NCBI RefSeq assembly: GCF_000526195.1 | Contig: NZ_JAFP01000001.1 | Span: forward strand, 656,001 to 720,000 | Direction: 5' to 3' | DNA length: 64,000 nucleotides | DNA from: Hippea sp. KM1 | GTDB taxonomy: Bacteria > Campylobacterota_A > Desulfurellia > Desulfurellales > Hippeaceae | Shown here: positions 1-64,000 of the stretch, piece after piece | Numbering within the stretch: position 1 is the first letter of the stretch | How the letters are laid out: each line of letters opens with the position of its first letter | Position numbers and translations under genes: made by a program | The notes under the pieces: model-generated | What the model was told of the DNA's origin: nothing | What the model saw: the letters and a program-made list of their open reading frames with translations, nothing else | The model's database searches: none

Positions 1-387
1 GTTGATGCTATAGCCACAGACCATGCGCCCCACGATGAGGATTCCAAGCGATGCACCATGCAGAATGCGGCATTTGGTATAAGCGGCTTTGAGACGGCCT
101 TTGCCGTGGTCAATACATACCTTGTCGAGGCCGGCATCATAGGTCTTTCAGATGCCATAGCATTGATGACTGTTAAGCCTGCTCGAATCTTCCATCTTGA
201 TGCAGGCACGCTCAATGAGGGTGGGTTTGCCAATATCGTGTTAATTGATAAGAACAAGGAATGGGTGGTTGATAGGAATAAATTCGTATCCAAGGGCAAG
301 AATACGCCCTATCACGGTAAGAAGCTTAAGGGTGAGATTGTTAAAACATTTTACAGGGGAATGCTGGTTTACTCAAAAGGGGTGTAA
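1..387 (+). CDS. pyrC: Dihydroorotase, C-terminal part (cut by window start)
   Basis: This open frame runs in from the left edge and ends at the TAA at 385-387. It encodes the last ~128 residues of a dihydroorotase, the amidohydrolase that cyclises carbamoyl-aspartate to dihydroorotate in pyrimidine synthesis. The TDHAPH motif near the window start carries the active-site aspartate and metal-site context, followed by the family's GFETAF segment and a C-terminal NANIVLID-like strand (ANIVLID) that closes the composite beta domain. It is the first visible gene of a tight operon, with accD starting 2 bases downstream. The N-terminal HxH metal ligands lie outside the window, so whether the enzyme is intact cannot be judged. 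Confidence 0.9.
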   Translation, partial: VDAIATDHAPHDEDSKRCTMQNAAFGISGFETAFAVVNTYLVEAGIIGLSDAIALMTVKPARIFHLDAGTLNEGGFANIVLIDKNKEWVVDRNKFVSKGKNTPYHGKKLKGEIVKTFYRGMLVYSKGV

Positions 388-389
388 AG

Positions 390-1211
390 ATGGTGTTTTT
401 TAAGAGGAAGAAGTCCAAGAAGGAAGAGAAGAAGTGGATTCAGTGTAAAAAATGCAATGAGACATTCTATATAGATGAGGTTAAGCAGAACTTCTGGATC
501 TGCCCCAGGTGTGGCTCTTACTTCAGGGTTTCGGCCAAAGACAGGATAGAGATGACGGTGGATGAGGGGAGCTTTAAGGAGTTTGACAGCCGCATATCGA
601 CAAAAGACCCGTTGAACTTTACGGATCTTAAGCCTTATAAGAATAGGCTAAAGGAGGCCATTCAGAAAACAGGCTCTAAGGAGGCCGTTATAAACGGCAC
701 ATGCACCATAGACGGTCAACCCTGCGTCTTAAGCGTTATGGATTTTTCCTTCTTGGGCGGCTCTATGGGTTATGCAACGGGTGAGAAGATCGTCAGGGCG
801 ATAGAGAAGGCCATAAGGCTAAAGGTTGGGCTTGTTATAATCAGTGCATCTGGTGGGGCAAGGATGCAGGAAGGAATCTTGTCTTTGATGCAGATGGAAA
901 GAACAGCAGCCGCCTTGAGTCTTTTGGCGGATAAGGGCCTGCCCTATATATCGGTTTTAACAGACCCAACAACCGGCGGTGTGGCTGCAAGTTTTGCCAT
1001 GTTGGGCGATGTGATTATAGCAGAGCCCAACGCATTAATAGGGTTTGCAGGCCCGAGGGTTATTGAGCAGACCATAGGACACGGTCTGCCTGAGGGCTTT
1101 CAGAGGTCTGAGTTTTTGCTTGAGAAGGGCTTTATTGATGTTATTGTGGATAGGAAGGAGATACCTAAATACATAGGTAAGTTTTTGAGGTATTTCTCAA
1201 ACGGCAAGTAA
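390..1211 (+). CDS. accD: Acetyl-CoA carboxylase carboxyltransferase subunit beta
   Basis: This 273-residue protein is the beta subunit of the carboxyltransferase that moves CO2 from carboxybiotin to acetyl-CoA, the first step of fatty-acid synthesis. An N-terminal four-cysteine zinc ribbon (CKKC at about residues 19-22 and CPRC at about 38-41) is followed by the crotonase-like carboxyltransferase core, with glycine-rich oxyanion segments SGGARMQEG and TGGVAASFAM. The length is normal for AccD. The basic N terminus (KRKKSKKEEKK) fits the nucleic-acid binding reported for the zinc ribbon of the E. coli subunit. The partner accA is not in this window. The stop codon overlaps the next start (TAATG). 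Confidence 0.95.
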   Translation: MVFFKRKKSKKEEKKWIQCKKCNETFYIDEVKQNFWICPRCGSYFRVSAKDRIEMTVDEGSFKEFDSRISTKDPLNFTDLKPYKNRLKEAIQKTGSKEAVINGTCTIDGQPCVLSVMDFSFLGGSMGYATGEKIVRAIEKAIRLKVGLVIISASGGARMQEGILSLMQMERTAAALSLLADKGLPYISVLTDPTTGGVAASFAMLGDVIIAEPNALIGFAGPRVIEQTIGHGLPEGFQRSEFLLEKGFIDVIVDRKEIPKYIGKFLRYFSNGK

Positions 1212-1561
1212 TGGATGATGACTCTTTATATACCTATAGGGTTCAAAGCCCGCCTCGAATCGACAGGATCGATGGCTTTAAGAAGGAGGGAGGCCAGAAT
1301 AGCAGGCAGGGTTTCTTTAAAAAGAAGAAGCCCAAGAAGGCCAAAGATGCATTCAAGGATGCGTTTTGTGAATACTTTGGCCTTGATGGGGATAGATTTT
1401 CGATTAATTTAATTAAGATGGACGGTAAATGGAAGGTTAGAATCTGCAATAAGTTGACAAATAGATGTCTGTTGCAGGATTATGAGGTGCTTTGCGGTAT
1501 CTTGAATAGGAGTTGCAAGCTGCCCGATGCCATCGGGGTGAATGTCGACAAGAAGGCTTGA
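1211..1561 (+). CDS. Small hypothetical protein, lysine-rich
   Basis: I do not recognise this 116-residue protein. The start overlaps the accD stop (TAATG), which suggests translational coupling. Residues ~1-50 are polar and very basic (a KKKKPKKAKDAFKDAF stretch) and probably disordered. Residues ~51-116 look folded, with alternating hydrophobic positions and four cysteines (a CNKLTNRC pair, then two more), but no catalytic motif. It sits between accD and acyP in a compact operon. A competing 65-residue frame at 1215-1412 covers only the disordered part and stops early, so I prefer this frame, which reaches acyP. A lineage-specific accessory gene is the likeliest reading. Confidence 0.6.
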   Translation: MDDDSLYTYRVQSPPRIDRIDGFKKEGGQNSRQGFFKKKKPKKAKDAFKDAFCEYFGLDGDRFSINLIKMDGKWKVRICNKLTNRCLLQDYEVLCGILNRSCKLPDAIGVNVDKKA

Positions 1562-1574
1562 TATGGAGGATGCA

Positions 1575-1847
1575 ATGCCTTGTAAGAGATTGAGAATAAC
1601 CGGTGTTGTGCAGGGTGTGGGCTATAGGGCCTGGGCAAAGAGGCTTGCCGGCATGCTTGGTGTTAAGGGCTATGTCAGGAACATGCCTGACGGCAGTGTT
1701 GAGATGGTTGTGTGTGCTGAGGATAAGCTGGTCAATGTCATGATAAATGCCGCAAAGAAGGGTCCTGCAGCCAGCGTTGTTAAGGATGTTGAGGTGTTTG
1801 ATGTGGATTACAAACCGGAGGATAAGGAGTTTAGAATATGGGTGTGA
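1575..1847 (+). CDS. acyP: Acylphosphatase
   Basis: This 90-residue acylphosphatase hydrolyses carboxyl-phosphate bonds such as acetyl phosphate or carbamoyl phosphate. The signature GVVQGVGYRAW gives the conserved phosphate loop and catalytic arginine; the catalytic asparagine is in the following GYVRNMPDGSVE strand. I chose ATG 1575 because GGAGG ends 5 bases before it. Upstream in-frame starts (1542, 1563) would add residues the family lacks and overlap the previous gene. It overlaps the downstream TPR gene by 10 bases, so the two are probably translated together. Confidence 0.9.
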   Translation: MPCKRLRITGVVQGVGYRAWAKRLAGMLGVKGYVRNMPDGSVEMVVCAEDKLVNVMINAAKKGPAASVVKDVEVFDVDYKPEDKEFRIWV

Positions 1848-2383
1848 AACCTAAGAAGATAGAGGAGTTGCTTCAATACGGTATAGAGAGCTTTTTGAAT
1901 AACAGGTTTGATAGGGCAAAGACATTCTTTATGCTGGTTTTGTCCAAGGATCCGTCAAACAGGATAGCCCAATTTGGCATGATGTGTATCGATGCTATTG
2001 AGGATGGGCTGGTTGAGGCAAAGGATATGTTCGGTGTTTATGTGTTCTCCTCAGAGGAACAGCAGGATACATTGAGGGAGATATTTGAGAAATACCAGAA
2101 CAGCGCTATGTATGCCGACGGCGATCTGGACTATCTGTATGATGTGCTGTCTCTGTATAATGTAAAGGCGACGAGCATGGGTGATGACCTCTATCTATCT
2201 AAGATAGAACCGGACAGAAACAGGGGCATAAATACCAATATGCTCCTTGGGAAGGTGTATGAGAAGATGGGGGATTACTCCAAAGCCATCGACTATCTGG
2301 CAAAGGCTGCAAAGATGAAGCCGTTTGATAACGAACTGCTTAAGGAACTCATGGAGATGGTAAAGAAGAACAAAGAGAAATGA
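1838..2383 (+). CDS. Tetratricopeptide-repeat protein
   Basis: This 181-residue cytoplasmic protein is predicted to be all helical, with no signal peptide. TPR-like helix pairs occur near residues 8-40 (LLQYGIESFLNNRFDRAKTF pattern) and 125-170 (GKVYEKMGDYSKAIDYLAKAAKMKP), the latter a clear TPR with the G-Y-A-A-P consensus. The middle third is acidic and less regular. Such proteins act as protein-protein scaffolds; the sequence does not reveal a partner. It overlaps acyP by 10 bases and kdsD by 4 bases (ATGA), so it belongs to the same mRNA as the Kdo genes. Confidence 0.75.
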   Translation: MGVKPKKIEELLQYGIESFLNNRFDRAKTFFMLVLSKDPSNRIAQFGMMCIDAIEDGLVEAKDMFGVYVFSSEEQQDTLREIFEKYQNSAMYADGDLDYLYDVLSLYNVKATSMGDDLYLSKIEPDRNRGINTNMLLGKVYEKMGDYSKAIDYLAKAAKMKPFDNELLKELMEMVKKNKEK

Positions 2384-3348
2384 ATAGTGTTTTAGAGGCG
2401 ATCAAAAGGGCTGTTGATATAGAAGCAGAAAGCATAAAGGGATTGAGCAATAGGATAGATGAATCCTTTATTGAAGCCGTTGAGCTGTTGGATAGCTGCA
2501 GGGGCAGGGTGATCTTTTCGGGTATTGGAAAATCTGGCCTGGTGGCGAAGAAGATATCCTCGACCTTTTCCAGCATAGGCATACCCTCTATGTTTGTCCA
2601 TCCGTCAGAGGCAGCCCACGGTGATCTGGGTATGATAAGAAGCGATGATGTGGCTGTATTGCTCTCAAACTCCGGTGCAACGGCCGAGGTGCTGTTCCTT
2701 TTGCCGATGCTTAAGAGGTTTGGCCTAAAGATAATCTCCATTGTGGGGAATATACACTCAGAGCTTGCAAGAAGGAGCGATGTTGTTTTGGATGCCTCGG
2801 TTGAATCTGAGGCCACACCGATAAGCCTGGTGCCGACATCATCGACAACCGTGGCCTTGGTTATAGGCGATGCCCTGGCTGCTGGTCTTATTGTAAAAAG
2901 GAACTTCAAGGAGGAGGATTTTGCCTTCTTCCACCCCGGTGGTGCTATAGGCAAGAAATTGCTTGTCAGGGTTGAGGATTTGATGCATTCGGGCGATGAA
3001 GTGCCCATGGTGGGTCTGGATGAGTCCTTTGAGAGGCTGGTGTATGAGATCTCGTCCAAGAGACTGGGCATGACTACGGTTGTCGATGATGGCGGTAATC
3101 TTGTGGGCGTTATAACGGATGGGGATCTAAGAAGGGCGATAGAGAGATACAAAAGCAAACTGTTTGATATAAAGGCCAAGGATATAATGAGCAGAAACCC
3201 GAAGACCATAGATAGGTTCTCTTTGGCGGCAAAGGCGGCAAACATCATGGAGGGTTATTCCATAACCAGCTTGGTGGTTGTTAATGTTAATGGCAGGATC
3301 GAGGGCGTTATACATATGCACGATATACTTAAAGCCGGGGTATTGTAA
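2380..3348 (+). CDS. kdsD: Arabinose-5-phosphate isomerase (SIS plus two CBS domains)
   Basis: This 322-residue enzyme converts ribulose-5-phosphate to arabinose-5-phosphate, the precursor of Kdo in lipopolysaccharide. The SIS sugar-isomerase domain occupies residues ~25-180, with a GIGKSG phosphate loop, the HPSEAAHGDLGM active-site segment and an SNSG motif. Two CBS domains follow (~205-262 and ~270-322), the usual KdsD arrangement. It overlaps kdsC by one base (TAATG), so two steps of the Kdo pathway are coupled. The large antisense open frame over this gene is a shadow. Confidence 0.94.
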   Translation: MNSVLEAIKRAVDIEAESIKGLSNRIDESFIEAVELLDSCRGRVIFSGIGKSGLVAKKISSTFSSIGIPSMFVHPSEAAHGDLGMIRSDDVAVLLSNSGATAEVLFLLPMLKRFGLKIISIVGNIHSELARRSDVVLDASVESEATPISLVPTSSTTVALVIGDALAAGLIVKRNFKEEDFAFFHPGGAIGKKLLVRVEDLMHSGDEVPMVGLDESFERLVYEISSKRLGMTTVVDDGGNLVGVITDGDLRRAIERYKSKLFDIKAKDIMSRNPKTIDRFSLAAKAANIMEGYSITSLVVVNVNGRIEGVIHMHDILKAGVL

Positions 3349-3866
3349 TGATTAGACTTATAATCATGGATGTCGATGGCGTTTTGACCGACGGAAGGAT
3401 AATACTGGACGATAACGGTGTTGAGTATAAGTTCTTTGATGTGAAGGATGGCCACATATTTCACATAATCCACAACTTCGGCATAAAGACGGCCATTGTA
3501 TCGGGCAGGTATTCTGAGGTCACAAACATAAGAGCCAAACAGTTGGGTGTTGAAGATGTCTATCAGGATGTTCACAACAAGATGACGGCTTATGGTGAAT
3601 TGAAGAGGAAATACAACCTCAACAACGACGAGATAGCCTATATCGGGGATGATGTAATCGATATACCGCCCATGATAGTTTCCGGTTTTAGTGCCTGCCC
3701 CTCTGATGCCCATCAGGAGGTTAAGAAGGTGAGCGATTACATATCGCCGCTTCCCGGTGGCAGGGGTGCAGTTAGGGATATTGTGGAATACATCATGAAG
3801 CAGGAAGGTATATGGGAAGAGATGATGAAAAAATACCTGCTGATAGACGGATATGGTATCGTTTAA
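3348..3866 (+). CDS. kdsC: Kdo-8-phosphate phosphatase
   Basis: This 172-residue HAD-superfamily phosphatase releases phosphate from 3-deoxy-D-manno-octulosonate 8-phosphate to give free Kdo. The family motif DVDGVLTDG (HAD motif I with both catalytic aspartates) is at residues 8-16. Motif II is in IVSGR, and the GDDVID segment holds the magnesium ligands of motif III/IV. It is cap-less and of standard KdsC length. It lies directly behind kdsD and overlaps lptC by 14 bases. Confidence 0.94.
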   Translation: MIRLIIMDVDGVLTDGRIILDDNGVEYKFFDVKDGHIFHIIHNFGIKTAIVSGRYSEVTNIRAKQLGVEDVYQDVHNKMTAYGELKRKYNLNNDEIAYIGDDVIDIPPMIVSGFSACPSDAHQEVKKVSDYISPLPGGRGAVRDIVEYIMKQEGIWEEMMKKYLLIDGYGIV

Positions 3867-4389
3867 AAAACTCACGCTCTTCAGCGGCTATTTTTCCCTA
3901 TCCCTTCTATTTGGAATCTCGGCTTTCCTGTTTGTGGGGTTTATGCAAAAAGAAACCATAAAGACCGTTGATGTCTCTTTCAATGTAAAGGAGAAGGCAA
4001 GCGGTGTTGATGTGTATAAGTTCAGCAAAAACGGCAAATACCACATAGTTGCAAACAGGATGGTTAAGCTGAAAAACGGGGTTGTAAAACTCATAAAACC
4101 TAAGTTGTGGGTTATAAGGCCATCAAAGCCGCCTGTTTTAATTGTCTCAGGTGAGGCTTTGGTCTATCCCAATAACGACATCTATGCCTCTGGCGGTGTT
4201 GTTCTTAAAAGGAGGGATCTGGTAATTGAAGGCGATAGGGTTTCATACAACTCTTCTAACAATGCACTAAAAAGCGATGTCCCGTTTCATGGAAGGACGG
4301 ATAAATCCAAGTTCAAGGGCAGGGCCTTTGTCTATTACCTGAACGATTCTAAGCTTGTAAGCAGGGGTGTTAGTATATGGTTAAGATGA
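3853..4389 (+). CDS. lptC: LPS export component LptC
   Basis: This 178-residue protein is anchored by one N-terminal membrane segment (about residues 12-30, YFSLSLLFGISAFLFVGF) with a periplasmic beta-jellyroll of the LptC/OstA type. It would bridge the LptB2FG transporter to LptA and carry lipopolysaccharide across the periplasm. Identity rests on the topology, the repeated beta-strand pattern (ASGGVVLKRRDLVIEGDRVSYN) and its place straight after kdsC, a common arrangement. lptA is found separately at 49927-50427. The last 13 bases overlap aroA. Confidence 0.82.
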   Translation: MVSFKKLTLFSGYFSLSLLFGISAFLFVGFMQKETIKTVDVSFNVKEKASGVDVYKFSKNGKYHIVANRMVKLKNGVVKLIKPKLWVIRPSKPPVLIVSGEALVYPNNDIYASGGVVLKRRDLVIEGDRVSYNSSNNALKSDVPFHGRTDKSKFKGRAFVYYLNDSKLVSRGVSIWLR

Positions 4390-5645
4390 AATCGTTGAGG
4401 GTGGCGTCTGATAAATCCATATCCCATAGGGCTGTGATGTTTTCATCTATAGCCGAGGGCAGAACGGTTATCAACAACGCCCTGTTTTCCGATGATACAT
4501 TGAGAACAATCAAGGCCATGCAGTCGATGGGCGTAAGGATAGAGGTTAGCTCACGCCGAATCGAGGTGGTGGGTGTGGGCAAATACGGGCTTAAAGAGCC
4601 CGATGATGTGCTGTATCTGGGCAATTCCGGCACATCCATGAGGCTTTTGAGCGGTTTGTTGGCCGGACAGGACTTTTTAAGCATCTTAACGGGTGATGAT
4701 TCGCTGCGCAACAGACCCATGGGCAGGGTTATTAAGCCTTTAAGGGCTATGGGGGCGTCGATTATGGCAAGAGATAACGACTTGGCGCCACTTGCCATAA
4801 AGGGCTCTAATCTAAAGGGTATAAAGCACAAGATGGGTATAGCCTCTGCTCAGGTGAAATCCGCTATCCTGCTTGCCGGTCTCTATGCTGACGGTGATGT
4901 TGAGGTTGTTGAACCGTATAAATCGAGAAACCACACAGAAACGATGTTAAAGGCATTCGGTGTCGATGTGATAGAGGACGGTTTAGCGGTGAGGTTGGGC
5001 AAAAACAGGCAACTTGAGGGCGATCTGGCCATAGATGTTCCTGCCGACATATCGTCTGCTGCCTTCTTTATGGTTTTGGGCGCCCTGAAGAGGGATTTTG
5101 AGCTTGTCTTGAAGGATGTAGGCCTAAATCCGACAAGGAGCGGCATTTTGAGTGTTTTTGATGAGGCCAATGTGGATTACGATATAAAAAACGAGCGTTT
5201 GAGCGGGCTTGAGAAGATGGGCGATGTTGTGGTTAGGTTTTCTAACAACCTCAGGCCGTTTAAGATAGACGGTGAGCTTCTGCCTCTGTTGATAGATGAG
5301 ATACCCATTCTGTCTATTCTGGCCATCTTTTGCGATGGCATAAGCAGCATAAGGGATGCGGCTGAGTTGCGCAAAAAAGAGAGCGACAGGATAAAGTCGA
5401 TTTGCGAGGGGTTAAAAAGGGTGGGGGTCAAAACAGAAGAGTTTGAGGATGGATTTGATATTTACGGCAAACCCAACCACCCGATAAGGCCAGCCTTGAT
5501 CGATACACACAACGACCACAGAATAGCCATGAGCTTTTCTATCTTATCTGCGGTTAGTTCTGTGCCGATAGAGTTGACTGAGACACACTCCATCCTGACA
5601 TCGTATCCGAACTTTTTGGATCACCTCTCTTATGTATCGAGTTAA
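4377..5645 (+). CDS. aroA: 3-phosphoshikimate 1-carboxyvinyltransferase (EPSP synthase)
   Basis: This 422-residue enzyme joins PEP to shikimate-3-phosphate in aromatic amino-acid synthesis. Visible motifs are DKSISHR near the N terminus (PEP/S3P-binding lysine, serine and arginine), GNSGTSMRLL, RNRPMGR, and the C-terminal NDHRIAMSFS segment. The second ATG at 4386 overlaps the lptC stop as ATGA and is an equally possible start, shortening the protein by three residues. The gene closes the operon and overlaps the convergent SDR gene by 4 bases, leaving no room for a terminator. Confidence 0.94.
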   Translation: MVKMKSLRVASDKSISHRAVMFSSIAEGRTVINNALFSDDTLRTIKAMQSMGVRIEVSSRRIEVVGVGKYGLKEPDDVLYLGNSGTSMRLLSGLLAGQDFLSILTGDDSLRNRPMGRVIKPLRAMGASIMARDNDLAPLAIKGSNLKGIKHKMGIASAQVKSAILLAGLYADGDVEVVEPYKSRNHTETMLKAFGVDVIEDGLAVRLGKNRQLEGDLAIDVPADISSAAFFMVLGALKRDFELVLKDVGLNPTRSGILSVFDEANVDYDIKNERLSGLEKMGDVVVRFSNNLRPFKIDGELLPLLIDEIPILSILAIFCDGISSIRDAAELRKKESDRIKSICEGLKRVGVKTEEFEDGFDIYGKPNHPIRPALIDTHNDHRIAMSFSILSAVSSVPIELTETHSILTSYPNFLDHLSYVSS

Positions 5646-6412
5646 AGCCTTTTGTAATTCTTGACATTCAGCAGTGCGCTGGCCTGCTGCGTTGGCATAA
5701 GAACCATATCCTCAACCGTAACATGCAAGGGCCTTGAGACGGCAAACCATACGGCTTCGGCCACATCCTCTGCCGTCAGAGGGGTTATGTTTTCATAGAC
5801 CTTCTTTGCCTTCTCTATATCGCCGTCAAACCTTACGATGCTGAATTCGGTCTCAACCATGCCCGGGTCTATGGAGATTATGCGGATGTTTGTGCCTAAA
5901 ACATCCATCCTTAAAGCCTTGGATAGGTGCAAAACGGCCGCCTTTGTGGCGCAATATACATTGCCACCTGGATATGTTTCATGGCCTGCGATTGATGCTA
6001 TATTTACGATTGTGCCGCTGTTTCTTTCTATCATGGAGGGCAGTATGGCCCTGGTTACATACAGAAGCCCCTTGATGTTTGTGTCGATCATGACCTCCCA
6101 ATCGTCTATCCTTCCATCCTGAAGCCTATCAAGCCCTTTACTCAAACCTGCGTTGTTTATCAATATATCGACATTCTTCCACTGATCGGGCAGGTTTGTA
6201 AGCGATTCTATGACCTCATCCCTGTTTCTGACATCGAGCTTTATGGGCAGCACCTTTACCTTGTATCTCTCCTGCAGCTCATCCTTTAACTCTATTAATC
6301 TCTCCAGCCTCCTTGCTGTAATGATGAGATCTATTGAGTTTTTGGCCAATATCTCGGCTGTTGCCTTGCCTATGCCGCTTGAGGCACCCGTAATCAGGGC
6401 TATTTTTCCCAT
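5642..6412 (-). CDS. Short-chain dehydrogenase/reductase
   Basis: This 256-residue classical SDR has the Rossmann motif TGASSGIG at residues ~8-15, NNAG at ~86-89, catalytic serine in NIASIAG, and the YCATK pair (Tyr-x3-Lys). An arginine after the second strand (TARR) favours NADP(H). It resembles the YdfG/3-hydroxy-acid dehydrogenase group, but the substrate cannot be fixed from sequence. The ATG at 6412 sits 8 bases after GGAGG; a TTG one codon upstream is an alternative. It lies directly downstream of the diguanylate cyclase gene, so the two are probably co-transcribed. Confidence 0.88.
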   Translation of the reverse strand: MGKIALITGASSGIGKATAEILAKNSIDLIITARRLERLIELKDELQERYKVKVLPIKLDVRNRDEVIESLTNLPDQWKNVDILINNAGLSKGLDRLQDGRIDDWEVMIDTNIKGLLYVTRAILPSMIERNSGTIVNIASIAGHETYPGGNVYCATKAAVLHLSKALRMDVLGTNIRIISIDPGMVETEFSIVRFDGDIEKAKKVYENITPLTAEDVAEAVWFAVSRPLHVTVEDMVLMPTQQASALLNVKNYKRL

Positions 6413-6415
6413 CAA

Positions 6416-8209
6416 TCACTCCTCCTTCTTGGCTTTTATTATCCTGTTTTTACCCTCTTTCTTTGCTGCATACATGGCCTCATCGGCCAATCTGACAGCC
6501 TCTTTGAAGTCTTGGGCATCCTCGGGTATGATTGCATACCCTATGCTTGCCGTGATGTTTATGGTGTTGCCGTTGATCTTGATGGGCGAGGCAGAAAGCT
6601 CATCCTTAAACCCCTTAAGGAGCTGAATGAGGTTTTCCTCCTCTATGTTTTCAAGAATAATCAGGAACTCCTCACCGCCGTATCTTACGATTAGATCAGA
6701 ACTCCGCTTAAAGTGGTTCTTCAAGATGGCTGCCACATGTTTTAACACCTCATCGCCTATTAGGTGTCCGTATGAGTCGTTTATCTTTTTGAAATCATCC
6801 AGGTCTATCATGACGACGGCAACCTTTGTATTGAGCCTTTTGGCCGTCGATAGTATAGTGGGGATTACCTCTTCTAAGAACCTCCTGTTGTAAAGCTCGG
6901 TTAGCTTGTCTTTTAGTGAGAGCTCCTTTAGACTCTGGGTTAGTCTTTTTATGTTTAGGCTGTGTGCCATGCTCTGTATGAATCGGTTGATTACCTTCTT
7001 CATCGTTGTATTTATCGGTGTGTCTGAGTCAAAGACCATCTCGATGGCCCCCATCAGTGATTCGCCTGAGAATATGGGATAGCATATGTATTCCTGATTG
7101 TTGGGGCAGGTTTCGTTTAGTGTCATGCCTTTCTTTACGGCCTTTAGGCATTTTTGGGTGAACGGACAGTTTATGGTGCCTTCCCTGACAACGGGTATGA
7201 GATTTGAGTTCTTCTCCTTGTATATGGAGAAGTTCTTAATGTTGAACTCCCTCTTTAGAAGCTCTGCAAGAAGCAGGAATATCTCCTCCTCGCTTTCGCA
7301 TAGGTCTATGTCCTCCTTGAACTTCAAAAGCCTGGTCGTGTTTTCGATATAGCTGTTTATGTTGGATATGAGTTTACCGACAGGCCCCTCGGTGGAGGAT
7401 AGCGGCAACTTCATGTTGATGTTTACCTCATCCTCTATCAGTTTCTTTGATACATCGGCAATCTCCTCAACGGATCTCATCATCTTTGAGATGAGAATGT
7501 ACATAACCAGAAACGATATTATGGAAAAGAATATGCCCGGTATGAGGCTCTTTATGGCATCCTTTATAAACAGCTTCTTCTGCTTTTGGCTGTATATGCT
7601 TATAATCTCGTCTATGTCTTTTATATAGAATCCACTGCCTATGATCCACCTTAGGGATGGTATGGTTTTAACATAGGATATCTTTTTATACAGCCTGCCC
7701 GATGTGTCTGATGGGTAATACCAGCGGTATGTAATGAAATCGCCGTTTTTTATCCTAAGGGTTTCAAGCATCCGTTTTAGGTCCTCAAACGGGTTGCCTT
7801 TCAGCTTGAATATGTTTTTTCCCTCGATGGTTGGCCGTGGCGGGTCTATCAACATAGTGCCGTCATAGGTCATGCACCATACATACCCAACCCTGCCGTA
7901 TTTTATTGTGCTTATGCCATCAAGAGCTATGCTCTTTGAATCCTCAAGCGAGAGCTTACCCTCCATGGCCAGATTTTCCGCTATGCTTACGATATTTTGA
8001 GCCACCTCAACGGCTGTTCTTGCCATGTCCTTGTGTATCTGTATTAGGTTGGTTCTTTGGTTTTCTATCTGTTTTTGCATCTGTGAGTACTGTTTTACAA
8101 AGAAATACCCATAACCCAAAATCCCTATGATAATAAGGCCTATGGTGTATGTGGCCAGTATCTTGAATTTAAACGACTTCTTGGAGAGTCTGCCTATTAT
8201 CCTTCTCAT
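6416..8209 (-). CDS. Membrane diguanylate cyclase, Cache-GAF-GGDEF
   Basis: This protein of about 597 residues makes cyclic di-GMP. A first membrane helix (~17-37) leads to a periplasmic single-Cache domain (~75-210, with the motif GYVWCMTYDGTMLIDP). A second helix (~222-245) is followed by a linker and a cytoplasmic GAF-like region (~300-420). The C-terminal GGDEF domain carries the active-site GGEEF, preceded by the RSSD inhibitory I-site at the usual five-residue spacing, so the enzyme should be active and product-inhibited. The GAF-like region holds four spaced cysteines (codons at 7166, 7148, 7106 and 7082). ATG 8209 is preferred over TTG 8215; neither has a good ribosome site. A TATAAT box lies at 8258-8253. 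Confidence 0.9.
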   Translation of the reverse strand: MRRIIGRLSKKSFKFKILATYTIGLIIIGILGYGYFFVKQYSQMQKQIENQRTNLIQIHKDMARTAVEVAQNIVSIAENLAMEGKLSLEDSKSIALDGISTIKYGRVGYVWCMTYDGTMLIDPPRPTIEGKNIFKLKGNPFEDLKRMLETLRIKNGDFITYRWYYPSDTSGRLYKKISYVKTIPSLRWIIGSGFYIKDIDEIISIYSQKQKKLFIKDAIKSLIPGIFFSIISFLVMYILISKMMRSVEEIADVSKKLIEDEVNINMKLPLSSTEGPVGKLISNINSYIENTTRLLKFKEDIDLCESEEEIFLLLAELLKREFNIKNFSIYKEKNSNLIPVVREGTINCPFTQKCLKAVKKGMTLNETCPNNQEYICYPIFSGESLMGAIEMVFDSDTPINTTMKKVINRFIQSMAHSLNIKRLTQSLKELSLKDKLTELYNRRFLEEVIPTILSTAKRLNTKVAVVMIDLDDFKKINDSYGHLIGDEVLKHVAAILKNHFKRSSDLIVRYGGEEFLIILENIEEENLIQLLKGFKDELSASPIKINGNTINITASIGYAIIPEDAQDFKEAVRLADEAMYAAKKEGKNRIIKAKKEE

Positions 8210-8408
8210 AACCAACCAAAAATCAAAACTTTTTACCCTTTACGGTCAAGCTATTATACATTTTTATCGAACAGAGTGAAATAATTTAAAACTTCCGTTT
8301 TTAAGTAAATAAAATATTACTTTTTTAGGAAAAATAGGCATGTTTGCCCTTTTGGCAAGTGTCAAATTAAATTAGGGATCATATAAAGGTTAGTCTGTTT
8401 GATTTTTC

Positions 8409-8436
8409 TTGACAACTGCTAATTTATTTTTAAAAT
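8409..8436 (+). promoter_or_regulatory. Sigma70-type promoter of the hyu-TRAP operon
   Basis: TTGACA at 8409-8414 and TAAAAT at 8431-8436 are separated by 16 bases. The predicted transcription start is near 8443, only about 3 bases before ATG 8446, and no Shine-Dalgarno sequence is visible, so the mRNA may be leaderless. Confidence 0.7.
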
Positions 8437-8515
8437 GAAGTTAATATGTGTGATGAAGTTAAATTGAATATCGATCGGTTTTTCATAAAACACGAGATAG
8501 TTAAATTGAAGTTAA
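8437..8515 (+). promoter_or_regulatory. Three GAAGTTAA repeats, possible autoregulatory operator
   Basis: The octamer GAAGTTAA occurs at 8437-8444, 8455-8462 and 8508-8515. The first two are 18 bases apart and straddle the predicted transcription start and the regulator's start codon. The third lies inside the coding sequence. Placement at the start of a regulator gene suggests negative autoregulation, but this is inference from position only. Confidence 0.35.
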
Positions 8516-9387
8516 TTTTAAAGGCCATAGAAAACCCGCAGCTTAAGCTCCCGCCGGCTAAAGAGATAGCCCAGAGCGACCGTGTCAGTGAGTTGACGGT
8601 TAAGAAGGTGGAAAAGGAGCTGGTGCAGAAGGGGTATCTTGTTAGCAACAAGAAGGGTGGAACAAGGACGACGGCCAAGTTCACCAAACAGCAGATTTCT
8701 GAATTTATAAGCTCTAAAGAGGCCTTCAAGGGGTCTGTTGAGTCTTTGCTTAAAAACGGCTTTAGCGAAGAGGATATATTGTCGTTGGTTTACGATGTTA
8801 TATCCAATGCCAAAAGGAGCCAATCCAATGTGATCTATACGGAAAAGGACGAATCCATCGCCATATTTGCCAAGTCCCAGATAGAGGATTTTATAGAGTG
8901 TAATGTGGTGTTTAAGCCGTTTGATACACTGAAAAGTGAGCTTTCCAACAGGGCTATAGACAATAAGATCATCGTTGCACCGTTTTTCTGCTCCCCGCAG
9001 CTTGAGCCTTTTGTCTATGAGGGTGTTAGGCTTGTTCCTTTGAGGGCGACACACCCGCTTGAGGGTTTTGCCGATAACGATGAGATACCCTTTGGCAGCA
9101 GGATCTTCTATATAGCGGCCTCAAGGATGGATAAGGAAAACTCCATTAGTGTCTATCAGGATGTGCTTAAGGATAAATACAGGCTTTACATATACACACA
9201 GGATGAGATTTTGGTGAATCGCCACTTTTTGGGTTTTGCAGATATGGTGGTTGGATATAGCTGGGTCATCAAGAACAACTATTTTCTGTTTAAGAATATG
9301 AAGGTGATAAGCAGGGATAGGTTTTGCGATAGTGAAGGTATGAGGATGATTAAATATTTGGTCGATCACTTATCGGAGGATAATTGA
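8446..9387 (+). CDS. GntR-like winged-helix regulator with ligand-binding domain
   Basis: This 313-residue protein begins with a winged-helix domain (~12-80) matching the GntR pattern: a helix ending in LKLPPAKEIAQ, a recognition helix SELTVKKVEKELVQKGYL and a wing with GGTRTTA. After a helical linker, residues ~125-310 form an alpha/beta domain reminiscent of substrate-binding or LacI-type effector domains. It heads the hyuAB-TRAP operon, its stop overlapping hyuA by one base, so it probably senses the imported substrate. Family assignment is moderate because the effector domain is not one I can name. The ATG has no ribosome site (see promoter). Confidence 0.72.
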   Translation: MCDEVKLNIDRFFIKHEIVKLKLILKAIENPQLKLPPAKEIAQSDRVSELTVKKVEKELVQKGYLVSNKKGGTRTTAKFTKQQISEFISSKEAFKGSVESLLKNGFSEEDILSLVYDVISNAKRSQSNVIYTEKDESIAIFAKSQIEDFIECNVVFKPFDTLKSELSNRAIDNKIIVAPFFCSPQLEPFVYEGVRLVPLRATHPLEGFADNDEIPFGSRIFYIAASRMDKENSISVYQDVLKDKYRLYIYTQDEILVNRHFLGFADMVVGYSWVIKNNYFLFKNMKVISRDRFCDSEGMRMIKYLVDHLSEDN

Positions 9388-11375
9388 TGGAGATTATAGG
9401 TGTCGATACGGGCGGTACATTTACCGATTTTATTTACAAGACCCAGGACGGCAAGTGGGGCGTTTATAAGCTGCTTTCCACACCGTCCAATCCTGCTGAG
9501 GCCGTTTTAGAGGGGATTAAGCACATAGTCAAGGGCGATAAATTCAAGGTTGTCCATGGCTCAACCGTTGCTACCAATGCAATATTGGAAAGAAAGGGCG
9601 CCTATACGGCCTTTATAACGAATAAGGGTTTTGAGGATGTCATAGAGATAGGCAGGCAGAATAGGGAGAGGCTCTATGATCTGTTTTACAAAAGGGAAGA
9701 GCCGCTTGTGGCCTCGGAGTTGAGGTTTGGCCTTTCCTGCAGGGTTAGCTCAAAGGGTGAGATAGTTGAGGATATTGACGATGAGGAGCTTGAGAGCCTG
9801 GTTAAAAAGCTTGAGGATGCAAAGGCGGAATCGGTAGCCGTCTGTTTCTTGTTTTCCTATTTGAATCCAGAACACGAGAAGAGGGTGAAATCGGCTATTG
9901 AGAGGTTAAATCTGCCCGTATCCCTATCACATCAGATATTGGCCGAATTCAGGGAGTATGAGAGGGCATCAACGACCATAATCAACGCCTATGTCTCGCC
10001 AAAAATGAAACGCTACCTTTACAACATCATGGATGAGCTTAAGGATAATGAATTAAGGATAATGCAATCAAACGGTGGGAGTATCTCGGCCCAAACCGCA
10101 TCGGAGGAGTCTGTCAGGACGATTTTATCAGGGCCTGCAGGCGGTGCTGTCGGTGCTTTTGAGATAGGCAAGATGGCGGGCTATTCTAAGCTCATTACAT
10201 TCGACATGGGCGGGACATCCACCGATGTGTCGCTAATAGATTCTAAACTACCCTTAACCTTTGAATCGGAGATCGGCGGTTTTCCCGTTAAGGTGCCGAT
10301 GATCGACATACATACCGTTGGAGCAGGCGGTGGCTCCATTGCCTATTTAGATACAGGCGGCTCATTAAGGGTTGGCCCAGAGAGCGCCGGGGCTGATCCA
10401 GGGCCTATATGTTATGGAAAGGGCGAGAGGATAACCGTAACGGATGCCAATCTCTATTTAGGCAGATTGGTGCCTGAGTTCTTCTTGGGCGGTAATATGA
10501 GGCTTGATAAGGATAGGCTAAACAAATACTTCTCCATGATGGCAAGAGAGCTCAATATGGATGAGATAGAGCTGGCAGAGGGCATCCTGACCGTGGCAAA
10601 TGCATCGATGGAGAGGGCGATAAGGGTGATCTCTGTGGATAGGGGCTATGACCCGAGGGAATTTGTGCTGTTCTCCTTTGGCGGTGCAGGCGGAATGCAT
10701 GCTGCCTTTTTGGCGAGGCTATTGAGGATTCCCAAGGTATTTGTTCCTAAGAATCCCGGAATACTGTCGGCCATAGGCATGTTGATGGCTGATGTTATTA
10801 AGGATTACTCCCTAACCGTTATGCTGAAAGCAGAAGATACGAATTATGAGGAGTTGAATGCCGCATTCGACCCGCTGGTTGAAAAGGGGCTTGAGGATTT
10901 AAAGAACGAGGGAATCGAAAAGAGGGTCAGGATAGAGAAGTATCTGGATATGAGGTATCTTGGGCAATCCTATGAGATAGTTGTGCCGTTTGAGGAGGAT
11001 TACTTAAATTCATTCCACAACCTCCATCGGAAGCTTTACGGCTATGCAGACATAAGCAAGAGGGTTGAGATAGTCAACATAAGGCTTAGGGCTATAGGCA
11101 TACCGTCAAAGCCGAACTTTAGTCCGATGCGTTGCGGCTCTTTTAGGCTGAAAGATGAGGCTGTTTTGGGTTATAGGGATGTGGTGTTTGATGGTAAGTT
11201 TTACAAAACGGCTGTGATAGATAGGGATAAATTAACCTGCGGCAATGTTATTGAGGGGCCTGCCATTGTAGTTGAATACTCATCCACCATTGTTTTACCC
11301 TTCTATTCAAAGGCGGTTGTGGACAAATACGGTAATCTCATAATTGACATTGAAGGGGCAAAAGATGAAGGTTAA
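9387..11375 (+). CDS. hyuA: Hydantoinase/oxoprolinase family protein, subunit A
   Basis: This 662-residue protein belongs to the N-methylhydantoinase A / 5-oxoprolinase alpha family, ASKHA-fold ATPases that activate an amide or keto group by phosphorylation. Nucleotide-site motifs are GVDTGGTFTDF at residues 4-14, SGPAGGAVGA at ~245 and FDMGGTSTDV at ~272. The C-terminal Hydant_A_C part is complete. ATG 9387 lies 6 bases after GGAGGA and overlaps the regulator stop, so I prefer it to TTG 9384. It pairs with hyuB, which it overlaps by 11 bases. No acetone-carboxylase gamma subunit is nearby, so ATP-dependent ring opening of a cyclic amide is more likely than carboxylation. The true substrate is unknown. 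Confidence 0.88.
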   Translation: MEIIGVDTGGTFTDFIYKTQDGKWGVYKLLSTPSNPAEAVLEGIKHIVKGDKFKVVHGSTVATNAILERKGAYTAFITNKGFEDVIEIGRQNRERLYDLFYKREEPLVASELRFGLSCRVSSKGEIVEDIDDEELESLVKKLEDAKAESVAVCFLFSYLNPEHEKRVKSAIERLNLPVSLSHQILAEFREYERASTTIINAYVSPKMKRYLYNIMDELKDNELRIMQSNGGSISAQTASEESVRTILSGPAGGAVGAFEIGKMAGYSKLITFDMGGTSTDVSLIDSKLPLTFESEIGGFPVKVPMIDIHTVGAGGGSIAYLDTGGSLRVGPESAGADPGPICYGKGERITVTDANLYLGRLVPEFFLGGNMRLDKDRLNKYFSMMARELNMDEIELAEGILTVANASMERAIRVISVDRGYDPREFVLFSFGGAGGMHAAFLARLLRIPKVFVPKNPGILSAIGMLMADVIKDYSLTVMLKAEDTNYEELNAAFDPLVEKGLEDLKNEGIEKRVRIEKYLDMRYLGQSYEIVVPFEEDYLNSFHNLHRKLYGYADISKRVEIVNIRLRAIGIPSKPNFSPMRCGSFRLKDEAVLGYRDVVFDGKFYKTAVIDRDKLTCGNVIEGPAIVVEYSSTIVLPFYSKAVVDKYGNLIIDIEGAKDEG

Positions 11376-12936
11376 TCCTATACTCCTTGAGGTGTTTAAG
11401 AATAAGTTGTCCTCGGTGGCCGATGAGATGGGGGTTTCTTTAAACAGGACGGCTTTCTCTGCAAATATAAAGGAAAGAAGGGACTTCTCATGCGCTGTAT
11501 TTGATGAAAATGGCGACATGATAGCCCAGGCTGCCCACATACCGGTGCATCTTGGCTCTATGCCTATGTCTGTTAAGGCGGCAATATCGGAGTTTGACTT
11601 CAAGGAAGGGGATATGGTGGTCTTAAACGACCCGTTCAAGGGCGGCACGCACCTGCCCGATATAACCATCGTTGCCGGGGTTTTTGTTGAGGGTGAAGAG
11701 AAACCGGTTTTCTATGTGGCGAACAGGGCTCATCATGCCGATGTGGGTGGTATGAGTTCCGGTTCGATGCCCCTATCGAGCAGCATATTCCAGGAGGGTG
11801 TGATAATCCCGCCGCTAAAACTCGTTGAAAACGGCCAGATAAACGAAAGCGTGTTCAAGCTGTTTTTAAACAATGTAAGGACACCGTATGAAAGGGAAGG
11901 GGATTTTAAGGCCCAGATAATGGCAAACCTGACCGGTATTAAGCGAATCAAGGAGATGATAGAGAAGTACACCTTACAAACCGTTAGGTTCTATGCAAAG
12001 GAGCTTATGGATTACTCAGAAAGGATAATGAGAAAGACGATCTTGAAAATACCGGATGGGACATACTCATTTGTGGATTTTTTAGACGATGATGGAATTG
12101 AGAGGCAGAACATAAAGATACAGCTGGATTTGACCATAGATGGGGATGAGGCAACCCTGGATTTTACAAAATCGGACGATCAGGTCTCAGGCAGCGTAAA
12201 TGCCGTATATGCCATAACGCTTTCTGCGGCTTTGTATGTGTTCAGGTGTTTGGTTGAACAGAACATACCCACCAATGCCGGCTGTTTAAGGCCGCTGAGG
12301 CTTATAACCAGAAAGGGCAGTATTGTCGATGCCGTCTTTCCCTCCGCCGTTGCCGGTGGCAATGTGGAGACATCCCAGAGGATAGTCGATGTAATCCTGG
12401 GTGCCCTCTCAAAGGCAATACCGGAGAAGATACCGGCTGCAAGCCAGGGGACTATGAACAACATAGCCATCGGCGGCATCAATGAGCTAAACGGTGAACC
12501 GTTTGCCTATTATGAGACATTGGGCGGTGGCATGGGTGCATCAAGCAGACACCACGGCGAAAGCGCCATACACTCCCATATGACCAACACACTCAATACA
12601 CCCATTGAGGCTTTGGAATACAGCTATCCTTTTAGGGTTAGGCAGTATTCTATAAGGAGGGGTTCAGGTGGCAGGGGTGCCTTCTGTGGTGGAGATGGGC
12701 TTGTTAGGGAGATAGAGCTGCTCAATAAGGCTGAGATTACCGTTTTATCCGAGAGAAGGCGGCTTTCGCCTTACGGTCTTGAGGGTGGAGAGGCCGGCAA
12801 GAGGGGCAGGAATATAATCATAAGGGATTCAAAGGAGATGGAGATGCCACCCAAGTTTACCATGAAGCTAAATAAGGGTGATATTGTCAGGATAGAAACA
12901 CCGGGCGGTGGCGGCTATTTTAAGCCAAAGAAGTGA
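11365..12936 (+). CDS. hyuB: Hydantoinase/oxoprolinase family protein, subunit B
   Basis: This 523-residue Hydantoinase_B protein is the partner of HyuA. Family motifs are visible: NDPFKGGTHLPDI at ~90, the RAHHADVGGMSSGSMP metal-site segment at ~125, and a C-terminal glycine-rich RRGSGGRGAFCGGDG loop. ATG 11365 follows AAGGGG by 7 bases and sits inside the end of hyuA; an upstream TTG at 11344 is less likely. In known systems the B subunit completes hydrolysis of the phosphorylated intermediate of hydantoins or 5-oxoproline. It is followed after 13 bases by the TRAP transporter, which implies uptake of the substrate as an organic acid. Confidence 0.88.
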   Translation: MKVNPILLEVFKNKLSSVADEMGVSLNRTAFSANIKERRDFSCAVFDENGDMIAQAAHIPVHLGSMPMSVKAAISEFDFKEGDMVVLNDPFKGGTHLPDITIVAGVFVEGEEKPVFYVANRAHHADVGGMSSGSMPLSSSIFQEGVIIPPLKLVENGQINESVFKLFLNNVRTPYEREGDFKAQIMANLTGIKRIKEMIEKYTLQTVRFYAKELMDYSERIMRKTILKIPDGTYSFVDFLDDDGIERQNIKIQLDLTIDGDEATLDFTKSDDQVSGSVNAVYAITLSAALYVFRCLVEQNIPTNAGCLRPLRLITRKGSIVDAVFPSAVAGGNVETSQRIVDVILGALSKAIPEKIPAASQGTMNNIAIGGINELNGEPFAYYETLGGGMGASSRHHGESAIHSHMTNTLNTPIEALEYSYPFRVRQYSIRRGSGGRGAFCGGDGLVREIELLNKAEITVLSERRRLSPYGLEGGEAGKRGRNIIIRDSKEMEMPPKFTMKLNKGDIVRIETPGGGGYFKPKK

Positions 12937-12949
12937 TTGGGAGGTGTTT

Positions 12950-13927
12950 ATGAGGTTTTTTAGGTTGTTTGTTGTTGTGTTGGCCGTTTTGATTGTTAGC
13001 GGCTTTTCGCATGCAAAGGTCATCAAGATGAATCTAAACTGCATCTATGGGCCAAACAGTATCCACACAAAGGGCGCTGTTAGGTTTGCTGAGCTTGTGA
13101 AGAAATACACAAACGGCAGCGTTGTTATTACGGTTTATCCCGGTGGCAGCTTAGGGTTTAAGGGTCCTGAGCTTCTGCGTGTTGTTAGGGATGGGCAGGT
13201 TCCTATGTCCGATATTTTGATGGGTGTGGTCTCAGGCAGTGAGCATGTGTTTGGCGTAAGTTCCCTGCCCAAGCTGGTTAATTCTTACAAAGAGGCCTAC
13301 AAGCTGTATCAGGCGTTTAAGCCGCTGTATGAGAAGGCTGCCTTGAAGTGGAATCAGAAGTTTCTGTATGCCGCCCCGTGGCCACCGAGCGGTTTGGTTA
13401 CAAAGGTTAAGATTGAGACGGCTAAGGATCTGAAGGGTTTAAAGATTAGAACATACGACAAAAACGGTGCGAAGTTTTTAAGGATATTGGGGGCAAATGC
13501 CGTATCCATGCCCTGGGGTGAGGTGTATTCGGCCCTAAGAACAAACCTTATAAACGGCGTTTTGACCAGTGCAGAATCGACCAAGAACGGTAAATTCTGG
13601 GAGGTCTTGAAGTATTTTTCACCGATAAACTATGCCTATCCCCTGAATATGGTGACCATAAACCTGGATTACTGGAAGGCTTTAGATAAAAAGCAACAAG
13701 AGGCCGTCCTGAAGGCAGCTAAAGAGACCGAAGAATACCAGTGGGCTTACTCTGAGAGGATAAACAACGAGGATTTGAAGATTATAAGGGAGCACGGCAT
13801 GGTTGTTAACGAGCCTACAGAGGAGTTTGAGAAACAGATGGAGAAGGCCTCAAAGCAGTTGGTGGATGAGTTCTTAGAAAAGGCATCACCCTCTGAGAAG
13901 AAGATCCTTAAAGAATTTATCAAGTAA
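12950..13927 (+). CDS. dctP: TRAP transporter solute-binding protein (DctP family)
   Basis: This 325-residue periplasmic binding protein has a clear signal peptide (MRFFRLFVVVLAVLIVSGFSHA, cleaved near residue 22). The mature domain shows DctP features: GPNSIHTKGAVRFAELV, PGGSLG, and the conserved arginine in LKIRTYDKNG that usually contacts a substrate carboxylate. ATG 12950 lies 5 bases after GGGAGG. Its position with hyuAB and a dedicated regulator suggests a cyclic amide acid or related carboxylate as ligand; a C4-dicarboxylate cannot be excluded. It overlaps dctQ by one base. Confidence 0.9.
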   Translation: MRFFRLFVVVLAVLIVSGFSHAKVIKMNLNCIYGPNSIHTKGAVRFAELVKKYTNGSVVITVYPGGSLGFKGPELLRVVRDGQVPMSDILMGVVSGSEHVFGVSSLPKLVNSYKEAYKLYQAFKPLYEKAALKWNQKFLYAAPWPPSGLVTKVKIETAKDLKGLKIRTYDKNGAKFLRILGANAVSMPWGEVYSALRTNLINGVLTSAESTKNGKFWEVLKYFSPINYAYPLNMVTINLDYWKALDKKQQEAVLKAAKETEEYQWAYSERINNEDLKIIREHGMVVNEPTEEFEKQMEKASKQLVDEFLEKASPSEKKILKEFIK

Positions 13928-14406
13928 TGATTGAGAGGCTTACCGGTTGGATAGATAGGCTAAGCGATCTGTTTGCCTATCTATCCGCCCTTTTTCTAAT
14001 TGTCATTATAGTTCTGATCGTTTCCAATATAGCCCTTATGGGCCTGTTTAATAAGTCGATCATGATTACCGATGAGTATTCTGCCTATATGTTTGCCGCC
14101 TTTGTTATGTTTTCTATCTCCTATACACTCAAAGAAGACGGGCATATAAGGATAACGGTTCTGACATCCAAGCTTCCTGAAGGGTTGCAGAGGGTGTTTG
14201 GTTTGGTTGTTAAGGCTATAGCATTGGCTCTGGTTGTATATATGTTTTACTATTCATGCCTGATGGTCTATCAGGCCTATGTCTATCAGATGAGGGCCGA
14301 TACGGTTGCACAGACACTGCTGTGGATACCTCAATTGTGTATGCCTGTGGGCTTTTTTATTTTGGCTTTGCAGTTGATTTCTGAGATTTTGAAGGTGTTT
14401 AGATGA
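13927..14406 (+). CDS. dctQ: TRAP transporter small membrane subunit (DctQ family)
   Basis: This 159-residue protein has four predicted membrane helices (about residues 18-42, 52-70, 90-112 and 128-152). That is the DctQ topology of the small subunit, which partners the large DctM permease in sodium-driven TRAP uptake. Conserved family features include the EYSAYMFAAFVMFSISYTLK segment in helix 2. Start and stop overlap dctP (TAATG) and dctM (ATGA), giving fixed stoichiometric coupling. Confidence 0.88.
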   Translation: MIERLTGWIDRLSDLFAYLSALFLIVIIVLIVSNIALMGLFNKSIMITDEYSAYMFAAFVMFSISYTLKEDGHIRITVLTSKLPEGLQRVFGLVVKAIALALVVYMFYYSCLMVYQAYVYQMRADTVAQTLLWIPQLCMPVGFFILALQLISEILKVFR

Positions 14407-15737
14407 TATCCGATCCGTTAACCCTTCTAATTGTCATGGTTATAATCCTATTTGCGTTCCTTCTGTCGGGTCTATGGATAGGTTTTTCGCTCTTTGCAAC
14501 GGGTGTGGCAACGATGCTGCTTTACGATTTCACCTTGCCGCCAACCATCTCTATATGGTCCAAAATCGGGGGGCTGCTTGCCAACTCCTCCTGGAATAGC
14601 TTAGATTCCTGGTCTTTGGTTGCTCTTCCCTTGTTTGTATTTATGGGAGAGATACTTTATCACACCGATATATCGAATAAGCTATTCAATGGGCTTCTGC
14701 CGTGGTTTTCAAAGATACCGGGGAGGCTTTTGCATCTCAATGTGGTTGCATGTTCTATGTTTGCCGCTGTATCGGGCTCATCTGCAGCCACAACGGCAAC
14801 GGTTGGCAAGATTACCTTAAACGAACTCCAAAAAAGGGGTTATTCGAAGAGTTTGTCTGTCGGCTCATTGGCCGGTGCTGGAACGCTTGGTTTTTTGATA
14901 CCGCCCAGCCTGATAATGATAATCTACGGGGTGATGTCTAATGTCTCCATAGGTAAGCTGTTTATAGCAGGGATTATACCCGGCTTAATGCTCGGTGGCT
15001 TGTATTCTTTGTATATCATGGTTGTATCACTGATAAAGCCGGATGTTGTGCCCAAAGATAATGAGCGGTTTAGTCTTAGGGACAGGCTTGTTGCGCTTAA
15101 AGACATAATGCCTGTATTTTTGCTGATCGTGCTTGTTTTGGGCAGCATCTATCTTGGTTTTGCAACACCAACGGAGGCTGCAGCCTTGGGCGTTGTGGGT
15201 GCTTTATCTCTGGCTGCGGCGTTTAGGAATCTAACATGGGATAACTTTAAGCTGTCGGTAAAGAATTCCATAAAAACCACAGTCATGATAGCCTTTATCA
15301 TGATGGGCGCTGCATTTTTATCTCAGGTTGCCGGCTTTAGTGGCATAACAAGGGCCTTGAGCCTCTATGTTGCACAATCTCACCTAAGCCCTTACCAGCT
15401 CCTTGTAATTGTGGGTTTTATGTATCTTCTGCTCGGCGCTATCTTAGACGGCGTTTCTATGGTTGTTATGACAACGCCTATAATATTGCCCATAATGCAG
15501 CAGGCGGGCTTTGAAGCCTTGTGGTTTGGAATATTCTTGGTGATTATGGTGGAACTTGCCCAGATTACGCCACCTGTTGGATTTAGCCTGTTTGTTATTG
15601 AGGGTATATCCAACGAAAAGGTGGGGAATATCATAAAATACAGCTTCCCGTTCTTTTTGATTATGATCTTTGTGGTTGTAATCCTTGCCCTTTTTCCTGA
15701 GGTTGTTTACTTTCTGCCTTCGCATATGATTAGGTGA
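14403..15737 (+). CDS. dctM: TRAP transporter large permease (DctM family)
   Basis: This 444-residue membrane protein has about 12 hydrophobic helices. Motifs of the DctM/ion-transporter superfamily are seen: SGSSAATTATVGKI near residue 120, GAGTLGFLIPPSLIMIIYG near 158, and PTEAAALGV near 258. It would form the sodium-coupled transport path with DctQ and the binding protein. The stop codon at 15735-15737 directly abuts the stop codon of the convergent dam-type gene, so the operon has no terminator of its own. Confidence 0.92.
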   Translation: MISDPLTLLIVMVIILFAFLLSGLWIGFSLFATGVATMLLYDFTLPPTISIWSKIGGLLANSSWNSLDSWSLVALPLFVFMGEILYHTDISNKLFNGLLPWFSKIPGRLLHLNVVACSMFAAVSGSSAATTATVGKITLNELQKRGYSKSLSVGSLAGAGTLGFLIPPSLIMIIYGVMSNVSIGKLFIAGIIPGLMLGGLYSLYIMVVSLIKPDVVPKDNERFSLRDRLVALKDIMPVFLLIVLVLGSIYLGFATPTEAAALGVVGALSLAAAFRNLTWDNFKLSVKNSIKTTVMIAFIMMGAAFLSQVAGFSGITRALSLYVAQSHLSPYQLLVIVGFMYLLLGAILDGVSMVVMTTPIILPIMQQAGFEALWFGIFLVIMVELAQITPPVGFSLFVIEGISNEKVGNIIKYSFPFFLIMIFVVVILALFPEVVYFLPSHMIR

Positions 15738-16547
15738 TTAACCGAACACAGCAAGAATTTCCGGTGCTTTAGATCTATTTTTCCCATTGCAACTGATTGA
15801 TCTTCTAACATCAAATGTGATTATCTTGGATGCATTTTTGTAATAGTGTTGGGTGAAAGTAGTGTTGTGATTGCTTATTAAAACAAAGACGCCTTTTTTA
15901 CTAATAGATTCTGATATGCTAACCAATCTTATTTGATCTTTCTGGGTAAAACCTCCAGATGAGTAATCTGTAAAGTTTGCTGTTTCTGATAGTGGAACAT
16001 AGGGCGGGTCGCAATATACAACATCACCTTTTTGTGCCATCATCATGGTTTTTTCGAAATCTTGACATAAAAAAGTTGTCTTACTTTTGTTTATTTTCTC
16101 GATAAAACCTATTAACTCTTTTTCAGGGAAGTATGGTTTTCTATATTTACCGAAGGGTGTATTGAACTTTCCTTGCTTGTTGTATCTGCATAGTCCGTTG
16201 TAAGCGTGGCGGTTAAGATATATGAAAAGAGCTGCTTTTAAATAACCGTCTTTTGTATTGTTGAATTCATCTCTTAGTTTATAATACATCTCGGGTGTGT
16301 TGTTTTCTTGGGTAAAGAGGGTTTTTGTGAAATCTATAAAGTCGTATTTATGTTTACTTATAACAATGTATAGATTGATAAGATCTTCGTTTGAGTCTGC
16401 TAAAATGTATTCTTTGTAATCCGTATTTAGAAAAACAGCACCTGCCCCTACAAACGGTTCAATAAGTCTATCCCCTTTGGGTAGTAGTGGCAATATTTTA
16501 TCAAGTATTTTATATTTATTACCGGCCCATTTTAAAAAAGGTTTCAT
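15738..16547 (-). CDS. DNA adenine methyltransferase, DpnM/Dam family (GATC)
   Basis: This 269-residue N6-adenine methyltransferase is of the Dam/DpnM type. Motif X/I is seen in PFLKWAGNKYKIL and EPFVGAGAVF (SAM binding), and the catalytic DPPY motif IV lies at about residues 180-183. The target-recognition part between them has the family's LNRHAYNGLCRYNKQGKFNTPFG segment. It should methylate adenine in GATC and protect against the neighbouring DpnII-like nuclease. The gene overlaps the nuclease by 4 bases and is AT-rich with ATA/TTA codons unlike the flanks, indicating acquisition by transfer. Confidence 0.9.
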   Translation of the reverse strand: MKPFLKWAGNKYKILDKILPLLPKGDRLIEPFVGAGAVFLNTDYKEYILADSNEDLINLYIVISKHKYDFIDFTKTLFTQENNTPEMYYKLRDEFNNTKDGYLKAALFIYLNRHAYNGLCRYNKQGKFNTPFGKYRKPYFPEKELIGFIEKINKSKTTFLCQDFEKTMMMAQKGDVVYCDPPYVPLSETANFTDYSSGGFTQKDQIRLVSISESISKKGVFVLISNHNTTFTQHYYKNASKIITFDVRRSISCNGKNRSKAPEILAVFG

Positions 16548-17434
16548 GTGTTTATTGATTTTAATATTTTCGGTATTTTGTCTATCATTTTAAAATTCAA
16601 TACCCATTCCATTTCTTTCATTGCTCTTAAAAGGGGCTCTTTCATGCTATTCCATGCTGGTCCGTCAGTTACCCATATGAAATTTATTTTAAGTTCTTTG
16701 GCTATTCTGTGCATTTTAGGATAGCTTTCAGCAATTGATATTGGTTTGCTTCCTTGAGTGTTATAGAAACTGCATTCTATTATTGCAATGGGTTTTTTAT
16801 CTAAGTATATGACTATGTCGTGATTTTTTGCTTTTTTTAGTTTTTTGTTTAACAGTATGGGGTAGAGAGAAAGATTGGGGTCGTGCTCTATTATTTTATA
16901 CCTTTTATCTATAATTTTATTGAGCTTATATGCTACCATTTTTTCAAATATAGCGCCGCTTCTGTTTTTTCTGGCATTTGTGTCCATGCCGACTTCAACC
17001 CCGAGCAAATAGTCGTAAAGATCGCTGATTTTTTCGAATAAGCTTAGTATGCCAGTTTTTTCGCAGAATTTTACTATTAATTCTTTATTTAAATTTTGAG
17101 TATTAAAGGTTAAAGTTAGGAATTTATCTAAATCTGTATCGAATACCTCTATTTTACCCTTTTTAAGCCTCTCTGCTATTAATATGGGTATTATTTGTGC
17201 TGTTGACGGGTAATCTTCTAAAATTCTATATAAGTGTTTTGCTCTTTGATCTTTGGGCAGCTTTGCCAATGAGTTCATTAGAGAGATTTCATTTATGTAT
17301 TTATCTAAAGACTTTTTTACCTTGTTCCAATCCACAAAATATTCGTAAGTTTTATTTGATGGTAGCAGTGTTTTGAAGAAAAAATTTGAAAAATCTTCAA
17401 ATTTTTTAAATCCAAGTAAACTATAATTAATCAT
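16544..17434 (-). CDS. Type II restriction endonuclease, DpnII/MboI-like (GATC)
   Basis: This 296-residue protein matches the DpnII restriction endonuclease family, which cleaves unmethylated GATC. The family-specific GMDTNARKNRSGAIFE segment is at ~150-165. A PD-(D/E)xK-like core follows, with HDIVIYLDKKPIAIIECSFYN, where the aspartate and the ECS position would hold metal. A third conserved stretch, GSKPISIAESYPKM, follows. Normal length for the family (about 290). It sits between the two methyltransferases, overlapping the upstream one by 8 bases, which would coordinate expression. Composition is AT-rich like the whole island. Confidence 0.88.
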   Translation of the reverse strand: MINYSLLGFKKFEDFSNFFFKTLLPSNKTYEYFVDWNKVKKSLDKYINEISLMNSLAKLPKDQRAKHLYRILEDYPSTAQIIPILIAERLKKGKIEVFDTDLDKFLTLTFNTQNLNKELIVKFCEKTGILSLFEKISDLYDYLLGVEVGMDTNARKNRSGAIFEKMVAYKLNKIIDKRYKIIEHDPNLSLYPILLNKKLKKAKNHDIVIYLDKKPIAIIECSFYNTQGSKPISIAESYPKMHRIAKELKINFIWVTDGPAWNSMKEPLLRAMKEMEWVLNFKMIDKIPKILKSINT

Positions 17435-18365
17435 CTTTCCACAGCTTTGTGCTGAATCTATGTTTTTTTAGATCCTTTTCATTTTCCGGTTTTCTAAAGA
17501 CAAAGATGTGTTCGTGGGCAATTAAAAAGAAATCATATTGTTTTGCTCTCCAATTTTCCCTTGTGGCTTTCATGTTCCATTGAATTTTAATAATATCCTC
17601 CTTTAAAATAAAGCCGCTGTTGAGAAATATTTCCATAATCATGTTTGATATTGGGATATAGTGTTTATGTTTTCTGGCATCACCAATCAATATTGAACAT
17701 ATTTTGCCAGGCTTTAGCACCCTGTAGGATTCTCTGGCTACTTCTTTCATGCCAGATATGTATTTCTTTAACGGCATTGATGATAGGTCTGACTCTATTT
17801 TCTTTTTTCTGCTATAGGATATTATATTTGCATAAGGTGGATGTGTGGCAATTAAATCTATGCTGTTATTGTCTATTTTATCAAGATTTCTGGCATCGCC
17901 CCAATAAGTTTTTATTATTGGTTCTCTGTAATCATTATGTACACTCGAATCACAGGAGAAGTTTAATCTGTCTCTACTGACCATGACAGCTTCTAAGTTG
18001 ATGTCTATACCTATAGCATTTCTTTGTAATAGTTTTGCTTCTACCAGTGTGGTTCCGCTTCCCATCATTTGATCCAATACCCAATCGTTTTTTTCTGTAT
18101 ATTTTAGTATGAGATTTCTGGGTATATATGGAGACCAATTGCCTCTATAGTTGCCTCGATGGGTTGCCCATTTTCCTCTGTCTGGAAAACTCCAAACAGA
18201 GGTTCTTTCAGGTATATAATTTTCAGAGGGAGAGCAGTTGCTTATAATAACAAAATTACCCTCAAGTTTAACTGCAGAGTTTCCTATTACGACCTCTGAG
18301 TGGTTTTTTATAAACTCTAAATAGTCTTCTTGTTTTATTTCTCTCATATTTTTGCCAGTTTTCAA
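17427..18365 (-). CDS. Second DNA methyltransferase of the restriction island (amino-methyltransferase)
   Basis: This 312-residue SAM-dependent DNA methyltransferase has motif I (DQMMGSGTTLVEA, about 95-107) before the catalytic motif IV (THPPY, about 178-182). This motif order differs from the beta-class DpnA enzyme that normally accompanies DpnII. THPPY is compatible with N4-cytosine or N6-adenine methylation. The conserved LIGDARKHKHYIP segment follows. TTG 18365 has GGAG four bases upstream; the internal ATG 18347 is the alternative and lacks a ribosome site. It is first in the island operon, so the host is methylated before the nuclease is made. Target sequence unknown; GATC or a flanking variant is a guess. 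Confidence 0.82.
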   Translation of the reverse strand: MKTGKNMREIKQEDYLEFIKNHSEVVIGNSAVKLEGNFVIISNCSPSENYIPERTSVWSFPDRGKWATHRGNYRGNWSPYIPRNLILKYTEKNDWVLDQMMGSGTTLVEAKLLQRNAIGIDINLEAVMVSRDRLNFSCDSSVHNDYREPIIKTYWGDARNLDKIDNNSIDLIATHPPYANIISYSRKKKIESDLSSMPLKKYISGMKEVARESYRVLKPGKICSILIGDARKHKHYIPISNMIMEIFLNSGFILKEDIIKIQWNMKATRENWRAKQYDFFLIAHEHIFVFRKPENEKDLKKHRFSTKLWKDD

Positions 18366-18384
18366 ATAACTCCATCAGAATAAA

Positions 18385-18393
18385 AGTATATCA
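18385..18393 (-). promoter_or_regulatory. Extended -10 promoter of the restriction island
   Basis: Reading the minus strand, TGATATACT (18393-18385) is an extended -10 element with a weak TTGATT 15 bases upstream. The predicted start near 18378 gives a leader of about 13 bases to TTG 18365. Confidence 0.5.
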
Positions 18394-18451
18394 TGAATAA
18401 TTAAAAATCAAGGTTATATTGATAAGATGTGTCTTTACCTCCAAAGCCTTG

Positions 18452-18481
18452 TTTACTTTTGTGGTGTTTCTATGCTAAAAT
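18452..18481 (+). promoter_or_regulatory. Promoter of the sir2-glnS-secA cluster
   Basis: TGCTAAAAT (18473-18481) is an extended -10 box, with TTTACT (18452-18457) 18 bases upstream as a weak -35. The predicted start near 18488 is about 3 bases before ATG 18491, and there is no ribosome site, so the transcript may be leaderless. Confidence 0.55.
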
Positions 18482-18490
18482 GGCATTGCT

Positions 18491-19210
18491 ATGGATAGTC
18501 TCATTGAGAAAGCTAAAGAGAGGATAAAGAAGGCCGAAAGGCTTGTTGCTTTTACCGGTGCTGGTATATCCGTTGCAAGCGGCATACCGCCTTTTAGGGG
18601 GCCGTCGGGTCTTTGGAGCAAATACGACCCCTCCATCTTGGATATAGATTTTTTCTTCTCAAACCCCAGCAAGAGCTGGAAATACATAAAACAGATATTC
18701 TATGAATATCTCCTTAAGGATGTAAAACCCAACCCCGCCCATATAGCAATAGCAAAGCTTGCCTGTCCTGTAATAACGCAAAATATAGACAACCTCCATC
18801 AGGCGGCAGGCTCTAAAGATGTTATTGAATTCCACGGGACAGCACAAACACTTGTTTGTATGGATTGCTCCAAAAGATTCAATAGGGATAGGGTAGATCT
18901 TTCTGCGGATATTCCGCGATGCGATTGCGGGGGCATCTTAAAACCGGATTTTGTTTTCTTTGGTGAGCAGATCCCCAAGGATGCTTTGGAGAAATCCTTT
19001 ATGCTTGCCCAGATTTGCGATGTTATGCTTGTTGTTGGCACAACGGGCCAGATAATGCCAGCAAGCCAGATTCCTTTCTTGGCCAAAAATAACGGTGCTT
19101 TTATCATAGAGATCAATCCAGACCCGTCTAATTATACGGGTGAGATTACCGATATATTCTTGCAGTATAAGGCTGAAGAGGTTTTGCCAAAACTCGTTGA
19201 AGGGGTGTGA
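18491..19210 (+). CDS. cobB: NAD-dependent protein deacylase (Sir2 family)
   Basis: This 239-residue sirtuin removes acetyl or related acyl groups from lysine using NAD. Visible motifs are [15 protein letters not shown] (NAD loop), [13 protein letters not shown], the catalytic histidine in EFHGT, and a zinc module with two cysteine pairs (CMDC and CDC). The residues of the succinyl-selective class III pocket (Tyr-x2-Arg) are not evident, so deacetylation is more likely. It starts the cluster without a ribosome site and ends one base before glnS. Confidence 0.92.
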
Positions 19211-19211
19211 T

Positions 19212-20879
19212 ATGGTCGATAAATCCTTGAATTTTATTGAGGAGATCATAGAAAACGACATAGATTCCGGCAAATACGAGGGTAGGGTGCACACACGGTT
19301 TCCGCCCGAGCCCAACGGTTATCTGCACATTGGCCATGCAAAATCCATATGCTTGAACTTCGGCCTGGCAGAGAAGTATAACGGAAAGTGCAATCTGAGG
19401 TTTGATGATACCAACCCTTTAAAGGAGGGTGAGGAGTTTGTTGAGTCCATAAAGAGGGATGTAAGGTGGCTGGGATTTGATTGGGAAGACAGGCTGTTTT
19501 TTGCCTCTGATTACTTTGAGAAGATGTATGAGTATGCGGTTAAATTGATAAAGATGGGCAAGGCCTATGTTTGCGATTTAACGCCGGATGAGATTAGGGA
19601 ATATAGGGGCACACTAACAGAGCCAGGAAGGGAAAGCCCCTATAGAAACCGCTCCGTTGAGGAGAACCTGGATCTATTTGAGCGGATGAGAAACGGAGAA
19701 TTTGAAGAGGGCTCAAAGACCTTAAGGGCTAAGATAGATATGTCCCATCCCAATTTGAATATGAGGGATCCTGTGATGTACAGGATCATCAAAAAGCCCC
19801 ATTACAGGCAGGGCAAGAAGTGGTATATTTACCCCACTTACGATTGGGCGCACTGCCTTGAGGATTCCATAGAGCTTATAACCCACTCGCTCTGCACGCT
19901 TGAGTTTGCCGATCACAGAATACTCTATGAGTGGTTTTTAGATCAGCTTGGCATATACAAGCCACAGCAGATAGAGTTTGGCAGGCTCAATCTGACATAC
20001 ACCGTTTTGAGCAAGAGAAAACTCACGATCCTTGTTAAAGAGGGGTATGTAAACGGATGGGATGACCCGAGGATGCCAACGATTGCGGGCTTAAGAAGGA
20101 GGGGTTATACGCCTGAGGCTATAAGGGATTTTGTTGATAGAACGGGCGTTTCAAGAACCGACTCCGTTGTGGATTATGCCCTGCTTGAGCACTGCATCAG
20201 GGAGGATCTAAACAAAAAAGCCAACAGGGTTATGGCTGTTTTGGATCCTTTAAAGGTCGTTATAACCAACTATCCTGAGGATAGGGTTGAATGGCTCGAT
20301 GCTGAAAACAATCCAGAGGATGAGAGTGCAGGCACAAGAAAGATTCCGTTCTGCAGGGAGATTTACATAGAAAGGGACGATTTCATGGAAAACCCCCCGA
20401 AGAAGTTTTTTAGGCTTGCACCGGGCAGGGAGGTGAGACTGAAACATGCCTATTACATCACCTGCAACGAGGTTGTAAAAAACGAAAACGGCAATATTGT
20501 TGAACTTAGGTGCACATACGATCCGGCCTCTAAGGGCGGATGGACAGAGGATGGCAGGAAGGTTAAGGGAACGCTCCACTGGGTAAGCGCAAGGCACTGC
20601 ATAGATGCCCAGGTTAGGCTGTATGACCATCTGTTTGTTAAAGAGGACCCTGAAGAAGGTGATAATTTCTTGGATAACATAAATCCAAACTCACTTGTTG
20701 TGCTTGATAACTGCAAGGTTGAGCCTTCGCTAAAAGACGCCAGGGTTGGCGATAAGTTTCAGTTCTTAAGAAAGGGCTATTTCTGCGTGGATGAGGATTC
20801 AAAGGATGGAAGGTTGGTGTTCAACCGAACGGCGACCCTTAAGGATAGCTGGGCCAAGATTCAAAAGAAGTTAAGCTGA
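19212..20879 (+). CDS. glnS: Glutaminyl-tRNA synthetase
   Basis: This 555-residue class I synthetase charges tRNA-Gln with glutamine. The GlnRS-specific [17 protein letters not shown] holds the HIGH motif at about residues 40-43, VLSKRKL is the KMSKS loop, and a full beta-barrel anticodon-binding half follows. ATG 19212 follows GAAGGGG; the longer upstream frame simply reads through the end of sir2. Together with gltX (50428-51810) it suggests direct charging of tRNA-Gln rather than only the GatCAB route. Confidence 0.95.
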
Positions 20880-20895
20880 AAAAGAGGGAATAGAT

Positions 20896-23307
20896 ATGTT
20901 AGCTGGATTGATGAAGAAGATTTTTGGAACGCAGAACGACAGGATCTTAAAGTCCATAAAGCCGTATGTGGATAAGATTAACGATAGGGAGGGCTGGGCA
21001 AAATCGCTTTCTGATGATGAGATTAGAGAACAGATAAAGAAGCTTGAGGATAGATACCACCAAAAGGGCAAGCTGGACGATATATTGGTGGATTCGTTTG
21101 CCCTAACAAGGGAGACGGCAAGAAGAACCCTCAACATGAGACACTTTGATGTTCAGCTTATCGGCGGATATGTCTTGCATAAGGGCATGGTTGCCGAGAT
21201 GAAGACCGGTGAGGGTAAGACGCTTGTTGCCACACTGCCCCTTGTGCTTAATGCCATGACCAGGCGGGGCGTTCACCTCGTTACGGTTAACGACTATCTG
21301 GCAAAGAGGGATGCCCTCTGGATGGGGCCAATTTATCTGTTTTTGGGCTTTAGTGTCGGCGTTATACAGCAGCAGAACAAGTCGTTTTTGATTGAGTGGG
21401 ATGATAAGGAGAAATTCACCACAAAGCTTGTCCCGTGCTCAAGAAAAGAGGCCTATTTGGCCGACATTACCTACGGCACAAACAGCGAGTTCGGCTTTGA
21501 CTATCTAAGGGATAATATGAGCTATTCGCTGGATGAGTATGTTCAGCGTGATTTTTACTATGCCATAGTCGACGAGGTTGACTCTATCTTGATAGACGAG
21601 GCCAGAACGCCTTTGATTATATCCGGTGTGGCCGATAGGCCTTCTTCTTTGTATTACAAAATAGATAAGGCCGTAAGGCAGCTAAGACCAGGCGATTATG
21701 AGGTTGATGAGAAGGTTAAAAACGCCGTTTTGACCGATTCGGGTGTGGAGAAGGTTCAGAAGTTTTTGGGTATAGATAACCTATACGACATAGAGAACAT
21801 TGAGATCCTGCACATGGTCAATCAGGCCCTAAAGGCACATACGGTATATTTGAAGGATAAGGATTATATTGTTAAAGACGGTAAGGCAATAATCGTTGAT
21901 GAGTTTACAGGCAGGCTAATGCCAGACAGGAGATACTCCGATGGCCTGCACCAGGCTATTGAGGCCAAGGAGCATTTGAGGATTCAGAAGGAATCCCAGA
22001 CCCTTGCCTCTATAACATTTCAAAATTACTTCAGGATGTATGAGAAGCTTGCCGGTATGACAGGAACAGCGGCCACTGAGGCCAGGGAGTTTAAGGAGAT
22101 TTACAACTTAGAGGTCGTTGTCATACCGACAAACAAACCCGTAAGGAGAATAGACCACAACGATCTGGTGTTCAAAACCCACAAAGAGAAGGTGGATGCC
22201 ATAATAAAAGAGATTCAGGAAAGATACGAAAAAGGGCAGCCCGTTCTTGTTGGAACGACAAGCGTTGAGAAGTCTGAGGAGTTGCATAAAATTCTTACAA
22301 AGAAACGCATACCACACTCCGTATTGAATGCAAAGCACCATGAGAAGGAGGCAGAGATTATAGCCCATGCCGGTGAGCCCAAGAGGGTTACCATTGCCAC
22401 CAATATGGCTGGCCGTGGCGTGGATATTAAGCTGACACCAGAGAGCAAAGAATTGGGTGGGTTGTTTATCCTGGGCACTGAAAGGCATGAATCAAGGAGG
22501 ATAGATAACCAGCTAAGGGGAAGATCTGGAAGGCAGGGAGACCCCGGTGAGTCGAGGTTTTTCTTATCCTTAGAAGACGATCTGCTCAGAATATTCGGTT
22601 CTGAGAGGATCAAGCTCCTTATGGACAAGTTGGGTGTTGAAGAGGGTGAGGCCATTGAAAACAGGATGATTACAAGGTCTATAGAGAACGCCCAGAAAAA
22701 GGTTGAGGCCTATAACTTCGAGATCAGGAAGAACCTACTTGAGTATGACGATGTAATGAACAAGCAGAGGCAGGTTATCTATCAGCAAAGGAGGAGTATC
22801 CTTGAGGGTAAGGACTTAAAGGAGGATATCCTGGGTTATATCGATTCTATTGTTGAGGATTTGGCCTCTGTTTATCTGCCCGATAAGGTTGACCCTACCA
22901 ACTGGGATGTTGAGGGCTTCAACAAGGAGATGCGCAGGATATTCGACAGGACTTTTGATATAGATACAAATGAGCTTTCGAAGACCAAACAGAGACATAA
23001 ATTGCTTGAGGACATAAAGGGTCAGCTTAAGGGGGAATACAACGCAAAGGAAGAGCTGATTGGCAGCGACGAGATGAGGAATTTAGAGCGGCAGGTCATG
23101 CTTCAGATCGTGGATATGCACTGGAGGGAGCATTTGAAGAATATGGATTATCTAAGGGATGCCGTTGGCTTGAGGGGGTATGGTCAGAGGGATCCTCTTG
23201 TTGAATACAAGAAGGTATCCTTCGATGAGTTTGAGGATATGGTAAGGAGGATTCAGGAGGACACTGTCGCTTCAATCTATCATATAAGGATAGTCATTGA
23301 GCAGTAA
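20896..23307 (+). CDS. secA: Preprotein translocase ATPase SecA
   Basis: This 803-residue motor drives proteins through SecYEG. Walker A MKTGEGKT is near residue 100, Walker B/DEAD-like [11 protein letters not shown] near 207, and the second nucleotide domain carries [13 protein letters not shown] and [13 protein letters not shown]. The helical scaffold and wing end in [13 protein letters not shown]. The usual C-terminal linker with the CxCxSGxxxxxCH zinc finger that binds SecB is absent, making it shorter than most proteobacterial SecA. It overlaps the ogt gene by 11 bases. Confidence 0.96.
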
Positions 23308-23767
23308 GTTTTTTGTTGAGACGCCGTTCGATAGGTTTCTCGTTTTTGAATTTGAAGGTCTAAAGATAGGGAGTATCTCCTTTTCTTTCAAACCCGTGGG
23401 TCTGCCGCTGTCTGATGCTTTGGGGGATTGTGTTAGGTATATCTTTGACAGTGGCGATTTTTCCTGCTTTGATTACGGCTTGTTGGATAACTCACAGCTT
23501 TCTAAGAAAGCCCGAATGCTTCAGGCTTTTCTTGTATCAACCAGGATAGGGCAGACCTTTAGCTATTCAGATGTGGCACAGGAGGTTTTCAACTCAAGAA
23601 GCTATGCAAGGGCTGTGGCTTCTATGTTGCACGCCAACCCGTTTGCCTTTTTTGTTGCCTGTCATAGGGTTGTATCAAAAAACGGGATAGGCGGATATTC
23701 GGCGGGGGTGGAATTGAAGCGTAAAATCTTAGAATGGGAAGCTTTAAAGGGAGAGGGTTATGTATAA
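23297..23767 (+). CDS. ogt: Methylated-DNA--protein-cysteine methyltransferase
   Basis: This 156-residue suicide DNA-repair protein transfers alkyl groups from O6-guanine to its own cysteine. The acceptor is in [18 protein letters not shown], where the usual PCHRV reads ACHRV, and helix-turn-helix residues precede it (SYSDVAQEV, with the [11 protein letters not shown] arginine finger). The N-terminal part is short and diverged, as in many Ogt proteins. The only reasonable start is TTG 23297, 8 bases after AAGGA and inside the end of secA. The Pro-to-Ala change beside the cysteine is uncommon, but the catalytic residues remain. Confidence 0.88.
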
Positions 23768-24467
23768 GAGGGAGTCTGCCTGGAGCGGTTTCTGGTGTGG
23801 ATTGCTTATTGCTGCTGGCCTGTCTGTATTGGGCTGGTTTGTTATGAATACGGCATTAAGCGTTAAGAGGCTGGATAGAACCGTCAGTGTTAAGGGTTTG
23901 TCCGAAAGGCTTGTAAAGGCCGATATTGCGATATACCCAATAGAACTTGTTGTTGCCGACAATAACCCCATAAAGCTATCCAACAAGCTTAAGGCAGGCA
24001 GGGATAGTATAGAGTCGTTTTTGAAATCTCAAGGGTTTGGTGAGGATGAGATATTTGTCTCTTCTCCCCGAATTGTTGATAATTATGCAAATGAATATAA
24101 CTCAAACGCCAGGTTTAGATATACGGGGAAACTGATTATAACGCTTTATACGCACCAGGTCGATAAGGTGGTATCGCTGGGGAAGAAACTGTTTAAGCTT
24201 TCAGAGATGGGCGTAATGGCCACAAACCAGAAGTTCCAGACGGTCTATCTCTATACCCAGTTAAACAAGATAAAGCCGATCATGATAGAGCAGGCTATAC
24301 AGAACGCCCATAAGGTGGCTATGAAGTTTGCAAATGAGTCCAACTCGGAATTGGGCCCGATAAAGACAGCCCGTCAGGGTTATTTCAGCATAACAGATAG
24401 AGACCCCAACACGCCATATATTAAGCGCGTCAGGGTTGTTGTTAATGTTGTTTACTATCTAAGATAG
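23760..24467 (+). CDS. SIMPL-domain (DUF541) periplasmic protein
   Basis: This 235-residue protein has an N-terminal membrane anchor or uncleaved signal (residues ~8-30). A SIMPL/DUF541 domain follows, recognised by RTVSVKGLSERLVKADIAIYPIELVV at its start, a central helical part and the closing IKRVRVVVNVVYYLR strand. Proteins of this family (such as E. coli YggE) sit in the periplasm; some are tied to oxidative-stress tolerance, but no reaction is known. It overlaps ogt by 8 bases and the convergent dynamin gene by 9 bases. Confidence 0.8.
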   Translation: MYKRESAWSGFWCGLLIAAGLSVLGWFVMNTALSVKRLDRTVSVKGLSERLVKADIAIYPIELVVADNNPIKLSNKLKAGRDSIESFLKSQGFGEDEIFVSSPRIVDNYANEYNSNARFRYTGKLIITLYTHQVDKVVSLGKKLFKLSEMGVMATNQKFQTVYLYTQLNKIKPIMIEQAIQNAHKVAMKFANESNSELGPIKTARQGYFSITDRDPNTPYIKRVRVVVNVVYYLR

Positions 24468-26192
24468 TTTATTTTTGAGTTTTTCAAGCTCCTCTTTCTC
24501 TTTTAAGAGGAGCCTTGTGTTGTTTTCTATGGTTTTTAGTATTTGATTGGCCTTTGCCTGGTTTTCCTTCTTGATCTCAATGGCCTTCTTTAATGCGCCC
24601 TCTATGGCCTCTATCGTTAGATCCAGCTTATCCTTAAGCTGATCCTTAAACCTGAAGGTTGTCTCCCTTACCCTTTTTGTCAGATCATACCTGACCCTTC
24701 CGCAGTGCCTGTCGAATAGCTCTATTGTTGTGTTCTTTATGTGTCTGTATGCTATCTTTTTGCCTATAAAGAACGGCAGCTTTGTCCTGAATGTGGTTGC
24801 AAAGATGTTGAGTATGCCCATCTGATCGGTCAACATAAAGTTAAAATAGCTTTTGTCTGTTAGTCTTTCTTTGTCGATATAGGTGTTTAGCTTTATATCG
24901 AATATGGTTGAGGCTGTCTGGATGATGTCTTCTATCTTTTCGTTGATCCTTTTTGCCAGCTCATCGTATATGGCCTCAACCCTGTATGAGATGGATTCGG
25001 ACTGTTCCTTCTTAAAATCGTTGAATATCTCCATTATGTGCTCGTTCATTTTTTGCGTCATATATGATTCAAACTCCTCTGTGGACGGCTTTTCTTTTGT
25101 CTTCTGGTTGTAATGGTTCTGCATCTTCTCTATAAGCCCCGGCAGGTGCTTTTCCTTTAACTTTTCTATCTCATCGTCCAGCTCGCCGTAAATTTTTTCT
25201 ATGCGCTTGTCCAAGATGTACTCATACTCCTCTGCCTCCTCTTTTACCTTGCCAATGAAGGATTGGAATTTATCCGCCTTCTCCTGCAGGTTCTTTAGCG
25301 AGAGGCTCTGGGTTTTCTTCTGTATCTCGAAGGCGTTTAGCTCGTTGTTTATGTGGCGCAGGAGGGCGTTTATCGTATTTATCGCTATGATGTTGCCCTT
25401 CTCTTTCTGTATGAAGCTATCCAAGCTGTTTTCTAACTCTTTTATGCCCGATGATTCCAATAACCCTCCGTCCTTTGTCTGTTTGGCCTTCAGTGCGTTT
25501 TTTGCAGAAATGGGATAGATCTCTATATTCTCCGATTCTATGTATTCCTTAAGCAGCCCCTTGTTAAACCCTATAACCTCTTTTAGCTCGTCTTTTGATA
25601 CGATGTCTATCTTGTTGAGCACAAAGAAGAACTTTTCTGTGAACGCCTTTGCATTCTTCAAAAACTCTATCTCAGCCTCACCAAGCGGCGGATCGGGGCT
25701 CATAACAAAGATTGCCGCATCGCAATAGGGCAAGAAGTTATAGGCAACATCGGTGTTGTGCTTAAAAACGCTGCCTATGCCGGGTGTGTCTATGATCCTT
25801 ATGCCCTTTTTTAGGTATGGTGATGGGTGTAATACATGAACCTCTTTTACATTGAGCCTGTTTTTGGGGTTGTGCTTCTCTGTGACATATCCTTCGATCT
25901 CGTTGATCTCTATCTGTTTTTCTGAGTTGTCTAAGAATTTGACGATGGCCTTCTTTCTGCTTGAGTAAGAGATGATCGTTACTATGGATGTTAATGGCAG
26001 GATGGATGATGGCACAATGTTGTCCTCAAGCAAGGCGTTTATAAGCGACGACTTGCCTCTTTTGAACTGCCCTATGACAACAAGGTTGAATTGCTCATTC
26101 ATAAGCTTCTCTTTTGTTTTTGATAAGTCTTTTGATGTGATAACCTCTATTGTGGCGATGGTTTTTAAAAGCCTCTCTTTAATGTTATTCAT
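24459..26192 (-). CDS. Bacterial dynamin-like GTPase
   Basis: This 577-residue protein has an N-terminal GTPase domain. The P-loop GQFKRGKSSLINALL is at about 40-54, a switch threonine follows near SIVT, DTPGIGS is G3, and NKID is G4. The rest is long alpha-helical, charged coiled coil (about 270-400 and 520-577) as in dynamin-family proteins. A moderately hydrophobic stretch around 455-490 (FNFMLTDQMGILNIFATTF, then KLPFFIGKKIAYR) could be a membrane paddle. Such proteins remodel or protect membranes; some pair with a second dynamin, but none is adjacent. It lies downstream of a GGDEF gene with 116 bases between. Confidence 0.85.
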   Translation of the reverse strand: MNNIKERLLKTIATIEVITSKDLSKTKEKLMNEQFNLVVIGQFKRGKSSLINALLEDNIVPSSILPLTSIVTIISYSSRKKAIVKFLDNSEKQIEINEIEGYVTEKHNPKNRLNVKEVHVLHPSPYLKKGIRIIDTPGIGSVFKHNTDVAYNFLPYCDAAIFVMSPDPPLGEAEIEFLKNAKAFTEKFFFVLNKIDIVSKDELKEVIGFNKGLLKEYIESENIEIYPISAKNALKAKQTKDGGLLESSGIKELENSLDSFIQKEKGNIIAINTINALLRHINNELNAFEIQKKTQSLSLKNLQEKADKFQSFIGKVKEEAEEYEYILDKRIEKIYGELDDEIEKLKEKHLPGLIEKMQNHYNQKTKEKPSTEEFESYMTQKMNEHIMEIFNDFKKEQSESISYRVEAIYDELAKRINEKIEDIIQTASTIFDIKLNTYIDKERLTDKSYFNFMLTDQMGILNIFATTFRTKLPFFIGKKIAYRHIKNTTIELFDRHCGRVRYDLTKRVRETTFRFKDQLKDKLDLTIEAIEGALKKAIEIKKENQAKANQILKTIENNTRLLLKEKEELEKLKNKLS

Positions 26193-26233
26193 CTCATCCC
26201 CCTATGTTCTGGTATGTGGATAGAGGTTATCAT

Positions 26234-26276
26234 CCCCGCTGGCGGGGCTTTTTAGGCTAACCTCATAGCCTTTTTT
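26234..26276 (+). terminator. Two tandem plus-strand hairpins with T-tracts
   Basis: CCCCG-CTGG-CGGGG (26234-26247) is followed by CTTTTT. Then AGGCTA-ACCTCA-TAGCCT (26254-26271) is followed by T-tract 26271-26276. Both have intrinsic-terminator form only on the plus strand, although both flanking genes are on the minus strand. On the minus strand they would be two hairpins in the leader of the dynamin gene. Confidence 0.55.
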
Positions 26277-26308
26277 AGAATATTACCCTAAAAAGGCGGC
26301 AAGTTCAA

Positions 26309-28891
26309 TTATCTGTTAATCAGGTAATCCTCATCTATGTGGCTCATCGTTGATTTGAGGTTCTTTGCCCATTTTATGATCTCTTTTAGCTTTCTTGTGC
26401 GGGAGGGTGAGTATTTGTCCATATACATATTTTTGTCTGCCTCTCTCATCAGGTCATCTGCCTTTCTGAATTGACCATTTTGGATGGCGTATCCGATAGA
26501 GGCGCTGATGATGATCTCTGAGACCTCATTATTGCTTGCTATCCTTGCCTTGATCCTCTCTATAAACGCCCTCACCCCGTTTTCGTTTGTGTTTGGCATT
26601 ATAACGGCAAATTCATCGCCGCCGATTCTTGCTGCTATATCGCTGCCCCTTGTTGATGTGGATAGTATCTCTGCCATCTTCATGATTAGCTTATCGCCTA
26701 TCTCATGGCCGAGCAGGTCGTTGGCTATCTTTAAGCCGTTTAGGTCTATTATTACCAGTGCAAGCGGATAGTGCCTTCTGTTGAATAGCCTTTTAATTTC
26801 CTCTTCAAAGAAGTGCCTGTTGTATAGGCCTGTTAGGGTATCGTGCAGGCTCAAATACTCCAACTGCTTGTTTTTCAGATACCTCTGTGTTATGTCGTTG
26901 AACGATATGATTAATACCGGTTCTGAATCTATCTTGATTTTTGCGACATGCACATCAAACCACCTGCTTTTGCCGTCGGCTGTTATGATATTGGTCTCGC
27001 AACCATCGCAGTCCTCTCTTCCCTTTACAACCTTCAGGAACCGTATCTTTAGTGATTCCGGTATCTTTAGCCTCTGTATGGTGAACTCCTCGTTTTCTTC
27101 GAAGCAGAGCAGCTTCTTTGCCAGGTGGTTGTAATATTTGATGTTGCCGTTTTTATCCATGACTATAATGCCGGTTTTTATCTTGTCTATGAACTGTTGC
27201 AGTTGGTGTTTGTGTTTCTCTATAGCCCTGTATAGGCATACCATCTGGGTTATGTTTCTGAAGATGCAGACGCTTCTGTTCTTCTCTGGCGAATAGCTTA
27301 CCACCTCAACAAACACATCATTCTCATCTTCGTTTAGCTTTACGGTGGTGTGTAGGTTAAAGCCCCTATCCATGACCAGTTCAATGGCGTCTTTTAAGGT
27401 GTTGTATGTTTTAAGCACCTCCTGGGCTTTCTTGCCTATTAGGTTTTCGGATTTTGTTATGGCTTTGCAGTTCATGGCCGCATCATTTACATCCTCAACC
27501 GTTAATTCCCCACCGACCTTTTTTAAAACCACAACGCATTCGGGCATGTGTTTTAAAAGCAGGGAGTAGTTTTTCAAAAGCTCTTCGGTTTTCTTTTGAG
27601 CCTGGTGTAGCTTTTGTGCCGTTTCGTTGATGCTTTGAGCCATCTGTGAAAGCTCTTTTACTTTTATACTGCCAGGGTCTATCTTTGTATCCAATCCTTG
27701 ATTGGAGAAGAAGTTGAGTATGGTCTCTATATCTTTTTTGATCGGTTTGTATATAAACCTTAAGAATATCAACAGCCACAACAGATAACCTATGGCAAGC
27801 GCCGATATAAAGAATATAAACAACAGGCTCTTTATGCTGGATTTGGCCTCTTTCTTTATAATTGCCTCAAAATCTGGGAATACTGCCGTAAAGTTCCTTG
27901 GTGCGCATGAGCCTATGATCCAATTATACGGCTTGTAATAGTAAAGGTATGTAATCCTTTCTCTGAGCTGTTTGTTTTTATGATACGGCCAGATTAGTGT
28001 TGTTGTCAGATCACCCAGCTTTAGCAGCTTTTCAAGGCAGTCCTTCAAACACGGCTTTGAGTTTGTGTATGTTATGGACTTATCGTTGAGTTTTAGGCAT
28101 GTGTGGCCTTCAAAGGCCGGATCTGTATAGAATATAACCCTTCCTGCACATTCTCCTTTGAAGGAGAGTTCCATTATGAACAGGCTGGGGTTTTTGAAGT
28201 TTCCAAAGGATGTATTTAACTTCTTTAATGTCAGCTCTTTTGTCTCTTTTTCTAAATTCGTTATCATCTTGCCTGAGCCTATATACCACCCGTAAGGCTC
28301 AAACAGCTTTACAAAGGCTATCCTTAGCAGAGGCTTGCCGTTGTGCATGAATTTTCCCTTAACATACCCCTCTTTCTGTCTTTTTATGACATCTATCTCC
28401 TGCTGAACGGATTTTGAATATCGTTTATCCTTTAAGAGATTTTTTCCAATTAGGCTTTTCTGAGGACTTAGTATTTCCACCCCATTTAGGGAGGTTATAA
28501 AGTAATAGCTTTTACCGTTGTCAAACACTTGGAACATCAGGGAATCCTTTATCCTCTCCCTTATGCTTTCCTTTGACTCCTTCCCCTTGTATTTGTTGTA
28601 TATGTTCATTGCCACCTTGTATGCCCTGTATGTTCTGTCTTTTAGGGTTTTTAATACATTCTGATACGCCTTTTCCCTCTCTGAGTTTATCAGCTTTACC
28701 GCATCCCTTACCTCATATCGCTCAAGCCTTATCTCTCTCTTTAGGTGAACATCCTCGTTGAAGTAATGGATGGCCTTGTTTGTTGCATTTAGCAGAAAAT
28801 ACCCCCACCCGATAGAAACAATGACGGTTATAGAGATTATGCTTAGCATTATGAACACGCCTATCATGGAGGATAATTTAATCTGTTTCAC
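26309..28891 (-). CDS. Membrane diguanylate cyclase, double Cache-PAS-GGDEF
   Basis: This 860-residue sensor cyclase starts with a membrane helix (~10-32) and a long periplasmic region of two Cache-like modules (about 90-215 and 240-345). A second helix (~358-380), a HAMP-like linker, two PAS-like domains (about 440-555 and 565-685) and a C-terminal GGDEF domain follow. The active site is intact (GGDEF), with an RGSD I-site five residues upstream. The second Cache module contains five cysteines, which could form disulfides outside the membrane. Translation starts at GTG 28891, with AAGGAG about 13 bases upstream and a near-consensus promoter beyond. Confidence 0.9.
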   Translation of the reverse strand: MKQIKLSSMIGVFIMLSIISITVIVSIGWGYFLLNATNKAIHYFNEDVHLKREIRLERYEVRDAVKLINSEREKAYQNVLKTLKDRTYRAYKVAMNIYNKYKGKESKESIRERIKDSLMFQVFDNGKSYYFITSLNGVEILSPQKSLIGKNLLKDKRYSKSVQQEIDVIKRQKEGYVKGKFMHNGKPLLRIAFVKLFEPYGWYIGSGKMITNLEKETKELTLKKLNTSFGNFKNPSLFIMELSFKGECAGRVIFYTDPAFEGHTCLKLNDKSITYTNSKPCLKDCLEKLLKLGDLTTTLIWPYHKNKQLRERITYLYYYKPYNWIIGSCAPRNFTAVFPDFEAIIKKEAKSSIKSLLFIFFISALAIGYLLWLLIFLRFIYKPIKKDIETILNFFSNQGLDTKIDPGSIKVKELSQMAQSINETAQKLHQAQKKTEELLKNYSLLLKHMPECVVVLKKVGGELTVEDVNDAAMNCKAITKSENLIGKKAQEVLKTYNTLKDAIELVMDRGFNLHTTVKLNEDENDVFVEVVSYSPEKNRSVCIFRNITQMVCLYRAIEKHKHQLQQFIDKIKTGIIVMDKNGNIKYYNHLAKKLLCFEENEEFTIQRLKIPESLKIRFLKVVKGREDCDGCETNIITADGKSRWFDVHVAKIKIDSEPVLIISFNDITQRYLKNKQLEYLSLHDTLTGLYNRHFFEEEIKRLFNRRHYPLALVIIDLNGLKIANDLLGHEIGDKLIMKMAEILSTSTRGSDIAARIGGDEFAVIMPNTNENGVRAFIERIKARIASNNEVSEIIISASIGYAIQNGQFRKADDLMREADKNMYMDKYSPSRTRKLKEIIKWAKNLKSTMSHIDEDYLINR

Positions 28892-28924
28892 TTGCAGACT
28901 TGGCTCCTTTAGTTTACTCGGAGA

Positions 28925-28953
28925 ACTATAGTATTTTATTTTGCAATTGTCAA
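28925..28953 (-). promoter_or_regulatory. Sigma70 promoter of the double-Cache cyclase
   Basis: On the minus strand TTGACA (28953-28948) and TATAGT (28930-28925) are 17 bases apart, which is near consensus. The predicted start is close to 28918, giving a leader of about 27 bases. Confidence 0.75.
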
Positions 28954-29053
28954 AAGATAATTTTTCCTAATTCTTATACATGAAACAAAGGAACATATAT
29001 AATTGCTTCATTTATGAAACGCCTTTAACTTTTTGAAGTAATGCAGCTTTGGC

Positions 29054-29830
29054 TCACTGAATCTTTCTTGCAAATATGAGAAAAGCCGTATGCGCACTCA
29101 TGGTGTCATACGGCCTCAGCCTTTCCGGGTTTGTTTTCCAGTGGCGCTGCAGTATCTCGCTAACCTCAACATCTATCAGGGGCAGCCTTTCCATCTCCTT
29201 TAAAACCAGCGACACCTGGTTTGTCGTTGGCACTAAAACGCCTATGAGCCTGCCGCTTTTTAGGGGCTTTATGGCGTTTTCAAGGTAAAGCCAGGGTTCT
29301 TTGACATCTATAAAAACGGCATCCACATTCTCCTCATCGAACCCTTCTGCAATGTCTTTGTGCTTTACCTCTATCCTGTCGTGGAGGTTGAATCTCTTTA
29401 GGTTTTTAAGGGCGTTATCTATGAACTCCTGCCGCTTTTCATAGCTTATTAGTTTGCCTTGTCTGCCCACAATCTGGGCAAATACCGCACTCATGGCGCC
29501 GCTTCCAATGCCGGATTCTATTACCGTGTCGTTCGGTTTTATATCAAGCCTCAATGCGATGTATGCTGCATCCTTTGGATATACGATTTGCGTGAGCCTG
29601 TTGAGTTTTTTCATGATGAAATCATACAGCGTTGCAGGCAGGAGTATGTATTCATATCCTAAATGGGTCTTTATGCTTTTGCCAAAACCGGTATTGAGAA
29701 TCAGATCCTTTTCTATAATGCCGTTTGCCGTTGAGTATTTGTCAGGCAGTGTTGCAAGGTTTAATATGTGCTTTTTGTCTTTTTGTTTGTCATAGAGTAT
29801 GATAATGCTGTTTTGATTGGGTCTATTCAT
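29054..29830 (-). CDS. trmI: tRNA (adenine-58-N1)-methyltransferase TrmI
   Basis: This 258-residue SAM-dependent enzyme makes m1A58 in the T-loop of tRNA, a modification important for tRNA stability in thermophiles. The SAM-binding motif VIESGIGSGAMSAVFA is at about 98-113, after an N-terminal beta domain with the family's YPKDAAYIALRLDI segment. Motifs VDAVFIDVKEPWLYLENA and the C-terminal LQRHWKTNPERLRPYDTMSAHTAF region are typical of TrmI. It overlaps ade by 4 bases and ends the three-gene operon. Confidence 0.92.
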   Translation of the reverse strand: MNRPNQNSIIILYDKQKDKKHILNLATLPDKYSTANGIIEKDLILNTGFGKSIKTHLGYEYILLPATLYDFIMKKLNRLTQIVYPKDAAYIALRLDIKPNDTVIESGIGSGAMSAVFAQIVGRQGKLISYEKRQEFIDNALKNLKRFNLHDRIEVKHKDIAEGFDEENVDAVFIDVKEPWLYLENAIKPLKSGRLIGVLVPTTNQVSLVLKEMERLPLIDVEVSEILQRHWKTNPERLRPYDTMSAHTAFLIFARKIQ

Positions 29831-31446
29831 GGATTTTCCTCTATATAGCAGAATTTATCAACATCAAACAGGCCCTTGTCTGTCAGCTTGATGTGGGGTA
29901 TGACCTCAAGTGATAGAAACGACAGCATGCCAAGCGGATCATCCAGCCCGCAGCCAAGTTCCCTTGCGGCTTGTTTTAGGGCTATGACGGATTCTTTTAT
30001 GTTTTCGGGCTCATCGCTTGATACTATTCCGCCTATAGGCAGGGCAAGGCGTGTTATTTTATCGTTATTTACAACAACCTGTCCTCCCTGCATCTCTATT
30101 ATGGCTGAAACGGCCCTTTCTATCTCTTCATCCGAGGTGCCGACGGCCACTATGTTGTGGCAATCGTGGGCAAGCGATGTGGCCATAGCCCCCTTTTTTA
30201 GCAGAAACCCCTTAACAAAGCAGGCCGCTTTGTTGTTATGCCCGTATCGTTCTATTACAACAAGCTTTAGTATGTCGTCTTTTGTGTTGAACTCTTCCTC
30301 CTGATGCGCAATGGATAGCTTTTGTGTAATCAACGAACCGTTTTTTAGACCGATTGCTATCCCTTTGTGCTTTATTTTGGGCAGTTCTATAGGCGTTTTT
30401 ACCTTGATGGAGTTTAAAAACGCCTCGGGTGGACTGCTCTTTTTGTGGATGGATTTGTAAATTTTGCCGTTTGTAATCGATGTTTTTGGCATAAATTTCT
30501 CATCAAACAGGACAAGGTAAGCCCTTTTTCCCTCTTTTATCCCCAAAAATTCATCAAGCCCGTAATACTTCAGGCCATTAAACGATGCCACCTTAAGCGC
30601 CAAAGCAGGCTCAATGCCCAAGCTTATCGCCTTTCTTAGGTTGTAATCTATATGGCCCTTCTCTAAGATATCGCCCACCGATTTGTCGTCGCTGCAGAAG
30701 GCAACCCTGTCGGGGTATTCTTTGATTATTTTGTATGCCTCATTGGTTGAATGCTCACTGCTTCCCTCCCTTATGAATACAAAAAAGCCCAACTCTATCT
30801 TCTGTTTCAGCTCATCGTAATCATAGCTTTCATGGTCATCCTCAACGCCTGCCTCTTTGTATAGCTTAAGTGTTTGTGCATCTAAATGGGGCGCATGGCC
30901 GTTAACCCTTTTGTTGTGCATCCTGGCAAGCTCTATCATCTTTATGAATTTTTCATCCCTGTTTATAACACCCGGCACATTCATCAATTCGCCCAGCGAT
31001 ACAACCTCATCAAAGCCCAAGAAGTATTCCACATCGTCTGGGTCGATCCTGCCGCCGCTTGTGGCAAACCCTGTGGCAGGAACGCAGGAGGGGACGGCAA
31101 ACCTAAGCTGCATATCCACATCCCTTGCATCGTCTATGAAGAACTCAAGCCCCTTCCTGCCAAAGACATTGGCTATTTCGTGGCAATCGGCAACGGCAAA
31201 TAGCGTTCCCTTGTCAATAACCGCCTCGGCAAAGCCCTTAGGCGTTAAATGCGTGCTTTCTATGTGGCAATGGCAGTCTATAAGCCCTGTGGATAGATAA
31301 AGCCCCTCTGCATCGATGGCCTCTTTGGCCTTTATGGGCGTTGGGCTTATTTTTGCAATAAGGCCGTCTTTTATGCCTATGCTTAGTTTGTCGAATCTCA
31401 ATTTATCAAAATCGACAACCCATGCATTGTTTATGGCTAAGTCCAT
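29827..31446 (-). CDS. ade: Adenine deaminase
   Basis: This 539-residue amidohydrolase converts adenine to hypoxanthine and ammonia (purine salvage). The metal motif DCHCHIESTHLTP is at about 57-69, ADCHEIANVFG follows, and the C-terminal Adenine_deam_C domain with SLAHDCHNIVAVG is complete. The length is close to the bacterial Ade norm (~550-590). It lies between a metallo-hydrolase gene (8-base gap) and trmI (4-base overlap), so the three share a transcript. Confidence 0.94.
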   Translation of the reverse strand: MDLAINNAWVVDFDKLRFDKLSIGIKDGLIAKISPTPIKAKEAIDAEGLYLSTGLIDCHCHIESTHLTPKGFAEAVIDKGTLFAVADCHEIANVFGRKGLEFFIDDARDVDMQLRFAVPSCVPATGFATSGGRIDPDDVEYFLGFDEVVSLGELMNVPGVINRDEKFIKMIELARMHNKRVNGHAPHLDAQTLKLYKEAGVEDDHESYDYDELKQKIELGFFVFIREGSSEHSTNEAYKIIKEYPDRVAFCSDDKSVGDILEKGHIDYNLRKAISLGIEPALALKVASFNGLKYYGLDEFLGIKEGKRAYLVLFDEKFMPKTSITNGKIYKSIHKKSSPPEAFLNSIKVKTPIELPKIKHKGIAIGLKNGSLITQKLSIAHQEEEFNTKDDILKLVVIERYGHNNKAACFVKGFLLKKGAMATSLAHDCHNIVAVGTSDEEIERAVSAIIEMQGGQVVVNNDKITRLALPIGGIVSSDEPENIKESVIALKQAARELGCGLDDPLGMLSFLSLEVIPHIKLTDKGLFDVDKFCYIEENP

Positions 31447-31454
31447 TTTTTCCT

Positions 31455-32288
31455 CTATACCTCTAAAACGCTTCCTACGCCTGCGAAGAAGAACCTATCC
31501 TTTAATTTATTGTAAAGCTTGGCCGATACGGTTAGGCCTGTGCAGTGTGAGGCGCCGAGCTTTTGAATGTTGTATTTCTCTATAACCTCCAGTGTTGCGT
31601 TTATCTGCTCATCGTTTGCAAATCCTAAATGCGTTCCACCGATAACTGCGTATATCTCCTTTCTGCCGGTTTTGTTGATGAAGTGGTTTAGTATGTTAAC
31701 GATTCCTGCATGAGCGCAACCAAGAATCACGATTAACCCCTTGGATGTGTCAATTGCTAAGGAGAAATCATCCCAGATCTGATCCTGAACAAGCTCGCCG
31801 TTTTCCTTTTCCACCTTCATCTCTGCGTCTATCTTTTCAAAATCCGTTTTGCGCTCAACCTCACCGGAGGAGAAAATGCCCTTTTCTATCTCCCTAAACT
31901 CCTTCTCATAAACAAATTCAGCGCCTAAGCTTTCTAAGTATTTCTTATCAAACGGTATGCCTATGTATTTCTTTATGCCGCCCTTGAACCAGAACCTCTT
32001 TGAGAAGGCGTCCTTGTGGGTGTATACCTTTAGAGGGGATTTTATCTTTAACAGATCAACCATGCCGCCTGTGTGGTCGTAATGACCATGCGATAGGTAT
32101 AGGAATTTTATGCTGGATAGATCCTTCTTTAGCGCTATTGCGTTGTTTATCAAAGCCTTGCCCTGTCCTGTGTCGAATAGAAAGTTAAACTCCGGTGTCT
32201 CCACAAAAGCGGCAAAGCCGTGCTCTCCAATTACATCAAATGGCACAACGACGCTGTTTTCTGCCAGAACCGTAATTCTTACCTCCAT
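31455..32288 (-). CDS. Metallo-beta-lactamase-fold hydrolase
   Basis: This 277-residue protein of the metallo-beta-lactamase superfamily has HGHYDHTGG (HxHxDH metal site) at about 66-74, GCAHAGIVNIL and GGTHLGFA as further ligands, and a C-terminal SHCTG motif. The pattern fits the COG1237 group, which includes the archaeal beta-RFAP-synthase-associated and dihydropteroate-like proteins, whose reaction is unsettled. A GGGAGG ribosome site is present. Operon context with adenine deaminase hints at nucleotide metabolism, but no function should be assumed. Confidence 0.8.
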   Translation of the reverse strand: MEVRITVLAENSVVVPFDVIGEHGFAAFVETPEFNFLFDTGQGKALINNAIALKKDLSSIKFLYLSHGHYDHTGGMVDLLKIKSPLKVYTHKDAFSKRFWFKGGIKKYIGIPFDKKYLESLGAEFVYEKEFREIEKGIFSSGEVERKTDFEKIDAEMKVEKENGELVQDQIWDDFSLAIDTSKGLIVILGCAHAGIVNILNHFINKTGRKEIYAVIGGTHLGFANDEQINATLEVIEKYNIQKLGASHCTGLTVSAKLYNKLKDRFFFAGVGSVLEV

Positions 32289-32303
32289 AAGAAACCTCCC
32301 GTA

Positions 32304-32345
32304 AATTTTTTACAATTCTATAAGATTTTTTAATTTTTTACAATT
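32304..32345 (-). promoter_or_regulatory. Direct repeat around the metallo-hydrolase promoter
   Basis: The 14-mer AATTTTTTACAATT occurs at 32304-32317 and again at 32332-32345, 28 bases apart. On the minus strand a TATAGA box (32322-32317) lies between the copies and the upstream copy covers a TTGTAA-like -35, so the repeats may be an operator for the metallo-hydrolase-ade-trmI operon. Confidence 0.4.
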
Positions 32346-32808
32346 AGTTGCGCAAGAGCGATATGAGTATCTTGGGGTTTATGAGGGCGTCTAATGCATC
32401 GCATATCGAGTTAAACACAAGGTCTGCGTGCTGTATCAGCTTAGCGTTGCAGCCGTCTTTGTTTATTACGGCCAGCGACAGGCCTGCAACCTTGAACATC
32501 TCTATGTCGTTGTTGCCATTTCCTATCGCTATGCATTCTTCTGCACCTATCGATTCTAAGAATTCCCTTTTTTGTATGGATGTGTTCCGGTTTATGATTT
32601 TTAGCTTTATATTGAGGCTTGAAAGCTCCCTTTCTGCACTGCCCATCGTATCAGCGGTTAGTACAATGATTCTTTTAAATAGGTTTTTTAGCTGAGCTGT
32701 TTTTTCTTTAACGCAGGGGATAATTCTTGAGTGTTCTGAGAGCGTTCCGGTGTAATCCGATATGAGATAGTTAAAATTAAACCTCTTGCCGTCCACGGTA
32801 AAATTCAT
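32344..32808 (-). CDS. Stand-alone HAD protein resembling a soluble P-type ATPase catalytic domain
   Basis: This 154-residue protein looks like the catalytic P-domain of P-type ATPases without any membrane part. Motif I reads DYTGTL, like the DKTGT phosphorylation site, with threonine in place of the second aspartate of true phosphatases. The Mg site is GNGNNDIEM, like GDGxND. Related archaeal soluble proteins (MJ0968 type) have phosphatase activity. I chose ATG 32808; TTG 32844 would add 12 residues. Neither has a ribosome site. Role unknown. Confidence 0.72.
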   Translation of the reverse strand: MNFTVDGKRFNFNYLISDYTGTLSEHSRIIPCVKEKTAQLKNLFKRIIVLTADTMGSAERELSSLNIKLKIINRNTSIQKREFLESIGAEECIAIGNGNNDIEMFKVAGLSLAVINKDGCNAKLIQHADLVFNSICDALDALINPKILISLLRN

Positions 32809-32918
32809 GTTTTTATTTATACCGATGAAAGGCTTAAAAATCAACCCACTATAACTCTGGTTAAGGGCCTTTACTTTTGTAAGGGATAAAGTTTATTGTT
32901 AGTAAGATATTTAAACTG

Positions 32919-32947
32919 TTGACAAAAGTTAATAAAAGTGTTATAGA
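32919..32947 (+). promoter_or_regulatory. Strong sigma70 promoter of citrate synthase
   Basis: TTGACA (32919-32924) and TATAGA (32942-32947) are 17 bases apart. The predicted start is near 32954, giving a leader of about 78 bases that ends in a full AAGGAGG ribosome site (33019-33025) 7 bases before ATG. Confidence 0.85.
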
Positions 32948-32978
32948 TAGACACAGCGCAGCAAGAGGAGAACTTAAT

Positions 32979-32994
32979 AAGCCGTAAACGGCTT
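32979..32994 (+). other. Hairpin in the citrate synthase mRNA leader
   Basis: AAGCCG-TAAA-CGGCTT forms a compact 6-base-pair stem with a four-base loop about 25 bases into the predicted leader. No T-tract follows, so it is not a terminator; it could protect the 5' end of an abundant mRNA. Confidence 0.45.
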
Positions 32995-33032
32995 TATGTA
33001 AAGAAAAATTAATTTTTTAAGGAGGTTTAGCC

Positions 33033-34337
33033 ATGGGAATTAAGGAAAAGCTGTATGAGAAGATTCAGGCTCACAGACCGAGGATCACCAGACTCTACAA
33101 GGAGTTTGCAGACAAGGTTATCGATGAGGTAACCGTTTACAAGATCATCGCTGGTATGAGGGGCTTGAAGGCTCTCATTACAGACATCTCCTATCTGGAT
33201 CCTTATGAGGGAATTAGGTTTAGGGGTTATACAATCCCTGAAGTAATGGAGAAGTTGCCCAAGCCAGAGGGCGCAGAGATGCCCTATGTTGAGGGTCATT
33301 TCTATCTGTTGTTGACAGGCGAGTTGCCAACAGAGAAGGATGTTGAAGAGGTTTACACAGAGTGGAAGAAGAGGGAGCAGCTTCCTCAGTATGTAATTGA
33401 CATCTTGAGGGCTATGCCAAGGGATACTCACCCAATGACAATGTTTGCTGCTGGAATCCTTGCAATGCAGAGGGATTCCAAATTCGCTCAGTGGTATGCA
33501 TCCGGCCAGTTCAACAAGATGGATGCTTGGGAGTATATGTATGAAGATGTAATGGATCTTCTGCCAAAATTGCCACTATTGGGCGCTTACATCTATAGAA
33601 TGAAATATAAGGGCGATACACACATTCCAAGCGATCCGAATCTGGACTTCGGTGGTAACTTCGCCCATATGATGGGAATCGATAAGCCTTATGACGATGT
33701 TGCAAGGATGTACTTCATCCTGCACTCCGACCATGAGTCAGGAAATGTTTCCGCTCATACAACACACTTGGTAGCAAGTGCATTGTCCGACATCTATTAC
33801 TCCTATGCTGCTGGTATGTGCGGTCTTGCTGGTCCATTGCACGGCTTGGCCAACCAGGAGGTCTTGAGATGGATCCAGGGCGTAATGGAGAAGATGGGCG
33901 GCAAGATCCCAACAAAAGAGGAGATGGAGAAGTTCATCTGGGATACATTGAACAGCGGTCAGGTTGTTCCTGGATTCGGTCATGCAGTCTTGAGGAAGAC
34001 AGACCCAAGATACACAGCTCAGAGGGAGTTCGCTCTGAAGCACTTGCCAGACGATCCGATCTTCAAGTATGTAGACCTGATGTTCCAGGTTGTTCCTCCA
34101 ATCTTGCAGCAGCTTGGCAAAGTAAAGAACCCATGGCCAAATGTAGACGCACACTCCGGCTGCATCCAGTGGCATTACGGCGTAAGGGAGTACGACTTCT
34201 ACACAGTACTCTTCGGTATCGGAAGGGCCTTGGGTGTTACAGCAAACATCGTTTGGGACAGGGGTCTTGGCTATCAGATCGAGAGGCCAAAATCCATCAC
34301 AACAGACATGCTCGAGGAGCTTGCTGGAGCAAAATAA
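33033..34337 (+). CDS. gltA: Citrate synthase, mitochondrial-type (type I)
   Basis: This 434-residue citrate synthase resembles the eukaryotic/mitochondrial type. Catalytic residues are His270 (GPLHGLANQ), His317 (VPGFGHAVLRKTDPRY) and Asp372 (NVDAHSG). It condenses acetyl-CoA and oxaloacetate; in Desulfurella and Hippea the same enzyme is known to run backwards, cleaving citrate in the reversed oxidative TCA cycle when very abundant. Of about 28 isoleucines none uses ATA, though neighbours use ATA heavily, and TTC, AAC and CCA are favoured: the mark of extreme expression. The gene stands alone with its own promoter, perfect ribosome site and terminator. Confidence 0.96.
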   Translation: MGIKEKLYEKIQAHRPRITRLYKEFADKVIDEVTVYKIIAGMRGLKALITDISYLDPYEGIRFRGYTIPEVMEKLPKPEGAEMPYVEGHFYLLLTGELPTEKDVEEVYTEWKKREQLPQYVIDILRAMPRDTHPMTMFAAGILAMQRDSKFAQWYASGQFNKMDAWEYMYEDVMDLLPKLPLLGAYIYRMKYKGDTHIPSDPNLDFGGNFAHMMGIDKPYDDVARMYFILHSDHESGNVSAHTTHLVASALSDIYYSYAAGMCGLAGPLHGLANQEVLRWIQGVMEKMGGKIPTKEEMEKFIWDTLNSGQVVPGFGHAVLRKTDPRYTAQREFALKHLPDDPIFKYVDLMFQVVPPILQQLGKVKNPWPNVDAHSGCIQWHYGVREYDFYTVLFGIGRALGVTANIVWDRGLGYQIERPKSITTDMLEELAGAK

Positions 34338-34362
34338 TCCGGCTTGCAGCTTAAAAACAAAT

Positions 34363-34397
34363 GGGGGAGGGCTCGTTATGGGTCCTCCCTTTTTTTA
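34363..34397 (+). terminator. Intrinsic terminator of citrate synthase
   Basis: GGGAGG (34365-34370) pairs with CCTCCC (34384-34389) and is followed by eight T (34390-34397). It lies 28 bases after the stop codon and just before the PflX-like start. Confidence 0.88.
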
Positions 34398-34405
34398 TTG
34401 GCAGA

Positions 34406-35254
34406 ATGTTAAAGTATCTTGTTGAGGGCAACTGCAGGCTCTGCCCGAGGAATTGTAAGGCGAACAGGAGCAGGGGCAGAGGGCTGTGTAAGACCTCAAG
34501 CAAGTTAGAGATAGCAAGCTTCAACCTCCATTTTGGCGAAGAACCCCCCATAAGCGGTAAAAACGGATCGGGCACGATATTTTTTGCCGGTTGCAATATG
34601 GGCTGCATATATTGCCAGAATTACCCCATAAGCCAGCTAAAGAGCGCATTTAGGGAGGTTGAGATTGATGAGCTTGCCGATATAATGATAAGACTCCAAA
34701 AAAGGGGTGCTCATAATATAAATTTTGTCACGCCGTCCCATTTTGCTCACCTGCTTGTGGATGCTATTGAACTTGCAAGGTCTAAGGGCTTGAGTATTCC
34801 CATTGTTTACAACACCAGTTCGTATGATAAGGAAGAGGTGATTTACGCCTTGGAAGGCTATGTGGATGTCTATCTGGGGGATTTAAAATACACCGACGAT
34901 AAGCTTTCGATGGAGCTTTCTGGTGTGAATGACTATTTTGATGTGGCAACAAGGGCCTTGAAGGCCATGTTTAACACCAAAGGCAGGCTCGTTTTAGAAG
35001 ATGGTATAGCAAAGCAGGGGCTTATTGTCAGACACCTTGTTCTACCCGGTTGCATAGAGAACAGCAAAAAGGCGCTTCTGTGGATAAGGGACAATCTGCC
35101 CGATGTCGATGTTTCTGTGATGTTTCAATACTTTCCGGCATATAAGGCCTTCTTGCATCCGCTCATAAAAAGAAAGATAAGCCCGGATGAGTATTTTGAG
35201 ATAGTCGATTTTGTCCATGAGTTGGGCCTTAAGGGTTATATTCAACAGGTATAG
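34406..35254 (+). CDS. Radical SAM protein, PflX-like (COG1313 type)
   Basis: This 282-residue radical SAM enzyme is related to pyruvate-formate-lyase activases. The [4Fe-4S] motif is CNMGCIYC (Cx3Cx2C) at about 74-81, preceded by CRLCPRNC and an EEPPISGKNGSGTIFFAG segment typical of the PflX group, whose physiological role is unclear. ATG 34406 lies 8 bases after the citrate synthase terminator; the longer frame would start inside the terminator. No obvious glycyl-radical partner is nearby. Confidence 0.85.
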   Translation: MLKYLVEGNCRLCPRNCKANRSRGRGLCKTSSKLEIASFNLHFGEEPPISGKNGSGTIFFAGCNMGCIYCQNYPISQLKSAFREVEIDELADIMIRLQKRGAHNINFVTPSHFAHLLVDAIELARSKGLSIPIVYNTSSYDKEEVIYALEGYVDVYLGDLKYTDDKLSMELSGVNDYFDVATRALKAMFNTKGRLVLEDGIAKQGLIVRHLVLPGCIENSKKALLWIRDNLPDVDVSVMFQYFPAYKAFLHPLIKRKISPDEYFEIVDFVHELGLKGYIQQV

Positions 35255-35307
35255 ACTTTGCCCTCCTGTTTTGCTATATTTTTTCAAATTCCTGCATGGA
35301 GGTGTTG

Positions 35308-37107
35308 ATGTCGCCCGTTTATCGCAATGCGTTTTTGTGGATGATTATAGCGGTGTTGATGATACTGTTGTTTAACCTGTTCAACAACAAGAATTACACC
35401 TATGCGAGACTGAGCTATACAAAACTCATATCGCTAATTGATAGCGGCAAGGTCAAGAAGGCCAATTTTGAGGGCAACGATGTTTATGTAATCACCAAAG
35501 ACGGTAAGCGGTATAAATCATATGTTCCTGAGGTTAAGGAGATAGCCGACAAGCTTGCAAACAGTGGTGTTGCTGTGAATATAAAACCCCCGCAAAACAA
35601 CTCCCTGCTTACCAATATACTGATCTATTGGGCGCCGATGATTGTCTTTATCTTCTTGTGGTTTTATTTCATGAACCAGATGAACAAGGGGGGTAAGGCG
35701 CTAAGCTTTGGTAAGAGCAATGCGCGAATGTTTGTAAGCGATCCAAAAAACCGCATAACATTTAAGGATGTGGCCGGTATAGATGAGGTTAAGGATGAAT
35801 TGCTTGAGCTTATAGAGTTTTTGAAGAATCCAAAGAAGTTTACAAAGATAGGAGCAAAGATACCAAAGGGTGTATTGTTGGTTGGTGCACCAGGCACCGG
35901 TAAGACGCTTGTTGCAAAGGCTGTAGCCGGTGAGGCCGGCGTGCCGTTTTTTACCATAAGCGGCTCGGATTTTGTTGAGATGTTTGTCGGTGTTGGCGCA
36001 AGCAGGGTGAGGGATCTGTTTAATCAGGCCAAAAGGAACGCCCCGTGCATTGTGTTTATCGATGAGATAGATGCGGTTGGAAGACAGCGTGGGGCTGGTG
36101 TCGGTGGTGGAAACGATGAAAGGGAGCAGACGCTAAACCAACTGCTTGTTGAGATGGACGGTTTCCAGACCGATACCAACATCATAGTTATGGCTGCAAC
36201 AAACAGGCCCGATGTTCTGGATCCGGCCTTGTTGAGGCCTGGCAGGTTCGATAGAAGGATCGTTGTGCCAAAACCGGATGTAAAGGGCAGGCTTGAGATA
36301 TTGAAGGTTCATACAAGGAAGATTCCTTTGGGGGATGATGTTGATTTAGAGGTTATAGCAAAAAGCACATCAGGGTTTGTTGGGGCCGATCTGGCCAATT
36401 TGGTGAACGAGGCGGCCTTGATTGCTGCAAGGAGGAATAAGAGCAAGGTTGAGATGGAGGATTTTGACCTTGCGAAGGATAAGGTTCTGCTTGGGCCTGA
36501 GAGGAAGAATGTCATAATTAGCGATAGGGAGAAGAGAATAACAGCATACCATGAGTCTGGGCATGCCATTGTTGCAAAGATGTTGCCCAATACAGACCCG
36601 GTGCATAAGGTTAGCATAATCCCCAGGGGCATGGCCTTGGGTATTACACAGCAGCTGCCAGAGGATGATAAATACACATACGATAGGGAATATCTGATGA
36701 ACAGGATGGCCGTTTTGATGGGCGGAAGGGCAGCAGAGGAGGTTATTCTAAACAACATAACAACCGGTGCGGGCAACGATATAGAGAGGGCAACCGAGAT
36801 TGCAAGGAAAATGGTCTGCGAATGGGGCATGAGCTCTTTGGGTCCTATCCATCTGGCCGATGAGGGTAAAGAGGTTTTCTTGGGCAGGGATATTGCCGTT
36901 AAGAAGAGCATATCGGAGGAGACGGCCAAGTTGATAGATGCCGAGGTGAGGAAACTGGTTGAGGAGGCCTATAGAATGGCCGTTGAGATAATAGAGGATA
37001 ACAGGGATAAGATAGAAAAGATGGCTCAGAAGCTCCTTGAAAAAGAGGTTTTAGATGCAAGAGAGATCGATGAGATTTTGGGGTTGAGCGATGATAGAGC
37101 TGCTTAA
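35308..37107 (+). CDS. ftsH: ATP-dependent zinc metalloprotease FtsH
   Basis: This 599-residue membrane protease degrades misfolded membrane proteins and regulators such as LpxC. Two membrane helices (about 8-26 and 100-120) flank a small periplasmic domain. The AAA module has Walker A GAPGTGKT and Walker [10 protein letters not shown], and the second region of homology ends in RPGRFDR. The zinc protease motif is HESGH near residue 415. ATG 35308 follows GGAGG by 5 bases, so ATG 35296, which is part of that ribosome site, is rejected. It overlaps folP by 17 bases. Confidence 0.96.
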
Positions 37108-38296
37108 GATAAACGACATAGGTGAGGCCAAAAGACTCATAAAGGGTATTGGTGTTGATAGTGTCGCTATAGGCCTGATGGATAAAAAGGCCGTCTGTTA
37201 TGCGGTTAGGGTGTTTGGATGCAGGTTCTATCATGCCAACATCTTAAAGCAGGAGGCCCTTTCTTTGGGTATCGATGTTGCCGTTGAAAAGGGTGTTGTG
37301 ACAGCCCAGACCCAGATCACAGACTGCCTTATAATGGGCGATGCAAAAAGATTAATTAAGCTTGCCGATAAGTTATCCATTCAGGATTTTGCATTTCTAA
37401 AGAAGCTATCCTTTAGGCTTAAAAAGGCCCTTGAAGGGGTTTTGGAAGGAAGCTTTGTATGGAGGGTGAAGGATAGGGTTTTTGATTTAAAAGACGATTA
37501 TTTGATAATGGGCATATTGAATGTGACGCCTGACTCCTTCTCTGACGGAGGCGAGTTTAACAGCATAGATGCTGCGTTGAAAAGGACGGAGCAGTTGATT
37601 GAGGAGGGTGCCGATATTATCGATGTTGGCGGAGAATCAACAAGGCCTGGCAGCGAATTTGTGCCTTTGGATGAGGAGTTGAAGCGAGTTGTTCCTGTTG
37701 TGGAGGCCATAAAGAGGCGCTTTGATGTTGTTGTGTCTGTTGATACATACAAATCGAGGGTTGCAGAAGAGGTTTTGGATAGGGGCGTTGAGATAATAAA
37801 CGATATAAGCGGATTGGGGTTTGATGATAGGCTGGTCGATGTTCTTTCAAACAGCGACTGCGGTATAGTTGATATGCACATAAAAGGAACGCCAAAGGAT
37901 ATGCAGAAAGACCCGACATACGAACATCTGCTTGGCGAGATCAACGATAGATTTGAAGGGATCTTGAATAGGCTTAAAGAGGCCGGCATCGACGAAGAAA
38001 GGGTTGTGCTTGATCCGGGTGTTGGCTTTGGCAAGAGGTTTGAGGATAACCTAACTATACTAAATCACCTTGAGGCATTCAGGGTGTGGGGCAGACCTAT
38101 TCTTATAGGGACATCAAGAAAGAGTTTTATCGGTGCGGTTTTGGGGGTTGGCAACCCCAAAGATAGGCTTTTTGGGACTGTTGCTTCCAATGTTGTGGCA
38201 CTCTTAAGGGGGGCATCGATCTTCAGGGTTCACGATGTTAAGGCGCACAGGGAGGCCTTAAGGCTTGCAAAGGCCATAGTGGATGAGACCTTCTAA
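37091..38296 (+). CDS. folP: Dihydropteroate synthase with N-terminal extension
   Basis: This 401-residue protein makes dihydropteroate from p-aminobenzoate and a pterin diphosphate. The TIM-barrel catalytic part begins near residue 135 with LIMGILNVTPDSFSDGG and contains DVGGESTRPGS (pterin and pABA loops) and VLDPGVGFGK. About 130 extra residues precede it, absent from the ~280-residue E. coli enzyme; longer forms are known in some anaerobes. The extension has a Lys-rich alpha/beta look and no motif I can name. It overlaps ftsH by 17 bases and the convergent arsR by 4. Confidence 0.92.
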   Translation: MIELLKINDIGEAKRLIKGIGVDSVAIGLMDKKAVCYAVRVFGCRFYHANILKQEALSLGIDVAVEKGVVTAQTQITDCLIMGDAKRLIKLADKLSIQDFAFLKKLSFRLKKALEGVLEGSFVWRVKDRVFDLKDDYLIMGILNVTPDSFSDGGEFNSIDAALKRTEQLIEEGADIIDVGGESTRPGSEFVPLDEELKRVVPVVEAIKRRFDVVVSVDTYKSRVAEEVLDRGVEIINDISGLGFDDRLVDVLSNSDCGIVDMHIKGTPKDMQKDPTYEHLLGEINDRFEGILNRLKEAGIDEERVVLDPGVGFGKRFEDNLTILNHLEAFRVWGRPILIGTSRKSFIGAVLGVGNPKDRLFGTVASNVVALLRGASIFRVHDVKAHREALRLAKAIVDETF

Positions 38297-38622
38297 AGGG
38301 ACTCTGCTATCTTTGAGCTCATCTTGGCGTTGTGCTTGGCCAGTTCGTTTATGGATTTTATCAGGGCTTGTGTGATCTGCGGGTTTGAGAGGGTATAGCG
38401 CACAAAGACCCCTTCCTTTTCCACCTTAACTATCCCGGCCTGTTGCAGAATCGAGAGATGTTTGGATATTACAGACTGGTTCTTGTTAAACTCCCCCGCT
38501 ATGTGGTTTACACACTTTGGCTGTTTTATTTTTAATAAGTATTCGCAGATGGCAAGGCGCAAAGGGTGGGCAAACGCCTTAACCACCTGCGTTTTGAATT
38601 CGTAAGCCTCTAAGTTTTTCAT
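38293..38622 (-). CDS. ArsR-family winged-helix repressor
   Basis: This 109-residue regulator has the ArsR/SmtB layout: an amphipathic first helix, the FAHPLRLAICEYLL helix, a recognition helix NQSVISKHLSILQQAGIV and the wing KVEKEGVFVRYTL. Cys26 and Cys37 are the only cysteines. Cys26 is in the helix where persulfide sensors such as SqrR/BigR carry their first reactive cysteine, but the second C-terminal cysteine of those proteins is missing, so the sensing chemistry may differ. It overlaps the permease by 4 bases and is the last gene of the operon whose promoter has an ATTC-N8-GAAT palindrome. Confidence 0.88.
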   Translation of the reverse strand: MKNLEAYEFKTQVVKAFAHPLRLAICEYLLKIKQPKCVNHIAGEFNKNQSVISKHLSILQQAGIVKVEKEGVFVRYTLSNPQITQALIKSINELAKHNAKMSSKIAESL

Positions 38623-39398
38623 CTAAATCGTATCCCAAATAAACCCAGTGTCAACTTAACAGCAATAAGCAATAGAATTATAGCATAAATTGTTTTGATT
38701 GTCTTGGGTTTTGCCCTCTTTACAGTGAATCTGGCGCCCAGTTGAGAACCAAGCAGAACGGCCACCACAAGCACGGCTGTCGTTGTAATGTCAAAATGCC
38801 CCTCTGCAACATGGCCTAAAAATCCGCTGGCGGATGAGAATGTGACGACATAGGCCGTTGTGGCAGCAGCCCTTTTTGCACCATACCCCATACTCATTAG
38901 GATTGGAGCTGCCAAAAATCCACCGCCTATGCCCAGCATGCCGCCTATAAAACCTATCAAAAGGCCGCTTGCACCGCCGTATATGAGCCTTTTTTTAAAC
39001 TCTATGAGGTTGTCCTCATCTGGAGCCTTTGTTGATATAAACACCTTGGCAGCAGCAATCAATACGGCTATGATGAACAGTATCAAGACAATGCGTGTCG
39101 GTATGAATTGAACCGTATATACGCCAAAGGGCGCCCCGATGATGGCTGCTAAAGCAAAGGGTAGGGCGCCTTTGTAATCGATAAGCTTTGCTTTGTGGTA
39201 AGGTATCATGGCAAGGCCGGTATTAAGCCCATTAAGCAGAAGCCCAAGCGGTATGGCTATGGTTTTTAGGTCAAAGCCCAGCCACTTCATTACAGGGACA
39301 TACACCATGCCGCCGCCAAGCCCCAGCATGGCAAATAAGAATGAAGCTGCCCATATAATGACGAATGTTATACCCAAGACAGACACAGTGGGTGTCAT
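38619..39398 (-). CDS. TauE/SafE-family permease
   Basis: This 259-residue membrane protein has about eight helices and the TauE/SafE hallmark GLGGGM near residue 26, repeated as GIGGGFLAAPIL near 156, the internal duplication of the family. Members export sulfite, sulfoacetate or other small sulfur anions, though many are uncharacterised. It is co-transcribed with the FmdE-like gene upstream (2-base gap) and the ArsR regulator downstream (4-base overlap), which fits handling of a toxic sulfur species. Confidence 0.88.
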   Translation of the reverse strand: MTPTVSVLGITFVIIWAASFLFAMLGLGGGMVYVPVMKWLGFDLKTIAIPLGLLLNGLNTGLAMIPYHKAKLIDYKGALPFALAAIIGAPFGVYTVQFIPTRIVLILFIIAVLIAAAKVFISTKAPDEDNLIEFKKRLIYGGASGLLIGFIGGMLGIGGGFLAAPILMSMGYGAKRAAATTAYVVTFSSASGFLGHVAEGHFDITTTAVLVVAVLLGSQLGARFTVKRAKPKTIKTIYAIILLLIAVKLTLGLFGIRFR

Positions 39399-39400
39399 GC

Positions 39401-40078
39401 CTATTTCCTCTCAATGAGGTTGGTGTATGTGAAACAATCCAGGCATACCTTCTTGCCGTCTTCCACCCTTAGGTAATTCTCAGCAACCGCATCTCCGCAT
39501 TTGTCGCAGAATGCCAAATTGAAGCAGGAGTTGCCCTTTTTTGGGTCATAGTTAAACGGTCCTTCTATGTTGACTATATCCTCAAGTTTTTTGCCAAACA
39601 GACCTAAGAACGCCTGTTTTGCCACATCCTGATCAACCTCAGCAGGAGGGATGCCCTTTAGCCTGTATTTAGTTATAAACGGTGCATCAAAAGCCGCCTG
39701 CATGATTTCGGGTTTTACCGTAACCTTTACGGCCTTTTTGCTTTTTTTGTCTATCAACATGTAGGCCCATTTACCCCTTGGGTCTTTGCTCATGATACCT
39801 TTTCCAAATGTGCATCCTGTTGCAAACTGGACACCGTCTGCAAAACAACCGCCTGCGTGGTGGTCGCCCACATAGACTATAACCTCCTTGTCCATGCTAA
39901 GCTCCCTTGTTGTGCCTAAGGCCTTCAAGCCTGCAAGGCCGGCCAGATAACCCATTGGCATACCGCCGCAAAAATGGCCGTGAATGTTTAGGGCCGAATA
40001 GAGCAACTCCTTTTCTGTCTCATCCAGGCTCGTTATGGAGTTTACGATCTCCCTGTGGGCTTTAAACATCTCTTGCAT
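39401..40078 (-). CDS. FmdE-like protein with C-terminal zinc ribbon
   Basis: This 225-residue protein has an FmdE (formylmethanofuran dehydrogenase subunit E-like) domain: HGHFCGG (His33, His35, Cys37) and GGCFADGVQFATGCTFGKG (Cys78, Asp81, Cys89), a metal-binding core of unknown chemistry. The C terminus is a four-cysteine zinc ribbon (CDKC, then CLDC). No formylmethanofuran dehydrogenase is nearby, as in many non-methanogens with stand-alone FmdE. ATG 40078 has a strong GGAGGTG ribosome site. It is the first gene of the FmdE-TauE-ArsR operon. A metal- or sulfur-linked function is inference. Confidence 0.86.
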   Translation of the reverse strand: MQEMFKAHREIVNSITSLDETEKELLYSALNIHGHFCGGMPMGYLAGLAGLKALGTTRELSMDKEVIVYVGDHHAGGCFADGVQFATGCTFGKGIMSKDPRGKWAYMLIDKKSKKAVKVTVKPEIMQAAFDAPFITKYRLKGIPPAEVDQDVAKQAFLGLFGKKLEDIVNIEGPFNYDPKKGNSCFNLAFCDKCGDAVAENYLRVEDGKKVCLDCFTYTNLIERK

Positions 40079-40109
40079 CCCTGCACCTCCGTTAATAAAT
40101 TTCTATTTT

Positions 40110-40137
40110 TATATATTCCAATATTAGAATATGTCAA
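40110..40137 (-). promoter_or_regulatory. FmdE operon promoter with embedded ATTC-N8-GAAT operator
   Basis: On the minus strand TTGACA (40137-40132) is followed after 16 bases by TATATA (40115-40110), or after 18 by TATAAA. Between and overlapping them lies the inverted repeat ATATTC...GAATAT (40113-40132), with core ATTC-N8-GAAT (40115-40130). A repressor bound there would block RNA polymerase. The form resembles, from memory, the operator of SqrR/BigR-type ArsR regulators. Confidence 0.72.
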
Positions 40138-40218
40138 GAAAAATATATCTCAATGGTGCTCAGTGCAATACCCTTGTTTGGATGGATTGAAGGTTTTGAT
40201 GTTGGAGGTTTGAATAGC

Positions 40219-40246
40219 TAAAAAGAAAAAAGGGGGTTGTCCCCCT
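40219..40246 (-). terminator. Intrinsic terminator of the NifX-like/zinc-ribbon operon
   Basis: On the minus strand AGGGGG-ACAA-CCCCCT (40246-40231) is followed by TTTTTTCTTTT. It separates this operon from the FmdE promoter about 80 bases downstream. Confidence 0.85.
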
Positions 40247-40252
40247 TGAGGT

Positions 40253-40486
40253 TTAGAATCTGCCTCTGCCAAATCCTCTTCCCATTCCTCTTCCTAAGCC
40301 TCTGCCTAATCCTCTGCCAAGACCTTGCCCTCTTCCTGCGCCTAAGCCTTGGCCTTTTCCCATGCCGGCATATTCGTCGATCCTGAATACATTATCCGAG
40401 CCGCATTTGGGGCATACGGGCCTGCCTGTTCCGAATGGTTCCTCAAATTCTGCACCACAGTCAGCACACTTAAATCTCCTGTTCAT
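40253..40486 (-). CDS. Small zinc-ribbon protein with Gly-Arg repeat tail
   Basis: This 77-residue protein starts with an FmdB-like zinc ribbon (CADC at about 7-10, CPKC at about 25-28). After residue ~45 it becomes a tail of glycine, arginine and leucine built from repeated GRGLGRG-like units, ending GRGRF. The tail is strongly basic and probably disordered, as in nucleic-acid or anionic-partner binding. A GGAGG ribosome site lies inside the end of the upstream NifX-like gene, with only 3 bases between them, so the two are co-expressed. Function unknown. Confidence 0.72.
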   Translation of the reverse strand: MNRRFKCADCGAEFEEPFGTGRPVCPKCGSDNVFRIDEYAGMGKGQGLGAGRGQGLGRGLGRGLGRGMGRGFGRGRF

Positions 40487-40489
40487 TCT

Positions 40490-40831
40490 CTATACCTCCA
40501 GAAACTCGTTTATAATCGTTTTTATGTCTTTAATCTGGGTTTCTATAACCTTTATGCCAGCAGCGTTTAGGTTTGTCTTCATGCCGTCTCCGATCTGGTT
40601 GACTATAAACACATCGACGCCGTTTAGAAGCTGTGGGACTATCCTGCCAGCACCCAAGCCCCTATTGGGCTCCTCTGTCTGGGTTTGCTTTGCAAGCTCC
40701 GGTATCGGGTTTTTTATGGCCACCCTGTCTGTGACCTTGCCGTCCCTTATCTCTATTATGGCAAAGTATTTGCTAAGGGATGTGTGTGATGAGATTGTTT
40801 TTAAGTTGTTTGTTGGAAATGCGATCTTCAT
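40490..40831 (-). CDS. NifX/NifB-type dinitrogenase cofactor-domain protein
   Basis: This 113-residue protein is a single NifX-type (COG1433) RNase-H-like domain: MKIAFPTNN start, KYFAIIEIRDGKV, a variable loop, then GLGAGRIVPQLLNGVDVFIVNQIGDGMKTNLNAAGIKVIET. In nitrogen fixers the domain carries FeMo-cofactor precursors; stand-alone forms in other anaerobes bind metal or iron-sulfur clusters with unknown purpose. ATG 40831 follows GGAGG by 6 bases; the longer frame upstream is rejected. It pairs with the zinc-ribbon gene. Confidence 0.82.
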   Translation of the reverse strand: MKIAFPTNNLKTISSHTSLSKYFAIIEIRDGKVTDRVAIKNPIPELAKQTQTEEPNRGLGAGRIVPQLLNGVDVFIVNQIGDGMKTNLNAAGIKVIETQIKDIKTIINEFLEV

Positions 40832-40861
40832 TCCATACCTCCAGAGTCGTTTTCTATTTTG

Positions 40862-40889
40862 AACATATGTCATTTTATAAAAAAGTCAA
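40862..40889 (-). promoter_or_regulatory. Promoter of the NifX-like/zinc-ribbon operon
   Basis: On the minus strand TTGACT (40889-40884) and TATGTT (40867-40862) are 16 bases apart, giving a leader of about 24 bases that includes the GGAGG site. Confidence 0.5.
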
Positions 40890-40993
40890 GCAGTGGGTAT
40901 GCAAATATTGTTTAATTGTTGGACTGGATTACGATTATAAAATAATATCTTCAAAAAATTATTAGAAAAATGGGTTTGAATGTATTTTTGCGG

Positions 40994-41022
40994 TTGACAA
41001 ATGTATTATAAAGTTATATCAA
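40994..41022 (+). promoter_or_regulatory. Promoter of the FadL-like porin
   Basis: TTGACA (40994-40999) is followed after 17 bases by TATCAA (41017-41022); an overlapping TTATAT (41014-41019) is an alternative -10. The leader would be about 60 bases, with GGAGG at 41076-41080. Confidence 0.55.
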
Positions 41023-41089
41023 ATACTCTGTGATTGTAAGAATAAAGTTAGTTTTCAGGAAATTTTATTAAAACAGGAGGTTTTTGGTT

Positions 41090-42340
41090 ATGTCTTTGAG
41101 GAAGAGGCTTTTTAGTGCAGCAATAGCTGCTGGTTTGGTTTTTGGTGCGGCCAATATGTCTCATGCTACAAATGGATATTACATGATAGCAACAGGCGCT
41201 AAGTCTTTGGGTATGGCAGGTGCAGTTGTTGCAAATCCGCAGGATGCATCAACGATCATCCAGAACCCTGCAGGTATTGCCTGGTTGAGGAATACGACAT
41301 TTGATGTTGGTGGAGCAATATTTACGCCCCCAAGGAAAATGAACGGCCACAAAAGCGATTCCAACATATTTATGATACCTTCAGCTGGTTTTGCCTACAA
41401 TCCTATGGGTTGTAATTGCGGCACACCCCACTTTGTTTTTGGTATAGGTATGTATGGTATCTCCGGTATGGGTGTTGATTGGAGTAATAATAATTTAACT
41501 GGCACTGGAAGGCTTAAGAAAGCATACTCTAACATGCAGATGATGGAGATGTCTATTGGTGGTGCATATAGGTTCAATGATCAGTTGTCTATAGGTTTTG
41601 CTCCTGTATTTGTTTATCAAGCTATGGGTTTGGAGTATGGTTTTTCAGATAACTCCAGTGCTTCCTTGGATACAACAAACGCATATGGCTTGGGTTTTGA
41701 TCTTGGTGTTGTTTATAAATTAAACGATATGATTCAACTGGGTCTTGTTTATAAATCTGAAAGATGGATGCAAAAGCTTGAATGGAATGTTACAAAACCA
41801 AGTCCTACAACAGCCGCAGGCATGATGATTAACAGTAATAAGGTTAAAATGAGATTGAATATGCCGCAGCAGATCGCTTTAGGTGTTAACTTCAGGCCAA
41901 TTGAGCCCCTTAGACTTGAGGCTGATGTTAGATGGATTAATTACCATAAGGTTATGAATGAAGTTGATACAACTGGCATGGGTCAGCCAACCTGGAATTT
42001 CCATTGGCATAATCAATGGGTATTTGCCTTTGGTGCCGAATATCAAGCAACAAGGGCTTTAACACTTAGGGCTGGTTTTAACTATGCAAAGAGCCCAATC
42101 AAAGATGATGATTTGAATGCTAACATAGTTGCTCCGGCTATTGTGGAAACACACCTAACAGCGGGTTTGAGTTATAGCTTTACAAAGAATCTGGAGGCCT
42201 CATTTGCCTATGCACATGCATTTGAGCATAAACAGAGCCATAAAAATACATCCGTGCAAAATCTAATGATGTATGGTCCTGAGACGAAAATCAAAATGCA
42301 CCAGGATACTTTTGCATTCCAGCTAAGCTATACCTTCTAA
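41090..42340 (+). CDS. Outer-membrane transport protein, FadL/OmpP1 family
   Basis: This 416-residue protein has a classic signal peptide (cleaved after SHA, about residue 26). The mature N terminus TNGYYMIATGAKSLGMAGA is the FadL/TodX-type hatch start. Alternating beta strands follow and the chain ends in an aromatic residue (FQLSYTF), as outer-membrane barrels do. Family members take up hydrophobic molecules such as fatty acids and aromatics. ATG 41090 is 9 bases after GGAGG. It is monocistronic, with its own promoter and terminator, and codon use suggests high expression. Confidence 0.9.
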   Translation: MSLRKRLFSAAIAAGLVFGAANMSHATNGYYMIATGAKSLGMAGAVVANPQDASTIIQNPAGIAWLRNTTFDVGGAIFTPPRKMNGHKSDSNIFMIPSAGFAYNPMGCNCGTPHFVFGIGMYGISGMGVDWSNNNLTGTGRLKKAYSNMQMMEMSIGGAYRFNDQLSIGFAPVFVYQAMGLEYGFSDNSSASLDTTNAYGLGFDLGVVYKLNDMIQLGLVYKSERWMQKLEWNVTKPSPTTAAGMMINSNKVKMRLNMPQQIALGVNFRPIEPLRLEADVRWINYHKVMNEVDTTGMGQPTWNFHWHNQWVFAFGAEYQATRALTLRAGFNYAKSPIKDDDLNANIVAPAIVETHLTAGLSYSFTKNLEASFAYAHAFEHKQSHKNTSVQNLMMYGPETKIKMHQDTFAFQLSYTF

Positions 42341-42365
42341 GGACGCTGTCCTCCTAAACAAGGTT

Positions 42366-42388
42366 GGCCGGCTTGTCCGGCCTTTTTT
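42366..42388 (+). terminator. Intrinsic terminator of the porin gene
   Basis: GGCCGG-CTTGT-CCGGCC (42366-42382) is followed by six T (42383-42388), 25 bases after the stop codon. Confidence 0.9.
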
Positions 42389-42390
42389 AT

Positions 42391-42419
42391 TTGAATTATT
42401 TTTCCCATAGATATAAAAT
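42391..42419 (+). promoter_or_regulatory. Promoter of the gcvR-def-uvrB cluster
   Basis: TTGAAT (42391-42396) and TAAAAT (42414-42419) are 17 bases apart, directly after the porin terminator. The leader is short, with AAGGGGGTG before ATG 42449. Confidence 0.65.
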
Positions 42420-42448
42420 TGCCCGTTAGAACAAAAAGGGGGTGAAGA

Positions 42449-42991
42449 ATGGGTAAGTATTTTTATGCCCTTACGGTTATAGGAAGGGATAAACCTGGTA
42501 TAGTGGCTGCTGTTTCTGAGGTTCTGTTCAATAAGGGTATATCGATTGAGGATTCCATCTCCACGCTGCTTGGGGATCAGTTTACCATGACGCTAATAAT
42601 ATCGTCAGATACCAATTACGGCGTGCTTGAGCTAAAAAAGGCCTTTGCAAAAGCAAGGAAGGATTTAGAATTGAGTATTTCCCTAAGAAGGATAGATAAG
42701 GATGAAGCCACAACAAGGGAGCCTGAGAACCTATACAGCGTGTCGGTTTATGGCACAGATAGGGTGGGCATTGTTTATGGGATTTCCAAGGCCTTTGCAG
42801 ATAACGGCATAAACATACTCGACTTAAGAACCAGGCTGACAAAGGGTGAGCCCCCCATGTATGTGATGATTTTGGATGTGGATCTGCCCAAAGGGATGGA
42901 TGAGTCTGCCTTTAGAGGGATACTCGATAGGGCGTGCAAGAAGATCAATGTCGATTACTCCATTAGAAAAGTCGAAACCTATGAGCTTTAG
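42449..42991 (+). CDS. Double ACT-domain regulator (GcvR-like)
   Basis: This 180-residue protein consists of two ACT domains (about 4-80 and 92-175). The paired motifs are GRDKPGIVAAVSEVLFNKGISIED and GTDRVGIVYGISKAFADNGINILD. This is the layout of the glycine-cleavage regulator GcvR and its relatives, which bind glycine or other amino acids. No gcv genes or GcvA are in the window, so the regulated target is unknown. Confidence 0.85.
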   Translation: MGKYFYALTVIGRDKPGIVAAVSEVLFNKGISIEDSISTLLGDQFTMTLIISSDTNYGVLELKKAFAKARKDLELSISLRRIDKDEATTREPENLYSVSVYGTDRVGIVYGISKAFADNGINILDLRTRLTKGEPPMYVMILDVDLPKGMDESAFRGILDRACKKINVDYSIRKVETYEL

Positions 42992-42999
42992 GAGAGCCT

Positions 43000-43506
43000 A
43001 TGCCTGTTAGAGATATAGTGATTTACCCTGATCAGAGATTGAAGACCGTATGTGATGAGATTAGGAATATAGATGAAAAAACGCTCAAGGTTGCTAAGGA
43101 TCTATTGGAAACCATGCGCTATTACAACCATACAGTCGGTATAGCTGCCCCCCAGATAGGTGAACTTGTGAGGATTATAGCCGTTGATGCATCGAAGAAT
43201 AAAAAGGGGCAGAAGATAAATCACGGCGAGCTTGTTATGATAAACCCCGAGATTTTAGATTGGAGCAGCATAATAAAAACGAGAGAAGGGTGCTTAAGCG
43301 TGCCGGATTATACGGGTAATGTCAACAGGGCGAGGAAGATTACTGTAAAATACTGGGATTTAGACGGTAAGGAGCACCAATTCGACACAGAGGGCTTTGA
43401 GGCTGTGGTTATTCAACACGAGATAGACCATTTAGACGGTATTTTGTTTATAGATAGAATCATCTCAAAAAGAACCGATCTTTTCAGGCGAAAAAATTAC
43501 GGCTAA
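43000..43506 (+). CDS. def: Peptide deformylase
   Basis: This 168-residue metalloenzyme removes the formyl group from nascent proteins. All three family motifs are present: GIAAPQIG (~46-53), EGCLSVPD (metal cysteine) and HEIDHLDG (two metal histidines and catalytic glutamate). It starts 8 bases after the ACT gene and its stop codon directly abuts the uvrB start. Confidence 0.96.
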   Translation: MPVRDIVIYPDQRLKTVCDEIRNIDEKTLKVAKDLLETMRYYNHTVGIAAPQIGELVRIIAVDASKNKKGQKINHGELVMINPEILDWSSIIKTREGCLSVPDYTGNVNRARKITVKYWDLDGKEHQFDTEGFEAVVIQHEIDHLDGILFIDRIISKRTDLFRRKNYG

Positions 43507-45489
43507 ATGGGGATATTCAAGCTAAAGAGCGATTATGAGCCTGCAGGCGATCAACCCAGGGTTATAGAGGAGCTGGTAAACAACCTCAAGAGGGGTGTTA
43601 AGTATCAAGTCTTATTGGGTGTTACAGGCAGTGGCAAGACATTTACCATTGCAAATGTCATAGCCCGGATCGACAAGCCTGTTTTGGTAATATCCCACAA
43701 CAAAACGCTGGCTGCTCAGCTTTACAATGAATTCTCTGCGTTCTTTCCAGAGAACGCCGTTGAATATTTTATTAGCTATTACGATTACTATCAACCAGAG
43801 GCCTATATTCCCCGAACGGATACCTATATAGCCAAAGATTCATCCATAAACGACGAGATAGACAGGCTTAAGCAAAAAACCGTAATGAGCCTTTTGACCC
43901 GCAGGGATGTGATTGTCGTGGCGAGCGTTTCCTGTATATACGGAGCGGGCGAGAAGGAGGATTATTCGAAGCTTGCATTTTATATCAATGTGGGTGATAA
44001 GCTCTCAAGAAAGGATATACTTTCGACTTTTGTTGAGCTTTTATATACAAGGAACGATATAAACTTTGAGCGTGGCACATTCAGGGTTAGGGGGGATGTT
44101 ATTGATATATATCCATCTTATATGAGGAATCTGGCCATAAGGATAGAGTTGTTTGACGATGAGGTGGATAGAATTGTTATGTTTGACCCCCTTACCAACA
44201 GGGTTGTTGAGGAGAGGGAATCTGTTGCTATATTTCCTGCCAATTTCTTTATTACGACAAAGGAGAAGAAGGAGAGGGCCATAAAATCGATTAAGGAAGA
44301 GCTAAAGGAGAGGGTTGAATACTTCAAAAGCAGGGGTAAGCTACTTGAGGCCCAAAGGATTGAAGAGAGAACGAACTTTGACCTTGAGATGATAGAGCAG
44401 ACAGGTACATGCGCAGGCATTGAGAATTACTCCAGACACTTCTCAAACCGAAAACCCGGTGAACCGCCAGGGACATTGATAGATTACTTCGGGGATGGTT
44501 TTTTGGTTATAATAGACGAATCCCATGTGACGCTTCCGCAGCTAAAGGGCATGTATAGGGGGGATTATTCCAGGAAAAAGACGCTTGTGGATTACGGGTT
44601 TAGGCTTCCTTCTGCATTGGACAACAGGCCGCTTAGGTTTGAGGAACTCATGGAGAGATGGGATCAGGTTATCTTTGTTTCTGCAACCCCTGATGAATTT
44701 GAGATTAATCTATCCAATGGGGTTGTTGTTGAGCAGATCATAAGGCCAACGGGGCTTATGGAACCGCCCGTTGAGGTAAGACCTATGGATAATGCCGTGG
44801 ATGATCTATACTCTGAAATAAAAAAGGCAACTGAAAAGGGTGGCAAGGTTCTGATAACCACGCTGAGCAAGAGGATGGCTGAGGATCTGAGTGAGTATTA
44901 CAATGAATTGGGATTAAAAACGAAATATATGCATTCTGAACTAAACGCCATAGAGCGGGCAAAGATCATAAGCGATTTAAGGAATGATAAATTCGATTGC
45001 ATCATCGGCGTTAACCTGTTGAGGGAGGGGCTTGATATACCAGAGGTAAACCTCGTGGCTATACTGGATGCTGATAAGGAGGGTTTTTTGCGTTCAACCA
45101 CAAGCCTGATTCAGACATCCGGAAGGGCGGCCAGGAATGCAGAATCCAAAGTGATATTCTATGCCAACAAAATGACCGACTCGATGAAGAAAGCCATTGA
45201 TGAGATAGAAAGAAGGCGCAGGATTCAGGCAGAATACAACAAAAAACACGGCATAGAGCCCAAAACCATAGTAAAATCCAAGGATAACAAGATGCTTCAG
45301 ATGTGCAATCTGGATTACATGGATACGCTGGAGGGGTTTGATCTTCAGCTAAAGCCTAAGGATATACCCAAAAGGATAAAACAGCTTCAAAGGCTTCTTA
45401 AGGATGCGGTTAAGAAGATGGATTTTGAGTCTGCTATAAAATACAGAGACGAAATAGAGAAGCTCAAAAAGCTTGACCTTGAGGTATAA
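43507..45489 (+). CDS. uvrB: UvrABC system protein B
   Basis: This 660-residue helicase-like protein is the damage-verifying subunit of nucleotide excision repair. Walker A GVTGSGKT, the beta-hairpin YYDYYQPEAYIP that threads DNA, the DESH motif, helicase motifs V/VI (INLLREGLDIPEV, QTSGRAARN) and the C-terminal UVR coiled-coil that binds UvrC are all seen. The start codon follows def immediately and has no clear ribosome site, so translation is probably coupled. Confidence 0.97.
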   Translation: MGIFKLKSDYEPAGDQPRVIEELVNNLKRGVKYQVLLGVTGSGKTFTIANVIARIDKPVLVISHNKTLAAQLYNEFSAFFPENAVEYFISYYDYYQPEAYIPRTDTYIAKDSSINDEIDRLKQKTVMSLLTRRDVIVVASVSCIYGAGEKEDYSKLAFYINVGDKLSRKDILSTFVELLYTRNDINFERGTFRVRGDVIDIYPSYMRNLAIRIELFDDEVDRIVMFDPLTNRVVEERESVAIFPANFFITTKEKKERAIKSIKEELKERVEYFKSRGKLLEAQRIEERTNFDLEMIEQTGTCAGIENYSRHFSNRKPGEPPGTLIDYFGDGFLVIIDESHVTLPQLKGMYRGDYSRKKTLVDYGFRLPSALDNRPLRFEELMERWDQVIFVSATPDEFEINLSNGVVVEQIIRPTGLMEPPVEVRPMDNAVDDLYSEIKKATEKGGKVLITTLSKRMAEDLSEYYNELGLKTKYMHSELNAIERAKIISDLRNDKFDCIIGVNLLREGLDIPEVNLVAILDADKEGFLRSTTSLIQTSGRAARNAESKVIFYANKMTDSMKKAIDEIERRRRIQAEYNKKHGIEPKTIVKSKDNKMLQMCNLDYMDTLEGFDLQLKPKDIPKRIKQLQRLLKDAVKKMDFESAIKYRDEIEKLKKLDLEV

Positions 45490-45528
45490 AGCGTTATTAT
45501 TTAGTCAACTCTTTGTATGGGAGGTAAG

Positions 45529-46245
45529 ATGCTTAAGCTTGAGAATATAAAGTATTCCAAGAATTCAAACGAGATCATCAAAGGCATAAACATGGAGTTT
45601 GAAGAGGGCAAGGTTTACGGTATAGTGGGTAATAACGGCGTTGGTAAATCAACAATAGGTTATATCATTATGGGGCTTTCTGATTATAAACCGAATGAGG
45701 GTAGGATTGTACTTGATGGTGAGGATATAACCGCGCTGGATGTCACAGAAAGGGCAAAAAGGGGTATATCGCTTCTGTGGCAGGAGCCTGCAAGGTTTGA
45801 GGGTATAACGGTTGAAAACTATCTAAAGCTCAATCGGAATATACCAAAAAAGGAGATAGAAGAGGCATTGGAGTTTGTTAATCTTGAGCCCAATAAATAC
45901 CTAAAGCGCTTTGTGGATAAGAAGTTATCCGGGGGTGAGAGAAAGAAGGTTGAACTTGCAAGCTGCCTGCTTTTAAAGCCAAGGTATATAATAATGGATG
46001 AACCGGATAGCGGTATCGATATAATGAGCCTGGATATGATAATAAAGGTCATAAATCGCTTTAAAGAGATGGGGAGCGCCGTTATTGTTATAACCCACAG
46101 AAAGGAGATAGCCTTGAGTTGCTCCTATTCTTATCTTATATGCGCTGGTAAGGTTTTTTTGGAAGGCTCAAGTGAAAAGATAGTGGAGTACTATGAGAAA
46201 ACCTGCGATACATGCGGCCACATAAACTATCTGGAGGAAGATTAG
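45529..46245 (+). CDS. sufC: Iron-sulfur assembly ATPase SufC
   Basis: This 238-residue ABC ATPase has Walker A GNNGVGKST, a Q-loop in LLWQEPARFEG, signature SGGERKKVELA, Walker B IIMDEPDSGID and the H-loop THR segment. The WQEPxRFEG pattern and the following SufB-like gene mark it as SufC rather than a transport ATPase. ATG 45529 follows GGGAGG; ATG 45517 lies in that site and is rejected. The C terminus has an unusual CDTCGH pair that might bind metal. Confidence 0.88.
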   Translation: MLKLENIKYSKNSNEIIKGINMEFEEGKVYGIVGNNGVGKSTIGYIIMGLSDYKPNEGRIVLDGEDITALDVTERAKRGISLLWQEPARFEGITVENYLKLNRNIPKKEIEEALEFVNLEPNKYLKRFVDKKLSGGERKKVELASCLLLKPRYIIMDEPDSGIDIMSLDMIIKVINRFKEMGSAVIVITHRKEIALSCSYSYLICAGKVFLEGSSEKIVEYYEKTCDTCGHINYLEED

Positions 46246-46246
46246 A

Positions 46247-47206
46247 ATGGATATAGTTAAGGGATACGAGAAGGAGTTTGAGCAGCTTGTTGAGATGTAT
46301 GAGAAGAATACAAATGATAAAAGCCTAAGAAGCCCTGGTGTTGCAACGATAATAGTCAGTGGCAATAAGGTTGTGGGCCTAAACAGCGTCAAGGGCATGA
46401 GGATTACATCGAAGGAGAGGGCCGACGGACTTGTGATGATAGATGTGGAAATAGAAGATAACACGATAATCCCTGTGCCTGTTCACCTCTGCACGGGCTT
46501 TCTGAAAAAGAGGGGTGAGCAGATATTGAAGTTTAACTATATAATAGGCGACAATGTTAAGGTGAAGTTTAAGTCGCATTGCATACTTACAAAGGTGGAA
46601 AAGCTGCACCACTATATGGAGAGCGACATGTATATAGGTAAAAACTCCTTTGTTGTCTATGAGGATGAGCACTTTCACGATGAAAACGGCGGTGTGTTTG
46701 TTGAGACGATAACAAAGATGAAGGTCGATGAGAATTCTTACTTTGCAAGCAAGTTCTATGAGACCAAAACGAGGGTCGGAAGGATCAATGTGGTTATGGA
46801 TATAGAGCTTCTGAAGAATGCGAAAGCCAACTTAGAAAGCAAGATATACGGCAGGGAGGATGATATAATCGACATAAGAGAGGTTTTACGGCTAAACGGT
46901 GAGTATTCCTCCGGTATCGCTGCATCCACCATATTTGCAACGGATAGAACAAAGGCCCATGTTGTGAATGAGGCTTACGGTAATGCTGCCCATGCAAGGG
47001 GTCATATAGAGTGTAATGAGATAGTGAAGGGCAACGAGGTTGAGGTTTCAACCCTGCCGCTTCTGAAGGTTTTAAACGATAAGGCTGAGCTGACCCATGA
47101 GGCCAGTGTGGGTAGAATTAACCAGGCGCAGCTTGAAACCCTTATGGCAAAGGGTTTAACAGAGGATGAGGCTGCGGAGTTTATAGTTAACGGTCTGTTG
47201 AGCTGA
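46247..47206 (+). CDS. sufB: SufB/SufD-type iron-sulfur scaffold
   Basis: This 319-residue protein is a single SufB/D-family beta-helix scaffold, shorter than E. coli SufB (495) or SufD (423). The C-terminal part keeps the functional residues: the RGHIECNEIV cysteine, aligning with the SufB catalytic cysteine, and the THEASVGRI His-Glu pair. With sufC it forms a two-gene system matching the minimal SufBC (SMS-type) assembly machinery described in anaerobes, with no sufD, sufS, sufU or sufE next to it. Confidence 0.87.
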   Translation: MDIVKGYEKEFEQLVEMYEKNTNDKSLRSPGVATIIVSGNKVVGLNSVKGMRITSKERADGLVMIDVEIEDNTIIPVPVHLCTGFLKKRGEQILKFNYIIGDNVKVKFKSHCILTKVEKLHHYMESDMYIGKNSFVVYEDEHFHDENGGVFVETITKMKVDENSYFASKFYETKTRVGRINVVMDIELLKNAKANLESKIYGREDDIIDIREVLRLNGEYSSGIAASTIFATDRTKAHVVNEAYGNAAHARGHIECNEIVKGNEVEVSTLPLLKVLNDKAELTHEASVGRINQAQLETLMAKGLTEDEAAEFIVNGLLS

Positions 47207-47481
47207 TGCTTAAGATTTTATTTTTTCTCTTTCTGCTTTTTTTGTTTGTGACGATATATTCGTTTAAAAAGCGTGTTGATAATATACTCGATGCTATATT
47301 TCCGCCAAGGGATAAAGCAAAACAGAATAACAACAGAAATAATCGGCCTGAGCAGCTTGTGAAGTGTGCAAACTGCGGTGTGTATTTGCCAAAATCCGAG
47401 GCCGTCAAGAAGATAAAACTAACAGGTGGTGTGGTCTATTTTTGTTCAGAGCAATGCAAAAAGGAGTATGGTAAGAGATGA
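47206..47481 (+). CDS. Small membrane-anchored zinc-finger protein
   Basis: This 91-residue protein has an N-terminal hydrophobic anchor (residues 2-18), a linker with NNNRNNRP, and a zinc module with CANC at about 53-56 and CSEQC at about 80-84. This is the PP0621/TRASH-like pattern (CxxCG...SEAV...FCSEQCKKEY). Such proteins are common but uncharacterised. It overlaps sufB by one base (TGATG) and the next gene by 4 (ATGA). Confidence 0.75.
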   Translation: MLKILFFLFLLFLFVTIYSFKKRVDNILDAIFPPRDKAKQNNNRNNRPEQLVKCANCGVYLPKSEAVKKIKLTGGVVYFCSEQCKKEYGKR

Positions 47482-48713
47482 TTTTTTTAACCATTGCTGT
47501 TGTTCTTTTGAGTTTGTCAACGCCCACATCCATAGCCTTGGATAATGTTGCCATAGGCGTCGGTCTGTTGGGTTTGATATTATCTTACAAAAGGCTAAGG
47601 CTTTCGGATATAGATTACAGGGTGTTGGGTGTTTCGGGTGTCGGGTTTGTATCGTCTATTCTGTCGTATAGACCCATTCATAGCCTAAACAATGCACACT
47701 ATCTGTGGCACTTTTTGCCGTATTTTATCTCATCGAGGGTCGATAGAAAGAAGATAAGGTTGGTGTTGATATTGCTGGGTATTGCTGCCATAGTTAGCGC
47801 ATTTGCCGTCATCTTTCAGGCTTTTACGGGGATAAAAATAAATCATGCCCACTTAAGCGATTTTATGAATATACACTTTTTTAAAAAACCTCATTATTAT
47901 GTCGACATAGGGTTATTTAGCAACTCTCTGACAACAGCGGGAATACTGGCTCCTATTTCTCTTTTGTTTATCTCTGTTTCTGTATTCGAGAAGGATGTTA
48001 AATTGAGGTTTTACTATTTACTTGTGTCTTTTCTTCTTTTTGTTGCGTTGCTGCTTACTCTGAAGCGCACATATTGGCTGGGTTTTTTGGTTGCCCTGCT
48101 TCTTTCCCCTTTTATATATTTTAGATCCAAATCGTTTAGGGCAATAGTCTTGACTATTCTAACCGTCTCTGTGCTTTCTTACTTCTTTATTAAGCCAGTT
48201 CATAATAGCTTTCAGGCTGTAATTCATTACAGCAAGAGCGAATCGGCTATAAATAGGATAGCCCTCTGGCAGGCGGGGATTGATTTGTATAAGGATTATA
48301 ACATAAAGAACAAGCTCATAGGTTGCGGAAGCGGTAATCTGTTTCATTATGTTAAACCTTATATGATAAAAAGGGTTAGAATGGCTTTTCCCCATAAAAA
48401 GGATATTATGCCTTATGTGTATAGTTCTGTTCACAACGAATATCTGCAAATTTTGCTTAAGTGGGGCGTTGTGGGTCTTGTTGTGTGGCTTTATTTATGG
48501 GGCTATGTGCTGTATAGGAATGTTGTTTTTATAAGAAAAACGGATAGTGATTTTTACCGAGGGGTTGCTATAGGCCTGACGATGGGCTTTATTGCCTTTT
48601 TGGTGGGTGGTTTTTTTGAGCATAATGTCGGTGATGCAGAGGTTATAATAAGCGTAATGTTTCTTCTTGGATTGGACAAGAATATTCTTGATTCGTTGGG
48701 GGAGGCAGGATGA
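47478..48713 (+). CDS. O-antigen ligase/polymerase family membrane protein
   Basis: This 411-residue protein has about ten to twelve membrane helices and a large periplasmic loop ending in the Wzy_C/WaaL signature [19 protein letters not shown] (about 313-331), whose histidine is needed for ligase activity. It probably joins O-antigen or another glycan to lipid A-core, or polymerises it; the two roles cannot be separated by sequence. It is co-transcribed between the zinc protein and tal. Confidence 0.82.
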
Positions 48714-49360
48714 AGTTCTTTTTGGATACTGCAAATGTGGAAAGGATAAGGTATTTTGCCGAGATGGGGCTTGTGGACGGCATTACAACAAACCCGAGTC
48801 TCATTGCCAAAGAGGGCAGGGACTTCAAGGAGGTAATAAGCCAGATAACAGAGATCGTCGATGGGCCCATATCGGCTGAGGTCGTCTCAACAGAGGCCGT
48901 CGGCATGATCGAGGAGGCCAGGGAGCTTGCAGCAATACATGAAAACATCGTAATAAAGATACCGATGACAAGGGAGGGTATAAAGGCCACACATCAACTT
49001 GCATCGAAGGGCATAAGGGTTAACATGACCCTTGTCTTTTCACCTGCCCAGGCGTTGCTTGCTGCCAAGGCCGGTGCGAGGTATGTAAGCCCATTTATTG
49101 GCAGGCTTGATGATATATCGACCGATGGGCTTGATATGGTGGCACAGATTAGGGCAATTCTTGATAATTACGACTTTGAGTGCGAGATTATAGCTGCAAG
49201 CATCAGGCATCCTTTACATGTAATAGGGGTTGCCAAGATGGGTGTTGATATAGCCACCATACCGCCCGATGTTATGGATAAGCTGTTCAATCACCCCTTA
49301 ACCGATATAGGTCTTGAGAGGTTTTTGAAGGATTGGGAGAATGCCTTTGCAAAGCGATAG
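48710..49360 (+). CDS. tal: Transaldolase (TalC/fructose-6-phosphate aldolase type)
   Basis: This 216-residue short transaldolase has the start [24 protein letters not shown], the Schiff-base lysine in IVIKIPMT and [14 protein letters not shown]. Enzymes of this length form decamers and transfer dihydroxyacetone units in the non-oxidative pentose-phosphate route. A GGGAGG site precedes the ATGA overlap with the upstream gene. It overlaps rdgB by 20 bases. Confidence 0.93.
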
Positions 49361-49934
49361 AGTTATTGTTGTGGCGACAAACAACAAGCACAAGCTTAAA
49401 GAGATAAGACAGATCCTTGAGGGTTTTAAGGTTCTGTCGGCCTCTGATGTTGTGGAGGGGTTCAATCCTTCTGAAGACGGCAAGACATTCTGTGAGAACT
49501 CGCTCATAAAGGCTAAAGCCCTGGCCGAATTTAGCCAATATCCCGTATTGGCCGATGATTCTGGCCTTGAGGTGTTTTCGTTGGGCGGAGAGCCGGGGGT
49601 TTACTCCTCGCGGTACTCCTCAAGCGGGCTCGATGAGGATAACATAAAAAAGCTCCTTGAGAGGCTAAAGGGTGAGGTTGACAGGAGGGCCCGGTTTAGC
49701 TGCTGCATGAGTCTCATCGTGGGGGGGTGCATAATCCAGAAGGAGGGTTATGTTTACGGTGTGATAATAGATAAACCTATAGGCGATAACGGTTTTGGCT
49801 ATGATCCGATCTTTGTGCCTGATGGTTATGATATGACATTTGCCCAGATGAGCCAGGATCAGAAAAACGCCATATCACACAGAAGAAGGGCTTTGGCAAT
49901 GATAAAAGAGGAGTTGGAGAAGATTTATGGTTAA
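49341..49934 (+). CDS. rdgB: XTP/dITP diphosphatase
   Basis: This 197-residue house-cleaning enzyme (RdgB/HAM1) hydrolyses non-canonical purine nucleotides. [13 protein letters not shown] near the N terminus, the [20 protein letters not shown] motif and [12 protein letters not shown] are standard. It overlaps tal by 20 bases and lptA by 8. Confidence 0.94.
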
Positions 49935-50427
49935 AAGGATTCTTGTGGTTTTGGCCATTTTAATGGTGAGCCTTAAGGCTTCAGCCGTCAATCCTAAGGA
50001 ATACATAAAAAAAGGCAACCAGCCGCTCCACATAACGGCCGATAAGCTTACGGCTTTTGATAAAAAGGGGCTCTATATCTTTGAGGGTAATGTAATTGCA
50101 ACAAGGGGTGATGTTAGGTTAACATCGGATAGAATGGAGGTCTATAAGGATAAAAAAACCGGCGATATCGGCAAGGTTGTGTGTATTGGACATGTCGTTA
50201 TAACGAAGCAGGATAAGAAGGCCATGGGCGATAAGGCCATATATACGGCATCCGATTCCAAGGTGGTCTTAATTGGTCATGCTAAGGTGATCTCGGGAAA
50301 AAACAACATAACTTCAGATAGGGTTGTTTATTATCTCGATAGGGATTATGTTGTGTCTCAGTCGGATAACAAGACAAAGAGGGTTGAGGTTACCATATAT
50401 CCAAATCAGAAGAAGGGGAGTCAATAG
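49927..50427 (+). CDS. lptA: LPS transport periplasmic protein LptA
   Basis: This 166-residue OstA-fold protein has a signal peptide (residues 1-20, ending KASA) and repeated beta-strand units such as HITADKLTAFDKKGLYIFEGNV and RLTSDRMEVYKDKKTGD. LptA oligomers bridge the periplasm between LptC (here at 3853-4389) and LptD. It lies between rdgB and gltX rather than beside lptB or lptC, so the export genes are split. Confidence 0.85.
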   Translation: MVKRILVVLAILMVSLKASAVNPKEYIKKGNQPLHITADKLTAFDKKGLYIFEGNVIATRGDVRLTSDRMEVYKDKKTGDIGKVVCIGHVVITKQDKKAMGDKAIYTASDSKVVLIGHAKVISGKNNITSDRVVYYLDRDYVVSQSDNKTKRVEVTIYPNQKKGSQ

Positions 50428-51810
50428 ATGGTTAGAACACGCTTTGCTCCATCTCCAACGGGTCATCTGCACATAGGCGGCCTGAGGACGGCGATCTTTA
50501 ATTATCTGTTTGCAAAGGCCAATAGTGGCGAGTTTATTCTGAGGATTGAGGATACGGACAAGGAGCGCTCAAGGGAGGAGTTTACCCAGGCCATCTTAGA
50601 GGGGCTTAAGTGGTGCAATATAGAGTGGGATGAGATATGCTATCAGAGCGAGAGGAACGAGATATACGAAAGATACTTAGACAAACTCATAAAAGAGGGT
50701 AAGGCCTATAGGTGTTATTGCTCCAAAGAGAGGCTTGAAAAGCTAAAGGAGGAGCAGCTGAAGAGGGGTGAGAATCCGCATTACGATGGCCACTGCAGAA
50801 ACCTGAAGGATTACCCTAAAGATAAGCCGTATGTGGTTAGGATTAAGCTGCCTGAGGAGGATATAGATTTTTTTGACCATCTCCACGGCGATATGCACTT
50901 CTCTTATAAGGAGTTTGATGATTTTATCATAAGGCGGTCCGACGGTTCGTTTATGTATAACTTCACGAATGTGGTGGATGATATAGAGTGCGGCATAACG
51001 CATGTAATAAGGGGCGATGACCATTTGACGAATACGGCAAAGCAGATTGTCCTTTATCGGCTTTTTGGTAAAAAGCCTCCTGAGTATGCCCATGTTCCGA
51101 TGATTTTGGGTGAGGATAAAACGAGATTGTCAAAGCGGCACGGTGCAAAAAGCGTTTTGGAATACAGGCAAATGGGTATTCTGCCTGTGGCCTTGGTTAA
51201 TTACCTACTGAGGCTGGGTTTTTCATACGGCGATAAGGAGATATTTAGCTTCGATGAGATGATTAGATATTTTTCCCTTGACAGGCTCAATAAGTCTGCT
51301 GCCGTCTTCAATCCCGATAAGCTCATCTGGGTAAACTTTGAGCATATGAAGATGATGCCGCCTGATAAACTCCTTGGGTATTTAAGGCCGTTTTTGGATG
51401 AGGCCTGCTTAAGCTTTGATGATGGCTATTTGATTGAGGCCATAAAGACAAGGCAGACCAAAGCGCAAACACTTGTTGAGCTTGCCGATGAGATTAGGTT
51501 CTATTGCAAACCGCCTGAGGATTACGATAAAAAAGCAATAAAGAAGTATGTAAAGGCAAGCACAAAGGAATATTTAGCCCTTCTGTTGGAGAAGCTAAAG
51601 GATGCGGATTTTTCCTCTGAGCAGGCGCTTGAGGGTATTTTTGAGGATGTGCTTAAGAGGTTCGATATAAAGATGGTCAAGCTTGCCCAGCCTGTGAGGA
51701 TAGCCCTAACGGGCAGGGGTATTGGGCCTGGTATATACGAAATGCTTATGGTTTTGGGCAAAGATGAAACCATAAGACGCCTGGAAAGATTCCTGAATGT
51801 CGTTTTTTAA
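50428..51810 (+). CDS. gltX: Glutamyl-tRNA synthetase
   Basis: This 460-residue class I synthetase has RFAPSPTGHLHIGGLRTA (HIGH-like motif), KLSKRHG (KMSKS-like) and an all-helical anticodon-binding C terminus. It starts directly after the lptA stop with AAGGGGAG as ribosome site. With glnS present, this enzyme may be specific for tRNA-Glu; the discriminating residues were not analysed. Confidence 0.95.
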   Translation: MVRTRFAPSPTGHLHIGGLRTAIFNYLFAKANSGEFILRIEDTDKERSREEFTQAILEGLKWCNIEWDEICYQSERNEIYERYLDKLIKEGKAYRCYCSKERLEKLKEEQLKRGENPHYDGHCRNLKDYPKDKPYVVRIKLPEEDIDFFDHLHGDMHFSYKEFDDFIIRRSDGSFMYNFTNVVDDIECGITHVIRGDDHLTNTAKQIVLYRLFGKKPPEYAHVPMILGEDKTRLSKRHGAKSVLEYRQMGILPVALVNYLLRLGFSYGDKEIFSFDEMIRYFSLDRLNKSAAVFNPDKLIWVNFEHMKMMPPDKLLGYLRPFLDEACLSFDDGYLIEAIKTRQTKAQTLVELADEIRFYCKPPEDYDKKAIKKYVKASTKEYLALLLEKLKDADFSSEQALEGIFEDVLKRFDIKMVKLAQPVRIALTGRGIGPGIYEMLMVLGKDETIRRLERFLNVVF

Positions 51811-52561
51811 CATCAAGGAGGCGCTCCGCATTTACAAAGAGAGGCAGGTGCTGTTGTGGAGCGCTTTTTTGACCTATCTTACCGTTCTAAACATAGTGCC
51901 TTTTGTCTATTTTTCCTTGTTTGTGCTATCCCATCTGCCCTTTGTCGATAAGAAGATCCCTTACTTCAAAAAGGCGATTGTCAATATAGTGCCGGCCTAT
52001 GCGGATAAGGTCAGTGTCTATTTTGATGTGTTTTTGAGTAAGTTGTCCTCCATGGAGCTGATAAACTCCATCATCTTCTCCTTATCCATGATGAGCTTGG
52101 TTTTGGGTTTCTTTAAGGCTATAAGGTATATATTGCAGACAAGGGATAAGCTCAATATCCTGAAAACCTTTGGCTTTGTTCTGTTGGGTATTATCGGTGT
52201 GGGCGTTGTCATTACAATCGCCGTGGCTTTGAGGATTGTTATACCGCTTTTTATGCCTAAGATAGCCGATGCTGCTTATGTTAAGCTTTTGCCTTTTCTT
52301 ATATGGTTTATCTTCCTATTTGCCCTGTTTTATATTACAAAGCCCAAGGATTTGAGGTTTTTGAATGTATTGGTCGCATCGTTTATAACAACGGTGGCTG
52401 TTTTTCTGCTTAAAGGAGCCCTATCGGCCTATTTTTCTGTGTTTTCTTATAATAAGGTTTATGGTGCTGTTGCAATAGTGCCGTCGCTGCTTTTATGGTT
52501 GTTCTTGTTGTGGAATGTTATACTGTTTGGCGTTGTTTTGGCCAAGGTGTTAAGGATTTGA
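51797..52561 (+). CDS. YihY/BrkB-family membrane protein
   Basis: This 254-residue protein has six predicted membrane helices and the YihY family pattern: AFLTYLTVLNIVPFVYFSL near the N terminus and YGAVAIVPSLLLWLFLLWNVILFGV near the C terminus. The family was once called ribonuclease BN in error; its role, perhaps transport, is open. It overlaps gltX by 14 bases. Confidence 0.82.
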   Translation: MSFFNIKEALRIYKERQVLLWSAFLTYLTVLNIVPFVYFSLFVLSHLPFVDKKIPYFKKAIVNIVPAYADKVSVYFDVFLSKLSSMELINSIIFSLSMMSLVLGFFKAIRYILQTRDKLNILKTFGFVLLGIIGVGVVITIAVALRIVIPLFMPKIADAAYVKLLPFLIWFIFLFALFYITKPKDLRFLNVLVASFITTVAVFLLKGALSAYFSVFSYNKVYGAVAIVPSLLLWLFLLWNVILFGVVLAKVLRI

Positions 52562-52618
52562 AAAAATCGTGCTTAATCGCTATATTATTTGCTGAATCTA
52601 ATTGGCGGTTTTTTGAAT

Positions 52619-53368
52619 ATGAATAAGAAGCTGGATTTCTTTCTGATTCTTGCCTCTATTATAGCGATTGTTTCGGTGCCATTATTTTACAGGGGCGTCT
52701 ATAGGAAGTTTAAAGAGCTGACAATCAGAAGGGCCTTTGTTTCTGCCGAGGTTATCGGCGTTTCCCCTTCCTATGTGTCGGGTATGGTTGTTAAGATGTA
52801 TGTTAGGCGGGGGGATACGGTCAAGAAGGGGCAGATGATCGCTCTAATCGATGATACGCTCTATAAGGCCGAGGTGGACAAAAAGCTCAGCAGGCTGAAT
52901 AGCATGTCGTTTGAGCTTAAGAGGTTTGATAACAATACGAACGGCTATGCCTATATGAGCTTAAAGAACGAGATCGATGTTCTAAAGAAGGATGTAAAGC
53001 TATCCCAGCTTATGCTTTCATACACCAGGGTTGTAAGCCCCATTGACGGTGTGGTGGCAAAGGATGTTGTCCATGTAGGCGATAGCGTTTCTCCATCAAC
53101 GGTAATAGCGTATCTGTATAAACCCAAAACCCTCTATGTTAAGGCGTTTGTCGATGTTGATGATACTGAGTATCTGAGGGTTGGGCAGATCGTTAAACTT
53201 AGGGATATAGCCACAAAGGCAGAAACATTGGGCAAGATAGAGAAGTTGGGCGACATAGATGTCTTCAGTGTTTGTAATAACGGCGATGTGTTGCCCGTTG
53301 AGATCTCTTTGAAGTCCAACAAGGGCTTTAACTTCTCAGATCCCGTTGTCGTTATTGTAAAAAAATAA
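52619..53368 (+). CDS. HlyD-family membrane-fusion-like protein
   Basis: This 249-residue protein has one N-terminal membrane anchor (about 6-25). A biotinyl-lipoyl-like half (VSGMVVKMYVRRGDTVKKGQ), a short coiled coil and the second half (SPIDGVVAKDVVHVGDSV) follow, then a beta-barrel part, as in periplasmic adaptor proteins. No transporter or outer-membrane partner is adjacent. ATG 52619 is chosen over TTG 52589; the ribosome site is weak. It overlaps nfi by one base. Confidence 0.8.
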   Translation: MNKKLDFFLILASIIAIVSVPLFYRGVYRKFKELTIRRAFVSAEVIGVSPSYVSGMVVKMYVRRGDTVKKGQMIALIDDTLYKAEVDKKLSRLNSMSFELKRFDNNTNGYAYMSLKNEIDVLKKDVKLSQLMLSYTRVVSPIDGVVAKDVVHVGDSVSPSTVIAYLYKPKTLYVKAFVDVDDTEYLRVGQIVKLRDIATKAETLGKIEKLGDIDVFSVCNNGDVLPVEISLKSNKGFNFSDPVVVIVKK

Positions 53369-54027
53369 TGGATTTGGAGAAACTTAAGCTTCAACAGCTA
53401 TCCCTGCTGAAGAGCCTAAACCTTAAAGATAGAATTAAACCAGACAAGGTTAGGTATGTGGCCGGTATCGATCTAACCTATCTGGATATATGGAAGGCCT
53501 CCACCATTGGCATTGCCTCTTTAGTTGTATGGGATGTTGTTAACAGAAGCGTTGATGATGTGTTCTTCTATGAGGGCAGGGTCGATTTTCCATACATACC
53601 CACATTTTTGGCTTACAGGGAACTGCCCTTGATACTTGGTGTTTACAATAGATGCACCCGTGGTGTCGATGCTTTTATGCTCGACGGTATGGGTATAATG
53701 CACCCAAGAAGGATGGGTATTGCTGCTCACTTCGGCATCGTTTGCGATGCTGTCTCTTTGGGATGTGCCAAATCCCACCTGATAGGCGAATACAAACTGC
53801 CAGATAGTGTGGGTGAATACAATGCCGTTTTGATAGACGGTGAGGTTGTGGGGTATGTATTGAAGTCTAAGAAGAACGCCAACCCCATCTTTATCTCACC
53901 GGGAAACAACATCACAGCCCAGAGCGCCCTAAAGCTTACGCTTATGTGCTTGAATGGCTATAGGCTCCCTGAGCCAACAAGACTTGCCCACAACTTCCTG
54001 CAGGAATACAGGAGGTCTATTTCATAG
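53368..54027 (+). CDS. nfi: Endonuclease V
   Basis: This 219-residue repair nuclease cuts DNA or RNA next to inosine. The family pattern is clear: YVAGIDLTYLD (first metal aspartate), YIPTFLAYRELP (wedge and catalytic glutamate), FMLDGMGIMHPRRMGIAAHFG and the later CAKSHLIGEY. It fits with adenine deamination being a hot-environment hazard. It overlaps the convergent kinase gene by 11 bases. Confidence 0.94.
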   Translation: MDLEKLKLQQLSLLKSLNLKDRIKPDKVRYVAGIDLTYLDIWKASTIGIASLVVWDVVNRSVDDVFFYEGRVDFPYIPTFLAYRELPLILGVYNRCTRGVDAFMLDGMGIMHPRRMGIAAHFGIVCDAVSLGCAKSHLIGEYKLPDSVGEYNAVLIDGEVVGYVLKSKKNANPIFISPGNNITAQSALKLTLMCLNGYRLPEPTRLAHNFLQEYRRSIS

Positions 54028-56908
54028 GCAGGTATATCTTGAATGCCGCGCCGTCTTCTGTGTTGTATGCCTCTATCCTGCCGTTTAGGTGCTCCTCTAT
54101 AATGATTTTGCTCATATAAAGGCCAAGCCCCGTCCCTTTTTTGCCCTTTGTTGTAAAATAGGCGTCGAATATGTGTTCTATGACATTCTCATCAATACCG
54201 CCGCCGTTGTCTGTAATGATTATAACCGCATGGTTGCCTTCGGCCCTGGTGGTTATTGTTATGGTCGGTTTCTCTATGTTTCTTTCAATTAGCACATCCC
54301 GGGCGTTGTTTAGTATGTTTAGTATGACATGCTTTAGCTCGTTGCCGTATAGGTTGATCATGCATGAGCAGTTAAAATCGGTCTTTATGGTTATATTTTT
54401 GCTTACAAAGTGGTCCTTGACGATCTTTAGGAGCGTTTCTAAAAGCTCATCAATGTTCGTTGGTTCCTTGACTGTTTGAGGTTTGTAGAAATTCCTGAAG
54501 TCCTCTATGGTTGCGTTTAGGTGCTGAATGTACTGCAATATGTTGGACAGCTTATTTGTCAGGGTCTTGCTATCGAGCCTGTCCATCTGAATCTGTATTA
54601 AGAGGTTGTTAACGGTGGCCGATATGGCGTTTATGGGTTGCCTCCATTGATGGGCTATCATGCCCATCATCTCGCCCAATGCTGCTGCTTTGGATTGTTG
54701 CATAATCATCCTGTCTTTTTTTATGTTTTTCTCTGTTTCTTCCTTTACCCTTTTGCTTAGCTGCCTATTTAGGTTGTTCAGCTGTTGTTGCAACCTCTTT
54801 ATAGGTGTTATATCGACGGCTGTGATGAGCGTGATCTCTTCGTTTTTTATCTTTATCCTTGTGGCCTTGGCCAGCGTGTTCAAGATGGTGTTGTCCTTTT
54901 TTATCAGGTTTAGTTCAAATGTATCCCTGTTTTCTATCGCCTCTTTGATCTTCTCTGTTTCTCCTTGCGGCACCAGGTCTGATATGTTCTTATCCTTTAA
55001 CTCGCTTTCTGAATATTTAAGCGAATGGAGCGCCATATCGTTAAATTGCAGACATCTTCCGTCTGTTTTGATGAGTATTGTCATCTGGATGGAGTTCTCC
55101 ATTATGGCCTCAAAGTTCTTTAGCGATTCCTCAAGCCTCTTTTTTGTCTTTAGTAACTCTTCGTTTTTCCTGTAAAATACCCTTATTACCCAGAATAGAA
55201 ACAGGATGACTATAATCGAGATAGAAACAATCTGAATTATGCGCTTTTTGTATATCTCTTGGGATTGTTTTGAAAGCTGGTATGAGCTGATTTTCTCTAT
55301 ACCGCTTTTTCCGATTTTGGATAGAGCCTTGTTGATTATGCTTGCAAGTGTGGGCAGGTTTTTGTTTATTGCCATGGATATCTCTATATATCTGTTTGTT
55401 GTTCCAACGATCTTTATGTTTTTTAGGCGGTATCTCTTTATGTAATAGCTTGCTATTAGTGGGCTTATCACGCAGAAGTAATTGGGGTCTTCCTCCAGCC
55501 TTTTAAACACCTCATCAAATGTGTTGAATTCCTTGATGGTAATCTGCGGGCACTGCTCCTTTATAATCAATGTCGGGGATGTGTATTTTGCCTCTAAGAA
55601 TATCTTGTTTTTAAGCTCGCATAGGGAGTTTACAAAGCTTATATTGCTCTTTGAGAAGATGAATAGCTCCTGCTTTGCATACGGTTTGGTGAAGATGGCC
55701 TGTTTTTTTAGAAGTTTTTTGTTGCCCATAGTGGGCAAAAGCTGACATTTGCCCTCCCTGAAGAACCTCAGCGATTCATTGAAGTTGCGGGTTTTTAAGA
55801 GTTTGAATTTGATGTGTGTGATGTTTGAGATCTTCTTTAGCAACTCTATGGATATGCCTTTTGCGCCGCCGTCTTTGTCTATGAATTCAACAGGCCTTAG
55901 ATTTGGCCTTATACAGTATGTTATTGATGGGTGTTTTTTTATAAACTCCATCTCCCTTTTGGTAAACAGGGCCGATTTATGCGGTGTTTTTATGTATTCA
56001 TCAATGTTTAGCGGTGGCTCTTTGTTTAGTATCTTTGCAAACTTTGATGTTATCTTCTTTATGATGTTTTTGTCTATAAAGCCTAAGCTAAACACATCGG
56101 GCATGATCACATCCTCTATCATGTTTGCCTCAAATATTAAGGCTTTTAGGGATTTTTTTGATGAGTATTTGTTGTATATGATATGTGCGATCTCGTCTTT
56201 GTGAGAAAGGGCGTATTGCCACCCCTTTATTGATGCCTCTGTGAATCTCTTTACTATGTCTGGGTGTTTTTCTAAAAATTCCCTTGATGTGAAGAGGTTG
56301 CCTGAGTATGCAAATATGCCGTAATTGGACGGGTCGATGATGTTGTATGGTATGCCTAACTCGTTGAGCATGTATGTCTGGTTGGTTATGTATATGGGTA
56401 TCGCATCGACCTTGCCATCGATAAAGGGTTTTATTGTGTATGAGCCCTTCTTCTTGATGATCTTTTTGAAGTGTATGTTGAACTTCTTTATTAGAAGTCC
56501 GACGCTGGTAAGTGTTATGTCGGTGCCGCCGCAATACAACACCTTGTTGTTTAGCTGCTTGGGGAAAAGTATGGAGGGTTTAACTGCCAAAACCAATGGT
56601 GATTTCTTAAAAAAGTTTGCGACAATAACTATGGGTTTTCTGTTTATGATGGATGTGAATATATCGCTGCCTGCAACACCGAACTCAACCTTCCCGTTTA
56701 AGACATCATCGACCACCGCACCGTGGTCGTATTCTATAATATCCACATCCAGGCCTGCATCTTTATAAAAGCCCTTCTCCTTGGCGGCTATGTATCCTGC
56801 AAACTCGAATTGATACTTCCAGTTTAGCTTTAGCCTCACCTTTATGGGTTTTGCAGCGGATAGTTGAGCTATAAGGATGATAAAGAGGGCTATTAAAAAT
56901 CGTTTCAT
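54017..56908 (-). CDS. Histidine kinase with two fused solute-binding sensor domains
   Basis: This 963-residue kinase begins with a signal peptide (1-19) and an NMT1/THI5-like binding domain (about 22-300, LKLNWKYQFEFAGYIAAKEKGFYKDAGLDV). A second, family-3-type binding domain (about 315-555, ITYCIRPNLRPVEFIDKDGGAKGISIELL) follows, then one membrane helix (~570-590) and a PAS domain. The kinase core has GMIAHQWRQPINAIS (phospho-acceptor histidine), an NALD/NARDV N-box, DNGGGI and GTGLGLYMS. It should sense two small molecules in the periplasm. It overlaps the PAS-EAL response regulator by 4 bases, an obvious partner. Confidence 0.9.
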   Translation of the reverse strand: MKRFLIALFIILIAQLSAAKPIKVRLKLNWKYQFEFAGYIAAKEKGFYKDAGLDVDIIEYDHGAVVDDVLNGKVEFGVAGSDIFTSIINRKPIVIVANFFKKSPLVLAVKPSILFPKQLNNKVLYCGGTDITLTSVGLLIKKFNIHFKKIIKKKGSYTIKPFIDGKVDAIPIYITNQTYMLNELGIPYNIIDPSNYGIFAYSGNLFTSREFLEKHPDIVKRFTEASIKGWQYALSHKDEIAHIIYNKYSSKKSLKALIFEANMIEDVIMPDVFSLGFIDKNIIKKITSKFAKILNKEPPLNIDEYIKTPHKSALFTKREMEFIKKHPSITYCIRPNLRPVEFIDKDGGAKGISIELLKKISNITHIKFKLLKTRNFNESLRFFREGKCQLLPTMGNKKLLKKQAIFTKPYAKQELFIFSKSNISFVNSLCELKNKIFLEAKYTSPTLIIKEQCPQITIKEFNTFDEVFKRLEEDPNYFCVISPLIASYYIKRYRLKNIKIVGTTNRYIEISMAINKNLPTLASIINKALSKIGKSGIEKISSYQLSKQSQEIYKKRIIQIVSISIIVILFLFWVIRVFYRKNEELLKTKKRLEESLKNFEAIMENSIQMTILIKTDGRCLQFNDMALHSLKYSESELKDKNISDLVPQGETEKIKEAIENRDTFELNLIKKDNTILNTLAKATRIKIKNEEITLITAVDITPIKRLQQQLNNLNRQLSKRVKEETEKNIKKDRMIMQQSKAAALGEMMGMIAHQWRQPINAISATVNNLLIQIQMDRLDSKTLTNKLSNILQYIQHLNATIEDFRNFYKPQTVKEPTNIDELLETLLKIVKDHFVSKNITIKTDFNCSCMINLYGNELKHVILNILNNARDVLIERNIEKPTITITTRAEGNHAVIIITDNGGGIDENVIEHIFDAYFTTKGKKGTGLGLYMSKIIIEEHLNGRIEAYNTEDGAAFKIYLPMK

Positions 56909-58896
56909 TGCTCTATTGAGGGTTGCGGTTTGCCTATATAGAACCCCTGCGAATAGTCTATGCCCAAGGATTTTACTATCTTGAATATCTCCTCATCTGA
57001 GACAAACTCGGCAATGGTTTTATACCCCTGTCTATCTGCAAACATCTTTATGGCCTCAACAATGTCTAAATTGCTTTTGTTGTCCTTTATGTTTTTTATG
57101 AGCGATGCGTCTATCTTTATGTAATCCGGTTCGTATTCTATGAGCCTGGAGAAGTTTGAATAGCCGCTGCCAAAATCGTCTATGGCTATCTTGGCGCCGA
57201 CCTTTTTCATATTCTTTATGAAGTTTTTTACTAAATGCTCATGGTGGATGCCCTCATCCTCCAAAAGCTCTATAACGAGCCTCTTTGCTATCTCTGGATT
57301 TTCCCTCAATCTAACGATTAGCTTTTCCCTTGTGATTTTGTCCTCTATATCTATGGATGATAGGTTTATAGAGACCTCTTTTTTGGTCTTTTCTATGGTG
57401 CTTAAGGTGTTTTCTATCACTATGTGGGTTATCTGTTTGTAATACTTGCCTATCTTGGCTATATTGAGGAATGTAAACGGCGTTAGTATGTTGCCGTTTG
57501 AGTCGATAAGCCTGACCAGGGATTCGTATTTCTCTATCTTTCCCGTCTTGTTGTTGAATATTGGTTGATAGTATGAAACAATCCTTTTGTGTTTTATGGC
57601 ATCCCTTATGGTCTTTAGCATCTTTATGTTGTCTTTTGCCTTCTGTTGTATCTGCTGATATAGACCGTCTGCCTTGACTATGTCGAGCTTTTCCCTTTCG
57701 GCCTTCTTTATGCCTAAGGTTGCGTTTTTTAGCATGTATTCCTTCTGCTGGGTGAAGCTTAAAAGGAGCTCTATCTCGTATTCGTATTCACCGATCTTTA
57801 TCGGCCTGTTTCTGACCCACTCTTGAAAGTATTTTATGTTTTCCAAAAACTCATTTATGTTCTCCTCAGAGATTCTATATTCCTTTAAGAAGGCAAACTC
57901 GCCGTTGTCTAACTTGTATGAAAAGTCAAACGAGAATCCGTTGAATGTAAACCTCTTCGCCTCTTCTAAGAATCTATCCTGCAATTGCTCAAGCATCTCC
58001 TGGCTGTATAGGTTTTCAAGATCCTCATAATCCTCGATTTTGCACAGAACCAGCAACGGGTTTTTCAACTCGTTTATCTTATCCTGTAAGACCTTTTTGG
58101 GGTTGATGAGGTCTGTTACATTCTCCCTTACGGCTATGTATTCTTTTATGTTGCCTTTTTCGTCAAGTATGGGGGCTATGTGGGCCCTCATATAGATGGC
58201 CTTGCCGTCCTTTGTTCTGTTTTTTACAAGCCCCTTCCATATCCTTTTGGATTGTATGGTATCCCATAGGTCTTTAAAGGCCTCAGACGGCATATCCGGG
58301 TGTCTTACTATATTGTGCGGCTTGCCCAGAAGCTCCTCTTTTGAGTATCCGCTGGATTGGCAGAACTTCTCGTTTACATATGTTATGATGCCCTTGGGGT
58401 CGGTCTTTGTAACGGTAAAGCTTTCATCTATTATGTGCCTGTATTGCTCAAGCAGGGCTATAGCCCTATCCCTTTCCTTCCTTAGAATGGTTTTTTCTAT
58501 GACCCTATAGACTGAATCCATAAGCTGGTCAATGTCTATGGGCTTTATTATGTATCCATAGACGCCTATCTTTATGCTTTCTAAGAGATACTCCATGTTG
58601 TTGAAGGCGGTTATGATGAGTATGGGCACCTTTCTGTCTATCTCTTTAATCTTTTTGACCATCGTTATGCCGTCCATTTTTGGCATGTTGATGTCTGTTA
58701 TTACGATGTCGTGCCGATTCTTCTTAAACTTCTCAAGCCCCTCTAAGCCGTCTTTGGCTTCCTCTATGTTATTGAAGAAGTGGCTTAGAAGCTGGATGGT
58801 TTCCAGCCTTATGCTATCATCGTCCTCGACATATAGAACGGTTATGTTTTCCTCGTCTTTTATCTGCTGGATTTTATCAAATAGCTCTTTATCCAT
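56905..58896 (-). CDS. Response regulator with PAS, degenerate GGDEF and EAL domains
   Basis: This 663-residue protein has an N-terminal receiver domain with the phosphorylatable aspartate in IVITDINMPKMDG (~57) and a PAS domain (~160-270). A GGDEF-like region without the catalytic motif (reads DNGEF) and a C-terminal EAL domain (~425-655) follow. The EAL motif reads ESL, but the catalytic glutamate and later metal residues (NLSS, ELLEDE, DDFGSGYSN, KIDASL, SQGFYIGKP) are kept, so c-di-GMP hydrolysis is likely. It is first in the operon with the two-sensor kinase. The start has no ribosome site and lies about 2 bases after the predicted transcription start. Confidence 0.9.
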   Translation of the reverse strand: MDKELFDKIQQIKDEENITVLYVEDDDSIRLETIQLLSHFFNNIEEAKDGLEGLEKFKKNRHDIVITDINMPKMDGITMVKKIKEIDRKVPILIITAFNNMEYLLESIKIGVYGYIIKPIDIDQLMDSVYRVIEKTILRKERDRAIALLEQYRHIIDESFTVTKTDPKGIITYVNEKFCQSSGYSKEELLGKPHNIVRHPDMPSEAFKDLWDTIQSKRIWKGLVKNRTKDGKAIYMRAHIAPILDEKGNIKEYIAVRENVTDLINPKKVLQDKINELKNPLLVLCKIEDYEDLENLYSQEMLEQLQDRFLEEAKRFTFNGFSFDFSYKLDNGEFAFLKEYRISEENINEFLENIKYFQEWVRNRPIKIGEYEYEIELLLSFTQQKEYMLKNATLGIKKAEREKLDIVKADGLYQQIQQKAKDNIKMLKTIRDAIKHKRIVSYYQPIFNNKTGKIEKYESLVRLIDSNGNILTPFTFLNIAKIGKYYKQITHIVIENTLSTIEKTKKEVSINLSSIDIEDKITREKLIVRLRENPEIAKRLVIELLEDEGIHHEHLVKNFIKNMKKVGAKIAIDDFGSGYSNFSRLIEYEPDYIKIDASLIKNIKDNKSNLDIVEAIKMFADRQGYKTIAEFVSDEEIFKIVKSLGIDYSQGFYIGKPQPSIEQ

Positions 58897-58904
58897 TTGA
58901 AAAC

Positions 58905-58933
58905 AAAATATTTTAAATGAGAGGTTTTGTCAA
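58905..58933 (-). promoter_or_regulatory. Promoter of the regulator-kinase operon
   Basis: On the minus strand TTGACA (58933-58928) and TATTTT (58910-58905) are 17 bases apart. The predicted start near 58898 is almost at ATG 58896, with no ribosome site between. Confidence 0.6.
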
Positions 58934-58953
58934 GTTTTTGAATACATTATTGC

Positions 58954-58981
58954 TTGAAAAAAAATTCAGTTTTGCGATAAT
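58954..58981 (+). promoter_or_regulatory. Promoter of the iorAB-paaK operon
   Basis: TTGAAA (58954-58959) is followed after 16 bases by GATAAT (58976-58981), which has an upstream TG (extended -10). ACGGAGG precedes ATG 59009 by 7 bases. Confidence 0.65.
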
Positions 58982-59008
58982 TGGCTTGACTTGAACGGAG
59001 GTTTTTCT

Positions 59009-60811
59009 ATGAAACTATTCCTTTCTGGCAATGAGGCGATAGCCTTTGGTTTGATTGAAGCGGGCGTTAGGTTTATCAGCGCCTATCCAGGCACACCATC
59101 GAGTGAGGTTTTGCCCACGGCCGTTAAGATAAAACAGCAGTTCGGCATAGGCGGTTATTTTGAATGGTCGGTTAATGAGAAGGCTGCCTTTGAGGAGGCC
59201 ACAGCCGCCAATTTCAGCGGCCTGTCTGTTGCCGTGGTTATGAAGCAGGTTGGCTTGAATGTTGCTATGGATCCATACATGAATACAGCTATTGTGGGCA
59301 GCATTGGCGGCTTTGTTGTCGTGGTAGCAGACGATCCTGGCCCTCACTCATCCCAGACGGAGCAGGATTCGAGGTTTTTGGCTCAGTTTGCCAAGATTCC
59401 CGTATTGGAGCCATCAACACCCAAGGAGGCGTATGAGTTTGCAAAGAGGGCTGTGGATTTAAGCAAAAAATACTCCCTGCCTGTAATGCTTAGAACCACA
59501 ACGAGGGTTTCGCACTCCCGTGAGGATATAGCCGTTGGCAGAATTGAGGATGTAAAACTAAAACCTGAATTTAAGAAGAATACGGATAGGTTCGCTGCAA
59601 CCCCCCATTTCAGGTTTTTGCTCCATAAGGAGCTTAACAACAAGATAAGGGCTATAAAGGGCAAGCCCGGGTTTAGAATCTTCTATAATGGGAATAGGCT
59701 TTTGATAACAAGCGGTATTAGTTTTGCCTATCTGTGCGATATAGTGGAGGAGTTTGGCCTTCATGATAAGGTTCGAATCTTGAAGATAGACATGCCCTTT
59801 CCAATAGATGAGCTAAAGCTGCAGGAGTATGTGGATAGATACAACGATGTGTTGGTGATTGAGGAGGGTTATCCGGTCATTGAGAATCAGATCATAGACA
59901 GAAGAAGGATAAAGGGCAGGTGGAACGGCTTTGTGCCTTCTGAGGGGGAGTTAACGATCGATGTGATCAAGGGGCTTTTGAGGGATTTTGGTGTTTTAGA
60001 ATTCAAAGAAAACACAGTGGCTGTAAAGCCCCCTTTCAAGAGGCCTTCGTTATGCCCCGGATGTGGCCACAGGAGCGCCTTTTTTGCCATCAGGGAGGTT
60101 TTTAAGAACCAGGCCATCTATACCGGTGATATAGGCTGCTATACCTTAGGGTTGAATCTAAAGGCTGTTGATACGGTTCACTGTATGGGGGCATCGGTCT
60201 CCTTCGCCTTTGGTTTTGATAAGGCATTCTCTATAGCCGGTGATTTTAAATACATAGTGGCGACAATAGGCGATTCGACATTCTTCCACTCAGGTATAAC
60301 CCCGCTGATAGATGCAATGCACAACAAATCAAGATTCATCCTGGTTATTTTAGATAATGCAACCACGGCCATGACGGGCAACCAACCGACGCCCGCAAAT
60401 CCGTTTAACGCTGCTTTCGATGGAGCAAACCCCATATCCATAGAATCAACCGTTAGGTCGTTGGGCGTTGAGTTTTTGAGGGTTAGGGATGCATACGATA
60501 TAGAAGGCCTAAAGACAGACCTAAAAGAGGCCAAACAATACATAGAAACCCACAGCAAACCGGCCGTTTTGATATTTAGGCATCCGTGCGTCTATACGAA
60601 AGAGGGGCTCTCTTTGAACCCCGCATTTGAGGATGTATATGTTGATGAGGCCAAATGCACCGGTTGTAAGATTTGCATAAACAGGTTTGAGTGTCCATCG
60701 CTTCTGTTTGATGAGGATACAAAGAAGGTCACTATCGACCTGTCCACATGTATAAAATGCGGGCAGTGCATCTATTCATGCCCTTACAACGCTATAAAGG
60801 TGAAGAAATGA
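59009..60811 (+). CDS. iorA: Indolepyruvate:ferredoxin oxidoreductase, alpha subunit
   Basis: This 600-residue subunit contains the pyrimidine-binding domain (YPGTPSSEVLPT), the thiamine diphosphate domain (CPGCGHRSAFFA ... GDIGCYTLG ... IGDSTFFHSGI) and a C-terminal two-cluster ferredoxin (CTGCKIC with a late cysteine, then CIKCGQCIYSCP). It reversibly converts aryl pyruvates plus CoA to aryl-acetyl-CoA, CO2 and reduced ferredoxin. Upstream in-frame ATG 58991 lies before the ribosome site and is rejected. It overlaps iorB by 4 bases. Confidence 0.94.
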   Translation: MKLFLSGNEAIAFGLIEAGVRFISAYPGTPSSEVLPTAVKIKQQFGIGGYFEWSVNEKAAFEEATAANFSGLSVAVVMKQVGLNVAMDPYMNTAIVGSIGGFVVVVADDPGPHSSQTEQDSRFLAQFAKIPVLEPSTPKEAYEFAKRAVDLSKKYSLPVMLRTTTRVSHSREDIAVGRIEDVKLKPEFKKNTDRFAATPHFRFLLHKELNNKIRAIKGKPGFRIFYNGNRLLITSGISFAYLCDIVEEFGLHDKVRILKIDMPFPIDELKLQEYVDRYNDVLVIEEGYPVIENQIIDRRRIKGRWNGFVPSEGELTIDVIKGLLRDFGVLEFKENTVAVKPPFKRPSLCPGCGHRSAFFAIREVFKNQAIYTGDIGCYTLGLNLKAVDTVHCMGASVSFAFGFDKAFSIAGDFKYIVATIGDSTFFHSGITPLIDAMHNKSRFILVILDNATTAMTGNQPTPANPFNAAFDGANPISIESTVRSLGVEFLRVRDAYDIEGLKTDLKEAKQYIETHSKPAVLIFRHPCVYTKEGLSLNPAFEDVYVDEAKCTGCKICINRFECPSLLFDEDTKKVTIDLSTCIKCGQCIYSCPYNAIKVKK

Positions 60812-61266
60812 AGCTTGTTATTTTGGGTGTTGGTGGAATGGGGTCTATATCCCTTTCAAAAACCATAGCATCAATGGCCATAAACAGGGGATTGGCCGTA
60901 AAATCCAGTGAGATACACGGTATGGCAAAAAAGGGCGGCCTTGTTGAGATTCAAATGAAGATCGACGAGGGCTTAAGCGGTGTTGTATTGCAGGGCGAGG
61001 CCGATTTCTCCTTCGTTATGAACAAGGATTACACAGATTACGGCCAGGCCTTTCTCAAAAGAGATGGAAGGCTCATAATGGCCGATAGGGATACGGTTGA
61101 GGGTATAGTGAGGGATTTGGGTGATGTTAGGTTTGTCGGTTCATTCTTACTTGCCAGATTCATAGGCTATCAGGATGTCTTTAGAGAAGATGATGCCCTG
61201 AATGTGCTTGAAAAGCTCAAGGAGGGCGAAAAAAACATAGAGGCTTTTAAGAGGGGTTTGATATGA
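60808..61266 (+). CDS. iorB: Indolepyruvate:ferredoxin oxidoreductase, beta subunit
   Basis: This 152-residue gamma-type domain protein has ILGVGGMGSISLSKTIASMAI at its N terminus, SSEIHGMAKKGGLVEIQMKI and a compact C terminus. It is shorter than many IorB proteins (about 190) but contains the whole Rossmann-like core. It completes the enzyme with IorA and overlaps paaK by 4 bases, so the three subunits and ligase are made together. Confidence 0.9.
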   Translation: MKLVILGVGGMGSISLSKTIASMAINRGLAVKSSEIHGMAKKGGLVEIQMKIDEGLSGVVLQGEADFSFVMNKDYTDYGQAFLKRDGRLIMADRDTVEGIVRDLGDVRFVGSFLLARFIGYQDVFREDDALNVLEKLKEGEKNIEAFKRGLI

Positions 61267-62537
61267 TTTTTAACAAAGAGATGGAGACTCTGCCGCAGGA
61301 GGAGATTAGAAAACTCCAGCTTGAGAGGCTGAAGAAGACCTTAAGGCTTATAAAGAATTCAAGCTCTGTCTTCAAAGAAAAGTATAAAGACATAGAGCCT
61401 GAGGATATAAAGAGCCTGGATGATTTGAAGGGGTTGCCCCTGCTTGAGAAGGATGAGCTCAGGAGGGCGTATCCGTTTGAGCATATCAGCGTCGATGATG
61501 GTGAATGGATGAGGATGCACATGAGTTCGGGCACAACCGGGACGCCCGTTATCAATGTTATGACAAGAAACGATATAGAGCAGTGGAAGGAGATAATGGC
61601 ACGCTGCTATTATGCGGCGGGTGTCGGGCCTGATGATAGGATTCAGATAACGCCATCCTTTGGTCTGTTCAACGGCGGATTCGGCTTTCACTATGGAGCA
61701 GAGAGGATAGGCGCCTTTGTTATACCCATTGGCGCTGGAAGAACCCGCCTGCAGCTTAAGTTTATAAAGGAGCTTGGGACGACGACGATTACAGCAATCG
61801 CCTCGTACCCTTTGAGATTGATGGAGGTGGCAAAAGAGATCGGTTTTGATTTTAAAGAAACCAGACTTAGGGTTGCCATCCTGGGTGCTGAGGTATGGTC
61901 TGACAGTTTAAGGAAGAGGATAGAGGATGAAATGGGTGTGGATACATACGACATAATAGGCATGACCGAGACAGGCGGCGTGGGTATGGGCATAGATTGT
62001 GAGGCCAAAAATGGTATTCACATATGGGAGGATCACTATATAGTTGAGATAATAGACCCAAAAACCGGAGAGGTTTTACCCGACGGGGAAGAGGGTGAAA
62101 TGGTAATAACAACCCTGACAAGGGAGGGTTTGCCGCTTTTAAGATACAGAACCAGAGATATAACCAGGATCATCTCAAGGGATGTTTGTGACTGCGGCAG
62201 GACGCATCTAAGGGTGGATAGGCTCAAGGGCAGAACGGACGATATGCTCAAGGTAAAGGGTGTTAACTTCTATCCTTCCCAGATTGAGAGCATTTTGATG
62301 AAGTATGAGCAGCTTTCACCTTATTACAACATAGTGATAGAGAAGGTTAAGGGCAAGGGGAGTATGACGATTGTGGCAGAAAGGAGAAACGGCTTCAGCT
62401 CAGAGCAGCTTGAAAAACTCTCCAACGAGCTTTACGACTTTTTGGGTTTCCACTGCCATATACAGATAGTCCCTGAAGGCACGCTGGAAAGGCCGCAGGG
62501 TAAAGCTGTGAGGGTCATCGATAAAAGGGCTAAATAG
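61263..62537 (+). CDS. paaK: Phenylacetate-CoA ligase
   Basis: This 424-residue adenylate-forming ligase activates aryl acetates with ATP and CoA. The P-loop SSGTTGTP is near residue 88, then GMTETGGVG (adenine/aryl site), the hinge-region RLKGRTDDMLKVKGVN and a C-terminal lid domain with a late catalytic lysine. Placed behind iorAB, it would either let free phenylacetate or indoleacetate enter reductive carboxylation to amino acids, or run in reverse to gain ATP from aryl-acetyl-CoA. Confidence 0.94.
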   Translation: MIFNKEMETLPQEEIRKLQLERLKKTLRLIKNSSSVFKEKYKDIEPEDIKSLDDLKGLPLLEKDELRRAYPFEHISVDDGEWMRMHMSSGTTGTPVINVMTRNDIEQWKEIMARCYYAAGVGPDDRIQITPSFGLFNGGFGFHYGAERIGAFVIPIGAGRTRLQLKFIKELGTTTITAIASYPLRLMEVAKEIGFDFKETRLRVAILGAEVWSDSLRKRIEDEMGVDTYDIIGMTETGGVGMGIDCEAKNGIHIWEDHYIVEIIDPKTGEVLPDGEEGEMVITTLTREGLPLLRYRTRDITRIISRDVCDCGRTHLRVDRLKGRTDDMLKVKGVNFYPSQIESILMKYEQLSPYYNIVIEKVKGKGSMTIVAERRNGFSSEQLEKLSNELYDFLGFHCHIQIVPEGTLERPQGKAVRVIDKRAK

Positions 62538-62557
62538 ATTTAAAAAGCAGCCGAATA
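62531..62557 (+). promoter_or_regulatory. Flagellar sigma28-type promoter of motAB
   Basis: TAAA (62531-62534), 15 bases, then GCCGAATA (62550-62557) matches the sigma28 (FliA) form TAAA-N15-GCCGATAA at the whole -35 core and six of eight -10 positions. The -35 overlaps the paaK stop codon, and the -10 lies in the terminator hairpin. Confidence 0.6.
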
Positions 62558-62578
62558 TGTAATATGAGACTGCTTTTT
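62542..62578 (+). terminator. Intrinsic terminator after paaK
   Basis: AAAAAGCAG (62542-62550) pairs perfectly with CTGCTTTTT (62570-62578) around a 19-base loop and supplies a T-tract on either strand. Confidence 0.75.
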
Positions 62579-62592
62579 GGGCAGGAGGTTAA

Positions 62593-63438
62593 ATGAACGC
62601 TGGTGGTATAGTTCTAACGCTGTTGGCAGTTGTCGGAGCATTTGTCTATGAGGGTGGTAATCCTGCTGTTCTAATCCAGATCGGTGAGTATATAGTCTTG
62701 TTCGGTGCTTTTTTTGGCATGTTGCTCTCCAACGCCTCACCCAGCGCATTGAAGGGCTCATTTGGTGTTATCTTGGGTATTGCAAAGCCCGATCCATACA
62801 ACAAGAAGAACTATTTAGAGTTGTTGAAGATCGTCTATGATCTATCCACAAAGGTCAGAAAAGACGGTATTCTATCGTTAGAGGCCGTTGTCGATGATCC
62901 GGAATCATCCCCGATTTTGCAGGATGCAACCTTCTTTTTAAAGAACAAGGAGGCAAGAAGCCTCTTGATCGACGCCTTAAGGAATATCGTTACCGGTATT
63001 GAGGTGGAAAAATTAGAGGAGATGCTGGATACCAACATAGAGAGTATAGAGAAGGAGGCCATGGCGCCTGCAAAGATGGTGGGAGTATTGGCTGAGTCGA
63101 TGCCTGGTATGGGTATCGTTGCAGCTGTTATGGGTGTTATCCTGACGATGGGCGCCTTGGGTGGTTCTATTCTTGTAATTGGTGAGCATATCGCAGCAGC
63201 CCTTACAGGAACATTCCTGGGTTTGCTTATGTGTTATGGAATATTCGGTCCTATGGCCAAGTATGCCGAATTCAAAACAGAAGATATGGTTGCCTATCTC
63301 AACGCCTTAAAGACAGGCATAATATACATAGCCAAGGGTGATGCACCGATTATAGCCATGGAGGCTGTAAGGGAGAGTATTCCACCACTTGCAAGGCCTG
63401 AGTTTGATGAGGCCGAATCCTTTGTAAAGGGTAAGTGA
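62593..63438 (+). CDS. motA: Flagellar motor stator protein MotA
   Basis: This 281-residue protein has four membrane helices (about 5-22, 33-50, 170-192 and 203-225) and a cytoplasmic domain with charged residues (ARSLLIDALRNIVTG). Family motifs MPGMGIVAAVMGVILTMG with the critical proline and LTGTFLGLLMCYGIFGPMAKYAE are present. With MotB it forms the ion-driven stator that turns the flagellum. GCAGGAGG lies just before ATG. Codon use is smoother than in neighbours, hinting at high expression. Confidence 0.95.
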   Translation: MNAGGIVLTLLAVVGAFVYEGGNPAVLIQIGEYIVLFGAFFGMLLSNASPSALKGSFGVILGIAKPDPYNKKNYLELLKIVYDLSTKVRKDGILSLEAVVDDPESSPILQDATFFLKNKEARSLLIDALRNIVTGIEVEKLEEMLDTNIESIEKEAMAPAKMVGVLAESMPGMGIVAAVMGVILTMGALGGSILVIGEHIAAALTGTFLGLLMCYGIFGPMAKYAEFKTEDMVAYLNALKTGIIYIAKGDAPIIAMEAVRESIPPLARPEFDEAESFVKGK

Positions 63439-63439
63439 T

Positions 63440-64000
63440 ATGGCTGAAGAGAACCAAGAGGGTGGAATAGTCAAAAAATGCAAGAAATGTAAGTGTGAAG
63501 AGGGTGGAGGCAGCGCCTGGGAGGTTGCATACGGGGACTTCATGACCTCCATGATGGCCTTCTTTTTGGTCATGTGGCTGATTGCCGCCACCAATGTTAA
63601 GCAGAGAAAGGTGCTATCCACCTATTTTACCCAGCCAGGTGCCACATCGCTGACAGAGGGCTCCTCAATGCTCCCATCCAAGGGCGTGTTCGATATAGGC
63701 TCAAGAAGCCTGACCGTTTCTCAACGAATACCCGAGATGCCGCTTCCGTCCATTCAGCCCCAAAAGACGCTGAAGGGCAGGGGGCTTATACCTAAGGTTT
63801 TGAGAAAGAGCGGTGGCGGAATTGGCCAGAGCAAGCAGACGATGAACCTCTATAACATAATGAAGAAGATCCAGCAGGTTATAGCAAGCAGAAAAGAGCT
63901 GTTGCAATACAGAAACCAGATCAAGATGGAGATAACAGAAGAGGGGCTGCGTATAGTGATATTTGACAAAAACAAAAGGCCTATGTTTTATCCTGGATCG
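63440..64000 (+). CDS. motB: Flagellar motor stator protein MotB (cut by window end)
   Basis: The first 187 residues of MotB run to the window edge without a stop. A cytoplasmic N terminus with a cysteine cluster (CKKCKC) is followed by the single membrane helix AYGDFMTSMMAFFLVMWLIA, whose aspartate (about residue 35) is the ion-binding site, and then the plug and linker. The frame is open to the last base. The OmpA-like peptidoglycan-binding domain begins near the end (ITEEGLRIVIFD). It starts one base after motA. Confidence 0.93.
   Translation, partial: MAEENQEGGIVKKCKKCKCEEGGGSAWEVAYGDFMTSMMAFFLVMWLIAATNVKQRKVLSTYFTQPGATSLTEGSSMLPSKGVFDIGSRSLTVSQRIPEMPLPSIQPQKTLKGRGLIPKVLRKSGGGIGQSKQTMNLYNIMKKIQQVIASRKELLQYRNQIKMEITEEGLRIVIFDKNKRPMFYPGS

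Follow-up and report, generated by a model that had tools for sequence, protein, structure and literature searches.

The 64,000-nucleotide stretch of Hippea sp. KM1 DNA that was analysed (the window) contains, in one operon, a co-inherited gene pair coding for a sensor histidine kinase and a c-di-GMP phosphodiesterase-type response regulator (Table 1). The two proteins probably form a two-component system through which a small-molecule signal from outside the inner membrane alters c-di-GMP breakdown. Confidence in this reading was raised by the recognition of a REC-HD-GYP regulator behind a related sensor in a class-level relative (see below). Of the two periplasmic pockets of the kinase, only that of the outer NMT1 domain retains the look of a conserved binding site. 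The pair represents known parts in a new arrangement, not a new kind of system.

Table 1 Features of the kinase-regulator gene pair, with positions in the window
Feature	Position	Strand	Basis
Sensor histidine kinase gene, 963 aa	54017..56908	(-)	ORF and Pfam; NMT1 - SBP_bac_3 - TM - PAS - HisKA - HATPase
Signal peptide, residues 1-19	56852..56908	(-)	Hydrophobic N-terminus
NMT1/THI5-type binding domain, residues 21-300	56009..56848	(-)	Pfam PF09084 and fold match
SBP_bac_3 (BvgS/RmcA-type) domain, residues 318-548	55265..55957	(-)	Pfam PF00497 and fold match
Single transmembrane helix, about residues 556-577	55178..55243	(-)	Kyte-Doolittle scan
Kinase cytoplasmic PAS domain, residues 598-701	54806..55117	(-)	Pfam PAS/PAS_9 (PAS_9 3.6e-10)
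HisKA domain, phospho-acceptor His753	54476..54679	(-)	Pfam below cut-off (7.5e-5) and conserved His
HATPase_c domain with N and G boxes	54023..54340	(-)	Pfam E 2.9e-19
Response regulator gene, 663 aa	56905..58896	(-)	ORF and Pfam; REC - Aer-type PAS - degenerate GGDEF - EAL
ATGA overlap of regulator stop codon and kinase start codon	56905..56908	(-)	Sequence
Receiver domain, Asp68 phospho-acceptor	58510..58839	(-)	Pfam Response_reg 1.9e-27
Aer (FAD)-type PAS with RHPDMP motif	58102..58440	(-)	Several Pfam PAS models, best PDB matches and motif
Degenerate GGDEF domain, signature DNGEF at residue 330	57652..58101	(-)	Secondary structure and structure alignment
EAL domain (ESL variant)	56926..57612	(-)	Pfam 9.9e-58; PdeA EAL 3u2e Z 29.9

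The original prediction described a kinase with two different, complete periplasmic binding domains ahead of one membrane helix in a single chain, and Pfam, AlphaFold2 folds and a hydrophobicity scan all bore this out. Profile PF09084 matched residues 34-239 (E 1e-39; 137.1 bits against a cut-off of 20.5) and PF00497 residues 329-536 (E 7.6e-14). An AlphaFold2 model of residues 21-560 (mean pLDDT 88.8) shows each of the two binding domains as a complete fold. The first part of the model superposed on ThiY (3ix1; Z 31.5, 286 aligned, rmsd 2.5) and on the thiamin-bound structure 4nmy (Z 31.1, 280 aligned, rmsd 2.2), placing the outer domain in the NMT1/THI5 family by profile as well as by fold. 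The second part matched the binding domain of RmcA (7ejg; Z 27.4, 237 aligned, rmsd 2.6) and BvgS VFT2 (3mpk; Z 26.5, 231 aligned, rmsd 2.4), to which the inner domain is also nearest by sequence. Besides the signal peptide, one internal hydrophobic helix was found (19-residue windows starting at 552-563). The H-box HQWRQP is present in the HisKA region, and H753 as well as N864, N868, D900, G904, G925 and G927 of HATPase_c occur in all 11 kinase rows, one of which is a paralogue. No Response_reg or Hpt domain was matched on the kinase up to E 0.1, and HATPase_c ends the protein. An NCBIfam search (best 25 matches each) returned only the PAS S-box over its curated cut-off among the matches listed. 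The window kinase is the sole full-length match in the 1.742-Mb genome.

The regulator likewise agreed with what had been predicted for it, namely a catalytically intact EAL domain combined with a GGDEF domain that has lost its signature. Eight EAL positions which we take to be catalytic (E458, N511, E543, D573, D574, K594, E630 and Q650) are identical in 12/12 rows, and GG[DE]EF was found in none of these rows. Pfam gave no GGDEF match in the regulator up to E 0.1; the order of secondary structure elements fits this fold and GGDEF-EAL structures such as 5m3c align across the region. Receiver residues D68, T96 and K118 are invariant in the rows holding them (10, 11 and 11 of 12, respectively). 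The PAS domain found its best PDB matches in Aer 8dik (1.4e-28) and 3ewk (3e-28) with the RHPDMP motif aligned; RHPD is kept in every row holding it, while one row has V for M. This Aer-like sequence with its motif assigns the domain to the Aer-type FAD PAS domains and suggests a redox input, presumably through FAD. Neither the Aer type of this PAS nor the PAS domain within the kinase appeared in the original prediction. The genome holds one match to the regulator at E 1e-60 or better. A promoter scan upstream of the regulator gene yielded two promoter-like sites where 0.8 were expected, and these were set aside.

That kinase and regulator act as one unit is supported by their distribution. 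The pair occurs in 12 of the 16 family genomes, and the genomes with a close kinase orthologue (at least 46% identity) coincide exactly with those in which the regulator is present. The genes are adjacent in all of them, regulator first, in differing surroundings. This argues against a non-cognate pair, in which the kinase would act on another regulator and the adjacency would be incidental, and makes such an arrangement very improbable. A non-cognate pair would agree with the occurrence of the parts elsewhere: no tandem kinase was found beside related Arcobacteraceae regulators (0/8 loci, of which two are truncated at one end), and none of 17 tandem loci outside the Desulfurellales has a REC-EAL ORF within the flanks covered (at most 6 kb, some shorter). 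These unpaired occurrences also weaken the proposed two-component mechanism, as do the HisKA score below the cut-off and the absence of the pair from 4/16 family genomes, three of which are drafts less than 90% complete and one of which (G003) is 98% complete. It is further weakened by G007, a single contig of 1,694,430 bases with a frame break in the NMT1 part of the kinase gene, which may mean either that this genome can do without the sensor or that the record is in error. No such regulator accompanies a more distant kinase paralogue (34%) in G011, which lies on a contig of 7.9 kb.

The pair had also been described as lying next to motility genes. A motA gene is indeed in the vicinity, but it starts at 62593, 3.7 kb from the pair with three other ORFs between. 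Homologues of the window-type motA/motB were found near the pair in the window, G007 and G001, i.e. 3/12 genomes; in G001 they are inverted with an acetyl-CoA-synthetase-like gene between. Among the flanking ORFs scanned, none were found in G008, G010, G011 and G014 (both flanks), nor in G005, G006 and G013 (a short flank or a single side); G004 and G015 have contigs too short to judge. In G008 and G006 the pair has chemoreceptor genes as neighbours, and in G005 such genes are found at a distance of about 6.5 kb. With 3/12 genomes, a motility link by neighbourhood was rejected as a general feature and is weak.

The two pockets of the sensor differ in state. In the outer NMT1 domain 48 positions are identical in at least 25 of the 27 sensor rows, versus 9 positions in the inner SBP_bac_3 domain. 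Mean identities to nine orthologues, with the cut or broken sequences of G007 and G015 left out, were 62.7% and 39.7%, respectively. Among six regions of the kinase, NMT1 ranks first in conservation when the window kinase is compared with its orthologues, and second to HisKA over all pairs. The inner domain of the window kinase has L337, L400 and I481/S482 where most or many relatives have W, R and D, at the aromatic, arginine and acid positions that we take, by their canonical roles, to make up an amino-acid pocket; for the acid column the alignments are compatible with either 481 or 482. Since W337 is kept in 22/27 sensors, R400 in 23/27 and D481 in 14/16 sensors outside the Desulfurellales, it is probable that the inner domain once served ancestral sensors as a genuine binding site. 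No acid occurs at 481 or 482 in the 11 Desulfurellales rows.

It had been predicted that two nutrients are integrated by this kinase, both domains binding ligands. This would be in agreement with the completeness of both folds and with the residues retained in relatives, and the inner domain would then have shifted to a non-amino-acid ligand; CdgH is reported to bind different amino acids with its two domains (PMC5431781). Integration of two nutrients is nevertheless doubtful, because the inner domain lacks the aromatic residue and the arginine that most relatives keep, is family-wide without the acid, and has diverged while NMT1 is strongly conserved. Cys332, present in 27/27 rows, and Cys388, in 26/27, stand out in an otherwise variable inner domain and might constitute a disulfide switch, by which the kinase would respond to redox or to another periplasmic protein instead of a direct ligand. 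Solute-binding proteins are known to dock on kinases (PMC9602780). However, a structural disulfide would be conserved equally well and the conservation of NMT1 points to a ligand site, so that such indirect switching is quite unlikely.

The preferred reading is a two-component system with ligand binding at the NMT1 domain. The folds nearest to this domain bind thiamin or its pyrimidine precursor. The family alignment and ThiY share the Trp of LNW and a P-x-x-Y-G stretch, which is not enough for naming the ligand. HMP synthase activity was rejected: the CCCFC motif, to which we ascribe a role in Thi5 HMP synthase, is missing, as the corresponding segment of the family profile, YGifaysenL, has no cysteine. 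We infer that the outer domain has a small periplasmic molecule as its ligand and that the inner domain mainly relays movement to the membrane helix, the PAS domain and the kinase core, a role attributed to this domain in tandem flytrap kinases. The kinase would then phosphorylate or dephosphorylate Asp68 of the co-encoded regulator, and the state of Asp68 would set, in either direction, the predicted phosphodiesterase activity of EAL. The Aer-type PAS of the regulator probably adds a cytoplasmic redox input, and the dead GGDEF may serve as a scaffold or GTP-sensing relay. In an unlikely, more specific version, a thiamin-precursor-like compound gates phosphorylation, the inner flytrap is retired to transmission and a FAD-PAS adds redox information; vitamin supply and energy state would then decide between staying and leaving.

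The tandem sensor is not restricted to this gene pair. A survey of the domain order across bacteria, proposed earlier as a check, showed that the tandem is not unique: NMT1 and SBP_bac_3 occur together in at least 13 Pfam-checked proteins elsewhere, from Arcobacteraceae, Nautiliales and Gammaproteobacteria. The survey used two exact peptide patterns only, and this spread is a lower bound. It gave 32 loci, of which eight (L062-L069) represent the pair loci of the family itself and one (L086) is the G011 paralogue. Of the other 23, 18 were Pfam-scanned (L071, L074, L077, L079 and L093 were left out); 13 of these contained the tandem and five did not (L087, L088, L089, L091 and L092). Nine of the 13 tandem proteins carry a kinase and four a GGDEF domain, i.e. 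GGDEF fusions in 4/18 scanned loci. One tandem cyclase groups with two kinases with strong support in a tree which, like alignments A5 and A6, is based on a chosen subset.

In the class-level relative G020, a tandem hybrid kinase, with its NMT1 part in a different frame from the rest, is followed by a gene for a REC-HD-GYP regulator, in which the HD and GYP motifs are both present and which has the HD-GYP protein 4mcw as best PDB match (E 1.5e-59). HD-GYP is a second, unrelated c-di-GMP phosphodiesterase type, predicted here behind the same tandem sensor. A tie between tandem sensor and c-di-GMP is supported by the four GGDEF fusions and by the G020 regulator. The thiamin-precursor version above would include a wiring of the tandem sensor to c-di-GMP in at least three ways, by EAL regulator, HD-GYP regulator and fused GGDEF.

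Transport and thiamin synthesis are the settings from which NMT1/THI5 domains are mostly known. In the present case they belong to a sensor module carried by kinases and cyclases of Campylobacterota, Desulfurellales and Gammaproteobacteria, and the module is tied to c-di-GMP in the three ways listed. No paper linking NMT1 sensors with a kinase, GGDEF or cyclase was found by title or abstract in a full-text search with most subscription papers outside its scope. The inner domains of the family offer a natural series from an amino-acid-type pocket to a lost pocket, suited for probing the role of a second flytrap.

Several known systems resemble the window pair, and RocS1-RocR, ArrS-ArrR and CdgH count as precedents in favour of the preferred reading. 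RocS1-RocR of Pseudomonas aeruginosa also has a kinase and a response regulator with c-di-GMP phosphodiesterase function encoded in one operon (rocR-rocS1), the RocS1 sensor consisting of two SBP_bac_3 domains and PAS (PMC12051241). RocR (3sy8) was among the fold matches of the window regulator, which has its phospho-acceptor receiver and complete EAL set. RocR is REC-EAL, whereas in the window regulator these two domains are separated by an Aer-type PAS and a degenerate GGDEF; RocS1, an unorthodox kinase, carries a receiver and Hpt, neither of which was matched on the window kinase, with its outer NMT1 domain. ArrS of Aeromonas veronii, a kinase similar to BvgS, has PAS and two binding domains in the periplasm; its gene is co-transcribed with that of the REC-EAL protein ArrR, and phosphorylation mediated by ArrS hindered the phosphodiesterase activity of ArrR (PMC11841396). 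This tandem-sensor PAS kinase with its EAL regulator resembles the window pair and differs from it in the same respects as RocS1-RocR. CdgH of Vibrio cholerae also ties tandem periplasmic binding domains to c-di-GMP but is a one-chain diguanylate cyclase with two amino-acid-binding domains (PMC5431781).

The tandem flytrap arrangement before one membrane helix and PAS is shared with BvgS, and that of the periplasmic domains with EvgS. In a Foldseek search with the sensor model BvgS 4q0c ranked first and EvgS 9ilw fourth, and the GlnPQ transporter tandem 6h30 stood between them; TM-scores of 0.33-0.42 by query length indicate that the relative placing of the domains differs. The outer domain of BvgS and EvgS is SBP_bac_3, in contrast to the NMT1 domain of the window kinase with ThiY as closest fold, and the unorthodox phosphorelay of BvgS was not found in the window kinase. 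The Arcobacteraceae, Nautiliales and Gammaproteobacteria proteins have the same two domains in the same order, but no ORF combining REC and EAL was found in the 17 loci covered, and 4/13 have GGDEF in place of the kinase. The G020 pair differs by HD-GYP instead of EAL, a hybrid kinase with receiver and an NMT1 part in a separate frame, and resembles the window pair in that a regulator of c-di-GMP phosphodiesterase type follows the same tandem sensor.

The kinase and regulator genes (Table below) were confirmed as neighbouring ORFs on the minus strand. The regulator gene comes first, and the start of the kinase gene lies within the regulator stop codon (ATGA). The two-ORF layout of the original prediction, with tandem binding domains and a single membrane helix in the kinase, was upheld. 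At its 3' end the kinase gene shares 11 bases (window 54017-54027) with a gene for endonuclease V that converges on it (53368-54027). The HisKA domain of the kinase scores under the Pfam cut-off, which counts against this reading of the pair. AlphaFold2 models of the sensor (mean pLDDT 88.8, pTM 0.58) and the regulator (mean pLDDT 83.5, pTM 0.53) are confident, with the relative placement of domains less sure. In comparisons of the model with solved structures, the outer domain (NMT1) matched ThiY and a thiamin-bound binding protein, and the inner domain (SBP_bac_3) matched an RmcA domain and VFT2 of BvgS. In the regulator model the Pfam-blank stretch has its elements ordered as in a GGDEF domain and is spanned by alignments with GGDEF-EAL structures. 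The proposed dead GGDEF and intact EAL domain were likewise borne out: GG[DE]EF is kept in none of the 12 family rows of the regulator, whereas eight EAL positions, which we take to be the catalytic ones, are identical in all 12.

Features of the kinase-regulator pair
Feature	Window position	Strand	Domain order or location	Basis
Kinase	54017-56908	minus	signal peptide - NMT1 - SBP_bac_3 - one membrane helix - PAS - HisKA - HATPase	Pfam and hydrophobicity scan
Regulator	56905-58896	minus	REC - PAS - stretch without Pfam match - EAL	Pfam
Cys332 codon	55913-55915		kinase inner domain	
Cys388 codon	55745-55747		kinase inner domain	

The genome harbouring the window is a single contig of 1,742,311 bases; its c-di-GMP network is rich for 1.74 Mb, with 9 EAL and 24 GGDEF matches. 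The regulator was found at E 1e-60 or better in 12 of the 41 genomes searched, all within the window's own 16-genome family. In the same 12 genomes a close kinase orthologue (at least 46% identity) adjoins it, regulator first, with contig ends truncating one or both genes in G004, G013 and G015. In the other four (G002, G003, G009 and G012), of which three are drafts with completeness below 90%, both the regulator and a close kinase are missing. The endonuclease V side of the pair is common to the window, G007 and G008, and the ferredoxin-oxidoreductase side to the window and G007. Elsewhere in the family the flanks are EamA transporters, an FtsJ-like methyltransferase, ankyrin repeats or cytochrome bd. 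Since the flanks differ between genomes, the two genes travel together and not with one pathway. In G008 the neighbours of the pair include genes for a chemoreceptor and for a PAS-GGDEF-EAL protein (L049:12054-16153). In G007, whose genome is one contig, the kinase orthologue breaks into two frames early in the NMT1 domain (G007:C1:576406-576445, locus L048); beyond the break the frame is open and about 67% identical. This break counts against the reading, and may equally be a sequencing or assembly error. A kinase paralogue in G011, with no such regulator on its contig, also speaks against it.

The survey of domain order, in which named genomes were scanned with two exact peptide patterns, yielded 32 loci. 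NMT1 and SBP_bac_3 occur in one chain in 13 of the 18 loci scanned with Pfam, so that the tandem is not unique to the window. Nine of these chains carry a kinase (seven Arcobacteraceae, one Methylomonas MAG and one Piscirickettsiaceae MAG) and four carry GGDEF (Arcobacter vandammei, Aliarcobacter, Cycloclasticus and Nautiliales). In a tree of 27 sensors, in which L058 and L090, both long rows, are of unsure placement, the Cycloclasticus cyclase and two kinases form a strongly supported group. Full-layout regulators are present in at least five of 14 sensor-bearing genomes (G041, G045, G047, G048 and G050). No NMT1 or SBP_bac_3 gene was found beside them in any of eight fetched loci (BLAST with window pieces, 1e-4; two loci end near the regulator), and no ORF with both REC and EAL in 17 tandem loci outside Desulfurellales. 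Thus the tandem recurs, but its close pairing with an EAL regulator was seen only in the window's family. At two loci the NMT1 and SBP_bac_3 sensors lie on separate kinase genes, adjacent and with REC genes on both sides (L088:5040-10878) or near each other (L091:771-7072), an arrangement that looks like an unfused tandem.

The two binding domains differ in conservation. Averaged over nine orthologues, the window kinase is 62.7% identical in NMT1, 56.4% in HisKA, 51.1% in HATPase, 40.4% in PAS, 39.7% in SBP_bac_3 and 32.5% in the membrane linker. Positions identical in at least 25 of the 27 tandem sensors number 48 in NMT1 and 9 in SBP_bac_3. Inner-domain position 337 is W in 22 and position 400 is R in 23 of the 27; at position 481, D is found in 14 of the 16 sensors from outside Desulfurellales and in none of the 11 from inside it. 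These positions read F, L, S in G004 and L, L, A in G007, and G010 (K) and the G011 paralogue (P) have likewise lost R400. Since the window kinase has L337, L400 and I481 instead of the W, R and D seen in most or many relatives, its inner domain is not a canonical amino-acid site; this domain may pass movement on or bind a different ligand. Within this variable domain Cys332 (27 of 27 sensors) and Cys388 (26 of 27) are kept across phyla, possibly as a conserved disulfide or redox switch.

The PAS domain of the regulator is closest to that of the aerotaxis receptor Aer (8dik, E 1.4e-28), with RHPDMP common to both. Aer binds FAD, and this likeness makes it likely that the regulator takes a redox input. 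As for the output, EAL and HD-GYP are unrelated types of phosphodiesterase. In G020 (L060:2430-6748), of the same class as the window, an NMT1 ORF is followed in a successive frame by an SBP_bac_3-kinase-receiver ORF. The next ORF, overlapping the end of this hybrid kinase, encodes REC and then an HD domain (Pfam HD_5, 1.9e-32) in which HDIGK and GSGYP occur. The solved structure closest to its product is the HD-GYP protein 4mcw (E 1.5e-59), recorded as a metal dependent phosphohydrolase. The pairing of the tandem sensor with both EAL and HD-GYP, the latter in one genome with a split sensor, is the best comparative support for a predicted output in c-di-GMP breakdown. The split over two frames counts against this reading, and may equally be a sequencing or assembly error.

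RocS1-RocR of Pseudomonas aeruginosa (PMC12051241) and ArrS-ArrR of Aeromonas veronii (PMC11841396) each combine a flytrap kinase and a REC-EAL phosphodiesterase in one operon; the phosphodiesterase of the latter is described as hindered by phosphorylation (PMC11841396). The window pair is the same kind of system. It differs from both in the NMT1 outer domain of its kinase and in the plain build of this kinase, without receiver or Hpt; its regulator, too, has two domains more. Because some defining features of BvgS-type sensor kinases were tested for and not found, the pair is not placed among these and is filed as a variant that would work like RocS1-RocR and ArrS-ArrR.
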